Of a DNA stretch of 64,000 bases, positions 1 to 64,000 are shown one piece after another. The translations under genes and the position numbers were made by a program. Numbering within the stretch: the first letter of the stretch is position 1; each line of letters opens with the position of its first letter. Source of the stretch: Candidatus Thalassarchaeaceae archaeon (GTDB lineage Archaea > Thermoplasmatota > Poseidoniia > Poseidoniales > Thalassarchaeaceae); contig JALRLV010000003.1 of assembly GCA_023268715.1 (NCBI GenBank), positions 62,321 to 126,320 on the forward strand, in the 5' to 3' direction. The notes below the pieces were generated by a model. That model ran no database searches, was not told the origin of the DNA, and saw only the letters and a program-made list of their open reading frames with translations.

Positions 1-1
1 T

Positions 2-3000
2 ACTGCAGGCCAATCATTTACACTTTCTGGACGAGTTTTGGATGGTTTTGATGGAAATAGAAGTGTCAGTGGACCAATGGCCGTAGAAGTCTTCTTCCTA
101 AACGATTCAAGTGAAACTTTAGTGTCCAGTCATACAACAACAAACAATGGTTCCTTCTCAGTATCAGTTCCAACTGACCCATTCGGGGATGGAGTATCAA
201 GTGGTACGAAGACTGTAGTCGTGAGCGTGATTGAAGGAAGTACACCATTCTACCTTACAGGTACGGGTAATGCCTCAATTCTCGTAAAGGGTGTCACTCG
301 ATTCACAGACAGGACCCCAATAATCCAGACGGTTGTTGATCGGGGAACATCGATTACCTTCGGTGCTCGATTGACAGAATTTTCAGATAATGACCTTCCA
401 GTTGGAGACACGCAGGTCGCGGCTAAGTTCCACGATACGTGGTTGACTGAAGGAGTTACTAATGGGCAAGGATTAGTAAATTTCACATTCGATGTGCCAC
501 ATTCACACCCACTTGGATTAATTGGGGTTACACTATATTTCAATGGCTCATCAACTCTCCACTCAACAATCACTGTAATGAACCAAATTTTCGTCCGTTC
601 ACCTACCAATCTAACAATTTCATCGGTAACCGATAATCCAGTTGCGGGCGAATCATTCAATGTTAGCGGAACCTTGCTTTCCAGCAATGGTACAGGAATA
701 ATGGATAGAACAGGGGCGGCCTTACCTTCATCGCTAACATTCTCAATCGATGGCACGGATTCTGGATTCCAAGTCACGGGTGGTGTAGTGAATCCAAATG
801 GTACTTGGAGTGCTGTTATTACCCTTGGACTATCCTTCCCTAGAGGAACTCATAATATTACAGCAAGCTATACTCCAACCGTCAATTATTATGGTTCTAG
901 TAGTGATACAGGTACTTTTGACAGTAGAGGTTACTCCCTAATTTCAATCCTAGACCCCGCTGACCTAGATCCAGATAGAAGAGTGGTTAGAGGCGATGAT
1001 GTAAGTGTTAATCTTTCAATCATAGATAATGCTGGTCAGTTGGTCGAAAATGCCGAGATAGATATCCTAGTTGATGGTTCATTCATCCAATCTGTAACAA
1101 CGGATTCAACTGGAAGAGCAACGTTGGTCATTCCGGTTGACTCACAAAGAATCCAAGGCTCTATGTTAATTTCAGCAGAATTCCCTGGAATAAATGGAAC
1201 TACAGGATTGATAGGTGATTCCACTTGGTCTAGAGTAATTGTTCTGGCCCCAACTGTAATCGAATTCATTGAATTAACTGGGTCTATGGTCGCGGGAGAG
1301 AACATTACGTTCACTGGAACACTTCTGGATGAACACGGCCAATTATTGACCGACAACGGCCTAATTTCAGGTGGAGTAATCCATATTTGGATTGATGGAA
1401 TTGATGTTGGGTCAGCCTACACAACAGTTTCTAATGCTTCCACTGGGCAATGGAGAGTTACCTATGATTTACCATTAGACATGGATTACGGCGCTCATAC
1501 AGTTACAGCAAAATTCCTTGGAGGGTTTACTTGGGTTGACCCTATGGGTCAAGGAGATTCCTTGAACCCTGAATATTACCTGCCTTCTGCTACTACAATC
1601 GGATTCAACGTCACTCAAACATCTCAAGTCGTCCTTACGACTCCGCCTGGCGAGGTGGATAGGAACGAACTACTCCTGATAGAGGGTATGCTTACCGATG
1701 GAGCTGGTCGTACACTAGGAGATAGATATCTAGAAGTCACTATGAATGGCCAATTCTTAACTGGCCTACAAGTAGAGAACAATGGCACATTCAGCGTATA
1801 TCTCCCAATCCCTCCAGACATGCCCCTAGGGCCTCGTTTGGTGAAGATAATTTTCCAAGGTGAAGAGTTCATACTACCTTCTAACTCAACCACAGTATTC
1901 ACAGTATACGCACCGACCATCATTTCGATAGACCCTCCAAGTGCCTATGCCGTAGGGGATGAAATGAGGCTAACGGGAACCGTTAGGGATAATCTTCCAG
2001 ATGGAGGGTTGGCAAACCATTCACTTGAGATTTTCATTGACGGAACTTTAGTGGGCATCACAACAAGCCGTGAAGATGGAGATTGGTCTTTCAATTGGGT
2101 AGTCTCTGACTTCTTGGACATCGGCTTCCATACAATAACAGTAACCGCACCTGCACAAGGCTACTACAGGCCAGGAAGTATAGATGCCAATCTAACGATT
2201 GCTTATCACACTGCGATTAATCTGCAGGTAGATGATGTGTCGGTTACTAGAGGCGAACAATGGAACTTTACAGGTCGATTATTTGACTCAGATACCGCAG
2301 GGGCACCAGGTCTTTCAGGCCGAGAAATTATAATTTCACTTGATGGCGCAGAGATTGACCGAATTACAACTGGCAATGACGGAGTTTTCGAATTCGATTA
2401 TTCAATTGGCTACCTAGTTGCTAGAGGTGGACATGATGTTAGGTTCACCTTTGAGGGCCAAACATTCTACCTTCCAGTTGAGTATAACATGACGGTTTAT
2501 GCAAAGGCAGATATCCAGATCGAAGTTCTTTGGGAGACTGATTTGATAATTCGTTCAGATGAATCAAAGGAGATTAAACTGGTTGGAAGAATTGTCGAAG
2601 TCGGCGGAGAAAGCAATGTGATTGAGGGTATGGAAGTGGTCTTGCTATGGGACGGTTTAGCAGAACCTTCAATCCTAGTTTGGGACGAATCTACAGGCCA
2701 CTTCGAACTAATATCTCCGGCTCGCTCAACAATGCCTCCTGGGGAATTGTCACTTACAATATCCGCCCTAACTGATGCAGATAGATTCCTGAACGGAGTC
2801 GATATTGAGCATATAGTCAACATCCGAGTTCCTGTGACATTTACATTCACACCGGATAGCCATCATATCAAGGAAAACCAAAGGAGAATAAATGGTACCG
2901 TAACAGTCACGGCAAACGATACGGGGCTTCCCGTTGAAGGAATTTCCATTGTCGCTAGACTGGTCAACCAATCCGTGATACATTTCCAAAATGTCAAACT

Positions 3001-3661
3001 AACCGACTCAAATGGCATAATGGATTATGATTTCACGATACAAAATCAACCAGCATTTTATGACAAGAATAAATGGGGAGAATTATTTCTACAATTCCAA
3101 ACCGATTCTCAATTAATCAATCCAAATGACCGTTTGTGGTTGAACAATGATTATTCTGGTATCGAGATGACTTACGAAGATCCTGCACCTCTCTTTACAT
3201 TCTGGCAAATTCTTGCTTTAATTGGGATAATCTTGATTTTAGGGACTCTCGTTGGATTAGGGTTGTCCCTAAGAAGACGTAGATTAGCGACTCTCGATGA
3301 AATGGCTGGAATTTTCAGTTATACGGCTGAGTTACTAGCTGCTGGAGACGAAATCCGAGAGGCCATATTCACTTGTTATGAGAGCCTTTGCAACATACTA
3401 ATGAGAAATGGGTTCCTTCGTCGAGACTTTGAAACTGTAAGGGAATTTGAAATGGCAATCAGAAAGGCCCTGCCAATTAGTGAAGAAGCTCTTGTGGCAT
3501 TAGACCGAATTTTCGAAGAGGCCAGATATTCATCTCACAAGTTAGGTGATGGTCATAGACAAAACGCTCAGCATGCCCTATCGATGGTATTGCAAGAAAT
3601 TGATGGATTACAAGACGTACCTGAGAGAGATTCATTCGATCTCAGTGAAGCAGTCGCCTAA
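2..3661 (+). CDS. Large surface protein, 5'-truncated by the window edge: repeated Ig-like/CARDB-like beta domains, one C-terminal TM helix, cytoplasmic DUF4129-like domain
   Basis: The frame stays open upstream of the TTG at 38 (AGQSFTLSGRVLDGFDGN is the same repeat type). Repeated 'GE.FN.SGTL.D..G' units; TM FTFWQILALIGIILILGTLVGLGL; the C-terminal helical segment resembles DUF4129. Confidence 0.85.
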   Translation, partial: TAGQSFTLSGRVLDGFDGNRSVSGPMAVEVFFLNDSSETLVSSHTTTNNGSFSVSVPTDPFGDGVSSGTKTVVVSVIEGSTPFYLTGTGNASILVKGVTRFTDRTPIIQTVVDRGTSITFGARLTEFSDNDLPVGDTQVAAKFHDTWLTEGVTNGQGLVNFTFDVPHSHPLGLIGVTLYFNGSSTLHSTITVMNQIFVRSPTNLTISSVTDNPVAGESFNVSGTLLSSNGTGIMDRTGAALPSSLTFSIDGTDSGFQVTGGVVNPNGTWSAVITLGLSFPRGTHNITASYTPTVNYYGSSSDTGTFDSRGYSLISILDPADLDPDRRVVRGDDVSVNLSIIDNAGQLVENAEIDILVDGSFIQSVTTDSTGRATLVIPVDSQRIQGSMLISAEFPGINGTTGLIGDSTWSRVIVLAPTVIEFIELTGSMVAGENITFTGTLLDEHGQLLTDNGLISGGVIHIWIDGIDVGSAYTTVSNASTGQWRVTYDLPLDMDYGAHTVTAKFLGGFTWVDPMGQGDSLNPEYYLPSATTIGFNVTQTSQVVLTTPPGEVDRNELLLIEGMLTDGAGRTLGDRYLEVTMNGQFLTGLQVENNGTFSVYLPIPPDMPLGPRLVKIIFQGEEFILPSNSTTVFTVYAPTIISIDPPSAYAVGDEMRLTGTVRDNLPDGGLANHSLEIFIDGTLVGITTSREDGDWSFNWVVSDFLDIGFHTITVTAPAQGYYRPGSIDANLTIAYHTAINLQVDDVSVTRGEQWNFTGRLFDSDTAGAPGLSGREIIISLDGAEIDRITTGNDGVFEFDYSIGYLVARGGHDVRFTFEGQTFYLPVEYNMTVYAKADIQIEVLWETDLIIRSDESKEIKLVGRIVEVGGESNVIEGMEVVLLWDGLAEPSILVWDESTGHFELISPARSTMPPGELSLTISALTDADRFLNGVDIEHIVNIRVPVTFTFTPDSHHIKENQRRINGTVTVTANDTGLPVEGISIVARLVNQSVIHFQNVKLTDSNGIMDYDFTIQNQPAFYDKNKWGELFLQFQTDSQLINPNDRLWLNNDYSGIEMTYEDPAPLFTFWQILALIGIILILGTLVGLGLSLRRRRLATLDEMAGIFSYTAELLAAGDEIREAIFTCYESLCNILMRNGFLRRDFETVREFEMAIRKALPISEEALVALDRIFEEARYSSHKLGDGHRQNAQHALSMVLQEIDGLQDVPERDSFDLSEAVA

Positions 3662-4129
3662 TCAATCAAAATTCAGATGTAGAATTCCATCTGAAATAAT
3701 TGCCGACTCAACATCCATTGACGCTGGAACTGAAAGAGTGCGTATCATCCCTCCGAAGCGTTCAGGAGCAATCACCCGGACTAATCTTCTACTGTCGTCT
3801 ATTGACGTAATTACCGAAAGTTCAGCCAGCGAGTCGATATCTAAATGGATGTCAAATCCTGCTTTTGCCGCCTCTCTATCTAATTCATCAAAGGCAACAC
3901 TATGTGAATTCAACGACCTAGAATGTGTCTTTGACTCATCTATTCTACCAGAAAAATGTGTCAATACCTCGTTATGATTATTTTTTGCCGATTCAAGATG
4001 TGGGAGGTCTGCCAAAAACCGTTGATGCATGGTTTCAGCGTCCATATCCAATCCTCTATCCAGATTGTCATCTGGTTCTCCATCAAGGGTCTCGGAACCT
4101 ACAACTTCGACCTTCCGCCACATAGTCAA
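3662..4129 (-). CDS. hypothetical protein (155 aa)
   Basis: Open frame abutting the upstream gene stop (convergent); acidic, protein-like composition. Confidence 0.6.
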   Translation of the reverse strand: MTMWRKVEVVGSETLDGEPDDNLDRGLDMDAETMHQRFLADLPHLESAKNNHNEVLTHFSGRIDESKTHSRSLNSHSVAFDELDREAAKAGFDIHLDIDSLAELSVITSIDDSRRLVRVIAPERFGGMIRTLSVPASMDVESAIISDGILHLNFD

Positions 4130-4175
4130 CCAACCATCCGAAGAATCCGACTTTCATGAATCCATTGACTAAATC

Positions 4176-6194
4176 TCACTCTATAGCCGGTTCCGGGAAG
4201 CGTTGAAAAAACCTCTTGGCAAGACGACCAGTTCTCTCGGCGTCTTGGCTTCTCATCACCATTAGGTTTGTAGGAATACAAAATCTGTATGGTTTTTCTC
4301 GAATTCGTTTTTCTAGGATCACTACAAGTGCTCTATCCTCGGCTTTCCTTATCGGCCGCCCAATCGCTTGTAGAACGCTATTGACCGCTGGTTGATGGCT
4401 AGAGTATCTTCTTGCAGCGTTCATTCCAAATTTATCTTGACAATAGTCTGTCAATGCTTTCTGTCGTGCACTTGGCGGAGGCACAGGGAGTCCAATGCAA
4501 ATTACTGCATCTAGTATATTTTCAGGATAATCAACACCTTCTGCCAACTTACCTGAAAGCACTCCACACAGCATGATTCTGTCATTCGTTCTACGTTTAC
4601 GATATAGATTCTCAACCATCTCCCCGACTTGCCGCTTACTCATTCGGGAATTCTCCTTCTCTATCTGGATGCCCCAAGGAATCCAGCGGTAATCGTCCAA
4701 TACCATATCCAACATTGCATAACTTTGCGCAAATAACGCAACATGCCCCGGCGTATTGCGTAAAACCTCTATAACATGGTCACGAATGTTATTCGTATTG
4801 GTTTCTCCACGTTCGGTATATCTTGAAGTGGTATTTTGGGCAACTAAAACCGGCCTTCTTTCCGACAGGAATGGTGAATCATAGTCCTTAGCGAAAACTT
4901 TCCTTTCTTCGGTTTCCGGTAGCCGCAACAAATCTCTATACATTTCAGCCGGAAACAATGTTCCTGACATTAGTATAGAACCGCGGCAAGAAGCGAAGAG
5001 AGGTCCGGAAACTACCCCTGGATCGAGAAGAAATGATCTGACTCTAGGCTCATCAAGCAATTTGTCAAAAACCAATACAAGGGCCGAAGAGCCTTCATAT
5101 TGTCCACAGGTGGTAATGAAGGCGGCTAACCTTTCGCTGCTAGTTTCTCTTTCATCATCGCCTTCATTTTCTAAATCTACACGAACTGAGTATAATTGTG
5201 CTACTAGTCTATGAAGGCTAGAAAATCTTCCCTTTGGGCTTTCTTCTAGTGAATCATCAAGGATAGTTTCCATCTCTTCTAGTAGATTTTTAGTCTCTAT
5301 TTGCATATCTTCCTCATCTGATCGAACTAATTCTTTTTCCCTTGCAGAGAACCAAGTAGGCATCTGAGACTGAAGTCGTTTTAGTGATCTCTCAGCCCAT
5401 TCCATTTCGTCCAATTCTACATCTTCTCCCTTTGACGCCGCCAATTCAATGGCTGTTTCTAGGTGTTCTTGTACCTCAAATCGTGCATCTCTAAAGGTGT
5501 TGGAGATTATTCGACGTTCCATACCATTACGAACTCTATCTGGCAAGTTATGTGCCTCATCAACAATTAGAATAGTGTTTTCAATATCTACTCCCATAGA
5601 GGCTAACGATGCCTCTCTAACACTATCGATGAAAACGTGATTGTAATCACAAACCAAAATGTCACAATTTTTCACGGTCTCTCTAGCTGTTGCCCAAGGG
5701 CATAGATTTACTCGTCTACTATTCTGAATTAAATCATCAACGTGAGTAGGCCTTCGCAGAATGTTCGCTTGCATATCAGCCCTCAATTCATCTCTCATCG
5801 AGCCGTCCAGATCATCTTCGCAGTCGCATTTTCCATTCATTCTATCGACATTGCGACACATTCCTTCACGGCCGATTAGATCTACCAATCTTATCGAAGG
5901 CTCGGTTGTACCAAGTTTCTGGTTAATTTTCTGAACAGTGTCCACAACTATCCTATGCTGCGATTGACGACCTGTTAGGAATAATATTTTCAGATTGTCT
6001 GAAGAAGATCTCACTACGTTAATCGCACTGGCTAATGAGGCAGCGGTTTTCCCTATTCCAGTGGGGGCTGAAGCCAGCAAAGTCCCCTCGCACAATAGAG
6101 CTTCAATCCCATCGGTAATCATGTCCGACTGAGATTCTCTTACTTCGGGGTGAGCAAAGTACCTCGCCGGAGATTCGCCTACCATTGCGGTCAT
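4176..6194 (-). CDS. XPD/Rad3-like superfamily 2 DNA helicase (DEAD_2 type)
   Basis: Walker A SAPTGIGKTAASL, DEAH box VDEAHNLPDRVRNG, Fe-S-type cysteines (GMCRNVDRMNGKCDC...NLCPW), C-terminal QAIGRPIRKAEDRA. Confidence 0.93.
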   Translation of the reverse strand: MTAMVGESPARYFAHPEVRESQSDMITDGIEALLCEGTLLASAPTGIGKTAASLASAINVVRSSSDNLKILFLTGRQSQHRIVVDTVQKINQKLGTTEPSIRLVDLIGREGMCRNVDRMNGKCDCEDDLDGSMRDELRADMQANILRRPTHVDDLIQNSRRVNLCPWATARETVKNCDILVCDYNHVFIDSVREASLASMGVDIENTILIVDEAHNLPDRVRNGMERRIISNTFRDARFEVQEHLETAIELAASKGEDVELDEMEWAERSLKRLQSQMPTWFSAREKELVRSDEEDMQIETKNLLEEMETILDDSLEESPKGRFSSLHRLVAQLYSVRVDLENEGDDERETSSERLAAFITTCGQYEGSSALVLVFDKLLDEPRVRSFLLDPGVVSGPLFASCRGSILMSGTLFPAEMYRDLLRLPETEERKVFAKDYDSPFLSERRPVLVAQNTTSRYTERGETNTNNIRDHVIEVLRNTPGHVALFAQSYAMLDMVLDDYRWIPWGIQIEKENSRMSKRQVGEMVENLYRKRRTNDRIMLCGVLSGKLAEGVDYPENILDAVICIGLPVPPPSARQKALTDYCQDKFGMNAARRYSSHQPAVNSVLQAIGRPIRKAEDRALVVILEKRIREKPYRFCIPTNLMVMRSQDAERTGRLAKRFFQRFPEPAIE

Positions 6195-6339
6195 GGTTTC
6201 CCACCTGCTGATAGACCGCCCAAGAAGATTGGCTCTATCTAAGGTGTAATTTGTACTAAATCAAATCAAAAAGATTCGGTGAATTTGAAGATTAAACCAA
6301 TTAACCAAGGAAGGTAAAGCCCCATGAATCTGTATGAGT

Positions 6340-6600
6340 TTAGGTGTGTCCCGCCCGATTCGGGCGGGACGGTGTGTGTTGAGATTCAATTTTCACGATT
6401 TTCTAGATCGTGATGTCTGGAACGTGTTGAAAGGTCAGGCCGCTCCTGTCGAGGGGCATCAGAAGGCGAGTAACCCACTGCGTTGGATAGTTTCGCCCTC
6501 TTTCGAAGACCATTGAATCCTACAGTAAGGATTGCTCGAGTAGAAGTGTGTGCGGAGGGGCGACTTTGCCGCCCCCCCGCGGAGTTTGAGTGCATCCCAT
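6340..6600. ncRNA. candidate structured RNA or regulatory region of unknown family, strand undetermined
   Basis: Hairpins at 6348-6370, 6393-6413 (tcacgat/atcgtga), 6516-6533 (aatcct/aggatt) and 6552-6580 (gcggAggggcg/cgccccCccgc); no convincing ORF. Confidence 0.35.
6348..6370. repeat. perfect inverted repeat gtcccgcccg-att-cgggcgggac
   Basis: 10-bp arms with a 3-nt loop (11/1/11 if the loop A-T is counted). Confidence 0.9.
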
Positions 6601-6620
6601 TCTCACCCATGTCTCTCACC

Positions 6621-6986
6621 TTATTGTTCAGTCGATTCGTCAAATCGAGCACGTAGCTCTTCCAGGCGCTTACTTAGCACCGCATCGACTGTAGCATCGT
6701 CAGTAGAGGAGCGCGCTATGTGTTCGCGTGCTGCATATCTTAGGACTACATCCGGTTGTTCTCCATGTATTCGACAAAAGTCGTCCAGGCGAACACTCAG
6801 GTCAGGGCCTAATTCTACCTCGATACGGGTGCCGGAAGGAAAAGCAGGTGTCGCCAAGTGCTTCCTGATTGCTTCTCGAATAACATCAGACTTGTTTCTC
6901 ATCCCATCGAATCCAACCCTGCGCTCAAGTTCGAGCAAGTAGTCTTCTGGAATTCTTAACGAAATCATAGGGCTTTGGCCTGACAC
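6621..6986 (-). CDS. ribbon-helix-helix DNA-binding protein, possibly two tandem RHH units
   Basis: MISLRIPEDYLLELERRVGFDGMRNKSDVIREAIRKHL is a typical RHH; RIEVELGPDLSVRLDDFCRIHGEQPDVVLRYAAREHIA resembles a second. Confidence 0.8.
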   Translation of the reverse strand: MSGQSPMISLRIPEDYLLELERRVGFDGMRNKSDVIREAIRKHLATPAFPSGTRIEVELGPDLSVRLDDFCRIHGEQPDVVLRYAAREHIARSSTDDATVDAVLSKRLEELRARFDESTEQ

Positions 6987-7171
6987 TCCACCTTCCTCCT
7001 AAGCCTGTGAGAAAGCCTTAGGGTATTAAACGTATTGCAAATGTAATACAAATGAAAGACAAATAGTAAAAAATAATACCAATATTGTCCAATTCACCCA
7101 GTCTTTGACCATCCATCCGTCGCAGTTCAGTTGAAGGGGGGTGGTTATCTCGGAATCTTGCAGGGTGTGTC

Positions 7172-8488
7172 ATGAAGGTCATCAACGACACGATACATGG
7201 GCAAATTTCTCTTGATGGAGTCAGGGAAGAATTGCTTTCTACTCCAGAGATGAACAAACTAAGCCACATCAAACAATTGGGCCTTGCCCATCTTGTATTT
7301 CCGGGAGCTCACCATACCCGTTTCGAACATTCGCTTGGTGTCTCACACGTAGGTGGAATGATGGCGGATGCAATGTCCTTAGATGAATCTGAGAAGACCT
7401 TGATACAGGTTGCGGGTATGTTACACGATGTCGGTCATGGACCATATTCTCACACCCTTGAACATATTTTGCACGAGAGAGGGGGACTTGATCACATGTC
7501 AATTACCGAAGGAATAATTCTTGGGGAATACGATGTTTTACGAGAAGGCGAAGAGTCTAGTATCGAAAATAGAAAAAGAATCCCTGATATTCTAGAATCA
7601 TACAATATTGAACCCGAAGATGTTGCAAGTTTAATCCGAGGTCCAGATGCAAAGGGCTCCGAGAGAACCCTACTATCCTGGACCGATGGCAAGGAAGACT
7701 TGGTGACAGAGGACAAAACCCTCGGTCACTTGGTCCACGGTCCGATAGATTGCGATCAAATGGATTACCTACTGCGAGATTCGCATTTTACAGGAGTAAA
7801 GCATGGAATCGTGGATCATCATCGATTGATTTCGTGTCTAAGAAGACACGGAGGGGACGTAGCCGTAGAAGAAGGCGGACTTGCCTCTCTTGAAGGAATG
7901 TTACTTGCTAGAGGTTTGATGTATAGTGCGGTGTATTTCCACCGTGTAACAAGAGTCACGGAAGTTATGCTTAGTAGAGCCGTGGAGCGTTCAGAGGAAT
8001 CGCTACCAGAACCAAAAGATATGCAGAGAAGTGTCGATGCAGAGATTTGGCAGACACTGTACGAGGCGGGTGATTACTCCAGAGATATGATGCGACGACT
8101 AAAATATCGTCAGATGCTTAAGGTTGCCACCAGTAGAAGACAGGGTGATTTATCCGAATCTCAAATTGAACGATTAGTCGAAATCGCCAATAGTTCGAAG
8201 AAGAGAAGGGAAGTTGAGGATGATTTAGCGCACAGAGCAGGCCTCGAACCCGGATATGTTGCAATAGATGTGCCCAGCGTCAAACTCTTGTTATCGGAGC
8301 CTAGAATGGATGCAGTTGATATTCGAATTATTGGAGATGATGGTAAGACTCGAAAGATGAGTGAGCACACCCCAATCGCTGATGCCGTAAAAAAGAGACA
8401 AGTTAGTCAAGCTGTGGTATACGTGATGACTCTCTCAGGCTATGAGAAATCTGTTGCAGAATTGGCTGAAAGAAATCTCTTTGGTTAA
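7172..8488 (+). CDS. HD-domain phosphohydrolase (dNTPase/SAMHD1-like superfamily)
   Basis: HTRFEHSLGVSHVGG and HDVGHGPYSHTLEH motifs. Confidence 0.92.
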   Translation: MKVINDTIHGQISLDGVREELLSTPEMNKLSHIKQLGLAHLVFPGAHHTRFEHSLGVSHVGGMMADAMSLDESEKTLIQVAGMLHDVGHGPYSHTLEHILHERGGLDHMSITEGIILGEYDVLREGEESSIENRKRIPDILESYNIEPEDVASLIRGPDAKGSERTLLSWTDGKEDLVTEDKTLGHLVHGPIDCDQMDYLLRDSHFTGVKHGIVDHHRLISCLRRHGGDVAVEEGGLASLEGMLLARGLMYSAVYFHRVTRVTEVMLSRAVERSEESLPEPKDMQRSVDAEIWQTLYEAGDYSRDMMRRLKYRQMLKVATSRRQGDLSESQIERLVEIANSSKKRREVEDDLAHRAGLEPGYVAIDVPSVKLLLSEPRMDAVDIRIIGDDGKTRKMSEHTPIADAVKKRQVSQAVVYVMTLSGYEKSVAELAERNLFG

Positions 8489-8495
8489 TTTCAGA

Positions 8496-8514
8496 ACTGC
8501 CCCTCCGGGGCAGT
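8496..8514. terminator. hairpin actgcccc-tcc-ggggcagt downstream of the HD gene
   Basis: 8-bp perfect stem, triloop, 8 bp after the stop codon. Confidence 0.5.
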
Positions 8515-8518
8515 CTGA

Positions 8519-9970
<1,452 letters not shown>

Positions 9971-9973
9971 AAA

Positions 9974-10720
9974 TTAGATACTTTCTTCATGCATAGAGGA
10001 AAGGAATCTTTGTAGTCGCTCAGTCTTTGGCTGGTTGATTATGGAAGATGGACCTTCTTCGGCTACCTTACCCTGATCCAAATAGACAATTCTGTCAGCA
10101 ACATCCCTAGCGAAATTAATTTCGTGAGTGACAATAACCATCGTCATCCCCTCATCAGCTAACCCACGAATAGTCTGCAGAACAGAACCGATTAACTCTG
10201 GGTCCAGTGCGCTTGTAGGTTCATCAAATAAGATGACTTCTGGCTTCATTGCTAAAGCTCTGGCAATCGCAACGCGTTGCTTCTGTCCGCCTGACAGATT
10301 ACCGGGATAGGCATCTATTCTGTCTAGCATATCTACTCTATCTAGCACCTCTAAAGCTACTTCTTCTGCCTCCGCTTTGCTCATTCCGCGAACGTGCCGT
10401 AAACCCAGAGTTACATTGTCCAATACTTTCAAGTGAGAAAATAATTCGAATGACTGGAATACCATTCCTATTCTACTTCTCACATCGTTTACATTTGCAA
10501 TAGGTGTGTTAACCTGGTCCCCTCTTAGCTCGATTACTCCATCAGTGGGCTCAATCAATCTGTTTATACATCGAAGAACAGTAGATTTTCCTGAACCCGA
10601 AGATCCAATAATCGCTACTGACTCACCCTCATGAACATCGAAGTCGACTCCTCTTACTGCATGAACTCCTCCGGGATAGATCTTGTGTAAATCACGGATT
10701 GAGAGAACTACATCATCCAT
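9974..10720 (-). CDS. amino-acid ABC transporter ATP-binding protein (GlnQ-like)
   Basis: Walker A GSSGSGKST, signature LSGGQKQRVAIARAL, Walker B VILFDEPTSALDPE. Confidence 0.95.
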   Translation of the reverse strand: MDDVVLSIRDLHKIYPGGVHAVRGVDFDVHEGESVAIIGSSGSGKSTVLRCINRLIEPTDGVIELRGDQVNTPIANVNDVRSRIGMVFQSFELFSHLKVLDNVTLGLRHVRGMSKAEAEEVALEVLDRVDMLDRIDAYPGNLSGGQKQRVAIARALAMKPEVILFDEPTSALDPELIGSVLQTIRGLADEGMTMVIVTHEINFARDVADRIVYLDQGKVAEEGPSSIINQPKTERLQRFLSSMHEESI

Positions 10721-12769
10721 TCAAGCACCCCCTGAAATTCCCAATCCTGGGATTTTCGTTTTTTCCTCTAATCTTCGAAGAAGTAAGGCAAGTGTCCAGG
10801 TGACTACAAAATAAGATATCATAACTAATCCCCAGGCTGAAAATATTTGGAAAGTAGTCGCAATCATCAGTTTCCCTTGTCTTGAAAGTTCAGAATAACC
10901 AATTACCATAGCAAGTGACGAATTCAATACCAAATTCACCATTTCATTACCTATTGGTGGGATACAAATTCTAATTGCTTGTGGCATAATTACTAATCTC
11001 ATTGTCCCCAAATAGGTTAATCCGATGCTTCTACCTGCTTCCATTTGACCAGATGGGATAGCAGCTATAGCACCTCGAATTGTTTCACATTGGTATGCTC
11101 CTGAATTAAGTCCGAGAGTGAAAATCGCACTAAGGAAGGTCCGGTCACCGTAGAAGAAGTAGTCAATTCCATCAACACCCGGATCCCCAAATGTACCTTC
11201 CATAACTTGTTGAATCCTCATACCTAATCTGAGTCCGAAGTGAATGAACATAAATTGTACAATTAGCGGAGTATTTCGAAAGAAATCTGTATAGACGGTT
11301 GCTAACGAATTCAGTGGTCTAACCTTGAACAAAGGTCCTGCCAATTTTTCATCTGCTAAAATAAATTGAATTGATATAACTAATATTCCGATTCCGAGAC
11401 CAAACATTGCAAATCCTCTTGGGTCTCCAACAGGAGTGAAAATGTACTCTATACCATTCAATTGTAATTCAGGGAACCTTTTCAGGCCAGAGTAGATTAA
11501 CCACAATGCAAACACCGAACAAATCACTCCAAATCCTTTAATTTGAGATGTAGAAAATCGTTCTAGTAGATTTTTGAGAGATGTGGGTGCTGTTTTCAAC
11601 ATCGCTAGAATTACTCCGATAACAAATCCAAACATTATTCCGAAAATTACTATTTTTACTGTGGCAATAAATCCAGCTAGAAGCATATCATCTGCATATT
11701 CTACGAATTCTCCAAAGTTATTATAATCCGGAATTTCGAAGCCAATTTCTTCATTTTCTCCTGCTCTGTCTGTAATCAGGATAACTCCTGAATCACCGAC
11801 AACTATTCCTAATACGTAGTCGAACATTGCATGGTCATTGAACGAGGTATTTACTCCTGGAGGTAGTAAATTCCTTTCAACATTCAAGCCTTGGTCAAGA
11901 CTTAACCCAAGAAATCCATCAGGCCCAGTGAATAGAATTCTTGAGGATGAGATTACATCAATAGAAGAAAGGTCAATTCCAAGTGTTGTATTGTATCCCG
12001 CGGATTCAATTTCTCTTAATTTCCATTCAAAACCACCAGGGGATGTTGAATAGAGTATTTGTCCAGAATCACTTACTGCGAACATTCGGTAAGGATTGAA
12101 GTAAGATACGGAAACGATTGATGATTCTGGGTCTGGAGCCTCTCTGTAATCCCATGTTGTACCTCCATCATCTGTGGCTAGGATTGTCCCAGAATCACCA
12201 ACAGCCAATCCGTCTTCAGCACCGTTGAAGTCAACATCGTGCAGGTTTTCAGTGAAACTTGTTGTCCTATTCCACCAAGTCTGTTCAGTATATTGCCAGA
12301 TAGAACCTGCATTTCCTACAATTATCAGGGATTGTTCTCCTGTTAAGGCAATACTCTTCATTCTTGCTTGGCTAGAATCGATAACGTTCCACTCAGATTC
12401 CAAGCTATTTTTCATGTAGATTATTCCTTCGGAAGACAATACAGCCATCGAGTCATCATACGAATCTGCTGAGATTAAATCAACATCTCCTAAATTAGTA
12501 TGATTTTGCCATGTTGCGCCAGAGTCATCGCTAAATCTAACGATTCCAGAATCTCCGAATACCCAGATTCTTTCTCCATGGATGACTGCCGAATTTAGGT
12601 CGCGCTCCGTCCAACTTTCGGCTTCGTTCCATCCAGTAATTGTACCTTGTCCGCTTGATTGAGGAATTGAGCAAACTAACAATATAGTGACTAGAATTAA
12701 AACTCTAGACTTAGAGTCAATTGATGACCAAGAGAAAATTCTCTCGATACCCGGAGAGGCTCTATTCAC
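10721..12769 (-). CDS. N-terminal YCF48/BNR-like beta-propeller fused to a GlnP/HisM-type ABC permease
   Basis: Signal/TM VLILVTILLVCSIPQSSG; repeats GDSGIVRFSDDSGATW, GDSGTILATDDGGTTW, GDSGVILITD; permease segment with FRNTPLIVQFMFIHFGL and EAGRSIGLTYLGTMRLVIMPQAIR. Confidence 0.93.
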   Translation of the reverse strand: MNRASPGIERIFSWSSIDSKSRVLILVTILLVCSIPQSSGQGTITGWNEAESWTERDLNSAVIHGERIWVFGDSGIVRFSDDSGATWQNHTNLGDVDLISADSYDDSMAVLSSEGIIYMKNSLESEWNVIDSSQARMKSIALTGEQSLIIVGNAGSIWQYTEQTWWNRTTSFTENLHDVDFNGAEDGLAVGDSGTILATDDGGTTWDYREAPDPESSIVSVSYFNPYRMFAVSDSGQILYSTSPGGFEWKLREIESAGYNTTLGIDLSSIDVISSSRILFTGPDGFLGLSLDQGLNVERNLLPPGVNTSFNDHAMFDYVLGIVVGDSGVILITDRAGENEEIGFEIPDYNNFGEFVEYADDMLLAGFIATVKIVIFGIMFGFVIGVILAMLKTAPTSLKNLLERFSTSQIKGFGVICSVFALWLIYSGLKRFPELQLNGIEYIFTPVGDPRGFAMFGLGIGILVISIQFILADEKLAGPLFKVRPLNSLATVYTDFFRNTPLIVQFMFIHFGLRLGMRIQQVMEGTFGDPGVDGIDYFFYGDRTFLSAIFTLGLNSGAYQCETIRGAIAAIPSGQMEAGRSIGLTYLGTMRLVIMPQAIRICIPPIGNEMVNLVLNSSLAMVIGYSELSRQGKLMIATTFQIFSAWGLVMISYFVVTWTLALLLRRLEEKTKIPGLGISGGA

Positions 12770-12809
12770 AAATTAAGCACACAGAAGTTAGAATATAGAA
12801 TCGACCCGT

Positions 12810-12822
12810 ATCACAATGTGAT
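12810..12822. promoter_or_regulatory. palindrome atcaca-a-tgtgat in the divergent intergenic region, next to an AT-rich tract
   Basis: Perfect 6/1/6 inverted repeat followed by tttattttatcg. Confidence 0.35.
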
Positions 12823-12897
12823 TTATTTTATCGTTATCAAAAATAAGAGCATTAGTATTAGCAATGTTCAAGGTTGTCTTTCAATGGCCTTTGTTGT

Positions 12898-13809
12898 ATG
12901 GGCGAGATGATTTACCACGGTAAGGTAAAGCAAGTTTGGAGTACAGATGATCCGGATATAATTGAATTTAGGTATACTGACCAAATTAGCGTTTTCGACC
13001 AAATTATACCTAGCCTAATTCCTCGAAAGGGCGAGTCATTAAACAGAACCTCTTGTCACTGGTTCAAACTTGTTGAAGAAGCAGGAATTTGTGATACCCA
13101 TGTTATCGAAATGAATGCACCCGATAGAGTGTTAGCGCGAAGATTCGATGTTATTCGTGAGCCTGGAGCGATATCGCGAGACCAAGAAAATGTCTTCGTC
13201 CCATTGGAAGTGATTTGTCGACATTATCTTGCAGGTAGCGGTTGGAGAAGATATGCGAGGGGTGACGCCCCTGCTGAAGAATTTGGATTTGAACCCGGAA
13301 CCATACTAGAGGAAGGGGTAAAACTTCCAAAACCTTACCTTGAGGTCTCGACCAAATTTGAAAAATTCGATAGATTACTCGATAGAAAGGAGGCATTGCA
13401 AATATCCAATCTCAGTGACGACGAATTTGACTCTATTCTCGAAATTGTTGTCAAGGTTGACGAAATAATCGAAACTGAAGCCGCAAAGCGGGGATTAATC
13501 CATGTCGATGGAAAGAAAGAATTCGCCTTGGGCGAGGGCAGAGTTCCGGTCTTGGTGGATTCATTCGGAACCTTAGATGAAGACAGATGGTGGGATGCTG
13601 AAGCATATACTAGTGGAGAGATTGTTCAACTTTCGAAAGAATTCGTCAGGGGCCATTATCTAGAGACTGGTCACCACTCTGAACTTTACGCGGCGAGAAA
13701 GGCAGGTACTGAAGAGCCACCAATTCCTGCTTTACCACAGTCTATTATCGATCAAACCTCAACTCTTTATGCAGATATGTTTGAAAGATTAACAGGTCAA
13801 GAATTCTAA
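12898..13809 (+). CDS. purC: phosphoribosylaminoimidazolesuccinocarboxamide synthase
   Basis: IYHGKVKQVW, DQISVFDQIIPSLIPRKGESLNRTSCHWF, KFEKFDR, VDSFGTLDEDRWW; start chosen at ATG 12898. Confidence 0.94.
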   Translation: MGEMIYHGKVKQVWSTDDPDIIEFRYTDQISVFDQIIPSLIPRKGESLNRTSCHWFKLVEEAGICDTHVIEMNAPDRVLARRFDVIREPGAISRDQENVFVPLEVICRHYLAGSGWRRYARGDAPAEEFGFEPGTILEEGVKLPKPYLEVSTKFEKFDRLLDRKEALQISNLSDDEFDSILEIVVKVDEIIETEAAKRGLIHVDGKKEFALGEGRVPVLVDSFGTLDEDRWWDAEAYTSGEIVQLSKEFVRGHYLETGHHSELYAARKAGTEEPPIPALPQSIIDQTSTLYADMFERLTGQEF

Positions 13810-13811
13810 TC

Positions 13812-14435
13812 TTAGGAATGTCTCCTCATCAGAATACCACACTTTCTTTTTTCTGCCCCGCGTAAAATGATAGTTAGATGTCGAAAAGCATCGGCAACAC
13901 CACCGTCTATGGGTTCACTTGGGTCAACTGCCCATTTGCCTTTTTGGATTGCTCGACGGAGATTAGTTACATCTCTTGAATCAAGCCAGCCACATAATTC
14001 CAAACCACCCCTGCCAGATGAAAATCCTCCTTCTCCAAGAAATTCTTCATATAGGCCAAGAGTTAGTTTTGCAAGTAATTCATGAAGTCCATTCTCACTC
14101 TTTTCAATTGTATTATTCAGTAGGTACTCAATGGCATTACCCCCTTCAATCGGAAATCTTCCGATTCTTTCTCTACTAACTCCTCTGTCTAGTGGTTCTG
14201 GCATTCCGCCGTCCCCCTTCCAAGCGACTGAACATAGGAATAGCATCATTGCAGGATCCATGATTGGATTTTCTCCCTCCTCTAATTCTAGAATTGAGGA
14301 TGGTATCGCTTCTAAGGATTTTATTTCTGCATGGTCGCCTCCTTGTGAGGATTGAATTGACGGTATCAATTCTAGCGGGTCATGCCGTAAAGGCTCGAAA
14401 GTATAGAATGGACTAGGGGGGATGTAGCGATTCAT
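13812..14435 (-). CDS. hypothetical protein (207 aa)
   Basis: Long ORF directly downstream of and co-oriented with 14450-20128. Confidence 0.65.
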   Translation of the reverse strand: MNRYIPPSPFYTFEPLRHDPLELIPSIQSSQGGDHAEIKSLEAIPSSILELEEGENPIMDPAMMLFLCSVAWKGDGGMPEPLDRGVSRERIGRFPIEGGNAIEYLLNNTIEKSENGLHELLAKLTLGLYEEFLGEGGFSSGRGGLELCGWLDSRDVTNLRRAIQKGKWAVDPSEPIDGGVADAFRHLTIILRGAEKRKCGILMRRHS

Positions 14436-14449
14436 TCTAGCACCTGTGA

Positions 14450-17400
14450 TTAGTCGTCGCCGGTCAAACGCTTCAACCTGCTCTCAAAGTCGTCCAATTG
14501 TCGTTCAACGACTTCTGGAGTATCCTCTACAACTTGACTGGTGACATGCTCCTCATTTTCAATTATTGTATTTTCTTGAATATTTTCTCCGATCAAATTT
14601 TCAGAAGGCACAGGTGGTTTTGGAAGCTTAGTTTCTTGCTTTTTCTTACTAAGGATGGACTCAGTCATATCCAATAATTTCTTCCTTTCCCGCTGATTGT
14701 AAAGGATCCATGTCAATGTAAGTGCCAATGAAATTACAAGAATTGCCGAGCCAATTGCCGTAAACCATTCAAAGCCTGAATCATTATTTACAGAACCGCC
14801 AGAAAGAATCAATTTTGCTTCATTGTCGGTTGGATTGGAATCTACATCCCAAGGGAACTTACATTGCACCGTCACAATGATTTCCGTTCCATCTGGTGCA
14901 TCTTCTAAAGATGGGCGGTCCAACTTTGGTTCTGGAGGATAAGTTCCTGAGAAATCGATTTCATGGGTTGCTGAATGGCTGCCAGCGATTACTAAAATGC
15001 TACAATCGGCATCAGTCAGCAGGTGGTGATACTCTCTTTTTGTTAATACCTTGATTTTTTGAGTATCTCCTTGACCATCAAGTTCAAGAGCAACCAAACC
15101 AACGTTCCAATCATTTCGACGGATTTCAAATTCAGTCTCATCTGATGCAATAACAATTCCTCTTTCATCCAATAGCCGAATGACTAGACTCCTCATTCCC
15201 GGCTGTGGATTCCATGAAGTAGCACTTAGGTTAACCTGGCCCGAAGTTGTGTTGGCATCCAAATTACCTTCAGTTGAGTCTAACATTTTTCCTTCATCGT
15301 CAATTAGAATTACAGTATAGCTGAATGGTTGGGTTCCATTGGCAACTGTACATTCTGCCCTCACTGAGCCGATAGCTCCTGTTATTGAGCAGGTAGCATA
15401 CCTAAGCGCAGGTTCGATGACATATGCTGTGTATGGTAAGACTGTGTTGGAATCCACATTAACTTGAGTGCCAGTAGACGCTGTGTTGGCTTGCCAGACC
15501 CAACCACCTTGCAAATCCCATTGTAGAATTGACTGAACATCATCAACAACTGAGGAATCTGGTGAAGTTCCGTGTATGTCTAGCAGAACACTATCTCCCT
15601 GCATCGATATAATCACAGGTGAAGATGCCCATGAATGATCTTCGTATTGTGTGTCGAGAGAAATTTCCCTTTGATTACCTGCTTCATCTTGTGCCAAGAT
15701 TCTGATGGTTCTAGATTCCCCCTGCCAATCTGAGGATGGAATTACTTCTAATGGGACTCCTGTGATTTCTCCCACTCCAATAACCACCTGAGTAGGTCCT
15801 GAAACTTGCCAACCTTGAGGTAGGCTAAGTACCTCAAGTGAAATTGTTGTTGGCGCATTACCCTGATTATGTAATTCTGCATGGGGATACCCTCCACTGT
15901 CTGAAACAATCCAATTCCCACTGCCTTGAAGGCTGAATTCATGAATCTCTGCAACTCTAAGCGGCAATGTAATGGTGGCCTCACTGCTACCATCTCCTTC
16001 CCTTAATCTAACCAATAACTCAACGGTTCTTCCGTGCCTAGCAGTAGAGGCGGGCGTGATTTGTAAATCTAGAGTTGCGGTACTTCCAGGGTCTAAGACT
16101 GGTAATTCATCAGGTGTGTCAACTTCCCATCCAATTTCTCCGTCCACCTGTACGCTTACGTATGGACGAGTTGGCGAATTTCCTTCCTGAACAACAGTTA
16201 GTGAAACCGTAGACCCAGACGGGTCAATCTCCAAATCCGCATTAGATGCTATGGCATTCCAGCCTGCTACATGGGAAACTTCTATTGTGAATGTAAAGGT
16301 GTGAATTTCGACATCAAATGCCACTATTGAAGCACTAACTTGGTAAGTTGTTCCATTCCAAGCACCAAAAGGTACTTCCACTACCAAATAAAGTGTAGTG
16401 GACCTGTTTACCGGGACCGATGATACATTATCACCAAATATGTTCCAATCGGTTACTGTATCCGCACCTTGGTGATTGAGCAGGCCGGAAGCGGATACTG
16501 AAAGGTCGTCGTCAAGATTTCCAATATTTGTTGCATAAATTTCGACGGCGAAGGAATCACCGGGGCTGATTGCAAATGCATTGTCCTCGACATCACCAAT
16601 TGCAGAATAAAGTACTACCTCCCAACGATGATCTTGTCTTGCTTCAAGCGTCAGGATGACTGAATCTGATATCGTTGAATTTCCTTCAGAGGTCATGAAT
16701 AACTCAATACTAACTGGAATTCTGGCGGGGGTTGTATCTGGTAAAATAATCTCAACTGGTAGAGTCCTCAAACTTCCCGCGCTTAGAGTCACTCTTGAGT
16801 TACTGAATGTGACAGATATACCAGGGTCTTCTGTAAGATAATCATCCAATATTACCGCGTGAGACATGACGTAGGTATCTTCACCATTTCCAGGATTGTA
16901 CAACCGAACCGTCGCAGGTATAGATTCCTCCACCTCTACTAAATGAGGCGATTCGGTAGGAGATACCAATGTAAGTGAGGTCCTGTAAATTTGCATGACC
17001 TCAACGGATAATCGAAGCGAATAATCCGAACCAAGGCTACTAGAATCTGTGAATGAATGGAAAGCAGGAGGAGCATCGACAGGAAGTTCTACGGACAATA
17101 TGCCACTTACTCTTGAACTAGGAATTCCTTGCATCGTAATATCATCTCCATTTATCGATAATGAACCAGAACCCGACCAAAACCAATCTTCTATTCCCAT
17201 TCCAGCGTCACTAATTTTCCAATCTAAAACTCCAGAAGAGGCTGGAAGGTCTGCGATAACATTCCATTGCAATGTATTCTCAGGCATGCTCCTCTGGTGA
17301 TTGGTTTCGGTTACAACACTTGTAGCGATGAATTGTAATTGCACGGTTTGACAGGTTTCCTCCTCCCCGCTCCCAACACACATTGTAAGCGGGGTAGTAA

Positions 17401-20128
17401 CGCTATCTCCTAGAGATACATCTGTTGGTACATTTAGTCTCGCAGAGATTATTTTTTCTTCTCCAGCAGATAGAGTTAATGCGGGTATTTCATTTCCAAT
17501 TTCATCGTACAACGTTAAGCTATTTTCAGCAGAATCCCAAGATGTACTGTCCCAGAACATTGAGATCGAATTTTCATCTGCATTCCCTAGGTTTTCCACG
17601 ATTAGCCATGCTTTTGCAGAGTCCCCAATCAGACCATAGCCGCTACTGACGGTAGTCCCCGCCGGCCCTCTGATTGACAATCCACGTGTACGGTTTGCCT
17701 CGACTGGTAAAACTCCGCTAACGCTTACATTCTGATCTTCGTCTAGGGTAAGCGTTAGCGAAAGATATCCTGCATCTGAACCATCCGCATTTATTGGCGC
17801 GTTAATCCTAAGAGAGGGAGTCCAAGTTCCATCTGCAGAAATTTGAATGGACGTAATCCCTCCTGGTGTTTCATCACTCCAGGTCCACCCTTCTGGCAAA
17901 TTACTAGCGTCGACGTTCATACTCCAAACACCGGCAAGACGGCCAGTTGAGCGAACAGTTGGTTGACCAATGGTTGATTCTCCTGGATTAACTCTAACAG
18001 GATTCGTAGGCATCTCAAATGTGGCATTGTAAGGTGGCACAATCGTCAGAGTGGTCGATTGTGCATCGTTGTCATAACGAGATTGAGTTACATTTTGGTA
18101 TGGGTCGAGTACCAATGCGAAATTATATTCTCCAAGTCCACCTGACCATCCGACAGAGAAGGATTCGAACCCTGCTGAACCTGTGGGGTCAGTCGGTTCT
18201 AAGCTGCTAGCACGATGGCGTGCTATCTCTATTCCATCAGCGTAAAGCACTGCGTCTACAGCCTCATCGATTTCAATAGTTCCTGCATTTTCAAAGAAGG
18301 CTGTAATCGTAACTTCTTCGTTAGGCTTAGGTGCACTTGGATTGAATTCTATTGCACGCCCATCTAGCAATGGCCTAACGTCGGCAAGAGCCGTAGAGAT
18401 TACTGTATCACCCAGAACTATATCCAATGTTGCGTCTCCATCGAGGTCCGCTAAGGCTGGAGATGACCAGGTTCTGTGATCAACTTCGACCTCATTGTTC
18501 CAATTGTCGTTAATTGCAGCTTGAGTCCCAGTATCTCCGTCCCAGGCCCAAAGAGTTCTTCCATATGCAACTAACAATTCCGGCGCTCCGCTACCATCAA
18601 TATCCATCCAGACGGGTTGTGCAACTGCAATTTCGTCATTAAAGGCCCCGCTAGATTGCTCTAAGTCATTGTACCATTCAATTTGAGGGTTATTTCCCGA
18701 AACATCATGGCAGCCAGCATGTCCATGTCTTGCGGTAGTCTCCTGATACCAAGTCACCCAACAGACTCTATCGATTACACTATCGTCATCGGTATCTATT
18801 GCAATTGGTGGGGCGTCAGTGAAACCATTTACTGCCTCAAACGACCAAATTTCCGAACCATCATCAATCTCTAATCCTCTAAATTCTGCACCATCAACGC
18901 TGCTTGAACCATCTGCGTCTGTGGGTATTGAAATAATCATCTCAGGCGTGGAATCAGAATCTAAGTTAGCAATAACCGGCCCTGGCAGTCTAATGTGAGG
19001 TACGTCAGTATCGCCATCTAAATTTGCTAGGCTGAGAGACCATAGTTGGTCACCTGACACAGAATTTAGTTTCCAAACCCACATCGCTCCACTGGACGCT
19101 TCGGTCGTCGTGAGTAAAATATAGCCAGTTTGGTCGTCAACTTGAGCAAATGATGGATCTGAGGGGTGGCTTCCATCCGCTAACATGGATTGCCACATTG
19201 GTGTAGGCACTCCGTTCGCTCCAAGGGGCAGGGCCAAGACTACGGGATTTTCGTTATTATCGATAACTGCAAGGACCAATTCAGCGTCTCCGTCCAAATC
19301 AAGATCCGCTAGCAAGGGTTGAGTTGTGGGTCTATGCCCTCCTAACCAAGAAGAGGTATAGGGTCCATTCGTACTTCCTATCTGCAGGTCATCGTCAGTG
19401 TAGCTCCACAGCAACTCTCCGCTTTTTGAGCCACCCGGTGACCAACCGGTTACTGAGCAATGAAGTACAGGAGAATAAGCATCGACATACAAAGCACCAC
19501 CTGCGTCGTAAACAATTATGACTTCCTGCATTCCATCATCATCAAGATCTACAATTACTGGTGAAGCCTTGATTATCTCTGTGGCACCCAAATCTACCTC
19601 CCAAGCCAAATCAGCATCTTCACCTTCGATAATTTTCACAACACTGTGATCGTTACCTCCGACTACTTCGGTTTGGATTAGCACAATGAATAAGGAATCT
19701 CCTCCACATCTTTCCTCGGCTGCCTCATCAGTAACAATTTGTTGACTAAAATCTGCAACTGGGGTTCCGAGTGCGTCCGTGCCTATCGAATAGGTGCCAT
19801 ATTCCCAATTTATCACTGGGTCTACAATAGAGGATAATTCCGTTGCATTGTTCGGCGAATCAGTTCCGGCGCCACCGGTTGGGGAATGGAGAGGTCCTTC
19901 AGAGGTCCTTTGGGAAATTCTTCCAGGCTGGGGCCAAGGCTGTCCTCCATCAATCCAAGGCTCTACAGTTCCTGTGAAGGAGGAATCATTCTCTAAATCG
20001 TCCAATTTCAGGAAATTATTTGGCTTAGTCATGAGCATAGGAGAAAGCGAAAGTAGTAACAAACAGACTACTGCGAGAGAAGCGTTCTGCTTCTTTGAGG
20101 GTTTGAAACTCGGACTCTGCATGCTCAC
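14450..20128 (-). CDS. 1892-aa surface protein: signal peptide, FG-GAP/VCBS-like repeats, beta-sandwich (CARDB/NEW-like) domains, C-terminal TM and cytoplasmic tail
   Basis: N-terminal ASLAVVCLLLLSLSPMLM; DLDDDGMQEVII, DLDLDGDAELVLAVID, DIDGSGAPELLVAYG, DLDGDATLDIVLGD; TM AIGSAILVISLALTLTWILY. Confidence 0.92.
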   Translation of the reverse strand: MSMQSPSFKPSKKQNASLAVVCLLLLSLSPMLMTKPNNFLKLDDLENDSSFTGTVEPWIDGGQPWPQPGRISQRTSEGPLHSPTGGAGTDSPNNATELSSIVDPVINWEYGTYSIGTDALGTPVADFSQQIVTDEAAEERCGGDSLFIVLIQTEVVGGNDHSVVKIIEGEDADLAWEVDLGATEIIKASPVIVDLDDDGMQEVIIVYDAGGALYVDAYSPVLHCSVTGWSPGGSKSGELLWSYTDDDLQIGSTNGPYTSSWLGGHRPTTQPLLADLDLDGDAELVLAVIDNNENPVVLALPLGANGVPTPMWQSMLADGSHPSDPSFAQVDDQTGYILLTTTEASSGAMWVWKLNSVSGDQLWSLSLANLDGDTDVPHIRLPGPVIANLDSDSTPEMIISIPTDADGSSSVDGAEFRGLEIDDGSEIWSFEAVNGFTDAPPIAIDTDDDSVIDRVCWVTWYQETTARHGHAGCHDVSGNNPQIEWYNDLEQSSGAFNDEIAVAQPVWMDIDGSGAPELLVAYGRTLWAWDGDTGTQAAINDNWNNEVEVDHRTWSSPALADLDGDATLDIVLGDTVISTALADVRPLLDGRAIEFNPSAPKPNEEVTITAFFENAGTIEIDEAVDAVLYADGIEIARHRASSLEPTDPTGSAGFESFSVGWSGGLGEYNFALVLDPYQNVTQSRYDNDAQSTTLTIVPPYNATFEMPTNPVRVNPGESTIGQPTVRSTGRLAGVWSMNVDASNLPEGWTWSDETPGGITSIQISADGTWTPSLRINAPINADGSDAGYLSLTLTLDEDQNVSVSGVLPVEANRTRGLSIRGPAGTTVSSGYGLIGDSAKAWLIVENLGNADENSISMFWDSTSWDSAENSLTLYDEIGNEIPALTLSAGEEKIISARLNVPTDVSLGDSVTTPLTMCVGSGEEETCQTVQLQFIATSVVTETNHQRSMPENTLQWNVIADLPASSGVLDWKISDAGMGIEDWFWSGSGSLSINGDDITMQGIPSSRVSGILSVELPVDAPPAFHSFTDSSSLGSDYSLRLSVEVMQIYRTSLTLVSPTESPHLVEVEESIPATVRLYNPGNGEDTYVMSHAVILDDYLTEDPGISVTFSNSRVTLSAGSLRTLPVEIILPDTTPARIPVSIELFMTSEGNSTISDSVILTLEARQDHRWEVVLYSAIGDVEDNAFAISPGDSFAVEIYATNIGNLDDDLSVSASGLLNHQGADTVTDWNIFGDNVSSVPVNRSTTLYLVVEVPFGAWNGTTYQVSASIVAFDVEIHTFTFTIEVSHVAGWNAIASNADLEIDPSGSTVSLTVVQEGNSPTRPYVSVQVDGEIGWEVDTPDELPVLDPGSTATLDLQITPASTARHGRTVELLVRLREGDGSSEATITLPLRVAEIHEFSLQGSGNWIVSDSGGYPHAELHNQGNAPTTISLEVLSLPQGWQVSGPTQVVIGVGEITGVPLEVIPSSDWQGESRTIRILAQDEAGNQREISLDTQYEDHSWASSPVIISMQGDSVLLDIHGTSPDSSVVDDVQSILQWDLQGGWVWQANTASTGTQVNVDSNTVLPYTAYVIEPALRYATCSITGAIGSVRAECTVANGTQPFSYTVILIDDEGKMLDSTEGNLDANTTSGQVNLSATSWNPQPGMRSLVIRLLDERGIVIASDETEFEIRRNDWNVGLVALELDGQGDTQKIKVLTKREYHHLLTDADCSILVIAGSHSATHEIDFSGTYPPEPKLDRPSLEDAPDGTEIIVTVQCKFPWDVDSNPTDNEAKLILSGGSVNNDSGFEWFTAIGSAILVISLALTLTWILYNQRERKKLLDMTESILSKKKQETKLPKPPVPSENLIGENIQENTIIENEEHVTSQVVEDTPEVVERQLDDFESRLKRLTGDD

Positions 20129-20170
20129 CAGAGTCTTACTTGCGCTTTCCGAGCCACTTGAAGGTTAGGG

Positions 20171-20210
20171 GTAAACTCTCATTCAGACCTACGGTCTGAT
20201 GACACTTTAC
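20171..20210. repeat. imperfect extended inverted repeat with core tcagacc-tac-ggtctga
   Basis: 7-bp perfect triloop core (20183-20199) extending to gtaaa/tttac with one bulge and two mismatches. Confidence 0.7.
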
Positions 20211-20278
20211 CCATCGCCGAGAGTATTTCCATTCCAGAATCTCATCCGTTGCGCTTATAGCAGGACCTTAGTTCGGCG

Positions 20279-20373
20279 AATCGCACGGACCTCTCCTCTG
20301 GAGGCACAGCCGATGAGGGACGGGAGGGTTAACCTGCCTTTCCTCCGACTGAACTCGGAGCGGTCCGGCGATT
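20279..20373 (+). promoter_or_regulatory. candidate structured 5' leader of the rpo7 operon
   Basis: aatcgc(a)cggacc (20279-20291) pairs with ggtccggcgatt (20362-20373); internal hairpins include ctccga-ctgaac-tcggag (20343-20360); SD ggagg at 20374-20378 follows immediately. Confidence 0.5.
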
Positions 20374-20385
20374 GGAGGAAACCGA

Positions 20386-20934
20386 ATGTACAGCCTAGTA
20401 ACAATGGAGGATACCATCAGAATCCCAGCGGAATATATCCGAAAGGGACGCAAGTTGGAGGACCATATTGACGATTTGGCCCACGCAGCTTTTGAGGGTC
20501 GATTTGATGAAGACGAAAACTACACACTGCTAACCTATGGTCACGAAACCGTAGGTCGTGGAAAGATAATTCACGGTGATGGTGCAATCTATCAGAGAGT
20601 ACGCTTCAAGGCACTACATTTCACAATGGAAGCAAATGAGGTAGTAGATGGGGCAGTTTCTGAAGTCTCTGAATACGGCGCCTTCGTTCGCATCGGGCCG
20701 ATTGAGGCACTACTCCACAAGTCACAGATTCTCGATGAACCCGTTCAGGTAAATATGGGTATAAGGAGAATCGAAGGTTCTCAATCCGGCAAGCATATCG
20801 AAGAGGGTTCCTATGTTCGTTCACGAATCGTTTCAAAGGCGATTAACCAAAACGACCCAAGGTCCAGTAAGATTGGTTTGAACTGTAAAATGTCAGGTCT
20901 TGGCGCTCACGATTGGTTAACTAGAGGTGACTAA
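20386..20934 (+). CDS. rpo7: DNA-directed RNA polymerase subunit Rpo7 (RpoE')
   Basis: MYSLVTMEDTIRIPAEYI start, S1-like domain DGAVSEVSEYGAFVRIGPIEALLHKSQI. Confidence 0.94.
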   Translation: MYSLVTMEDTIRIPAEYIRKGRKLEDHIDDLAHAAFEGRFDEDENYTLLTYGHETVGRGKIIHGDGAIYQRVRFKALHFTMEANEVVDGAVSEVSEYGAFVRIGPIEALLHKSQILDEPVQVNMGIRRIEGSQSGKHIEEGSYVRSRIVSKAINQNDPRSSKIGLNCKMSGLGAHDWLTRGD

Positions 20935-20936
20935 AA

Positions 20937-21152
20937 ATGGCCAAATCCTTCGCTTGCGGAGAGTGTAACAGAATCCTTCCAGATCCTGAGAAGAAAAGCG
21001 ACCCGCCACAATGTATGCATTGCCCATCCGCGCCCGTAACTACAGACTGGTCTGGTTATGTTGTCGTTATGCACCCTAAGCGCTCTGAGGTAGCTCAGAA
21101 ATTGAACATTGATGATCCCGGTTCCTACGCACTAAAGGTGAACATACGATAA
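20937..21152 (+). CDS. spt4: transcription elongation factor Spt4 (RpoE'')
   Basis: FACGECNRI...CMHCPS zinc ribbon; WSGYVVVMHPKRSEVAQKLNI; follows rpo7. Confidence 0.93.
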   Translation: MAKSFACGECNRILPDPEKKSDPPQCMHCPSAPVTTDWSGYVVVMHPKRSEVAQKLNIDDPGSYALKVNIR

Positions 21153-21165
21153 GGAGGAAAAGAAT

Positions 21166-21543
21166 ATGGAAATTATTGAGAGAAAGGAAAATCCATTGCT
21201 TAACAGAGTAGAGATTAGTTTCCGCTGGAATCACTCCAAAGAAGCTACACCTAAACTTTCTGACATTGTTGCTGCTGCTGCAAAAGCTGAACCTGGTTCA
21301 AAGAAAGAATTGACCTTCGTGAAGAATGTTAACACCCGTTTTGGCCGCCCACAGACCACCGGAATCGCCGTCATTTATGGTGATGCGGAATCAGCAACAG
21401 TAGAGCCGGATTATGTTCATAACCGCCACGAGGCGATACACTCACCAGGTATATCAGAGGAGCCAACTGCTCCAGAACCTGTTGCTGAGCAGTCCTCTGA
21501 GGAAGAAGTAGAGGCTGATTCAGATGAGGGAGGCGATGAGTGA
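21166..21543 (+). CDS. rps24e: 30S ribosomal protein S24e
   Basis: MEIIERKENPLLNRVEISFRWNHSKEATPKLSDI, NTRFGRPQTTGIAVIYGD. Confidence 0.94.
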   Translation: MEIIERKENPLLNRVEISFRWNHSKEATPKLSDIVAAAAKAEPGSKKELTFVKNVNTRFGRPQTTGIAVIYGDAESATVEPDYVHNRHEAIHSPGISEEPTAPEPVAEQSSEEEVEADSDEGGDE

Positions 21544-21710
21544 TGTCCGATAGCCCCAACGCAAACGCGAAATGGTCGAAATACACAATTGAAGGTGACG
21601 AGCTAGTAAGGGCAGAAACCTGTCCAACCTGTGGACCTGGTGTCTTCCTGGGTCAACACTCCAATCGCAAAACCTGTGGAAAGTGTGGTCATACTGTTAA
21701 GAACGAGTAA
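21543..21710 (+). CDS. rps27ae: 30S ribosomal protein S27ae (55 aa; below the ORF-track cutoff)
   Basis: Translates MSDSPNANAKWSKYTIEGDELVRAETCPTCGPGVFLGQHSNRKTCGKCGHTVKNE; four-Cys zinc ribbon; TGATG overlap with rps24e. Confidence 0.92.
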   Translation: MSDSPNANAKWSKYTIEGDELVRAETCPTCGPGVFLGQHSNRKTCGKCGHTVKNE

Positions 21711-22596
21711 TCGTAAAATCACTCAAGGTCCCATCATTTGTCAAGACCTTGTCTGCAACAAAGCCAACGCCCAGTTGATTTCGAGGTGAAATCTCTAGGC
21801 TTGAATTGCTTAATCGTCCATCGAATCTCCAACCCGTAAACTCCCAGTTGCCATTTCTATTTCTTGCAGCAAATAATGGGCCTGGGGTGTTATGAGATTC
21901 CAAAACAGTCTCTTTATTTGAAATTAGAAATCCTCCTTCTGATAAAGCCAGTAAATGCAAATCCCCTGAATGAAATACTCTTTCTATTCTATCTGAGATT
22001 TGTAAGTTTCTCCTATCGATTTCAACACCAGAATCGGCCGAAATATCCACTACCAATCCATTATCATACCAAATGCTCAGAAAATCCTCATATTGTGAAA
22101 TTGAAATCGCAGTTTCAGCCCCTCTCAATTTACCATCAATGGTGCTGGGTAGGCTAGATCGCCATACCTCATTTGCTTCCCTGTCCATTCTATACACGCC
22201 TTTACCACGTAAGACAAAGCAGAAGTCATCATCAAAGCCAGTAAGGCAAGTGGGTTCAGAGTCTAGGGCGTGAGACCAAACTGAGTTTTTTGGGTGTAAA
22301 GACATAGGGTCCAAAGAAGTCCTCAGTTCACCACGTGAATTGCCATTTTCCCATATATTAGACAAATTTAGGCTAGAAATTCTTGCCAATCTCATTTCTG
22401 CTTCTAGCCAAATTCCAATCCAATAATCCCCCAAGTTAGTTGAGTGAGTTATCGTTGAGGGGAATGGAATAGAATGGTCTTCAATCAATTTACCATCATT
22501 ATCCAGTTTTGCTATTTCACCAAGACTTCCTATAACGACATAATTCTCTCCACAATCATCCACTCGAGTGGGAGTGAAGGGGACAGTTCGTTCCAC
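21697..22596 (-). CDS. hypothetical protein, possible beta-propeller-like (299 aa)
   Basis: Long ORF with repetitive beta-rich sequence; 14-bp convergent overlap with rps27ae. Confidence 0.6.
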   Translation of the reverse strand: MERTVPFTPTRVDDCGENYVVIGSLGEIAKLDNDGKLIEDHSIPFPSTITHSTNLGDYWIGIWLEAEMRLARISSLNLSNIWENGNSRGELRTSLDPMSLHPKNSVWSHALDSEPTCLTGFDDDFCFVLRGKGVYRMDREANEVWRSSLPSTIDGKLRGAETAISISQYEDFLSIWYDNGLVVDISADSGVEIDRRNLQISDRIERVFHSGDLHLLALSEGGFLISNKETVLESHNTPGPLFAARNRNGNWEFTGWRFDGRLSNSSLEISPRNQLGVGFVADKVLTNDGTLSDFTITRS

Positions 22597-22662
22597 GACT
22601 CCACCCCTCGGTTCTTGTGTTTGAACCTGTGGTGTGACTGACTCTGGTTATTCAGTTCCTGA

Positions 22663-23634
22663 TTGGATGGGTTGAAGTTAGCAGGCTTTTTCCATTATCA
22701 TATGGTGACACTTCTGCTAGCATCCAAAGCAGATAACGCATCTGTGAATCTCCATGAAGCAGTTATCAGTCTTGGAGGTTGGGGTACACCTGAAATATTG
22801 CCTCATGGATTATTGGTTAGACACTCAACTCAACCAGTTCATCTACTATTAATCGAAAAGTTACACATTTATGCGAATCGTATTGATATAATTCACGAAA
22901 AAGAGACTGCAGAGACAGTAGATGAAGTGCTAGTACTTTCCCGCCACGCTGCCAAAAGTGGCCTCCCTTCACTTACCGTTCATGCAATAGGTGTTCCCGG
23001 TGAAATACCTCATGGAGAAGAAGGATTTGCTGGTGGCATAAAGGGCATTGCGGTGCCTCCATCGCCGAGATTTTCAGCCATATATTCGGCCCTGAGGGAA
23101 GAATCCTCGAGATCAGAATTAGCAGATGAATTTGAGGTCAGTTTAGAAACAACTCACCATGGTCCAGTTCTTACCAAACCTACACTTTACCTAGAGATAG
23201 GGTCTACAGAATCAGAGTGGATTCGCAAAGATGCCGCAATGCTTTGGGCAGCAGTGATTTCTAGGGTACTAGGGTTATCTGATGCATCTCCGGAAGGTGA
23301 ATGGTTTGGTGAAGGAGATGTTATGATTGGCCTTGGAGGCGGCCATTATGCTCCCCGTCATTCGGATATTGCAATTCGAAGTGGTTTGCCATTTGGTCAC
23401 TTACTGGCAAATTATGCATTAATTTTTGATGAGGAAAACAAAGAATTTCCAACTGGTCCTTGGCGACATAGTTTGTTCGAAGCAATTGAAAAAACCCGTA
23501 TTGCATTTCCCGGTGGAACCATATTTGCGCATCTTGACCGTAAATCGTTCAAAGCCTGGCAACGAAATGCAATCATTACAGAATTATCCTCCCTTGATGT
23601 TGAAGTTCGCCGAGGGAAGGAGATTATTCCTTGA
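22663..23634 (+). CDS. dtdA: archaeal D-aminoacyl-tRNA deacylase (DtdA/GEK1 family)
   Basis: LTVHAIGVPGE, TTHHGPVLTKPTLYLEIGSTESEW, GLGGGHYAPRHSDIA; true start probably downstream (MVTLLLASK). Confidence 0.9.
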   Translation: MDGLKLAGFFHYHMVTLLLASKADNASVNLHEAVISLGGWGTPEILPHGLLVRHSTQPVHLLLIEKLHIYANRIDIIHEKETAETVDEVLVLSRHAAKSGLPSLTVHAIGVPGEIPHGEEGFAGGIKGIAVPPSPRFSAIYSALREESSRSELADEFEVSLETTHHGPVLTKPTLYLEIGSTESEWIRKDAAMLWAAVISRVLGLSDASPEGEWFGEGDVMIGLGGGHYAPRHSDIAIRSGLPFGHLLANYALIFDEENKEFPTGPWRHSLFEAIEKTRIAFPGGTIFAHLDRKSFKAWQRNAIITELSSLDVEVRRGKEIIP

Positions 23635-23671
23635 GCAAGCGTGAAAGTGTTCCTGTCACACGGCCTTCGAT

Positions 23672-24646
23672 ATGGGGGCACTCGGCCGTCTCGTCATGCT
23701 GATGATGCCAATCACTCCAAGATTCGTCGTGGGGTGGGTCGCAAAGAGGTATGTTGCAGGCCCTGATTTAGGGAGCGCATTGCAGGTAATGCGCTCAATG
23801 AAATCTCAGGGAGCTTGTTTTACTCTAGACGTACTGGGAGAAGAGATAACTAGCTTAGAAGAAGTGAACTTTTTCGTCAACGAATATCATAGGGCGTTGG
23901 ATGCAATAATTGCAGAAGATATGGATGCAAATATTTCTCTCAAACCAACCGCTTTTGGATTATTAATTGATGAAAAGCAAGCATTAGACAACATTGAAAA
24001 AATTACTAGAATTGCTTCAAATAACAATATCTTCGTAAGGTTGGATATGGAAGATAACCGAGTTACTCAGTCCACAATTGACATTGTAATTGAGATGCAT
24101 AATCGTGGATTAACCAACATTGGCACAGTCCTACAATCTAGGTTGTTTAGAACTGGAGAGGACATCACTTCACTTTCGTCGAAATTGGGTGGCCATTCCG
24201 ATGTTAGAATTTGTAAGGGAATTTACCTTGAACCGGAAGATATTGCTCACACGAAATATCATGATATTGTCCTAGCAACAAATAAGGCGATTGACGACTT
24301 ATTAGATGCAGGAGCATACACTGCGATTGCATCTCATGACATACCTGTAATAGACCATTCAATAGCGGCATTAGAAAACAGGGGCATGGGTCCATCAATT
24401 GATGATCCAAGAGGAAATGCAGGTCCAGTAAGAAGTGGTAAGGGACCGGGGTATGAGTTTCAATTCCTTCTTGGAGTCAGAGGCAATATACGAAGAAAGT
24501 TGGCAAAAGAAGGTCATCGAACACGTGTATACATCCCCTATGGAAGTAGATGGTACGAGTATAGTATGCGCCGATTAAGAGAGAACCCCGATGTGGCTTG
24601 GCACGTAGCAAAGAGCATAATTATGCCATGGACAAATAGACGATAA
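23672..24646 (+). CDS. proline dehydrogenase (PutA N-terminal-type)
   Basis: ACFTLDVLGEEITSLEEVN, ANISLKPTAFGL, FVRLDMEDN, TVLQSRLFRT, IASHD. Confidence 0.9.
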   Translation: MGALGRLVMLMMPITPRFVVGWVAKRYVAGPDLGSALQVMRSMKSQGACFTLDVLGEEITSLEEVNFFVNEYHRALDAIIAEDMDANISLKPTAFGLLIDEKQALDNIEKITRIASNNNIFVRLDMEDNRVTQSTIDIVIEMHNRGLTNIGTVLQSRLFRTGEDITSLSSKLGGHSDVRICKGIYLEPEDIAHTKYHDIVLATNKAIDDLLDAGAYTAIASHDIPVIDHSIAALENRGMGPSIDDPRGNAGPVRSGKGPGYEFQFLLGVRGNIRRKLAKEGHRTRVYIPYGSRWYEYSMRRLRENPDVAWHVAKSIIMPWTNRR

Positions 24647-25279
24647 TCATCGCCTATTTTGTCTTAGGTCATCTCTAGGATTGTATGGAGGATGGAGATA
24701 AATTCGCCGAAGGTCAACTGCATGCCGCTTACCTCGAAGGGTCCTACCCTTTCCGGTATGGAGTGCCCGAATTCTCCAACGGACTCCTTCTATTTCCATA
24801 ATTGTACCACACGAAAACACTTCGTCAGGAGAACATTCAATAGTTTTTGAACTACTTTCTTCACCATCAGTCATTGTTAATCGAACTTTGCATTTATCAC
24901 AGCGAACAGCCCAGAGTGTTGAGATTTCTCTGGCTACCAAAGTTTGTTTGGATCTAGTGTCCGAATCATCTATTCTTGTAACCCTGTATAGTATTCCATC
25001 TTCGTCAAAAACATCACCAACAGAAATCAATTCATCATCATCCGATTCAATAGAATGTGTTTGACTTTCTGCTCCATCGGAAAGTATTGAAGTAATCTTG
25101 ATCGCTTTCCCAGGTCTCAAGTGAAGGGTTTGCACCTCATTGCAATCAACACACTGGATCAGTAGGTCCTCTCCTTCTCCCTTGTTGACTTTTCGAAGTA
25201 TTCGATGCTCTGTGAAATCTTCACAATTAGAACATTCTGAGACGTCAACCGTCTCCTCATCATCTAGCCCTTGGTTCAC
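24647..25279 (-). CDS. HVO_0476-like zinc-finger protein
   Basis: CSNCEDFTEHRILR, CVDCNEVQTLHLRP, GDVFDEDGILYRVTRID, CDKCKVRL. Confidence 0.8.
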   Translation of the reverse strand: MNQGLDDEETVDVSECSNCEDFTEHRILRKVNKGEGEDLLIQCVDCNEVQTLHLRPGKAIKITSILSDGAESQTHSIESDDDELISVGDVFDEDGILYRVTRIDDSDTRSKQTLVAREISTLWAVRCDKCKVRLTMTDGEESSSKTIECSPDEVFSCGTIMEIEGVRWRIRALHTGKGRTLRGKRHAVDLRRIYLHPPYNPRDDLRQNRR

Positions 25280-25324
25280 ATCTGGGCGGCTGAACTACCG
25301 TTCTTGAAGCCATCCGCGCGTGGG

Positions 25325-26152
25325 ATGGTTCAAGAGAGAGCCATTCGAGGCGCTATTATGAGTGAGATAGGGGGTGGATTTGGACTTCCAACTATGTCTC
25401 AAAGGGAGATGTTCGAGCAACTTCTTGGTGATGATGAATCAAGAAGTGGTTCTGAACCTGAAATCGCTGCTGCGATCGGCGAGCAAATGATTCACATGGA
25501 TTTGAGGCCATTACCTCGCTCTATTCGAAAAAGGATACGTGATATAGCGGGTCGAATTCCTGCCAAAAATGTAGTAATTATCGGAGGAGGAATCGGCCAT
25601 CTTACCGCTTGGATGATGGATTTATGGTGCGGAGATCCTGCTATAGAAGATTCTGAGGGAAGTAACCGTCCTGAGACACTTCGTGTCATTGAGGAAGGTG
25701 GAAAATTTGGAGTAATCATCGATAGATTACTTCGCCGATATGATGCTTCTAACTGGGCACAGGTGATTTCAGACCCTTGGAGTGAAATTGCTGCTGAGAC
25801 TGAATCTTGGAATGCAGCGAATGCCACACTTCCCGATGTTGCAAGAAGTGCTCCTCTCCCTCAACCAATAGATCTCGTAATCATCGATTTACCAGAGATA
25901 GAGAGAGTTCGAGCTGCAACTCTGGCATTCAATCTACTAGCGCCTGGCGGAGTAGTAATGGCCCTGGAACCACAAGTGCCAACAGGAGATGTTGGTGAGT
26001 CTGTAAAAGGCGTGGAAATGACTCCCGCACAACGGGTCGTATCTTCATTCAATGAATGGATTGAATTTGTTCAATCGGTCAACTCCAACCACTCTGCCGC
26101 CTTCGTTGAACTCGCAGGAGGAACGCTAGGGGTCTTCCTTCGCTCTGCCTGA
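25325..26152 (+). CDS. SAM-dependent methyltransferase-like Rossmann protein
   Basis: NVVIIGGGIGHLTAWMMDLW...PIDLVIIDLPEIER...LAFNLLAPGGVVMALEP; start chosen at ATG 25325. Confidence 0.65.
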   Translation: MVQERAIRGAIMSEIGGGFGLPTMSQREMFEQLLGDDESRSGSEPEIAAAIGEQMIHMDLRPLPRSIRKRIRDIAGRIPAKNVVIIGGGIGHLTAWMMDLWCGDPAIEDSEGSNRPETLRVIEEGGKFGVIIDRLLRRYDASNWAQVISDPWSEIAAETESWNAANATLPDVARSAPLPQPIDLVIIDLPEIERVRAATLAFNLLAPGGVVMALEPQVPTGDVGESVKGVEMTPAQRVVSSFNEWIEFVQSVNSNHSAAFVELAGGTLGVFLRSA

Positions 26153-27717
26153 TTTGAATAGTTAATGTCGATGTGTTGTAGATAACTAGATGAGTATTCC
26201 GCCTCTTCTTCTGAACTCGAATTGCTCAATGCCTCTAACATCAAATCAATTCTAAATATTCCATAACCAAACTTGTCATCATGTTCAGATTGTCCATTGT
26301 CCATTTGTGAATTTTGGCTCAATTGTGTCTTGATAAATTCAATTGCATTTGGGCCACCTGAAGAACCCTCTCTTTGCAGCTCAGGGTGGGCTTCGAGAAT
26401 TATTGCCAATCCTCCCGAGACCCAAGCGGTAGCAGCTGAGGTTCCACTTGCCCAACCCCACCATGCGCCATCTCCTGCGCCTCCCGCAAATAGAATGGGG
26501 ACTTCCGCTCCGGGAGCCAAAATTTCGGGTTTCATATCTGGATCCGAACGAGGTAACATTGGAGGCCAAAGCCTACCATCATTATCTCCCTGTGAACTTC
26601 CTCTCCAAACGTTGCCTAGCCTAGTCGCTCCACCAACACATATCACATCCTCTACTGAGCCAGGTGAGGACACGTCTCCATCATCGTCCTGTCCATCATT
26701 TCCCGCTGCCGCAATCACGAATATTCCTTGATCAATAGCGTCTTGAACCGCGCTTTCCAGTTGGTCAGTAGTAATTCCAGCAAAACCAATCCCTCCTTCG
26801 CCGCCTAGGCTCAATGAGATAATGTCGGCCTGATTATCGGCGCACCAATCCACCGCCTCAGCTATTCCGGTATCTGTGCCTTCTCCATTGGAATCTATTG
26901 CCTTTGCAACCAATAAATCAACACCTTGAGCATTTCCGCTGAGCCCATTTTTCGCAACAATAATTCCTGCCATTGCGGTTCCATGACCTTCGTCATCATA
27001 TGGCTCATTTTGGCCATTAATTACATCTAACCAACCGGCTAATGCAAGGTGCTGTAAATCGGGATGACTCATTTCGATGCCAGAATCTACTACACAAACT
27101 ACAACACCACTTCCATCTAATCCTGATATTTCGTCGAATCCTGTCAATTCTTGGTAAGATTGCTCCCATCCGGTCAAGGTTGGTGGAGGTCCTCCAATCA
27201 ATATCTCATCTGCCACAGATCTAAGCCAAAGGAAAATGACTGAAGCCACTAGGATAAATGCTAATGTAGAAACTGAGCCGATCAACCATGGCAATGCGCT
27301 GGTGTCGTTTGTTGGGTTGTTAACTTCAGATGGATTTTCGATTGTTGGCTCTATTCTATATTCACTATCCTGATATTGATTAGAATTCTCATTCACCATA
27401 CTACCTCTGATTTCTGACCAAGAGTGTTCATGGTCATAATCATACAGGCTTCTTGATTGCCACACAGAAAACCATCCCGTGATAAAGGAAAATCCCACTA
27501 AACAACAAATACCCCCGCCAAGAAAAAGTATCGCATTTCCCAGTCCAGAGAAACCAGACTGCGGTTCAGAAGTAGTGTATCCAATAACAATTGCAATAAC
27601 CCCTAAAAGAAGTAGAGTCCAACCTAAATATTTGAAACTTTTAATCAAAAAATCCCTATTTTTCTTTGGAAAGAATTCTAGAATAATTTCGATGATAAAT
27701 CCGATATACCATCCCAT
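26071..27717 (-). CDS. membrane-anchored subtilisin-like serine protease (S8)
   Basis: Asp VVCVVDSGIEMSHPDL, His DEGHGTAMAGIIV, Ser SGTSAATAWVSGG; three hydrophobic segments before the catalytic domain. Confidence 0.94.
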   Translation of the reverse strand: MGWYIGFIIEIILEFFPKKNRDFLIKSFKYLGWTLLLLGVIAIVIGYTTSEPQSGFSGLGNAILFLGGGICCLVGFSFITGWFSVWQSRSLYDYDHEHSWSEIRGSMVNENSNQYQDSEYRIEPTIENPSEVNNPTNDTSALPWLIGSVSTLAFILVASVIFLWLRSVADEILIGGPPPTLTGWEQSYQELTGFDEISGLDGSGVVVCVVDSGIEMSHPDLQHLALAGWLDVINGQNEPYDDEGHGTAMAGIIVAKNGLSGNAQGVDLLVAKAIDSNGEGTDTGIAEAVDWCADNQADIISLSLGGEGGIGFAGITTDQLESAVQDAIDQGIFVIAAAGNDGQDDDGDVSSPGSVEDVICVGGATRLGNVWRGSSQGDNDGRLWPPMLPRSDPDMKPEILAPGAEVPILFAGGAGDGAWWGWASGTSAATAWVSGGLAIILEAHPELQREGSSGGPNAIEFIKTQLSQNSQMDNGQSEHDDKFGYGIFRIDLMLEALSNSSSEEEAEYSSSYLQHIDINYSNQAERRKTPSVPPASSTKAAEWLELTD

Positions 27718-27741
27718 CCTAGATCACTCCAAATTGTGAAA

Positions 27742-28896
27742 TTACCAGGCATCAGATCGTGAAAAGTGACTCATTACAGTGGTGCTTGAACCACACTCCC
27801 TACAAGATATTCTTGCTGGTATTATTGTATTGCATTCCGTGCAAGCCGTACCCGGAGCACCATTTCCATCACAATTCGAACACGGCACCTGAATACTACC
27901 ATCCTGATTTCTGATAGCAACGGAATCGGCACTACAAATTGGACAAGATCCTTGGCTCCGGCTTGCCTTCTTAGGAACAAATTCGCCCGCAACTTCCCTT
28001 GCTCGAACGGATTGAATACGATCTCCTGCTGCGCCTAACATAAATTGTGGATACCACAATACATGGACGAGCAAAGCCATAGAAATAATTCCAAACAACG
28101 CATAAATTACCACATACAGAGTCATATCATTTTCAATTGGTGGACGAGGAGAAACCGCATGAGCTCCAGCCCAAGATGAAATATTCAGGAATATCATCCA
28201 TGTTGCCAAATTCAAGCTCCATGCTTTCAGACTATGATCTCTCCATGCCTTCTGAACCACCCTCGGGTCAGGATGCGTATGCCGCTCTTCGACATGTATA
28301 TCTCTAGTTTCGATTACTGCTCTGTGTACAACAATTACCGCAAGGAAAATTAGAACTAGATTTCCTATAGCAAAACCTGCCCAATTTCCGGCACTTGTGC
28401 CGAATGGGAAGTCAGTGGCTGATGAATGGCTGACCACAAATCCAAGTTGGACTGCTAATGTTGCTATCATCAACCAGACAAGATTTTCTCTCATGAGTGG
28501 GAATCTTGTCCAAAGCAAAGCAAAGAAGCCAATCCAGGCAATTATTGAAAGTAAAGCCAACATAAGTGAGAAATCATTGACGTGTAGAAATCCTGCTTCA
28601 TCTCCGTAAAGACCCCATCTGTTGTAATCACCTCCAGATGCTATTTCGCCAATACCTAGATCCCAAGCGCCGAGGATTATTGATAGAGTGCCAATGCCAA
28701 TAACCATGGCTTCAGTAACTCCCCATTGTTGAAATATCATCTTTCCATGAAAGGTGTATTCTTGGATTAGTGAATCCAAAGGGGCTAATCTAGAATTACG
28801 TTCTTCTAACTTGAAAGGAAGTTCTACATCACTCAGTCGAACTTGGCTTGCATCAGCCAAATCCTCATCGATTGTATCGACCTCAACTTCCTCCAC
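27742..28896 (-). CDS. multi-pass membrane protein with C-terminal zinc-ribbon cysteines
   Basis: Several TM stretches; CPICSADSVAIRNQDGSIQVPCSNCDGNGAPGTACTECNTIIPARISCREC. Confidence 0.8.
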   Translation of the reverse strand: MEEVEVDTIDEDLADASQVRLSDVELPFKLEERNSRLAPLDSLIQEYTFHGKMIFQQWGVTEAMVIGIGTLSIILGAWDLGIGEIASGGDYNRWGLYGDEAGFLHVNDFSLMLALLSIIAWIGFFALLWTRFPLMRENLVWLMIATLAVQLGFVVSHSSATDFPFGTSAGNWAGFAIGNLVLIFLAVIVVHRAVIETRDIHVEERHTHPDPRVVQKAWRDHSLKAWSLNLATWMIFLNISSWAGAHAVSPRPPIENDMTLYVVIYALFGIISMALLVHVLWYPQFMLGAAGDRIQSVRAREVAGEFVPKKASRSQGSCPICSADSVAIRNQDGSIQVPCSNCDGNGAPGTACTECNTIIPARISCRECGSSTTVMSHFSRSDAW

Positions 28897-28991
28897 GCAT
28901 CACACCGCGAAGAATCACCCATAAGAAATACACTTGAGTCTGGGATTGCTAAATGGCAATCTAAACCCTTTACAGAGGGGTTGAGTTTGAG

Positions 28992-29077
28992 TGGCGCCGA
29001 GAGGGAGATTTGAACTCCCGAGGGTAGAACCCACATGATTTCCAGTCATGCGCAATACCAGGCTATGCGACCTCGGC
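28992..29077 (-). tRNA. tRNA-Ser(GGA), encoded 3' CCA
   Basis: Acceptor GCCGAGG/TCTCGGC, discriminator G, CCA; anticodon loop CTGGAAA; long variable arm; T arm gggagTTCAAATctccc. Confidence 0.95.
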
Positions 29078-29203
29078 CTGTATCCTTCGAGATACGAACT
29101 TGACTTTAGTCTGACGCAGTATATCTTTGCAACCTTGATGGGTCTCAAATTGCCTACTCCATCCCGCAGTCGTTAAATCGGTTATCTCGGTGGCGCGCTC
29201 ACT

Positions 29204-29278
29204 GCCACTGTGGCTTAGGGGTATAGCGTCGCCTTGGTAAGGCGAAGGTCGGGGGTTCAATTCCCCCCAGTGGCTCCA
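29204..29278 (+). tRNA. tRNA-Thr(GGT), encoded 3' CCA
   Basis: Acceptor gccactg/cagtggc, discriminator T, CCA; anticodon loop TTGGTAA; T loop TTCAATT. Confidence 0.95.
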
Positions 29279-29306
29279 TTGTAGTTATTTTTCTCCAAAA
29301 TTAGTT

Positions 29307-29325
29307 ATTGCACAAATTGTGCAAT
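29307..29325. terminator. hairpin attgcaca-aat-tgtgcaat followed by TTT
   Basis: Perfect 19-bp palindrome about 29 bp after tRNA-Thr, T-run directly downstream. Confidence 0.6.
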
Positions 29326-29341
29326 TTTCCCTCCATTTCCT

Positions 29342-29358
29342 CCTGTTCGTAGAACAGG
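29342..29358. repeat. perfect hairpin cctgttc-gta-gaacagg upstream of a TATA-like element
   Basis: 7-bp stem, triloop; TATA-like gtatataat at about 29368-29375. Confidence 0.6.
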
Positions 29359-29397
29359 GACCGAGTTGTATATAATCTCAACATGCTTGTTAGGGCC

Positions 29398-32300
29398 ATG
29401 CCCGCCAGCCGCCGCAGACTAGCAACCGCCCTTGTTTTGTTAATGATATTCGCTCCATTAGCCAGTGCAGGAGTTACAAATTGGACTATTACCACGCCAA
29501 TTAATCCTGATGATGATGGGGTAACCACGAATGCCTTCAGCGTTCCAAGTAACGAAACTATTGTTGATGGCTGGATTTCAGTAAATAGCAATCCAATGGC
29601 TTCGTCTAACCTTGACTCGATTTCAATAAGCGGTGATGATTTCGACAACGGGACGTATGACGGGGCGACTGGTTCAGTGTTGGACGACAACTTGACAATG
29701 TATGACGACGGAAGTACATCGTCCGTGTGGAACTTTGATGATAATGGCAATTTCACAATTGCAATGGCGGATGATTATCACTCAGGTCCAGGTGAACATC
29801 TTTGGCAAGTAGAAAACCCAATCGCACCTTCGACTGAATGTGGGGATTTACTTCTTTACAATCTATCTTCGGGTTTCGATCTAGACTTTGACCTCACCCT
29901 AGATGATGATGAAATCACTTCCACAGAAAACCTATGCCAGACAAATATGACAATCGAAAATGGAACAGGACAACCTCCAGCTGGAGACGTTAATGGTACC
30001 GTCCAAAATAGTACTGTAACTGTTATGGATTATACACTCACAACTGGGGACTCAAATTGTCCCTATGGAGGGACACATATTATTTGGGGGAACGATTTTT
30101 CAATTTATTACGATAAAAATACCTCTCTAAATGCTTCTGAAATCGAAGGAGAATTCTATTTCTGTAACGGACAAGAAGTTTGGTTTGCTTCCTTGCTTGA
30201 TTTAGGCGGAACCATTGTCGGTGATCAACAACAATTAGCTCATGGTGTTGTTCCATCTGCTCCCTCCGAAGGAGAAGTAGTAGTAGGTACTTTACCAGGT
30301 CAAGCATTAGACCCTGGCACAGATGCTTGGTTACTTTTACCATCCTCTGACATTCCCGCAAACCCAGATACTCACGTGAATTACTCGTTTTCTTTTGACC
30401 ACTGGTATGACGTAGAATCTGGTGACGGCCTTTGGGTTGAACATAGATTGAGAAATGGCTCAGCAGGCTGGGGTGGTTGGACATGGACTGATTTAGAGTC
30501 AGGATACACTCATTCAATTTCGATGGGTGACCTTGATGTATCCGGCACACCCTCTTCAAGCACAATTCCAGTTTTCGGCGGCGATGCGGTTAGTGGTTGG
30601 GTTTCCTCATTCACAAATTTATCAAACATCTCTGACATTACTACCTTTACCGAAATTCAATTCAGATTTAGGGTAGTAACTGCATTAACTTCAACCGGCT
30701 CAGCGGGCTGGTTCCTTGATAACATAAATTATCACAATGATGGTGATAATAGCGGGGCGTGGCATCACGGGTGTGATGTGAATGGATACGCTGCATACAT
30801 GTACACAGGTTACTGTTACTACGGGCACAACAAATTGGGTTATCTCACATACTCTGGCTTAGATTTGACAGGCGCTACAGACATTGAATTCGATCTTCAT
30901 TGGGATTTAGAAGGTTCGGGCTGGGATAATGCCTGCATAGAACTTTCAAACAATAATGGCGGCAACTGGATTGACATTACTTCGACAAGTAGCAGTACTA
31001 CGACTCAATGTCGATCTAGATCAGGAGCCATCCCAGGTTATGGATACTCAGACATGGATGGTAACAGTTACGGAGATGACAGTGGTGGGCTTGTTACCAT
31101 TAAGCCAGACGTGCCAACTGCTTACCAAGTTGCTAACATAACTATTCGATTTGTAGTCCAGACAGACAGTAGTGTAGGATATGGCTCTCCAGGAGGTACT
31201 TCGGACCCAGATGGTAGAGAGGGTCTGACAGTCTTCGGTTTTAGACCGGTCGACTCAACTGGAGCAACTCTATACAGCGTTTATTTGGATGCAACCACTC
31301 CAACTACACCAACTGGAAATGAGTGGAGGTTCCTTACTCTAAATTCGGGTTTCATAGACAATCAGCATGGCTTTGAGGACTCAGCTGTTACAGAGCCTGA
31401 ATCTGACGATATGGATGGTTTTACCAGAACAAGCACCAACACTTGTTCAAACTCACCAACATGCGGCTGGGATTTGACTCCGATAATCTCGGATGATTTT
31501 GGTCCTAGTGAAGCTGCTTCCTTCCCTTATCTATATGCCATTGGAGCTGGAGGTTCATTCCAAGGTGGTGTGCAAGAGGCAAGCCTAATCACCCCTAATA
31601 TTTCAGTACCTGAATCGGGAATATCTTTCTTCACATTCGAGATGTGGATGTGCTGGTCATACAGCAACTGGCAAGGTAACATGCACGGTGGAGCTTTGAT
31701 GGTTCAGGTTGATGGAGGGGCTTGGGAACTTGTGAATCCGGGATGGTACTCAGAAACTATGTCGAGTTACTCTTCATTCTCTTACATCCAAACTAATCTT
31801 GACGGTATGCCAATTTGGACTGATGAGAGTTGTGGCGATACTGACTTCACCTCATATGAGGTGTCGATGGCTGAATGGGCAGGTAGTGATGTAAAATTCA
31901 AATTCATAGCCGCGGATAAGTACGGCTACGGATACTCTGGCCAACAAGGATGGTTCATCGACAACGTTGGAGTTAGGCAGGGGCATTTCAGTAGCCCTGG
32001 TGATTGGATGAGTCAACCAATTGAATTGAATGGTTTAGATTCTTTCAACTTGGGTATAGTTGAAATTGAGGGTAAAATAGATGAAAATTCGACAGTGACC
32101 GGTTCGATTATTGATGCTGTTACCGAAGAGCCAATAATCGGTTTTGAATCGCTTGATTTCCCTATTAATTTGGCAGGTCTAGATTCTGAAACCCACCCGA
32201 CTGTTAAGGTAAGATTAGAATTGTCTTCATCAAGTACTATTTCCACTCCAATCATCAGGCATGTCGAGGTTGGAGGCCCAAGGATTCTTTCCGCTGAATT

Positions 32301-35300
32301 ATTCGATTTCAACGGCTGGAATATTCCATCTGGAGTTGAGGTGATTGATGATTTGCTTAACGCAACAGCCGTTACGAGTACAATCACATCCGAGTACTTA
32401 GATTCGGTCAGGCCAATTAAGAGAATTAACTTCCTTGGAAATGCCTCAAACAATGTTCTTGTAGCGATTTTGGATGAAAATGGAAACGATATCGCGAATA
32501 ATACTCAGGGAGGTTATGTTTCCTTCACTAATCCTATCGACGGATATGGGATTCGAGTAACTCTGCCTCCGAATGGATTCATCGATGAGATGTGGATTAC
32601 ACCGGTTTATGCCGAGCCCGCGAGAGATGTTGCAATTGATGTTGCGGAAGACCAGACAGACGATTGGGATTTCCCATACTCCAATGGACGCGGGCATCTC
32701 GGCTGGCAGACTACAATGTTAGCGGAAGAAGCAAGTTCTAACCCCAATCAAATGGGATCCACTTCATTAGAATTATCACTCACTTCGGGAGTGCAGGAGA
32801 GTTTGACAATCCTAATTCCGGATGGCGCTATTGCCCATTCAGGACTGTTGGCTATCACATCTGATGCTGATGGCTTCGATAGTTCAATAAACATAGGAAT
32901 TAATGGATATCAAAAATATACATCTTCTTCAGATCAATATCTGACTTACTTCACATTCTCTCCAAATCAGGTTGCATCCATATCAGCCATGGGTAGTTCA
33001 TGGACCGATACGAATGCCAATTCGCGAGATTGGAAAGAAGTTGATGTTACATTGGAGAGTTCTACAACCCAAACAGTTACTCTATCTAGGTTAGCAATAT
33101 CTTACTCATTGTATGAGACAGTTTCAGATTTGACTAATTCTCTAGCAGCTTACCATACTACAGCTGCCGCGGATAACCCGGGTGCTGTGAATATTAACAT
33201 TCCAACAAATATCACCGCACCTGCTGGGCAGATATCGATTAATGGGCAGATAGAGCATGAATTAATGATTAAGAACAAGGATTTCAACGTACCACAAGTT
33301 TTCTATCCTGATGGTACGATGTATGAGATAGTGACAATTCACCGACATTTGTATGATAATTCTGAATTGCAAACCATACTATTGGACGGTCACGCATCGG
33401 ATGGAGAAACTGTTTCCTTTGAGGTGAGTAACTCTGACGATGATTCATGGGGAATGACTTCTGGTTCAGTTACATTCTCTCAGACATCTGGTTCTCAGTT
33501 GATGTCTCTCGATACATCTGCTAGTGAAGTATCGGTTGTTGATGGGGGAGATGGTTGGATGGAAGTTCAGGTAACTTGGAAATTTGATATTTCTTGGAAC
33601 TGGAATGATGTTGATCGAATCAATTGGATTGCCCAAGCATTAGACAGCGATGGAGCTTCTATATGGCCCGCTAATTCCGTAAGTGGTATTTTCGGAAATG
33701 CGGTAGAAAATGATTTACAAATTGATTCATTTGAAATTCGTGACCAGTTTGGACGTCTGGTGTCAAATCAGTTCTCGACCTTTTACCCCTTCCCAATTTT
33801 GGAGGGTAGTGACATTAACATCACAGGATCAGTCAGATTCCAGAATTCCTTGGATACCAGGCCAACTGCATCTGATTTCCAAGTTCGACTTAATCTATCG
33901 GGGTCCCTCTTCCTCTTGGATTCCTTTGACGATGGAGTGTTCTCTGGAACATTCAGCACTCCAATGGGACTATCCGAAATCTCAGCATCTCCTGAACTAT
34001 TTAGAATTGGCCCACTATCTGGTTCTATAGGCGGCGAAGACACATCTGGCCAACCACCGATTGTGGTTATGGTCAATGACTACACCCCTCCAACTGCAGG
34101 ACCGCTTCAGGTAATGACTCCGTCTGGTTTGCAAAATGCTAACGGTGCGGTCTGGGATCCGTCTCAATCACTCAGCCTGTATGTGACTGTAGAAGAGCCA
34201 GAGGCTAGAGGTGAAACACTAACCATGCATTACTGGAGAGCAGACATGGACGATCTAAACTCAAATGGTATTGCTGAAGTCGAAGAATATCTTTCTCAGG
34301 TTCAATTACTTTCCACTGGAATGACAGGAGAGCAACAAGTAAGTTTCGCAGGAATCGACGTTTCAGGACAATCTTTCAATGGTGAGGTTCACATCTATCT
34401 CGAAGGAACAGATTGGGCTGGCTTGACTTATCAAGAAGGAGGGACTGGCGGTGGACCAGGTGCGGACAACTCTTGGGCTAGTGTAATAGTAGCCACTGAT
34501 GAGCCGACTGAAATCGTGAACAATGGATTCAATCTAGACAGGAAAACCGGATATCTTTTGGCCGGTGTCCCTCATACTTTTACGATGCAAATAAGCGAAC
34601 CTAATGGTTTGCAAACCTTGGATAATATCACCATAATGCTATGCGGCGATCGCCTCGATGATAATCTAGGCGAAGTATCCTACAATCCCGGGACCGGTGA
34701 AATATGGACTGCAGACGACTCTATGGTGTCTCCACTTACAGTACAGACCACTCAAATCACCCAATCGGTAATAGAACTTGCAATGACATTCGAATTGTCT
34801 TGGGAATATCCATGGGAAGAAGGCCAATTTGGATGCAAGCCAAGTGTCAGTATTATTGACGATATTACAGAAGTCGCCTATCTGAATAACATTGGAGACT
34901 TAACTTGGGTACTGGATAACTCGCTCGTTGCCGTAGCTTCCGGTATGTCTGATTTGACACCACCTATAGTCGCCACAGACGATACTCACCTCTTCTTGAG
35001 ACAAGGTGATGAATTCGGAATGACCGGTGGTGTATTCTTTGCTGGTTCTGGAGAAATATTCACAGAAGTGCCAGATGACTTGCAAGTAGAGATGACTTTA
35101 ATTTACGGAACACAGGAACTCAGTTCGATTGCTGATGTTAATAATGATGGTCAGTGGTACGCTACTTTGACACTTCCAGGTATACCACCATACAATCCTA
35201 CAATGAATGTCACCACAACCGTGCTTAATGTGCCCGGAAGCGGAACTACATCGACAAATACTAACGGTCATATCACAGTAGACAGTAAATCGCCAACCGT

Positions 35301-36213
35301 CTTGTTTGACCAAATTAATTATCCGGATTCCTCGCTGACAGTGCTTGAATCTGATCTCCTTGAAGAAGTTCTAGTTTCGTTGATTATTGTGGATGAAATC
35401 GGTATGCCTGATTCTGATCTTGAAGTCGCATGGGTATACCTGAGAGATAACCAGATGGTTGCAGGAACAGAAGATACCGGAACTCTAGCCTTATTGCTAT
35501 CTGAAGAAGGAAGGGAAGTATTCCAAGGAAAGCTGGACCTTACACCAATGCTCGAGGGACATAAAATTCAAAATGGGGATAGGATATTATTCTGGGTGAC
35601 ATCAACCGATAAGTCAGGAAATGAAATCCAGGGCTTGGGTAGTCAACAATCTCCAAGAGCCGTTGCCCTGAGAGTTATGGAGTTCAATCCATCTCTTGAC
35701 AACGTTGTTGTTACTCCAAAAGACCCTCTCCAAGATACAACGGTTGTGATCGAAACATATTGGTCCAACAGTGGTAAGAGAGATGGAACAATAGAGATTA
35801 ACCTATACGAACTCACCGAAGATGGAAAGTGGGTGACTGAACAGGCGAGTGTAGACCTAGAATTGTCGGCGGAAACATCATCGGTATATGCTAAGTTTGA
35901 GTGGGTTGCAGGAGCTCCAGGACAACCTGTGTTGTACATCATTGTTGACGATGATTTTGACAACCCTGCACACCCAGTAAGTGGATTAGTTGTTCAAGCA
36001 CCAATCGTCGACGAAGGTGCCAGTGAAGATACAATGGTATACCTCATTATGGGAGGGGTTTTCCTTGTCGCAGTAGCAATGGTAGGATTCTTTGTTAGCA
36101 GGTCAAGAAGTGGTGATGACGAATACTATTACGACGATGAGGACTCATATTATGAGGAAGACTACGAAGAAGATGAGTATGAAGAAGATGAGTATGAAGA
36201 AGATGATAACTAA
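29398..36213 (+). CDS. giant surface protein (~2271 aa): signal peptide, MAM/immune-inhibitor-like beta domains, C-terminal TM, acidic Tyr/Asp/Glu tail
   Basis: RRRLATALVLLMIFAPLASA; TM MVYLIMGGVFLVAVAMVGFFV; tail DDEYYYDDEDSYYEEDYEEDEYEEDEYEEDDN. The track starts at 29383; the TATA at ~29371 suggests a leaderless start at 29398. Confidence 0.92.
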   Translation: MPASRRRLATALVLLMIFAPLASAGVTNWTITTPINPDDDGVTTNAFSVPSNETIVDGWISVNSNPMASSNLDSISISGDDFDNGTYDGATGSVLDDNLTMYDDGSTSSVWNFDDNGNFTIAMADDYHSGPGEHLWQVENPIAPSTECGDLLLYNLSSGFDLDFDLTLDDDEITSTENLCQTNMTIENGTGQPPAGDVNGTVQNSTVTVMDYTLTTGDSNCPYGGTHIIWGNDFSIYYDKNTSLNASEIEGEFYFCNGQEVWFASLLDLGGTIVGDQQQLAHGVVPSAPSEGEVVVGTLPGQALDPGTDAWLLLPSSDIPANPDTHVNYSFSFDHWYDVESGDGLWVEHRLRNGSAGWGGWTWTDLESGYTHSISMGDLDVSGTPSSSTIPVFGGDAVSGWVSSFTNLSNISDITTFTEIQFRFRVVTALTSTGSAGWFLDNINYHNDGDNSGAWHHGCDVNGYAAYMYTGYCYYGHNKLGYLTYSGLDLTGATDIEFDLHWDLEGSGWDNACIELSNNNGGNWIDITSTSSSTTTQCRSRSGAIPGYGYSDMDGNSYGDDSGGLVTIKPDVPTAYQVANITIRFVVQTDSSVGYGSPGGTSDPDGREGLTVFGFRPVDSTGATLYSVYLDATTPTTPTGNEWRFLTLNSGFIDNQHGFEDSAVTEPESDDMDGFTRTSTNTCSNSPTCGWDLTPIISDDFGPSEAASFPYLYAIGAGGSFQGGVQEASLITPNISVPESGISFFTFEMWMCWSYSNWQGNMHGGALMVQVDGGAWELVNPGWYSETMSSYSSFSYIQTNLDGMPIWTDESCGDTDFTSYEVSMAEWAGSDVKFKFIAADKYGYGYSGQQGWFIDNVGVRQGHFSSPGDWMSQPIELNGLDSFNLGIVEIEGKIDENSTVTGSIIDAVTEEPIIGFESLDFPINLAGLDSETHPTVKVRLELSSSSTISTPIIRHVEVGGPRILSAELFDFNGWNIPSGVEVIDDLLNATAVTSTITSEYLDSVRPIKRINFLGNASNNVLVAILDENGNDIANNTQGGYVSFTNPIDGYGIRVTLPPNGFIDEMWITPVYAEPARDVAIDVAEDQTDDWDFPYSNGRGHLGWQTTMLAEEASSNPNQMGSTSLELSLTSGVQESLTILIPDGAIAHSGLLAITSDADGFDSSINIGINGYQKYTSSSDQYLTYFTFSPNQVASISAMGSSWTDTNANSRDWKEVDVTLESSTTQTVTLSRLAISYSLYETVSDLTNSLAAYHTTAAADNPGAVNINIPTNITAPAGQISINGQIEHELMIKNKDFNVPQVFYPDGTMYEIVTIHRHLYDNSELQTILLDGHASDGETVSFEVSNSDDDSWGMTSGSVTFSQTSGSQLMSLDTSASEVSVVDGGDGWMEVQVTWKFDISWNWNDVDRINWIAQALDSDGASIWPANSVSGIFGNAVENDLQIDSFEIRDQFGRLVSNQFSTFYPFPILEGSDINITGSVRFQNSLDTRPTASDFQVRLNLSGSLFLLDSFDDGVFSGTFSTPMGLSEISASPELFRIGPLSGSIGGEDTSGQPPIVVMVNDYTPPTAGPLQVMTPSGLQNANGAVWDPSQSLSLYVTVEEPEARGETLTMHYWRADMDDLNSNGIAEVEEYLSQVQLLSTGMTGEQQVSFAGIDVSGQSFNGEVHIYLEGTDWAGLTYQEGGTGGGPGADNSWASVIVATDEPTEIVNNGFNLDRKTGYLLAGVPHTFTMQISEPNGLQTLDNITIMLCGDRLDDNLGEVSYNPGTGEIWTADDSMVSPLTVQTTQITQSVIELAMTFELSWEYPWEEGQFGCKPSVSIIDDITEVAYLNNIGDLTWVLDNSLVAVASGMSDLTPPIVATDDTHLFLRQGDEFGMTGGVFFAGSGEIFTEVPDDLQVEMTLIYGTQELSSIADVNNDGQWYATLTLPGIPPYNPTMNVTTTVLNVPGSGTTSTNTNGHITVDSKSPTVLFDQINYPDSSLTVLESDLLEEVLVSLIIVDEIGMPDSDLEVAWVYLRDNQMVAGTEDTGTLALLLSEEGREVFQGKLDLTPMLEGHKIQNGDRILFWVTSTDKSGNEIQGLGSQQSPRAVALRVMEFNPSLDNVVVTPKDPLQDTTVVIETYWSNSGKRDGTIEINLYELTEDGKWVTEQASVDLELSAETSSVYAKFEWVAGAPGQPVLYIIVDDDFDNPAHPVSGLVVQAPIVDEGASEDTMVYLIMGGVFLVAVAMVGFFVSRSRSGDDEYYYDDEDSYYEEDYEEDEYEEDEYEEDDN
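36166..36206 (+). repeat. 15-bp tandem repeat gaagaagatgagtat (~2.7 copies)
   Basis: Encodes the EEDEYEEDEYEEDD tail of the giant protein. Confidence 0.8.
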
Positions 36214-36348
36214 TGAATTCATGCGACACTCATAGATTCGAAATACGTCTGAACTATATGTGAAACCCAATTTAGTCCTTATGCTAACCTGTTGAGTTTA
36301 TAGACCCTAGAATTCCGAACTTTTGTTTGGGGAGATGAATTCTCCTCG

Positions 36349-36534
36349 ATGGGGGATGGGGATATGGACCAGCATAGCGATGAGGTTACTGTAGAAGAAT
36401 TGAGGGGCGAATTAGAGGATTTGAGGACACTAGTTCATACCCTTCTTACGATAATTATGGAGGAAGCGGATGGAGTTCAATCCGGCAATACTCCTCATAT
36501 TCCAAACCAACCAAAACGCGGATATTCGATGTGA
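36349..36534 (+). CDS. small acidic hypothetical protein (61 aa)
   Basis: MGDGDMDQHSDEVTVEELRGELEDLRTLVHTLLTIIMEEADG, likely coiled coil; ends 1 nt before the convergent gene. Confidence 0.45.
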   Translation: MGDGDMDQHSDEVTVEELRGELEDLRTLVHTLLTIIMEEADGVQSGNTPHIPNQPKRGYSM

Positions 36535-36535
36535 A

Positions 36536-37228
36536 TCAGTATTCCACCGGTTCTGGATCTATTGATCTCCAAATGTACCAGACGCCCAGAGTGCGGTATG
36601 GTTTCCAATTTTCAGAAATATCATATAACTGAGGTTTTTCCAATGTTTTTCCCGAATTGTATAATTTTTCCATTCCTCTGATTAATCCAATATCATCAAT
36701 TGGGAAAACATCTTGACGTAACAAGGCAAAGATTAGCAGCATTTGAACTGTCCACCGTCCAACACCGCGTAATTTTACAAGTTCCTCGATTACTTCTTCG
36801 TCGCTCATTATATCCCAATCGATTTCACCAAATCCGTTTATCCAAGCCTCGGCAATTCCTACTATATATTCCACCTTTCTGTTTGACAGACCTACTTGCC
36901 TGAGTTCTTCGTGGGTTTTTGCAAGTATAGATTCTGGATTTACTTCGCCAACAAGGTCAAACAATCTAGACCAAACTGCAGAAGCTGCGATTACGGAAAT
37001 TTGTTGCCCAACGATTGATTTGATTAATGTCGCAAACAAATCTCCTCGGCTGCTTAACCGAGGCTCTTCAAATTCTTCGATTACACCATTTAGCAAAGTA
37101 TCTGAGGCCGAAATTGCTTGTTTTGCAGAATCCCACCATTCAGGTGTCGAACCCGCATCCACCACAAACTTCCTCAGGATATCATTCATTATGGCTTGAC
37201 CGGTCGGCAGGTCATGGATCAAGCGCAA
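36536..37228 (-). CDS. DNA-3-methyladenine glycosylase II-like (AlkA, HhH-GPD)
   Basis: LFATLIKSIVGQQISVIAASAVWSRL, HhH-GPD LVKLRGVGRWTVQMLLIFALLRQDVFPIDDIGLIRGM; start may be 37189. Confidence 0.92.
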   Translation of the reverse strand: MRLIHDLPTGQAIMNDILRKFVVDAGSTPEWWDSAKQAISASDTLLNGVIEEFEEPRLSSRGDLFATLIKSIVGQQISVIAASAVWSRLFDLVGEVNPESILAKTHEELRQVGLSNRKVEYIVGIAEAWINGFGEIDWDIMSDEEVIEELVKLRGVGRWTVQMLLIFALLRQDVFPIDDIGLIRGMEKLYNSGKTLEKPQLYDISENWKPYRTLGVWYIWRSIDPEPVEY

Positions 37229-37711
37229 GTAGTCCTCGCAGCAGGCTTATTCTGTACCATAGCATTTGCAGGTGTTGTTTTACTAGATTCTGAATCAAGC
37301 ACTGATGGAATCCCGGATTGGGAGGTTTTGGAAGTCTGTCTAGCAGACCATAGTGGAAGTATTTCTCACATTCATGCAACTGTTTCAATAACCATTAATG
37401 GAAATAACATTCTAATCCCGGAAGATATTGGGATTACAGATCAAGTCTGCCCGAATGGTATGCGTGGAGTACATACACATGACGATACTGGAAGGCTACA
37501 CATAGAAACTCCGGGAGCTATGGAGGCGCCAGTTGGTGCTTTCTTTTCTATTTGGGGGGAACAATTCGATGACACACATATCCTGAATAAAGTTGCAAAC
37601 GACAATAACGAAGTTGTAATGTTCGTAAACGGTCAACAGAATTTCGAATATGAAAATTACCTCATGGAAGACGGCGATGTCATAGAAATTGAATATCGTG
37701 AAAAACAGTGA
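37214..37711 (+). CDS. membrane-anchored or secreted hypothetical protein (165 aa)
   Basis: MDQAQVVLAAGLFCTIAFAGVVLLDSES N-terminal hydrophobic segment; start taken at ATG 37214. Confidence 0.7.
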   Translation: MDQAQVVLAAGLFCTIAFAGVVLLDSESSTDGIPDWEVLEVCLADHSGSISHIHATVSITINGNNILIPEDIGITDQVCPNGMRGVHTHDDTGRLHIETPGAMEAPVGAFFSIWGEQFDDTHILNKVANDNNEVVMFVNGQQNFEYENYLMEDGDVIEIEYREKQ

Positions 37712-37717
37712 TATTTT

Positions 37718-39241
37718 TCATCCTTTAATTACAGCGAATGGCCTTAGTCTGGCAACAGGTCTAGCTAGGTTTGCGGCATTTGTAAGAGCGATTACCTCGT
37801 CCACATCTTTGTACGCTTCAGGCGCTTCTTCGGCAAGCACATTCGGAGTTTTCGCTCGGACATGAATTCCCGAGGCCTCAAGTCTTTCTCTAAGGGCTAA
37901 TGAATCGACGGATTTCCTTGCTGCAGTTCTAGACAACTGTCTTCCTGCTCCGTGGCAAGACGAAGAAAATGCATCATTAGCCCCTTTCTTTGGCCCAGCT
38001 AAAACCCACGAGGCAGTCCCCATGTCTCCTGGTACCAAAACAGGTTGTCCAACACTCGAGAATTTACTTGCAAGTTCTGGATGATCTCCACCAAGTGCTC
38101 GAGTTGCCCCCTTTCTATGTACACAACATTTGCAAGATTTACCATGGACAATATGGTCCTCAACTTTCGCTATGTTGTGACTAACGTCGTATACAACATC
38201 TAATTCACCGTCCGAGCCTAGTTGATTTCTGAGCGTATTTCTCAACCTTTGTGTTAGTACAGAACGGTTTGCAAAGGCGTAATTTCCGGCAGCTCGCATC
38301 GCATCAAGGTAGGCTGTTCCTTCCCTACTGTAAATCGGTGCCGCTGCGAGTTGTCTATCGCGTAAACGATAATCCCAAGCTTGAGCAACCCAGTGGTCTC
38401 CATCGCGTTGATATTTACTTTCTATTTTCGCCACATGTTCACTACATACCTGATGGCCGAGTCCTCTTGATCCTGTGTGAATCATGGCGGTGACTTGACC
38501 TTCTCGCAAACCGTAGGCCTCCGCTGCAACCGGGTCTTCTATTCTATCTACTACTTGCAATTCAAGGAAGTGATTGCCTGAACCTAATGTTCCCAGAGCC
38601 TTCATTCCACGTTTCTGAGCTCTTTCCCCCACATTTCTCTCAGTACTCTCCAGTAATCCATTGGATTCTATTGCCAGTAAGTCTTCTGATTCACCCCACC
38701 CTATGTCAATTGCAGCTTTTGCCCCCTCAGAAAGCACAGAAGCCATAGTCGTCTCATCTAGTTGAAGTCCACCTTTGCTAGTAGCGCCAGCGGGGATTTG
38801 ATTTGCAAGAGTACGAACTAACGACTTTGAATCAATGTCTGAAATCTCTACATCCATGGAACATAGTCGAACTCCACAATTAATGTCGAATCCAACTCCT
38901 CCCGGGGAAATTGCACCACCTAATTCACCTGTATTTACGTCCGTAGCCACTACCCCTCCTATTGGAAAGCCATAGCCAAAATGCCAATCAGCCATTGCCC
39001 AGGCATCACCTACAATTCCTGGCATACCAGCAGTGTTACAGAGTTGCTCGGGGGAACGGTCATCACTGTGAGCGTGCATATGCTTTTCATCTGAAATTAA
39101 TATTGCATCAGTGAGCATAGAACCATGTTTGGAGATGCGCATTCGCCCGTCTCCATCACTGTCAAGATGCTCACGCCAAGCAGCGCTCATGACAACTCGT
39201 GAAGCACAATTGATTTCAACGCGACGCAGCATAATGAACAA
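37718..39241 (-). CDS. rtcB: tRNA-splicing ligase RtcB
   Basis: GYGFPIGGVVATD, ISPGGVGFDINCGVRL, LGTLGSGNHFLE, HTGSRGLGHQVC, DVSHNIAKVEDH. Confidence 0.95.
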   Translation of the reverse strand: MFIMLRRVEINCASRVVMSAAWREHLDSDGDGRMRISKHGSMLTDAILISDEKHMHAHSDDRSPEQLCNTAGMPGIVGDAWAMADWHFGYGFPIGGVVATDVNTGELGGAISPGGVGFDINCGVRLCSMDVEISDIDSKSLVRTLANQIPAGATSKGGLQLDETTMASVLSEGAKAAIDIGWGESEDLLAIESNGLLESTERNVGERAQKRGMKALGTLGSGNHFLELQVVDRIEDPVAAEAYGLREGQVTAMIHTGSRGLGHQVCSEHVAKIESKYQRDGDHWVAQAWDYRLRDRQLAAAPIYSREGTAYLDAMRAAGNYAFANRSVLTQRLRNTLRNQLGSDGELDVVYDVSHNIAKVEDHIVHGKSCKCCVHRKGATRALGGDHPELASKFSSVGQPVLVPGDMGTASWVLAGPKKGANDAFSSSCHGAGRQLSRTAARKSVDSLALRERLEASGIHVRAKTPNVLAEEAPEAYKDVDEVIALTNAANLARPVARLRPFAVIKG

Positions 39242-39288
39242 TTGCTTTCAAGACGACTTGTCCGATGGGTAGACTGTAGGGAGGGGCA

Positions 39289-42150
39289 GTGATGAAGTTC
39301 GGAGAGACCAATATTCCCTTCTGGGAAGAGTCAGGTCACTCATGCAGAGTTTGTTCTGTCACTGGTCTCCGGTTTTGGTCACGAGACGAAAATCGTACAA
39401 CTTCTGGTGATACGGTTGAAGACTCATACACATTTATTGGCAACCCGATAATCAAGGGATTTCCTATGCGTGGAAAAGAATTGAAAGATGCCATGCGTGA
39501 GACCTTCCTCGATTACTTTGAGCAGAGAGGACATGCTAGAATCGACCCTTATCCAGTATTGGCTCGATGGCGAGATGATATTCACTTGACCATAGCCTCA
39601 ATCGCTGATTTCCAACCGCATGTAACTAGTGGATTAGTGCCTCCACCTGCAAATCCTCTGGGGATTAGCCAGCCCTGTATTCGATTAACCGATGTAGCAG
39701 CAGTAGGCCGTTCTGGTAGGCATTTAACCACCTTTGAAATGATGGCCCATCATGCCTTTAATCGACCAGATGATGGTGCTGTGGTTTACTGGATCGACCA
39801 ATGTGTTCGATATTGTGATGATATGCTGGTTAACACATTTGGAATAGAGCCTGCTGATATCACCTATATCGAAAATCCCTGGTCCGGAGGCGGAAATGCA
39901 GGTCCGGCTCTGGAAGTCATTGTCGGTGGGCTGGAGTTAGCTACTTTGGTTTTCATGAATCTCGAGGAGCATGAAGACGGAGATGTCGAAATCAAAGGAC
40001 TTCGATACAGAGAAATGCCCCTGCAGATTATTGACACGGGATATGGTTTGGAGAGGTTTTGTTGGGCTGCGGCAGGGACCTCTACAATTTACGAAGCAAT
40101 CTATCCGGAGTCTGTAGAATGGCTGAAACAAATCGCCGGTTTTGATTCGATGGTGGAAGGATTAGGGTTGGGTGTCGACACAGATGACTTACTTGCAGAA
40201 TTATCTCAACTTGCTGGAATTCTCAATATTGATGTTGGAACCGATGTCGACTCATTGTACCAGAGACTCGTCGAAAGATTGGGAGACGGGGGTGTGGACA
40301 TATCGGTTTCCGACTTAAAACGCGTCACTGAACCTCTTTCATCGATTTATGCAATCCCTGATCATATGCACGCAATTAGCAATATGTTAGGTGATGGCTT
40401 AGTGCCCAGTAATGCAAAGGCGGGTTATCTTGTTAGAATGATGGCGCGTAGAGTTTGTAGAATGAAGGGAGATTTAGGAATCGATGTCCCCCTACGAGAT
40501 TTGGCTGCACATCACATCGACACTCACCTCGATATGATTGGATTTGTCCAGAGTAGGGAAGGAATTCTGACCATTCTAGACTTAGAAGAGGCTCGCTATC
40601 ATGAGATGTTGAGAAAGGGTGAAGCTGCGGTTAGAACTGCACTTAGAGAACTTCCACAAGATGCTCATAATGCACCAGACGAAATACTATTTCGTTTAGC
40701 AGAAGAAAGAGGTCTAAATCCGGAAATGGTAGTTTCAATAGCAAGAAAATTAGGTTGGGAGAATCTCTCTGTTAGAGTGGGTTTCGCAGCAGATATGGCG
40801 GCTAGAAATGCAGAGAGAACAAAGGCCGCTGCAAAGGGGAACGAAAAAGGGCAAATTTTCCAAACTAACTTCCCTCCTACTCGACAAGATTACTATTCTG
40901 ACACAAGTAAAACTGAATTCAGTGCAGCGGTTCTAGGTTGCAAGCCATTATCTAAAACACAAATCGACTCACTAAATCTATCATCAGAGGTTGTGGAACC
41001 GCCTACTCATTCTGTAGTTCTGGACAGTACTCTATTCTATCCCGAGGGAGGCGGTCAACTGGGCGACCAGGGACATTTAGGAACCGCAAGAGTGGTTGAT
41101 ACTAGAATAGAAAGTGGAGTAATATATCACCTAACTAATTGCTCTGTTGAAGAAGGAGAAATTTCAGGTAAAATAGACTGGAAAAGAAGACGGCAACTAA
41201 TGGATCACCACACTGCGGTCCACATCGTAGGCGGTAGTGCTCGTGCGATACTAGGCCCACATATATGGCAAGCCGGTTCGAACAAGGGTGAGCGCTATGC
41301 AAGAATTGACTTAACTCACTACTCCCGAATTTCTCGGAATGATTTGGATAAGATTGAAGATCATGCAAATGACATAATCGAACAGAATCCTGTTGTAGAA
41401 AAATTAGTCCTAGATAGAGCAGAAGCTGACGTGCAATTCGGCTTTGAATTATACCAGGGTGGCCCACCTAAACATAGTCAAATTAGAATAATCAAAATCG
41501 GCGACCACGATGTGCAGGCTTGTGGAGGAACGCATCACGACAATACCGGTGAAGTTTCTGAACTTCGCATCATCCGGTCTAGTCAAGTCCAAGACGGGGT
41601 CGAGCGTCTGCAAATCGTGGCAGGGGAGACGGCACGCGAGCACGCGCGAATTCAGGAACGCCTCTTGAACGAATCAAGCGAAGTCCTTGGGGTATCTCCA
41701 GATGACCTTCCAAGTGCGGTCTCACGTTTCTTTGATGAGTGGAAATCTCAGCAGAAGAAGATTGAATCGTTGGAAGCCGAAATCGTAAGACTGCGGACCA
41801 GTGGGGGCGGCGATGGCGCCATAGAAAAAGAAGGAATTCGCTATGCCATTATGGAAGTTGGTGGCGACATGAAAGCAGTTATGTCTATGCTAAGCCAATT
41901 AACACGGGATCCTCAAAATCCGACTCTAGCGGTTCTTGGAACTAGAGATGGAGGCGGGAAACTAATCGTCGCCATCACTGAAGGTTCACTCGCGGCTGAG
42001 AAACATGACGCCACAGAGATTCTTGCCGCCATAGCCGGACACATAAACGGAGGAGGGGGTGGGCGTCCGACAATGGCTCAAGGCGGTGGTTCAAACTCGG
42101 ATGGTATACCCGATGCATTGGAAGCTGCTCGTAATATTCTCGGGTTGTGA
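39289..42150 (+). CDS. alaS: alanyl-tRNA synthetase (archaeal type)
   Basis: MRETFLDYFEQRGHARIDPYPVLARWRDD, LDSTLFYPEGGGQLGDQG, DHHTAVHIVGG, QACGGTHHDNTGEV, GGGGGRPTMAQGGG. Confidence 0.96.
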   Translation: MMKFGETNIPFWEESGHSCRVCSVTGLRFWSRDENRTTSGDTVEDSYTFIGNPIIKGFPMRGKELKDAMRETFLDYFEQRGHARIDPYPVLARWRDDIHLTIASIADFQPHVTSGLVPPPANPLGISQPCIRLTDVAAVGRSGRHLTTFEMMAHHAFNRPDDGAVVYWIDQCVRYCDDMLVNTFGIEPADITYIENPWSGGGNAGPALEVIVGGLELATLVFMNLEEHEDGDVEIKGLRYREMPLQIIDTGYGLERFCWAAAGTSTIYEAIYPESVEWLKQIAGFDSMVEGLGLGVDTDDLLAELSQLAGILNIDVGTDVDSLYQRLVERLGDGGVDISVSDLKRVTEPLSSIYAIPDHMHAISNMLGDGLVPSNAKAGYLVRMMARRVCRMKGDLGIDVPLRDLAAHHIDTHLDMIGFVQSREGILTILDLEEARYHEMLRKGEAAVRTALRELPQDAHNAPDEILFRLAEERGLNPEMVVSIARKLGWENLSVRVGFAADMAARNAERTKAAAKGNEKGQIFQTNFPPTRQDYYSDTSKTEFSAAVLGCKPLSKTQIDSLNLSSEVVEPPTHSVVLDSTLFYPEGGGQLGDQGHLGTARVVDTRIESGVIYHLTNCSVEEGEISGKIDWKRRRQLMDHHTAVHIVGGSARAILGPHIWQAGSNKGERYARIDLTHYSRISRNDLDKIEDHANDIIEQNPVVEKLVLDRAEADVQFGFELYQGGPPKHSQIRIIKIGDHDVQACGGTHHDNTGEVSELRIIRSSQVQDGVERLQIVAGETAREHARIQERLLNESSEVLGVSPDDLPSAVSRFFDEWKSQQKKIESLEAEIVRLRTSGGGDGAIEKEGIRYAIMEVGGDMKAVMSMLSQLTRDPQNPTLAVLGTRDGGGKLIVAITEGSLAAEKHDATEILAAIAGHINGGGGGRPTMAQGGGSNSDGIPDALEAARNILGL

Positions 42151-43355
42151 AAGAAATGGTCGAACAAGTTGATGTTTCTGAGCGTGCCGCTGCAATCGAA
42201 TATGCGATTAGAGATGTTGTTGTTCCTGCCGTTGAGTTAGAGAAGCAAGGGCATGAAATTATTCGGCTAAACATTGGAGACCCATTGGCATACGAAGGAT
42301 TACCAACCCCTGAACATATGATTACTGCCTACAAACATGCATTGGATTCTCAGGACAATGGCTACGGACCTTCGTACGGAATCCCATCTCTTAGGCAGGC
42401 TATCGCCAAAGCTGAATCCGGCAAAGGCTGGAATTGTTCAGAAGATGATGTGTATGTTACACACGGAGTTACCGAAGCCTTGCAATTAATCTTCGCTGCA
42501 TTTCTAGAAGAGGGGACAAAAGTACTTGCCCCCGGTCCTCATTATCCTCCTTACATGGCTTATCCTCAGATGTATGGCGCAAGCACAATTGAATATCGCC
42601 TCAATCCGAAGGATGGCTGGCGAATTGATCTGGAAGATATCAAAGCCAAGATGGACGATAGTGTTCGTCTATTGGTAATAATTAATCCAAATAATCCTAC
42701 AGGAAATGTAGTCACTTCCTCTGAAATAGATACCTTACTAGAGATCACCAATGAATATCCCAAGTGCACCATTATTGCTGATGAAATCTACGATGCACTT
42801 GATTTCACAGGCAAACTTTGCTCCATAGCCTCAAGATCGAAATCCACTCCAATAATCGTTCTAAATGGGGTTTCTAAGGTATACTTTGCTCCGGGCTGGC
42901 GCATTGGCTACATGGCATGGCATGACCCTGAAGGTCGCCTAGAGTTGGTTCGCGATGGAGTTGAGAGACTATTGAGAAGTCGGTTGTGTGCTTCTACTCC
43001 TGCACAACATGGATACTTGGCTGGATTAACTGATGAACACGATTGGCTAGAAGGCCATCGTTCTAGAGTAAAGCAAAGATTGGATTATTGTAAGGATAGA
43101 ATTTCACAGATAGATGGATTGGATTGCGAAGCACCAGGAGGTGCTTTCTACCTATTTGTTAGGATTACAGATGAATCAGTAACTTCAGACAAACAATGGG
43201 TTCTAGATCTTCTCCACCAACAACATGTATTGGTTGTACATGGCTCGGGATTCTCTCCTGAATTCGGTTCAGGACATTTTCGTATGGTCTGCTTGCCTCC
43301 CATCGAAGTATTATCAACAGCCTTCGACCGAATTGACAAATTCATCAATGGATGA
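42147..43355 (+). CDS. class I/II PLP aminotransferase (alanine/aspartate-like)
   Basis: LNIGDPLAYEGLPTPEHM, NPNNPTGNVV, DEIYDALDFTG, GVSKVYFAPGWRIGYM; 4-bp overlap with alaS. Confidence 0.92.
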   Translation: MKEMVEQVDVSERAAAIEYAIRDVVVPAVELEKQGHEIIRLNIGDPLAYEGLPTPEHMITAYKHALDSQDNGYGPSYGIPSLRQAIAKAESGKGWNCSEDDVYVTHGVTEALQLIFAAFLEEGTKVLAPGPHYPPYMAYPQMYGASTIEYRLNPKDGWRIDLEDIKAKMDDSVRLLVIINPNNPTGNVVTSSEIDTLLEITNEYPKCTIIADEIYDALDFTGKLCSIASRSKSTPIIVLNGVSKVYFAPGWRIGYMAWHDPEGRLELVRDGVERLLRSRLCASTPAQHGYLAGLTDEHDWLEGHRSRVKQRLDYCKDRISQIDGLDCEAPGGAFYLFVRITDESVTSDKQWVLDLLHQQHVLVVHGSGFSPEFGSGHFRMVCLPPIEVLSTAFDRIDKFING

Positions 43356-44466
43356 TCGCATGGGTTTTTTTGATTTCTTCAATCGAAAAAAATCCACATC
43401 TGACCCTTTGGAAAGCATAAAACAACGATGGTTATACCTTTCTAATGGATTGATAAAAGACAATTTTTCCTCAAAAATCAATCATTACGGCGCTAGATTC
43501 TCCACCCATGGATTTGAGACATGGTTCTTGGGTTTAGAACAGAGGCTAGATCAGAGTTTAGGCCGTAGATTAGCCCATGCGGCTTTAGAACATCAGGAAT
43601 TTTTCATGAAAAATTCTGGGGTTAAAATCCCATCTAGTAGAGATCCTAATAATTGGACGGAAAATTTACTAGATTGGCAAACAAGAGGCCTTGGAGTGTA
43701 TAGAAAAATAGACGATGAGGACGAAATTAGGTTGCTTGTTGAAAATCCCGCCTCATCCCCGATATGCTCTGGTTTACTTACATCAGCATGGGAAATTGCT
43801 ACAGCAAAACGTCACCGTTTTGTTTGGTCTCAGAGTTCCCAAGAAGGCCTAGTTGTTAGTTTGAATCTTGACCATAAGGACTTACCAAACCCTACCGAAC
43901 AAGTCCTCATCTGGCCAAATTCGGATAATGAATTTGTAAATTACGAATTGACAGAGGACTCTTGGGAGGACCTAAGGGTAGGATCTCCTGGAGTGTGGTC
44001 ATTAATGAATGAAAGAAAATTTATTATTCACAGAGACCTGATTTTAAGATTTGAAGAGTTTTGCCTTCCATATATTTCCACCATTGAATCGGGAAGGCAA
44101 GATATCGAATGGCCAATTGCAGATGAGGAGCGTAAGTTATGGTGGACCTCAGCGGCTGATTCAATGAGGCAAATGCATTTTGATTCGGGCTTACATATTT
44201 TAATTTCAAAGCCAGATGATTGGATTGGAATAGGACGTAGACATCTGTCGATGAATGGTCTAGGAGCGGTTGAATCTGCGGAGTCATTTGACGGACACGG
44301 AGGTGTAAAAATTACCCTAAAAAATACATTTCATCCAGCAATTTCAGGAGGCGTATTATTGGCTTGCTGGGAACGTGCTCACGGAAGGCGTGGAAAACTA
44401 AAGTGTAGATTTAACAGTGGCTCAGTAGACTTATTTTTGTCCTCATCTGTTGATATAGCAGACTGA
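43348..44466 (+). CDS. hypothetical protein (372 aa)
   Basis: MDDRMGFFDFFNRKKSTSDPLESIKQRW start overlaps the aminotransferase stop; long ORF. Confidence 0.7.
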   Translation: MDDRMGFFDFFNRKKSTSDPLESIKQRWLYLSNGLIKDNFSSKINHYGARFSTHGFETWFLGLEQRLDQSLGRRLAHAALEHQEFFMKNSGVKIPSSRDPNNWTENLLDWQTRGLGVYRKIDDEDEIRLLVENPASSPICSGLLTSAWEIATAKRHRFVWSQSSQEGLVVSLNLDHKDLPNPTEQVLIWPNSDNEFVNYELTEDSWEDLRVGSPGVWSLMNERKFIIHRDLILRFEEFCLPYISTIESGRQDIEWPIADEERKLWWTSAADSMRQMHFDSGLHILISKPDDWIGIGRRHLSMNGLGAVESAESFDGHGGVKITLKNTFHPAISGGVLLACWERAHGRRGKLKCRFNSGSVDLFLSSSVDIAD

Positions 44467-44502
44467 GGTTTGAGATGCGTTATCGCTGAAACATTATATC
44501 CA

Positions 44503-44514
44503 TGACTTAAGTCA
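44503..44514. promoter_or_regulatory. 12-bp perfect palindrome tgacttaagtca next to TATA-like acattatatc
   Basis: Self-complementary with no loop; TATA-like element at 44491-44500. Confidence 0.35.
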
Positions 44515-44520
44515 ACATAG

Positions 44521-44538
44521 CAACCCCGTTAGGGGTTG
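44521..44538. promoter_or_regulatory. hairpin caacccc-gtta-ggggttg directly before the start of the TSP3-like gene
   Basis: 7-bp perfect stem ending 1 nt before GTG 44540. Confidence 0.5.
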
Positions 44539-44539
44539 G

Positions 44540-47500
44540 GTGAGAATTTTGGCTTTGAATCACAATCAATACGCAGTTGCGGCGATTGCCGTGACACTAT
44601 GTCTAGCAGGGTTCTACACGATTATCGACGCAGGACTTTCGACTACCGAATCTGGTGGATTTGAGCCAGCGGGTTCAGATGTCATATCCTCAGATGCTGA
44701 GGCGCAACAGGCCGGAAGAGATTCGGATGGAGACGGCCTTCCGGATAGGATGGAGCAGACTCTGTACGGTACGGATGATAATAATCCCGATACCGATGGA
44801 GACGGGTTAGAAGACGGCTGGGAGGTCGCTAACGGATTGGATCCATTGGACAGCGGGGAGCCAGACGAACGCGATATCGAAAATACGAATGCCGATGGAG
44901 AAGATGCTGGTGAACAAAATGAAACCTTCCCAGACCCGGACAACGGCCCCTACGGCGACCCAGATCGCGATGGCCTGACTAATGAGCAGGAAGCAGCTAT
45001 TGGTACAAACCCGACAGCTAGCGATAGTGACGGCGATGGCTTGAATGATCGCTGGGAATCACTATACACTGAAACTGTGCAAACACCCCAAGGTCCTGTG
45101 ACTTTACTAGACCCATTAAATCCAAACTGGGGATGCCCTTTACTTTCACCTCAAGTTGAGGCTGAAATGCGGTTAATCATAGGGACTAGCACATGGAATT
45201 CCCTACCGGTTGGCCCAAATGGAGATCATTCCTGTGATTCAGTTTTAGATATCGACAGGCAGGGTCCAGATTCGCTACCGAATTATCTTGAGGAAATATA
45301 CGACACCAATCCACTGGAGGAAGACAGCGATGGAGATTTAATTCCAGACAGAATCGAAGTCGGTTTTGGTTCCCAAGACCTACAAGTTCACTGCGGCGTA
45401 CCTCAATTCGGAACAATACGATTGGACGCACCATACACTGATTTAATGAGTGGGGTTGGCGATTTAACCTGGTTTAATGAAGACATGGATGGAGATGGAC
45501 GTCTGAATGGACCAGGTGATTGGGACACAGATGGCGATGGGATGCCTGACGGGTTCGAGTATTGTTACAACACCCTACTAAACCCCGCAAATTCCACCGA
45601 TGCCTACGGCGATGTTGATGAAGATGGCTTGAACAATGTAGAGGAATATGAGGTGGCTTACACCTGGGGGGCAGTCAACTTCACGAATCCCTTAGTCGCC
45701 GATACCGACAGCGATGGTATGCCAGATGGATGGGAGTACAATAGCGGCATCCATCCTAACGACGGTAGCAACGCGGAGGAAGACCCTGATTTCGATGGCT
45801 ATGATGCAGATGGTGATGGAGCCGTTCGCTACACTGATTTGGTTGGTATCTCCACAGTACACAGCATTGTTGTGGAAATCGGAGATTTTGTACAGGTTAA
45901 TCGCACTGTAATGTGGGTCAGAACTGTTCAGGACAGCCAATATGTAAACATCCCCGTCAAAACCCCAACCGAAGGATATGTTTACGCTATCAACATCGAA
46001 GTGGGTCAGGAAGTAATTAGTCGTCTACAAGACCTTGCAATCGTTGTTGAAGATCATGAGCGATTTACCAACCTAGATGAATATCGTGCCAAGTTTAGCC
46101 CTGACACAGATTTTAATCAGCCAGAAGAAGATTGGGCAATATTGGGACGTTCAACTGACCCACTAGTTCAGGACACTGACGGCGATGGTCTCATCGATGG
46201 TATCGAGGTAATCGGCTGGACCATCAGAGTCGTGGATATGGGAGTTCGAGATGTTACTGTCTATTCAGACCCTGGAGTTTACGACACAGATAGAGATGGG
46301 TTGTCAGATTCTGTTGAATATTTTGAAACGTTCACAAACGCTAGTGATAGAGATACAGATAGTGATGGATTGGAAGATTTCACCGAAGCGGTAGACGGAT
46401 TTATGTGGAATGGATCAGTTTACTTCACGAATGCCTCAATGTTTGATACAGATAACGATGGTTTGAATGACGGAGAAGAGGTAATCAATGGTCAAGACCA
46501 GTACATCACTAATGCAAACAATCCAGATACTGATGATGATGGGCTTTCAGATGGAGGAGAGGTCCTGTATATTCCTCGACCTTGGCAATCTGCCACAAAT
46601 CCACTGGACAATGACACCGATGACGATGGTCAACCGGATGGTTGGGAGATGCAGGTCTTTTCAGTTCAGCAGAATACAAATTCCCACAGTCTTTGGGTAA
46701 CCACTCAAAATTGGTTACCATTCGGGTGTACTAGTATGATCGAATGTGGACTTGGTCCTGGCGGATGGGTTTGGGATAGTTACCTCAAGGGTTTCCAAAC
46801 ATCGGGGGATAGGAATGGCGATGGTATTCTTGATCCTAAATATTTCATTCACGAGATGAATTTAACAGGATTCACAATTCCTAATGATGGAAGATGGGCA
46901 TTAGATCCGTCATTCGGTTCTATGCCAGACTCTAATTTTGATATCGATAATGACACCCTTCTCAACGCTCTAGAAGCCCCAGATAGGTGGGACACAAATC
47001 CTGTTGACGATGACACAGATGGTGATTTACTAGCTGATGGTTGGGAAGTATCTGCATCCGAGAGAGCGATTAGCTTGGGTCTGGTTGACAACAATACACT
47101 CGATGCTCTTGGTGCAAGAGGGCCAATGGACCCCAGAATGCCCGATTCGGATTTAGATGGTATAGATGACGGCTCCGAAGATTTTGATGATGATGGTCTG
47201 AATCGCACGCATTTACTGAATAGGTATTGCCCAGGTTGGGACGATCCACAAAATGCTGAATGTCACATCGACCCAACCACCGATAAGGGAGGTCGCTTCT
47301 ATGATGATTTGGAGAATTATACAAATTACGAAGAATTCCAAAATAAGACCGACCCTGTATTAGCCGATTCCGACGGAGATGGATGGGCTGACGGGTCTGA
47401 GGTTTACCACCAAGATCATGACAATGATGGAATGTGGTCTGGATGGGAATTTTACTTCGATTTCGACCCATTCGATGCTGCAGATGCTTTCGTTGATTCA

Positions 47501-47602
47501 GATGGTGATGGCTACAATAACAAATGTGAAAATAAATGGAATACAAATCCAAAAGACCCTACTAGTTTCCCCAGTCAAGGAGAATTGTGTACAAACGATT
47601 AG
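44540..47602 (+). CDS. secreted thrombospondin type-3-like calcium-binding repeat protein (1020 aa)
   Basis: N-terminal hydrophobic segment; many D.DGDGLPDxxE motifs (DSDGDGLPDRMEQ, DTDGDGLEDGWEV, DSDGDGWADGSEV). Confidence 0.92.
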   Translation: MRILALNHNQYAVAAIAVTLCLAGFYTIIDAGLSTTESGGFEPAGSDVISSDAEAQQAGRDSDGDGLPDRMEQTLYGTDDNNPDTDGDGLEDGWEVANGLDPLDSGEPDERDIENTNADGEDAGEQNETFPDPDNGPYGDPDRDGLTNEQEAAIGTNPTASDSDGDGLNDRWESLYTETVQTPQGPVTLLDPLNPNWGCPLLSPQVEAEMRLIIGTSTWNSLPVGPNGDHSCDSVLDIDRQGPDSLPNYLEEIYDTNPLEEDSDGDLIPDRIEVGFGSQDLQVHCGVPQFGTIRLDAPYTDLMSGVGDLTWFNEDMDGDGRLNGPGDWDTDGDGMPDGFEYCYNTLLNPANSTDAYGDVDEDGLNNVEEYEVAYTWGAVNFTNPLVADTDSDGMPDGWEYNSGIHPNDGSNAEEDPDFDGYDADGDGAVRYTDLVGISTVHSIVVEIGDFVQVNRTVMWVRTVQDSQYVNIPVKTPTEGYVYAINIEVGQEVISRLQDLAIVVEDHERFTNLDEYRAKFSPDTDFNQPEEDWAILGRSTDPLVQDTDGDGLIDGIEVIGWTIRVVDMGVRDVTVYSDPGVYDTDRDGLSDSVEYFETFTNASDRDTDSDGLEDFTEAVDGFMWNGSVYFTNASMFDTDNDGLNDGEEVINGQDQYITNANNPDTDDDGLSDGGEVLYIPRPWQSATNPLDNDTDDDGQPDGWEMQVFSVQQNTNSHSLWVTTQNWLPFGCTSMIECGLGPGGWVWDSYLKGFQTSGDRNGDGILDPKYFIHEMNLTGFTIPNDGRWALDPSFGSMPDSNFDIDNDTLLNALEAPDRWDTNPVDDDTDGDLLADGWEVSASERAISLGLVDNNTLDALGARGPMDPRMPDSDLDGIDDGSEDFDDDGLNRTHLLNRYCPGWDDPQNAECHIDPTTDKGGRFYDDLENYTNYEEFQNKTDPVLADSDGDGWADGSEVYHQDHDNDGMWSGWEFYFDFDPFDAADAFVDSDGDGYNNKCENKWNTNPKDPTSFPSQGELCTND

Positions 47603-47657
47603 TTCGTATGCCTTAGGTTTCATCACATAACACCCTCTCCGACGTATTGGTGAGAAT

Positions 47658-48131
47658 ATGTCTTGGTGGGTAATGCCTACTACTGCAGATATTGGGTTTA
47701 GGGCATTCTCAGATAGCCCAACAGGTATTCTTAGGGAATCTGCCTTTGCCTTGCAGGGGGTCCAACTTTCTGATAGAGGATTAGAATATCTAGACGGACA
47801 CATACGCCACGTTGCTGAATGGAGTATACCGTTTGGTAGTGCAGATATTGAACGCACCCTCGTCAGATGGTTGGAAGAGGTATTGTACAATTCCTATGTC
47901 GAAGATAAATGGCTGGTAGAATCAGAATTATCGATTGACGAGGAGTATCTCCGAGCACAGGTTTTGTGGGTTGAATCTAGAGACGTTGAATTGGAAATTG
48001 AGGTCAAGGCAGTAACTCTCCATGACCTTGTTGTGAGAGAAGTAGGTTTGGGAGAGATTGTCGATGGAGTTGACGGTGTGCCTTCGTTTGAAGGACCTGG
48101 TTGGATGGCACAAGTAGTATTGGACGTTTGA
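47658..48131 (+). CDS. archease
   Basis: TTADIGFRAFSDSP, LVRWLEEVLYNSYVED, LEIEVKAVTLHDLVV, GWMAQVVLDV. Confidence 0.85.
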   Translation: MSWWVMPTTADIGFRAFSDSPTGILRESAFALQGVQLSDRGLEYLDGHIRHVAEWSIPFGSADIERTLVRWLEEVLYNSYVEDKWLVESELSIDEEYLRAQVLWVESRDVELEIEVKAVTLHDLVVREVGLGEIVDGVDGVPSFEGPGWMAQVVLDV

Positions 48132-48136
48132 AACGA

Positions 48137-48868
48137 TTAAGCCAATCCTTCCCAGATATAGAATATGCCACTAGCAACTATTCCAATCATTACACCATTA
48201 TGGATCGATGTCGATTTCAAAGCCTTCAACCACTTTTTCCCAACCCTAACTCCAATTATTGCCGAGATGACTAGAACTAGCGTGATTTGGGAGTGTGCCA
48301 GTAGTTCCTCAGGCCTAAAAATAAGATATACAGGAATTCGTGAAAGGTCTACGCATAGTGCCAGAATACTCGCGGTCGCAGCATAAGCCATTTTGTCGGG
48401 TAGTCTGCGAGTAAGGAACATCGCACGCAGAGCTCCTTGGTGACCGGACAACCCACCCATGAATCCCGAACCAAATCCGCCGATACGGTCATTTGCTTCT
48501 GGAATACGATATCCAGTCCATTTTTCTGATACTGTCAGAATTGGCAGAAAAATCAAAAATAATCCGATTATTACCAATAAAGGATTTTGAGGCACCTCAT
48601 TCTGTAAAATGGCACCTAATACTGCACCAATAACTAACCAAATTCCATAATGCTTGAAGGCGGTCAAATCTACAGAATCCCACATACTCCAGCATTTTGC
48701 AGCGTTGTGTGCACCATGTACAACTGCAACTACTGCAACAGCCTCATGAGGCGGCATTAGTAGCAAGGCGAATGGAGTAAGCATAGTCGAAAGCCCAAAA
48801 CCGGCTGGAACCGTTAATGCAGCAGCAAAGAAGGAGCCAATAGCAGCGATTACTAGGATTTCATCCAC
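48137..48868 (-). CDS. TauE/SafE-family permease
   Basis: Multi-TM; GFGLSTMLTPFALLLMPPHEAVAVVAVVHG, GFGSGFMGGLSGHQGALRAMFL. Confidence 0.85.
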   Translation of the reverse strand: MDEILVIAAIGSFFAAALTVPAGFGLSTMLTPFALLLMPPHEAVAVVAVVHGAHNAAKCWSMWDSVDLTAFKHYGIWLVIGAVLGAILQNEVPQNPLLVIIGLFLIFLPILTVSEKWTGYRIPEANDRIGGFGSGFMGGLSGHQGALRAMFLTRRLPDKMAYAATASILALCVDLSRIPVYLIFRPEELLAHSQITLVLVISAIIGVRVGKKWLKALKSTSIHNGVMIGIVASGIFYIWEGLA

Positions 48869-48928
48869 ATCTATCTGTTGGTAATTTAGGATGTAGGCTT
48901 TTGCCCACTAGAATCTATGAAATATTGA

Positions 48929-49981
48929 TTATTCATCTACATTGAATCTCTGATATACTTCATTAGTAGTTTGAGTGACTCGTATGAATGTGGTACATTT
49001 TGGCAAGTCTTTGATTCGCCGAGCGCCTACGTATGAGCATGCAGAGCGAACTCCTCCAAGGATAGCCTGAACTGTAATTTCCAAAGCCCCTCGGTAGGGG
49101 ACTCGAACCTCTTTACCTTCTGGTGCACGGTGCTTTGCAACTTCCCCATAGTGAGTTTCCATAGCCTTGGCGCTGGACATTCCGTAGAATGATTTGTACT
49201 GTTTCCCATTATCCCCAGTGACGAGTTCCCCACCCGATTCATCATGGCCAGCGAACATCCCGCCTAACATTACGAAGTCGGCTCCCGCAGCGAAGGCTTT
49301 GGCTACATCACCAGGACTTGAACAACCTCCGTCGGCCATAACGTGTCCAGCCAAACCATGTGCGGCGTCTGCACATTCTGCAATTGCAGAAAGTTGAGGA
49401 TAACCGACACCTGCTACCTTCCGAGTTGTACATACTGAACCTGGTCCAATTCCAACTTTGACAATGTCTGCACCGGCTAGAATTAACGCTTCGGTCATTT
49501 CTCGGGTTGCAACATTACCGGCGATAATTATAGAGGATGAGAATTCATTCCTGACCTTCTTTACGAAATCCAAAAACACCTCTCGATACCCGTTTGCAAC
49601 ATCAATACAAATCAATTTCGTGGCGGAGTTTGTACTCATCTTTCGCTTTAGTAAATCGAACGAATTGTCGGTAGAGCCACAGGTAACAGCAACGTATTCT
49701 GGGTTAATTCCATCATTCCAAGCAGCTGCATAATCCTTGGTTGAGTAGAATTTTTGCATACAAGTCATCATTTGGTATTTTTGTAATTCTGCAGCCACGC
49801 TGAATAGTCCTGTAGTATCCATATTCGCAGAAACGATTGGCACGCCGGTCCACGTAGCATCGGAATGTCGAAAAGTGAATTCACGAACCAAAGTAACATC
49901 CGATCGCGAAACCAGCGTACTGCGCTTAGGTCTAATCAATACATCATCAAAGGTAAGCTTCACGTCGTGTTCTACACGCAT
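48929..49981 (-). CDS. guaC: GMP reductase (E. coli GuaC-like)
   Basis: [85 protein letters not shown]. Confidence 0.94.
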
Positions 49982-50061
49982 CTGAACCTTACTACTCCAA
50001 CGTAGGTCCATTTAAGACCGTTCTGACAGATTCTATCTCAATTGAATCTCAATTTGGTATA

Positions 50062-50139
50062 TGGTGCTCGTGCCGGGATTTGAACCCGGGTCGACGGATC
50101 GAGAGTCCGTCATGATGGACCGAACTACACTACACGAGC
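50062..50139 (-). tRNA. tRNA-Glu(CTC), encoded 3' CCA
   Basis: Acceptor GCTCGTG/CACGAGC, discriminator A, CCA; anticodon loop CTCTCGA; T arm cccgggTTCAAATcccgg. Confidence 0.95.
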
Positions 50140-50245
50140 GGGTAGCACGGCGACTGAGACTCTCTATTTGAAAACGATGGAGGTCATATTTTTACGGCAG
50201 ATATTCACTTTCACTTTTACTTTGCACTCTTCTGTCTTCATTGAT

Positions 50246-50545
50246 ATGCTGATCGAGCGACATTGGCCCATGAACCGAAGTCTTAACCGCGATACAGAAC
50301 AAATTTACAGAAAGCGACCAGAACCCGTACGTGTAGTGCCATTTTCTAGCCTAAACAAGACAACTGGTAAATCTACCAGGCGTAATTCTGAGGTGTTGGT
50401 CAACTCATCCAATGGGAATGCTACAGAAGGTCTATGGCAACCTATGCCAAAACGTGCGATAGAGGTTAATGTTAGCCCTTCTAGTTGGAGTGGATTGCAT
50501 TCCCGAGTTCTTGCATCGAGAAAAGTCACAGTGGAGGTTATCTGA
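50246..50545 (+). CDS. hypothetical basic protein (~99 aa, start uncertain within 50168-50545)
   Basis: ORF ends in a TGATG overlap with the next gene. Confidence 0.45.
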   Translation: MLIERHWPMNRSLNRDTEQIYRKRPEPVRVVPFSSLNKTTGKSTRRNSEVLVNSSNGNATEGLWQPMPKRAIEVNVSPSSWSGLHSRVLASRKVTVEVI

Positions 50546-50799
50546 TGTCTCGTACTCGAAGATTGCGAGAAGCCGTATTGGTGCTACTTGAAGAAAAAGG
50601 AACAGCCAATACGGTGGAGGTATTTGACCATCTAAATGAGAGATTTAGATGGGGTGCTACCATGAATCAAGTGGGGAATATTCTAGCTAAAGATCCTCGC
50701 TTTTCTAAAGTGGGCCATCAGAGAGGTCAATTCAGAGGCAGTGTTTACACAGTCTGCGTTTGGTCGTTGTCAACCGAACCCCTGATTCCAGCAGTTTAA
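50545..50799 (+). CDS. small winged-helix-like protein (84 aa)
   Basis: MSRTRRLREAVLVLLEEKGTANTVEVFDHLNERFRWGATMNQVGNILAKDPRFSKVG. Confidence 0.65.
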   Translation: MSRTRRLREAVLVLLEEKGTANTVEVFDHLNERFRWGATMNQVGNILAKDPRFSKVGHQRGQFRGSVYTVCVWSLSTEPLIPAV

Positions 50800-50812
50800 G
50801 CGTGGAAGGAAT

Positions 50813-50831
50813 GAAGACTGACATAGTCTTC
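50813..50831. repeat. hairpin gaagact-gacat-agtcttc upstream of the UbiA-family gene
   Basis: 7-bp perfect stem, 5-nt loop. Confidence 0.5.
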
Positions 50832-50839
50832 CGTAAAGC

Positions 50840-51730
50840 GTGGGAATGGTTCGAGACTGGCTAGATTTATTCCGCGCGGGAAATTGTGTTACTGGATTTG
50901 TAGGAGTATTCCTCGGAGCAATTCTTACTCTAGAGGATATCCCGACAGGTGACAATCTCAAAATTACAACACTCTTGGCATTGTCAGTATATTCTTTCAT
51001 GGCATCATGGAATGCACTAAACGATTATCTTGATCTCGAAATAGATAAAATAAATCGACCAGATAGACCCTTACCTTCTGGTCGAATAAGTAAATCTTTA
51101 TCCTTTACAGCAATAATATTGACTTGCGCTATCTCCTTCATTTCACTATTCCTAGCAGGGCAAATTGCAAATGATATCACAGACAATTTTCAAGACTGGT
51201 ATCCTACCATTTTCATCTGGCTTATCGCATTAACTCTCCTAGTAAATTATGAAGATGACCGAATTTTATTAGGTTTGAAAAATAGGGGATTACCTGGAAA
51301 TCTAGCCATATCAATATCAGTCGGATTAGTGGTTTTATTCGGCGCGGCGGGGTTGTTTGATCCACTTAATGAACGGGCAGTATCCTTGTTTTTCATCGGA
51401 ACGCTGTATAATTTATCTCGTGAGATAATCAAGGATGTCGAAGATATGGATGGTGATGAAGGGCGAAATACCTACGCAATGAGAGCAGGTGCTGAAAATG
51501 CTAGATTAGCATCTTGGGTAATCTTGCTAATCACTTTAGTAGCTTTACTTACTCCCTTTGCCTTAGGGATTTTTGATCTAATCCACATAATTTTCATAGC
51601 ACCTGGTTTATTTACATTGATGAGTGTAAAGAAACATATCTATTTGGCAGAAGACTCTGCTGCATCGAGATTGATTAAAATCTCAATGACCCTAACAATG
51701 ATTGGTCTAATTTTAGCAGCGTTGATGTAA
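50840..51730 (+). CDS. UbiA-family prenyltransferase, probable digeranylgeranylglyceryl phosphate synthase
   Basis: NALNDYLDLEIDKINRPDRPLPSG and DVEDMDGDEGRNTYAMRAG Asp-rich motifs; multi-TM. Confidence 0.9.
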   Translation: MGMVRDWLDLFRAGNCVTGFVGVFLGAILTLEDIPTGDNLKITTLLALSVYSFMASWNALNDYLDLEIDKINRPDRPLPSGRISKSLSFTAIILTCAISFISLFLAGQIANDITDNFQDWYPTIFIWLIALTLLVNYEDDRILLGLKNRGLPGNLAISISVGLVVLFGAAGLFDPLNERAVSLFFIGTLYNLSREIIKDVEDMDGDEGRNTYAMRAGAENARLASWVILLITLVALLTPFALGIFDLIHIIFIAPGLFTLMSVKKHIYLAEDSAASRLIKISMTLTMIGLILAALM

Positions 51731-52681
51731 CTACATCTCATTGTAGGCGTGCCAAGCATCATTATTGCATAGATAAGTAAGAATTGACATTTGGGCCCAC
51801 ATTCTATTCTCCGCTTGGTCCAAAACTATGCTATTCCGAGAGTCAATCACGGCATCAGTAACTTCCTCACCCCTATGTGCCGGCAAACAATGCATGAATA
51901 CATAATCATGATGAGCATGCGCTACTAATTCCTCATTTACTTGAAACCCTTCAAAGGCAGAAAACTTGTCAGTCATGTGTTCTTCACCCATAGAAACGAA
52001 AATGTCAGTATAGATTACTGCGGCATTTTTCACGGCCTCAATTGGGTCATTAGTGCCAATGATTTTCGCCCCAGTCTTGGAGGCAATCTCCTCACATCGG
52101 GAAAGTACTTTTGAGTCTGGCTCCATCCCAACTGGAGTAGCATATTTCACATCATAACCTAGTGCTAAACCTGCAAGAGCTAGATCGTGAAATACATTGT
52201 TACCATCGCCAACCCAAGCGATGTGACCATCTGAATTAGCATGCTCGCGTATAGCCATTAAATCAGCTGCAGATTGACAAGGGTGGTGTAAATCAGATAG
52301 TGCATTGATTACAGGAACAGTAGCCGTTCTCGCCAATTCCTCTACATCTGCATGTCCAAAACACCGGTAGGTAATCCCATCCAAGAAGCGGGATAATACG
52401 GCCGCAGTATCCCCAATTGATTCTGATTTTCCTAATTGAATATCATTGGCAAGTAGAGTCAAGGGTTGTCCTCCGAGACGACTTACTCCAACTTCGAATG
52501 ACACCCTAGTTCTGGTAGATGGTTTTTCATAAATTGACCCGATTGACATACCTTCTAGGGGTTTGAAATCCTGGTGAATGGATTCGTCATTTTTGTATTT
52601 GATTGCCCAATTAATTATGTCGTCCAAATCATCAATCAAATCATCGATAGCTAGCAAATCCTTCTTCTCATTGTTGCTCAT
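51731..52681 (-). CDS. argF: ornithine carbamoyltransferase
   Basis: EKPSTRTRVSFEVGVSRLGG, HPCQSAADL, HCLPAHRGEEV; start taken at MSNNEKK. Confidence 0.94.
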   Translation of the reverse strand: MSNNEKKDLLAIDDLIDDLDDIINWAIKYKNDESIHQDFKPLEGMSIGSIYEKPSTRTRVSFEVGVSRLGGQPLTLLANDIQLGKSESIGDTAAVLSRFLDGITYRCFGHADVEELARTATVPVINALSDLHHPCQSAADLMAIREHANSDGHIAWVGDGNNVFHDLALAGLALGYDVKYATPVGMEPDSKVLSRCEEIASKTGAKIIGTNDPIEAVKNAAVIYTDIFVSMGEEHMTDKFSAFEGFQVNEELVAHAHHDYVFMHCLPAHRGEEVTDAVIDSRNSIVLDQAENRMWAQMSILTYLCNNDAWHAYNEM

Positions 52682-53513
52682 GTTCAATATCTCCCGCAAA
52701 TCCATCTCTCGTATCTGCCATTCCGCCAAAGATTGTTTGCGCGAAGGTTAACAAATCTGCTAAGCCTTCTTCCTCCTCGCTGGAAAGCGGGATAAGCCCA
52801 GGCTGAATTGCGGCATGTTGCATCATCCTAAGTTGGCCAATGGCAAATTCGGCTCGCGATGTACTAGAATTTTGATCCATTGATTCGGCAGCTGATTCCT
52901 CGTATAGTGCAGCCTCTAAAACATCTAGATTCTCTCCCCATTCGAGAATTTTATCCAAAATTTCGGGATCTAGTAAATCTGCTTTTGAGAGAAAGTTTGC
53001 CGTTGGAAGCCCAAGTCTAAAGTGTACGATTGAGGAAAGAAGCATTTGAGATACAAAGCCACTTGGTGTTTGTGACAACATAGGGTCGAATAAGAAGGCG
53101 AGACAAGCCCGGCCTTGACCCAAAACCTCGACTAAATGGCTGCTTGCTTCGCGGAATGCGAATAACTCAACTTGCCCCGGGGTATCAATAACCAAAATAT
53201 CTCCCGAAATACCTTCAATCTCATCAAAGACATCCAGTGCCTGCGAAGCTACTAGGTCGGCGGCAAGGATTTGGGCACCATTGGGTCCAAGGTCATACTC
53301 GTCCATAACATCGGATAGAGAGACCAAATCTCTCACATCAAATTCGGGATCATAATGGACTCTTTCCGCGCCTGGGTCGAGATTAATCGTCAGCACATCA
53401 ACTTGCAAAAATCTTGCCCAGCGTTGAAACGCCGTGACAAGACTACTCTTTCCAGCACCAGCAGTTCCAACGACGAATATTACAGGAGGAGTGGTTCCGT
53501 CTTGATTGCTCAC
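52668..53513 (-). CDS. GPN-loop GTPase family protein
   Basis: GTAGAGKSSLV Walker A, LGPNGA GPN loop, DTPGQVELF; start taken at GTG 53513. Confidence 0.92.
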   Translation of the reverse strand: MSNQDGTTPPVIFVVGTAGAGKSSLVTAFQRWARFLQVDVLTINLDPGAERVHYDPEFDVRDLVSLSDVMDEYDLGPNGAQILAADLVASQALDVFDEIEGISGDILVIDTPGQVELFAFREASSHLVEVLGQGRACLAFLFDPMLSQTPSGFVSQMLLSSIVHFRLGLPTANFLSKADLLDPEILDKILEWGENLDVLEAALYEESAAESMDQNSSTSRAEFAIGQLRMMQHAAIQPGLIPLSSEEEEGLADLLTFAQTIFGGMADTRDGFAGDIEHEQQ

Positions 53514-53639
53514 GAGTCTTTGCTGAGAGGAGCAGTAATTCAACCATTCGTATTTTGCTTCAGTCCGAAGGACTGTGGTCGAGCAACGGTTAAACCAATC
53601 CAATGCACGTCAGGACCTACCTTTGAGGGTGAATCCGCC

Positions 53640-56390
53640 GTGTCCGATACTCCACCACCACCTCCCGGAATGCCCCCTATACCTCCACCCCCCCCTCCTC
53701 CAGGCTTCAACCCGGATAACAAAGAGGTAGAAGTCGGTCTTGCAATAGAGGACACGCTAGAAGATGATACAAAGATGGAAAATATCTCCCAATCCATAGA
53801 TGAATTGGCTCCTTTAGATGATAGTGAATCACCTCCACCAATACCCGCAGTATTAGGCACGCCTCCGCCGCCTCCGCCCAACTTCGATACGCCCCCACCC
53901 CCTTCCGTTGGTTTCGATATCCCTCCTCCTCCTCCCCCCGGATTCCCAGCAATTGAAGTAGAGCATGAAGTAGATGGCGAAGAAGCATGGGATGTAGAGG
54001 AGCTCGACATTCAATCATTCGATGACACCCTAACTTCTCTAGAAGAAATGGAGGAAGAAGATTCTGATGATGAATCTCAGGATGTTTCCGACTTAAGTAC
54101 CGAAGATTGGAACAATGCTCTTGATAGAGCATTTGCAGATGAAGACGAATCTAATCCGGAATCTGAGGATTTAGATGAACCTCAAATAGCCCTATCTAGT
54201 AATCTCCGACCAGCTGGGGAAGTTGATTCAATTCCTGGCGACAAATTGTATGTTACTCTAAAGGAGAAGGAAGAATCGGTACTCAATCCAGATGGTACAG
54301 TTAGACAACAATCCATCGATGGCGAACTTATTCTAAGAAATTCTAGTCGAAAGGACCGCGCTTGGGACATTGAAGTCTTGCTGCAAAATACTGCCTCTAC
54401 AGATATAGGAGGCGGCGCAATCACAGTACGTGAATTAGATGCGACACAAACCACCACCCTTCCATATACAGCATCAGGCCCTAGAATGATGGTTCTTAGG
54501 GAGCATATTGACACTGAACCAGAGCGCCCTCAGGAATCGAGTCTATCGATGGTTTATTCCGAACATGCACAAGAGGTGCTTATACGACTTAGTGTTGAAA
54601 ATATAGCACCGGTTAGTTTGACCGATGTCATAGTTAGAAGAGCACTCCCTGATAATTTTGAATTATCAGATGGCCCTGAATATGACATAAAGGACAATGA
54701 ATTGATTTGGCGGATTGGCAGACTCCCAGTTGGCGATAGCGCATCCTTAGAAATTGTTCCAAGAGTCACTACTAGGACGATTCAACGCTTCGCAACTGGC
54801 ACAGTTAGTGCTGCATATTCTTGTGAAGCAACTGTCTCAAGGGCGCAATTTGATTCGGTTAATTCTAGAGCCCGTCAATTTGGCTATGTTTCACCTAAGG
54901 AAGATGACAGACCAGATGTATTCCACTGCAAGTTAGTTGTAGAAAATCGGTCTTCTTTCGTTGTCAGCCTTTCTGGTGCAACTGTTTGGCTAGCGGGTCG
55001 TAGTGATCCATTCTTAGAAATGGAAGATATTCGAGAGGAGATACCCCCGGAAGGGCTTTGGGACTCGATAGAAAAGAGAATAGAAGCAATAGATAAGCCC
55101 AATTTTACACATGAAATTACCTATTCGATATTACCAAGGGCCAATGTCGAATCCACTGGAATTTTAGAATTAAAAGAAAGGAGCTTCAAGGTCTTAGATG
55201 CTGAGGTCAACAAACAGTACAGTATTTCCCGAATACGCTCCTATGTCGCATCGGACTTAGATTGTATAACGGTAATAGAAAACACCGGGTCTGCACCAAT
55301 TAACGTGATGCGATTACTCGATGATATTCCGGGTATTTTCCAAGCACCTGCTACTAATCAAATACGAATTGAAATGGAAGGCTCAGATCTTAACGAAAAT
55401 CAATACAGAATAGAGGTGGTCGATGGCACCCAGTTAGAGGAACAATTGGTGTCTCCAGATTCACAAGGCCACGCCCTAAGAATCACAGTAGGAACATCAG
55501 CGCCTCTCGGTTTGCAACCTGGTAAATCACTGACCATCACTTATCCATTGCATGCCAATGACCCATCTCCTCAAAATAAAAAACTAGCAGCCCCTATTCG
55601 TGCAGATTTTAGTATGGAAAGATTCGGACCAGTCGCCACCCGTCATTGTAACCGAACTCCATTAATTCGTGTAGTCCATCGCCGCAGAAGGTTCTCTACC
55701 GGAAAAGAAGTCTTTCCAGCAGCGGGTCCAGGCAGATATGAAATCCTCTTAATGTTCCAAAACGACTCAGATAGTGCCCTAGAAGATTTATCTCTTCACG
55801 ATGTGGTCCCCGGTACTTTCAATATCGAAAAATCTACTGTTCGCTCAAATCAATCCGGGGAGAGAGTTGTAGACTTTAGTAAGGAGTCTGCCAGAGAAGG
55901 CACGCATGTGACCTGGCCTATTGGTAGAATCGAAAAGGATGAGCGAATAGAGGTAGTTTTTGAAATTCAAGGAGACTCCGAAAGCGAATACAAAGTAGCA
56001 GATGCTCAAGACTACCATGGAGCAACTTTCGGGGAGGAAGTGGATGAGGAACCGAACCTACCAGACTGGGTTGATGAGTCTACTAGAATCAATCTACAAA
56101 TCCCTAATGTTGATCCTCAATCCGAGCTAGACTCAGATCCTCAACCTGAGGAAAATGGAGAAGAAGATGTTGACTCAAATTCAAATGTTGATGTTGACTT
56201 GTCCATACCGCAGGTCCAGAATGTAGAGCCGATGTCCGATGAAAGTGAAGAGGCCATAGAAGATTCAGATGACTATGAGGACAATTCGCCCCAAGTAACA
56301 ATAGATGCTAATGATGTTTGTCCTGTTTGTGGAACAGAGGCTTCAGTAGGTGCATCATCTTGCGAAACTTGTAGCTTTCAATTTAGTTAA
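53640..56390 (+). CDS. polyproline-rich, multi-beta-domain protein with C-terminal zinc ribbon (~916 aa)
   Basis: N-terminal PPPPPGMPPIPPPPPPPGF, TPPPPPPNFDTPPPPSVGFDIPPPPPPGF; DUF11-like repeats; CPVCGTEASVGASSCETC; GTG start at 53640; no obvious signal or TM. Confidence 0.85.
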   Translation: MSDTPPPPPGMPPIPPPPPPPGFNPDNKEVEVGLAIEDTLEDDTKMENISQSIDELAPLDDSESPPPIPAVLGTPPPPPPNFDTPPPPSVGFDIPPPPPPGFPAIEVEHEVDGEEAWDVEELDIQSFDDTLTSLEEMEEEDSDDESQDVSDLSTEDWNNALDRAFADEDESNPESEDLDEPQIALSSNLRPAGEVDSIPGDKLYVTLKEKEESVLNPDGTVRQQSIDGELILRNSSRKDRAWDIEVLLQNTASTDIGGGAITVRELDATQTTTLPYTASGPRMMVLREHIDTEPERPQESSLSMVYSEHAQEVLIRLSVENIAPVSLTDVIVRRALPDNFELSDGPEYDIKDNELIWRIGRLPVGDSASLEIVPRVTTRTIQRFATGTVSAAYSCEATVSRAQFDSVNSRARQFGYVSPKEDDRPDVFHCKLVVENRSSFVVSLSGATVWLAGRSDPFLEMEDIREEIPPEGLWDSIEKRIEAIDKPNFTHEITYSILPRANVESTGILELKERSFKVLDAEVNKQYSISRIRSYVASDLDCITVIENTGSAPINVMRLLDDIPGIFQAPATNQIRIEMEGSDLNENQYRIEVVDGTQLEEQLVSPDSQGHALRITVGTSAPLGLQPGKSLTITYPLHANDPSPQNKKLAAPIRADFSMERFGPVATRHCNRTPLIRVVHRRRRFSTGKEVFPAAGPGRYEILLMFQNDSDSALEDLSLHDVVPGTFNIEKSTVRSNQSGERVVDFSKESAREGTHVTWPIGRIEKDERIEVVFEIQGDSESEYKVADAQDYHGATFGEEVDEEPNLPDWVDESTRINLQIPNVDPQSELDSDPQPEENGEEDVDSNSNVDVDLSIPQVQNVEPMSDESEEAIEDSDDYEDNSPQVTIDANDVCPVCGTEASVGASSCETCSFQFS

Positions 56391-56393
56391 TTT

Positions 56394-56416
56394 CGGCTCA
56401 CATTATATGTGAGCCG
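56394..56416. terminator. perfect hairpin cggctcacat-tat-atgtgagccg
   Basis: 10-bp stem, triloop, 4 bp after the stop; no clear T-run. Confidence 0.5.
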
Positions 56417-56456
56417 CGCCGAATCCTTCAATTGAGAGTCTCAGAGAGGGAGACAC

Positions 56457-57371
56457 ATGACGGCACCTGCTGGACAAGGTGATGCACAGAGCCAAGCAGC
56501 TTTGGGCATGATGGGTCCTATGTTCGTTTTACTCGCTGTCATGCTACTGCTAACCTTTAATCCAGGACTTCGATTATTGATGGCAGATTCCGCAGCAAGT
56601 GTGATTGAACCTACTATCCCATTTCACTCAGATTATTTCGTGCCCACCGTATTCCTCATCGGCTCATCAATAATGATAGTCAACACAGTAATTCGTGGTT
56701 TTTTCATGGATCCGATTACCCAAGTTCATATTGGACATAGAAATAAACAGATTTCTAAACAACTGAGAGAAGCTCAAGCCGAAAGAGATACTGCGAGAGC
56801 AGACAAGATGCGTCGTCTTCAAATGGAGTTGATGCCAGACCAGATGGCTATGCAATCTTCAATGATGAAACCGATGATGTTTACAATCATCTTCATTATC
56901 GGTATTTTCAGTTGGATGGCTGAATCTGCAGCAGGATTCCGAGTTGGCTACGTAAGCCTTCCTTGGCAACCGATGTGGGGTATGATGGACACAATCTGCT
57001 GGATTTTCCCTGCTTGGGTCATTACCTATATTGCAATGAGTGCTCCACTTGGAAGGATAATCGACCGTCATATCAAAATCATTCGATTCGGGAGACATCC
57101 ATTAGTTTTGGAAGGTACTCCAATCCCCGAACCCCTGTTACATTTGTTAAAGGATGAAGAAAAGAAATCCTCGGCTACTACTCGCCGTAGTCAACGGCGT
57201 TCACGGGATGGCCCTAGGAAGAAAGGCAATACAGAATCTCGGCGTGGAGGTAACCTTCATTCCGCTCCTCCGCAAATTGGAACCACCTGTCCGGATTGTT
57301 CCTCGACGATGGTAAATCGTACTAGTTCAGGCCGATTACGTTGCAACGTCTGCCGTAACGAATGGAGGTGA
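56457..57371 (+). CDS. DUF106/EMC3-like (Oxa1 superfamily) membrane protein with basic linker and C-terminal zinc ribbon
   Basis: DPITQVHIGHRNKQISKQLREAQAERD, MMKPMMFTIIFIIGIFSWM; CPDCSSTMVNRTSSGRLRCNVCRNEW; gene order DUF106-cmk-truB. Confidence 0.88.
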   Translation: MTAPAGQGDAQSQAALGMMGPMFVLLAVMLLLTFNPGLRLLMADSAASVIEPTIPFHSDYFVPTVFLIGSSIMIVNTVIRGFFMDPITQVHIGHRNKQISKQLREAQAERDTARADKMRRLQMELMPDQMAMQSSMMKPMMFTIIFIIGIFSWMAESAAGFRVGYVSLPWQPMWGMMDTICWIFPAWVITYIAMSAPLGRIIDRHIKIIRFGRHPLVLEGTPIPEPLLHLLKDEEKKSSATTRRSQRRSRDGPRKKGNTESRRGGNLHSAPPQIGTTCPDCSSTMVNRTSSGRLRCNVCRNEWR

Positions 57372-57376
57372 GGTAA

Positions 57377-57913
57377 TTGCTCAGAGTTACTATTAGTGGG
57401 GCACCAGGAAGTGGGACTTCGACATTGGTAGGGAAGATTAAGGCGTCCACTGGATGGAATTCCCTAAACGGAGGCGAGGTCTTTCGCACGGAAGCCAACC
57501 GTCGTAATCTCTCTGTTGTTGAATTTAGTGAATTATGCAAGCAAGATTTGGATGTAGATCGCTCACTAGACAAACTCCTGAAAGATGCGATGACCCAATC
57601 AGGGGGTCCTGAAATCATTGAAAGTAGATTGGCAGGTTGGTGGGCCCATGAACTTGCAATAAATTGCCTAAGGGTTTGGATCAACACATCTGATGAAGAG
57701 AGGGCTCGTCGAGTTCAGACTCGCGAAGGTGGTAGTTTTGAACAAAGACTAAACGAATCGACGGCTAGACAAAGTGCAGACAAGGAAAGATACCGAGTCC
57801 TATACGATATCGATCTTGATGAAATGACTCCATACAATTTAGTTGTAAACGCTGACAATCTTACTGCTGATGAGGTATTTTCCATAGTAAACTCAGCAAT
57901 CAATGGAGGCTGA
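57377..57913 (+). CDS. cmk: cytidylate kinase (archaeal type)
   Basis: VTISGAPGSGTSTLVGKI, NGGEVFRTEA, RLAGWWAH; TTG start. Confidence 0.93.
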   Translation: MLRVTISGAPGSGTSTLVGKIKASTGWNSLNGGEVFRTEANRRNLSVVEFSELCKQDLDVDRSLDKLLKDAMTQSGGPEIIESRLAGWWAHELAINCLRVWINTSDEERARRVQTREGGSFEQRLNESTARQSADKERYRVLYDIDLDEMTPYNLVVNADNLTADEVFSIVNSAINGG

Positions 57914-57917
57914 TTAA

Positions 57918-58883
57918 TTGCTTGTTTTAGATAATTCAGCCAAGACTGATCCAAAATTTGGATGTAATCCAAAAGACAGGACTCTTGAATCACTATTGGA
58001 TGCTGGCGTAATCTTAGTTGACAAACCCAGAGGTCCCTCGAGTCACCAATTAACCGCATGGGCTAGGGAAATGTTGGGGATACAAAGATTGGGCCATGGG
58101 GGTACTTTGGATCCTTTTGCTACAGGCCTGCTTACCATGCTTTGCGGGAAAGCTACAAGGTTAACTGAAATGGTCCTTACTGGGGATAAGAAATATATCG
58201 CTGTACTCAGATTAGGTAGAGAAGTTCCTTTACCTGAGTTAGAGGATTTACTTAATTCATTAAATGGCGAAATCTACAACGTGCCTCCACTAGAGTCGGC
58301 AGTCAAAGTACGCGTAAGAACTAGGATAATCCATGAAATGAAGGTCATTGAAGATGATTCAGAGGCTAATTTAGTGGCTTTGACAATTACCTGTAACGCA
58401 GGAACTTACATCAGGACTTTAGCCCGAGATATCGGACTTCTTTTGGATACAAACTGTGAACTTATTGAATTACATAGAGACAGAACAGGTTCGTTCAATC
58501 AATCGAATGCCTGTACTATGCAACAGTTAACCGATGCGGTATTTCTTTGGAAAGAACATGAAGATGATACAGCTCTGCGTAGACTCATCGCGCCAGTGGA
58601 ATCGATTCTCGGGCATTTCCCTCGAATCATAGTGAAGGATGGAGCTGCCGCTGCAATTGCACATGGCGCTGCTCTAGCAAGACCAGGGGTGGTAAGCATC
58701 GATGAAGGAATAGAAAGAGGCGAATTAGTAGTTATTGAGACACTTAAGGGGGAGGCGGTGGCGATTGCAGAGACCAACTCAGGAGTCGCCAAAATTCAAT
58801 CAATGGAACACGGCGAAGTTGCTAGACCCAAGGTTGTTCTAATGCAGGCAGGAATTTATCCTCAAACATGGCAGAAGGGCTGA
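57918..58883 (+). CDS. truB: tRNA pseudouridine synthase TruB/Cbf5-like
   Basis: VDKPRGPSSHQLTAW, LGHGGTLDPFATGLL, CNAGTYIRTLARDIG; PUA-like C-terminus; TTG start. Confidence 0.93.
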   Translation: MLVLDNSAKTDPKFGCNPKDRTLESLLDAGVILVDKPRGPSSHQLTAWAREMLGIQRLGHGGTLDPFATGLLTMLCGKATRLTEMVLTGDKKYIAVLRLGREVPLPELEDLLNSLNGEIYNVPPLESAVKVRVRTRIIHEMKVIEDDSEANLVALTITCNAGTYIRTLARDIGLLLDTNCELIELHRDRTGSFNQSNACTMQQLTDAVFLWKEHEDDTALRRLIAPVESILGHFPRIIVKDGAAAAIAHGAALARPGVVSIDEGIERGELVVIETLKGEAVAIAETNSGVAKIQSMEHGEVARPKVVLMQAGIYPQTWQKG

Positions 58884-58885
58884 GA

Positions 58886-58951
58886 TTAGTGCATCTCATG
58901 CTCTTCGTAAATCCACTCTTCAGTCTCTATTCTGACCTTTAGTTTCATCAT
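58886..58951 (-). CDS. possible microprotein MMKLKVRIETEEWIYEEHEMH (21 aa)
   Basis: ATG...TAA in the truB / 791-aa gene gap; amphipathic composition only. Confidence 0.2.
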   Translation of the reverse strand: MMKLKVRIETEEWIYEEHEMH

Positions 58952-59103
58952 TGCAAACACACACCACCGGCTCGCTAGACGAGCGCGGTAGGCTTAATTG
59001 GCCGTCGATTATGGTATAACTATTCCCTGATTTACAACGATTATCAGCCGTACGGAGGCCTTCAGGTACGGGTTTCCGAGTGTTGGGGTGTTGTTTGGAT
59101 ACC

Positions 59104-61479
59104 CTATCGCTTCCGATATGGCTTTCTAATCCGCCCAGGTCCAAATTGTAATGCAGCTATTGAAATCGCAATTAATCCAATTGATAAGATAATAATTGCA
59201 GGGCCTCTATCTGCGGAATCTTTACCAGTTCCTGAATCTCGACCTTGCGAATTTACTGATATCTGGTACTCATTGTTGATTTCATTCGATTCTTCAATTG
59301 AGGCGGTGCCGTCTACTAATCCCATAATTACAATGTCTCCAGAAGTAATTATCTGTGTGTCACATGTAGCAATAGACAAGCCTCCTGGCGCGACACTATC
59401 GAGAATAGTTGAGCCTACTAACATTCCATCAACCCAACATCGCACTTCGACTGTATTGGCAACACCTCTGCCTTCGTTTCGAACGTATATCTTGAGTTGA
59501 ACTACATCGCCTTCTTCAACAGAGTCAACAATAACGTTTCCTTTCCAAATTTCCAAATTCTCTATCGTTAAATCCGGCTGAGCCGTGACTATCACTTCCA
59601 AATCTTGTACTTCGGAGTATGTGCCATCACTAACTGTGATTTCGACAATGTGGGTTCCCGGCTCAACAGGTGTCAAAATCAAATCTCCAAAGGAATCTAC
59701 ATTAGCCCAAGATCTTGATGTGGAAATTGATAATTCAGAAGAGTCGGGATCGTTGATTTCAATATCAATTACTTTACTATCTCCAAGGTTGATGTAGGTC
59801 AATACGGGCAATCCTGAAATTGTGGGTGCGTCTTCAACCGCAAGGACATTTACGCTAAATCTTCCATCCCACATATTCCCTGAATCGTCTATGACTTCTA
59901 CATTTATCCACGCTTCTCCATTGGCATTAGTCAGAGGCTGGATTCTAATGTCTCCAGATGATGCAGACACGGCAAGGAGCTCAGTATTATCTGTCCATGC
60001 ATTAACTTCTAGATCTTGCCAATCTGTTAGGTCGTCTTCACACCTACTTGCCATTGCAATGAGTATACCCCCTTCATCTTCAATCAATTCTTGGTGAGAC
60101 GGGGCGGAGCATACTACATCTCGGTCCCATTTTAAATTGTAGCCACCTTGTATAGAGATAGATTCAATGTGTACAACTGTTGTTTCTGCTACTCCGTTCG
60201 AAGACCACTGAAATCTTGAAGCCACACCGAATTCCAATTCATTTGTCCCTATGGGTAAGGCATAACCAATTGGGACTTCAAATGAAAATACGCCCGCCTC
60301 AATTGGCACTTCTTGGAGAAGTTGATTTCCAATTGCAAATCTAATATTGCTATATTCTTGAACTAAGCCTTGAGTTGAACCGGCTATTGAACCAACGACC
60401 ACTAGTTTTGGGTCATTAACATCTATCCTAGCCGAACTTACGCAACCGTCAAAAATTGTTATTCGGACTGAATTTGTATCGTCTCGATATTGTAGTAAAT
60501 CTCCATTTGAATAGGTTTCATAATCTTCCATAGGTGAGGGACCTTGAGAAATTGCTTCTATTGTATAATTTCCTTCACCAAAGACATGAATTCTTCCTAA
60601 TTCTTGGTCATAGGGAACTTCAACGTCGAAACTCCAGATACCTTCAACACCTTCTTCAGGAGTTAAGCCACAAGATTCAGTTAGCAATCCTGAAATTTCT
60701 CCATCATAAGGCCCAAAGTCGAGTACTGGCATACTAAGACCTGCAATTTCGTGAATTGCTTTAGCAGTCTCAAATGAGTACCATGGTTGGTGATATTTTA
60801 CTCGAATTCCAACTGCATCTACTCTAATTTCTGAATCATCCGGGGCGCCGTCAGAGACATAGTCCACAGTTACATACGCATCTTCCAAATCACCCCAATT
60901 CCATTCTTGTAAATCGTCAATATTTTCCACCAATGGAGTTGTCATCCGATTAACCGGTCCAAACGTTCTTGCAATAGTTTTGACTAATTTCTCCGGGCCA
61001 TTTGCCTCTATTGTTATACGAATTTCATCTGAGGGTAATGAATCTGGAATTGATATGTGCATGACCAATGAAACATTTGCTAACACCTGACTTTCTAAAC
61101 CAGGGAAAGAAAACCCTGACAAGGTAATATCAGGGCCAGTAGACCATGTATAGGAACCATCGGGATTTCCTAGTGAAAAGTTGGATTCAGTGGGGCTGAA
61201 TGAGGCCCAAGAGGTATGAGTTTGGAAATTATCTGGACGGTTGTGTGTGAATGACAACTCTCCATCAGCAATCATCCCCACAGTGTGGTCGGCTGGTTGT
61301 TCTGAAAAGGCGGCTTTGGTCGAAATAGTCCAATCACTAGCATCATCAAAAGATCCTGCTTCTAGTAGCTCTATTCTATTTGATTCGATGACCGTATCTC
61401 CTGTGGTTAAAGGGGATAGAATTGCAATTATCGCTAGGGCTGTCAAACCAAAGCTTAGACCCTCGCAACGACTCATCAA
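59104..61479 (-). CDS. surface protein (791 aa) with cadherin/CARDB-like domains and C-terminal TM
   Basis: N-terminal LSFGLTALAIIAILSPLTTG; CARDB-like DLTIENLEIWKGN...VRNEGRGVANTVEVRCWVDG; TM IIILSIGLIAISIAALQF. Confidence 0.9.
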   Translation of the reverse strand: MMSRCEGLSFGLTALAIIAILSPLTTGDTVIESNRIELLEAGSFDDASDWTISTKAAFSEQPADHTVGMIADGELSFTHNRPDNFQTHTSWASFSPTESNFSLGNPDGSYTWSTGPDITLSGFSFPGLESQVLANVSLVMHISIPDSLPSDEIRITIEANGPEKLVKTIARTFGPVNRMTTPLVENIDDLQEWNWGDLEDAYVTVDYVSDGAPDDSEIRVDAVGIRVKYHQPWYSFETAKAIHEIAGLSMPVLDFGPYDGEISGLLTESCGLTPEEGVEGIWSFDVEVPYDQELGRIHVFGEGNYTIEAISQGPSPMEDYETYSNGDLLQYRDDTNSVRITIFDGCVSSARIDVNDPKLVVVGSIAGSTQGLVQEYSNIRFAIGNQLLQEVPIEAGVFSFEVPIGYALPIGTNELEFGVASRFQWSSNGVAETTVVHIESISIQGGYNLKWDRDVVCSAPSHQELIEDEGGILIAMASRCEDDLTDWQDLEVNAWTDNTELLAVSASSGDIRIQPLTNANGEAWINVEVIDDSGNMWDGRFSVNVLAVEDAPTISGLPVLTYINLGDSKVIDIEINDPDSSELSISTSRSWANVDSFGDLILTPVEPGTHIVEITVSDGTYSEVQDLEVIVTAQPDLTIENLEIWKGNVIVDSVEEGDVVQLKIYVRNEGRGVANTVEVRCWVDGMLVGSTILDSVAPGGLSIATCDTQIITSGDIVIMGLVDGTASIEESNEINNEYQISVNSQGRDSGTGKDSADRGPAIIILSIGLIAISIAALQFGPGRIRKPYRKR

Positions 61480-61583
61480 TTAGCAACGGTAGAGAACTAC
61501 GCTTCAATCCGTTGGTCTCTAGAGTCTGGGCTACTTCACGCGGAACGCTTGAAATATGGTCTGTCTGTCGAACATCCACATAC

Positions 61584-61659
61584 GGCTGTGGTAGTGTAGC
61601 GGTTAGCACGGTGGGTTGTGGTCCCGCCGGCCCGGGTTCAAGTCCCGGCCACGGCCCCA
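61584..61659 (+). tRNA. tRNA-His(GTG), encoded G-1 and 3' CCA
   Basis: G-1, acceptor GCTGTGG/CCACGGC, C73, CCA; anticodon loop TTGTGGT; T arm ccgggTTCAAGTcccgg. Confidence 0.95.
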
Positions 61660-61693
61660 TAAATCATAATATGAGCAGATTTTGAAATTTGCA

Positions 61694-62341
61694 TTAAGAC
61701 TCAAAATGGTCGTCCGAAATCGAATGCCCCATTCTTTTTACCTTCGTAGAAAGGTAATCTCGATTATCTTCGGTTACTCCTGCAATTAATGGCATTAGTT
61801 CGTGTACGTCTATATCGTGATTTTGTAATTGAATAGCTTTGTCAGGATTATTGGTTAGCAGACAGACTCTTTCTACTCCCACTGCAGCCAATATCTTTGC
61901 AGCAATCCGATAATCCCTAGCATCTGCAGGGTGGCCTAGAAGTAAATTGGCGTCTAATGTATCAGCACCCTTATCTTGTAAATTATAGGCCTGAATTTTG
62001 GCGTGCAGGCCAATACCCCTTCCTTCCTGTCTGAGGTATACCAAACACCCCCACCCAATTTCTTGTATACGTCTCAGAGCGGTGTCGAGTTGAGGGCCGC
62101 AGTCACAACGGAGACTTCCAAATGCATCACCGGTTAGGCACTCTGAGTGTACTCGCACAAGGACGGGATTTGGCCCCTGCATGTCTCCGAGTGTTAGGGC
62201 TACATGATCTAGTCCTGTAGTGTCCTCTTGAAATACCCTAATTCGAAAATCCCCGTGCTCGGTCGGCAACCTTGCATCGGCAGGCACGTCCTGCAATTCT
62301 GTGAGGTCCACAGTCCCATTGGGTGCCGTCATTGATTTCAC
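61694..62341 (-). CDS. ribA: GTP cyclohydrolase II (bacterial RibA type)
   Basis: VHSECLTGDAFGSLRCDCGPQLD, YLRQEGRGIGLHAKIQAYNLQD, LLTNNPDK. Confidence 0.94.
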   Translation of the reverse strand: MKSMTAPNGTVDLTELQDVPADARLPTEHGDFRIRVFQEDTTGLDHVALTLGDMQGPNPVLVRVHSECLTGDAFGSLRCDCGPQLDTALRRIQEIGWGCLVYLRQEGRGIGLHAKIQAYNLQDKGADTLDANLLLGHPADARDYRIAAKILAAVGVERVCLLTNNPDKAIQLQNHDIDVHELMPLIAGVTEDNRDYLSTKVKRMGHSISDDHFES

Positions 62342-62380
62342 GACCTATTCTACTCTCAAGAACCCATCCGATTGGAAAAT

Positions 62381-62617
62381 TCATTTCTTAATCAGAAATC
62401 TATATTCTCCTGATTCTTCTTTAATGCTCAGAAGTTGGACTCCAATCCTAACGCATAGCGCCGGCATATCTTGGAGAGTTTCGGGATCGTCAGCGTGTAC
62501 TTCGAGAAGTTCATCTTCTTGCATTTCATTGAGTGCCTTTCTTGTCTCGTGTACAGGTACTGGGCAAAAGAACCCCAATAAGTCAAGACGCCTATTTGGC
62601 GTCTCTGTTCGGTCCAT
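62381..62617 (-). CDS. TusA/SirA-like sulfurtransferase-family protein
   Basis: LDLLGFFCPVPVHETRKALNEMQEDELLEVHADDPETLQDMPALC. Confidence 0.88.
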   Translation of the reverse strand: MDRTETPNRRLDLLGFFCPVPVHETRKALNEMQEDELLEVHADDPETLQDMPALCVRIGVQLLSIKEESGEYRFLIKK

Positions 62618-62626
62618 TCCAAGACC

Positions 62627-64000
62627 TCAAAATTCCACTATTGATGGATTCAACGCCACTCCATCAAATTCCCTTTTCTTGATGACATCAATTACATAGG
62701 ACGCTTTCTCAACGTGTATTTGAACTGTTGAAGACGCATCACCCATCTGGATTTCACCCAATGCGATTTCGGGAATGCGTGCTTGGCCGACAATCCAATC
62801 TGCTAGCGCGCGCTTAGTTGCCTTCCCGCTACCTACCTCAAGTGCGACGCTGACCATACCGAAGGGGTCTGTGACATCGGACCAGTCCTCTCGCTTTCGT
62901 ACAGGGTCCCTAGTCATGCCATCCGGCAATTCAGGGGCTTCAACATATGGGATATCAAGATTCCAAGTATTTGCAATCTTATCAAGAGCAGCCATATCCT
63001 CCTTGGAAACAAGGGACCATGCTTGCCCTGAACGTCCCATGCGACCAGTTCTACCTATGCGGTGGACATAGGATTCAGTGTCATCAGGAAGATCATAATT
63101 GACAACATAAGTAATTCCGTCGACATCAATTCCACGTGCTGCTACATCGGTAGCGACAACAATTTTGGTTTTCCCTTCTTTGAGTGAATCGAGAATTTTC
63201 TCTCTTCGGTTCTGGGCTTTATCTCCATGCATCCCTGTTGCGCCCATCCCGAATTTACCCAGCCGGTCTTCTAGTAACTCAACCATACGTTTTGTATTGG
63301 TGAAAATTAGCATTTGGTCATCATCACCCATATTTGCGATTAGTCTTCCCAGTACCCATAGTTTGTTTGAGCGCCCAATTCTTACTGCAAATTGGTCGAT
63401 TTCTGGGACCTCAACTTCGAGATCATCACTCATCACGTAAACGGGCTCATTCATGAATTCCTCAGCAGCATCTAGTACTTCTTGTGGGAAAGTAGCGCTA
63501 AACAACAAGGTCTGCTGTCTTGCAGGCATTTGCTCAAAGATCCAAAGCACGTCTGGGAAGAATCCCATATCCAGCATTCTATCTGCTTCGTCTAGACAAA
63601 AATGAGAAATTTCTGATAGATTTAGATGCCCTCGCTTGGACATATCAATAACGCGGCCGGGAGTTCCGACGATTATGTCGGAGCCAGATTGTAATTCTTT
63701 AGCCTGTTTTTCGATGTCTGTTCCACCGTAAACGGTCTGAATCGACAATCCGCTTTCTCCTTGCAACCAAGTCAATTCCTCTGCGACCTGGACCGCTAAT
63801 TCTCTTGTAGGACATAGGATAATTGCTTGGGGTTGTCCTGAAGCACTAGTGGCTTCGATAATTGGAATTCCAAAAGCAGCAGTTTTACCACTGCCAGTTC
63901 GCGCTTGACCGACTACATCTCGTCCTTGACGCGCAACCGGAATAGACTCAATTTGGATTTCAGTAGGATTTTTCCAACCTTTACTTGATATTGCATCTGC
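62627..64000 (-). CDS. DEAD-box RNA helicase (N-terminus truncated by the window edge)
   Basis: Frame open to 64000 (ARTGSGKTAAFGIPI, PTRELAVQVAEEL); DEADRMLDMGF, SATFP, VATDVAARGIDVDGI, HRIGRTGRMG. Confidence 0.96.
   Translation of the reverse strand, partial: ADAISSKGWKNPTEIQIESIPVARQGRDVVGQARTGSGKTAAFGIPIIEATSASGQPQAIILCPTRELAVQVAEELTWLQGESGLSIQTVYGGTDIEKQAKELQSGSDIIVGTPGRVIDMSKRGHLNLSEISHFCLDEADRMLDMGFFPDVLWIFEQMPARQQTLLFSATFPQEVLDAAEEFMNEPVYVMSDDLEVEVPEIDQFAVRIGRSNKLWVLGRLIANMGDDDQMLIFTNTKRMVELLEDRLGKFGMGATGMHGDKAQNRREKILDSLKEGKTKIVVATDVAARGIDVDGITYVVNYDLPDDTESYVHRIGRTGRMGRSGQAWSLVSKEDMAALDKIANTWNLDIPYVEAPELPDGMTRDPVRKREDWSDVTDPFGMVSVALEVGSGKATKRALADWIVGQARIPEIALGEIQMGDASSTVQIHVEKASYVIDVIKKREFDGVALNPSIVEF

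Follow-up and report, generated by a model that had tools for sequence, protein, structure and literature searches.

The window, the whole 64,000-nucleotide stretch analyzed here, is G000:C33:62321-126320 in a 1.55-Mb archaeal assembly. On its minus strand we find a single unbroken open reading frame (ORF) that begins with GTG and runs for 682 aa with no stops, joining a beta-propeller to an amino-acid ABC permease as an earlier note on this sequence, which gave no strand, had claimed. The stop codon of this fusion is abutted by a gene for a GlnQ-like ATPase, the immediate follower that the same note described, and the pair is flanked by genes for glutamate dehydrogenase and SAICAR synthetase. 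The features are:

10721..12769, minus strand: propeller-permease fusion, 682 aa (ORF, Pfam and NCBIfam matches; one ORF in 78 distinct relatives)
12650..12769, minus strand: residues 1-40, N-terminal extension and putative signal peptide or signal anchor (hydrophobic VLILVTILLVCSI; model helix at 19-33)
11744..12649, minus strand: residues 41-342, seven-bladed Ycf48-like beta-propeller, predicted extracellular (PF14870, pLDDT ~90, Foldseek, dN/dS 0.12-0.15)
11594..11716, minus strand: residues 352-392, permease TM1, GlnP TM1-like (low-confidence model helix; conserved in MGIIb and the second order)
11354..11551, minus strand: residues 407-472, two-helix insertion between TM1 and TM2 (in MGIIb, not in the second order)
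10754..11329, minus strand: residues 481-672, permease core with EAA-type loop QMEAGRSIGLTYLGTMRLVIMPQA (PF00528, TIGR01726 and GlnP models; mean conservation 0.82; dN/dS 0.005-0.044)
9974..10720, minus strand: GlnQ-like ATPase, 248 aa (Walker A GSSGSGKST, signature LSGGQKQR and Walker B VILFDEPTSALDPE, read in the sequence; PF00005)
8606..9970, plus strand: NADP glutamate dehydrogenase (GDH), flanking the fusion/ATPase pair
12874..13809, plus strand: SAICAR synthetase (purC), flanking the pair on the other side

Searches against family models identify both halves of the fusion. In Pfam, PF14870 (PSII_BNR/Ycf48) matches residues 162-250 (E = 1.4e-13; 51.3 bits, cut-off 27) and PF00528 (BPD_transp_1) matches residues 477-665 (E = 3.8e-16; 59.8 bits, cut-off 26.4), while SBP_bac_3 has no match within the fusion. 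The NCBIfam model TIGR01726 (HEQRo_perm_3TM) scores 63.7 bits against a cut-off of 42.2, which together with PF00528 bears out the earlier reading of a GlnP/HisM permease. Below equivalog level lie the GlnP and cystine permease models of NCBIfam on the fusion (E of ~1e-38 to 1e-41), the GlnQ model on the ATPase (E = 4.6e-85) and, far under its cut-off of 326, the Ycf48 equivalog NF010237 on the fusion (44.1 bits). Because of this family membership, the fusion and its ATPase very likely form a polar amino-acid (HisM/GlnP) type-I ABC importer, a function that we regard as well supported by sequence.

An AlphaFold2 model of the fusion gives residues 41-342 a pLDDT of ~90 and seven blades, as counted from the DSSP string, and its N-terminal strands close the propeller ring. 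The best PDB matches of the propeller in Foldseek are Ycf48 structures (E = 8.6e-16; TM-score on the target 0.75), and the roughly 300 aa of YCF48/BNR-like repeats described in the earlier note correspond to this seven-bladed domain. For the permease, the model is of low quality (pLDDT ~45), and its packing there is left uninterpreted. GlnP-type permeases start outside the cell, in agreement with a signal peptide followed by an extracellular propeller, and from this agreement we infer that the propeller lies outside; the basic loop after TM1 (KTAPTSLKNLLERF) fits a position inside. Genera such as g5, g6 and g11 have a far longer two-helix insertion, and their fusions reach 867 aa.

The fusion is a conserved architecture. 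Both halves are present in 105 of the 106 long ORFs that match the query, 78 of them distinct, and these come from independent assemblies. Across the window's genus the fusion is a single ORF at about 61-90% identity; it also occurs in genera g5, g6, g8, g9 and g11 of the Thalassarchaeaceae (MGIIb) and in a second order of the class (family f3), which is probably MGIII given its class membership. The second-order fusion is compact (606-619 aa) and lacks the two-helix insertion. In addition, five genomes that are probably single-cell ones, judging by the style of their record names, carry the full-length fusion with its adjacent ATPase (L132, L135, L159, L163, L167). Taken together, the two-half ORFs, the independent assemblies and the probable single-cell genomes rule out in practice an assembly chimera or a frameshift. 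We also considered recoding of TGA codons for the matches in g5 and rejected it, as the match overruns the natural stop a few residues before the end of the query; the 820-aa ORF L050 (g5) ends at query residue 678. The ATPase gene immediately follows the fusion at 77 of the 80 loci listed by a contig scan that used permease-derived patterns and therefore reaches close relatives only; all 80 are Euryarchaeota, MGII, Poseidoniales or Thermoplasmatota records. In comparison with six congeners, the permease core has a dN/dS of 0.005-0.044 and the propeller one of 0.12-0.15. We conclude from these values that both halves are maintained by purifying selection, with the propeller evolving faster than the permease.

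Among 39 genomes searched, full-length PF14870 matches above cut-off are found in the fusion only, and MGIIa (family f2) has none. In a bacterial plasmid collection, 2,460 records matched but none over 80% of the query, and the matches listed are to the permease only. The closest permeases elsewhere in the phylum are unfused (223-274 aa, about 42-50% identity) and sit in operons of a substrate-binding protein (SBP), permease and ATPase (L176-L178, L183). In family f17 (Thermoplasmatota), one to four SBP domains precede the GlnP permease (L180-L182) at the place that the propeller takes in the fusion, in line with the suggestion that the propeller stands where a binding domain would. One of these chains (L181:1570-5415) is 1281 aa long, with four tandem SBP_bac_3-like domains and a GlnP permease. 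The window's own contig also encodes a separate Aap-like permease pair (L063:882-5017, G000:C33) whose members, at 802 and 576 aa, are unusually long and have many extra hydrophobic segments ahead of the permease domain.

We next consider the binding protein. The earlier note saw no separate SBP gene nearby, and this holds for the window's locus and contig: the contig has no SBP_bac_3 gene, the genome's only matches are on contig C44, and no SBP gene lies at the fusion locus in the window's genus. It does not hold for the second order, in which the divergent neighbor of the fusion encodes an SBP_bac_3 protein in five of five contigs (L168-L172), nor for the genome as a whole, since a homologous domain lies on C44. 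The second-order SBP is ~320 aa long, with a signal peptide and a C-terminal TM, and it is circularly permuted. In BLAST segments, canonical positions 32-160 align to 154-287 and 162-276 to 30-138, and a PDB profile search returns the same lobe swap. The amino-acid-binding motifs YPPF, MTKTxxR, GTT and GD are retained. A homologue in MGIIb, c16, occupies the corresponding place in 16 of the 80 loci and is absent in the window's genus. All eight aligned copies of c16 have lost the binding Arg, and most have lost other binding residues too. A fold search with a c16 model hit binding-protein and HisG folds, but TM-scores on the query were uniformly low (about 0.2-0.35), as expected of a permuted query. 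The c16 copies L042, L043, L046, L048, L052, L053, L054 and L058 are anchored and permuted, and may be pseudo-SBPs or regulators in some MGIIb genera.

In the window genome, the sequence closest to the second-order SBP is found within a different importer. A 1034-aa lipoprotein (L079:9553-12657, G000:C44) consists of an N-terminal permuted SBP_bac_3 domain followed by two Peripla_BP_6 domains; it is followed by one 1249-aa ORF, readable as a fusion of LivH and LivM, and then by LivG and LivF. Over 195 residues the N-terminal domain shares 47% identity with the second-order SBP (E ~1e-47), compared to ~25% for c16, and it keeps YPPF, MTKTxxR, GTT and the second-lobe Asp. It is cut at another point than the second-order SBP, inside lobe 1, and the two have in common the joining linker VLTDD..NTA..YP. 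The shared linker suggests that both derive from a tandemly duplicated SBP by different trimming. Together with the distribution described below, these results suggest that the binding protein for the fusion has moved onto the lipoprotein of a second importer, and we consider this assignment moderately supported.

The distribution of the domain bears on this assignment. A prediction recorded before the search was that the domain should be absent where the fusion is absent. Within MGIIb, 50 domain-bearing genomes have the fusion and one (G040) does not. Matches to the Liv protein begin at residue 1 in fusion-bearing MGIIb genera, and near residue 300 in MGIIa, in genus g10 and in the second order. 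For instance, g10 nests among fusion-bearing genera in a one-gene tree of moderate support; its GDH gene directly adjoins purC, nothing occupies the fusion site (L219-L221, L223), and the 388-aa Liv SBP lacks the family-3 domain (L216). Similarly, two genomes of the otherwise fusion-bearing g6 (G186, G294) have an unrelated gene beside purC (L217, L218) and an 800-aa Liv lipoprotein with its signal peptide kept and the domain gone (L214). The co-occurrence rests on few independent events, with about two lineages lacking both. There are counterexamples on either side. G040 has the domain but not the fusion, and four genomes (G017, G031, G153, G178), whose assemblies are 74-81% complete, have the fusion with no domain detected. 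Two further genomes with the domain and no fusion found (G004, G242) were dropped as counterexamples because the purC locus is also missing from their assemblies. In G040, a MAG of genus g4, the domain lies inside a 1285-aa ORF (L213:3855-7712, G040:C38) that combines a zinc ribbon, calcium-type repeats, the permuted SBP and LivJ domains. Over the shared part this ORF is 77% identical to the g1 lipoprotein, although the match from a sister g4 genome reaches only 49%; it could be a chimera, a contamination or a transfer.

What the propeller contributes may be read from its conservation. The conserved positions that both orders share are nearly all Gly and Trp residues of the fold, plus R209, P212 and S241, with R228 less strict, and no conserved polar pocket is evident among them. 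As a sequence pattern, this fits a scaffold better than a conserved small-ligand pocket. Since the second order has both the fusion and an intact SBP, we argue that the propeller probably did not arise as a substitute for a binding protein; the same coexistence and the scaffold-like residues favor a docking role. Of the three roles once offered for the propeller (receptor, dock for a binding protein, sensor), docking would fit best, and nothing we found speaks for a receptor or a sensor.

Based on these data, our best explanation, which we hold tentatively and just short of an even call, is that the locus encodes a type-I amino-acid importer in which a tethered SBP, probably Liv-borne in the window's genus, docks on the propeller outside the cell. 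Two copies of the fusion would form the channel, driven by two of the adjacent GlnQ-like ATPases, and with one N-terminal propeller on each channel subunit the assembled transporter would display two outside the cell. The import direction and the polar amino-acid substrate are those expected of the family. Not the propeller but a circularly permuted family-3 binding protein, tethered to the membrane, would capture the substrate; its ancestral form would be the product of the divergent neighbor gene, such as the second order has. For MGIIb, and with it the window genome, the most likely candidate is the N-terminal domain of the Liv lipoprotein, which is encoded on another contig and would deliver to the fusion. 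The propeller would then hold or orient the tethered binding protein above the channel mouth. Against this explanation, the lipoprotein sits in a Liv operon (L079), so its family-3 domain may feed only the Liv transporter; the co-occurrence events are few and the genus tree is built on one gene; and there are exceptions, namely G040 with the domain only and the four fusion-only genomes, all of them incomplete. A broader proposal, conceivable although we lean against it, is that the two importers are cross-wired: one lipoprotein, with its permuted family-3 and two LivJ-type domains, would serve two unrelated ABC transporters, and the propeller would dock a domain from a foreign operon. If so, the propeller would represent a new class of SBP-docking domain.

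The operon position of the domain and the few independent losses, with G040 as an exception, are also what one would see if the family-3 domain were an ordinary extra specificity of the Liv system, co-occurring with the fusion by shared ancestry while the fusion used some other, unrecognized binding protein. We consider this rather unlikely. Family-3 domains come from one importer family and LivHM permeases from another; in sequence, the domain resembles the second-order SBP far more closely than the degenerate local copy does; and neither lineage with a verified fusion-less locus has it.

The likeness to Ycf48 raises a different idea, that the propeller helps the permease to which it is fused to assemble or stay stable, by inserting it, protecting it or capping its outer face, and takes no part in substrate delivery. 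By analogy, the closest match in both fold and sequence is an assembly factor that binds a membrane protein, the propeller is never found apart from the permease, and the dN/dS contrast between the halves is also compatible with such a role. However, close unfused permeases in other Thermoplasmatota manage without a propeller and no photosystem-like client is expected in these archaea, making this idea improbable in our view. Still less probable is capture of the substrate (amino acids, peptides or a polymer) by the propeller itself, in place of a classical binding protein in the window's genus. The propeller does share the position of fused substrate-binding domains, and the window-genus locus has no SBP gene, but in the second order the fusion has an intact SBP beside it, the invariant propeller positions reveal no clear polar pocket, and type-I importers need an SBP to trigger the ATPase cycle. 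Finally, we find it very doubtful that the propeller tethers the transporter to an extracellular peptidase, to surface polymers or to the giant secreted neighbor for uptake at the site of release: the literature portrays MGII as degraders of protein that have extracellular peptidases (PMC6336850) and the large secreted protein gene is a conserved neighbor, yet it does not track the fusion because it is also present at fusion-less loci (L217-L223). This neighbor (window 14450-20128) encodes 1892 aa with FG-GAP, CARDB and NEW3-type matches.

If the reading of the propeller as a dock for a shared SBP is true, it would add a new kind of extracellular accessory domain to importers, and a binding protein shared with another transporter would alter uptake annotation from SBP genes alone. 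The SBPs described here would also provide a natural example of circular permutation, in which a single SBP family has been cut at two points, and of the transfer of a binding domain from one operon to another. The uncultured MGII archaea rank with the most abundant plankton of the surface ocean. Amino-acid ABC uptake via AapJ and LivK is characteristic of MGIIb (Thalassarchaeaceae) and not of MGIIa (PMC9723583, PMC6336850), and transcripts of livK and aapJ are among the most plentiful in MGIIb (PMC9723583); the word "propeller" is absent from both of these texts. The earlier note did not recognize the architecture as a known one, and our searches of the openly accessible literature found no description of a propeller-permease fusion.

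Extracellular domains fused to GlnP are known as substrate-binding domains (SBDs), as in Lactococcus GlnP (PMC8025302). Those GlnPQ fusions and the fusion described here both place a signal peptide, extracellular domain(s) and the GlnP permease in one chain, with the addition at the same end and a separate GlnQ. Here, however, the fused domain is a seven-bladed propeller and not an SBP_bac_3 domain, and the SBP is a separate, permuted and anchored protein or, as we propose, a domain of another lipoprotein. With the photosystem II assembly factor Ycf48/HCF136 (PF14870; PDB 2xbg, 5ojp, 8am5) the propeller has its sequence family and seven-bladed fold in common, but Ycf48 is a separate protein in phototrophs whereas this propeller is fused to an archaeal permease. 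Lastly, a permuted SBP is known in one sugar-binding case, Tp0684/MglB-2 of Treponema pallidum (PMC4990184), which shares with ours a divergent, circularly permuted topology. Tp0684/MglB-2 binds glucose, while the SBPs here are of the family-3 amino-acid type by sequence, are anchored at the C-terminus or fused to LivJ-type domains, and have two different cut points.
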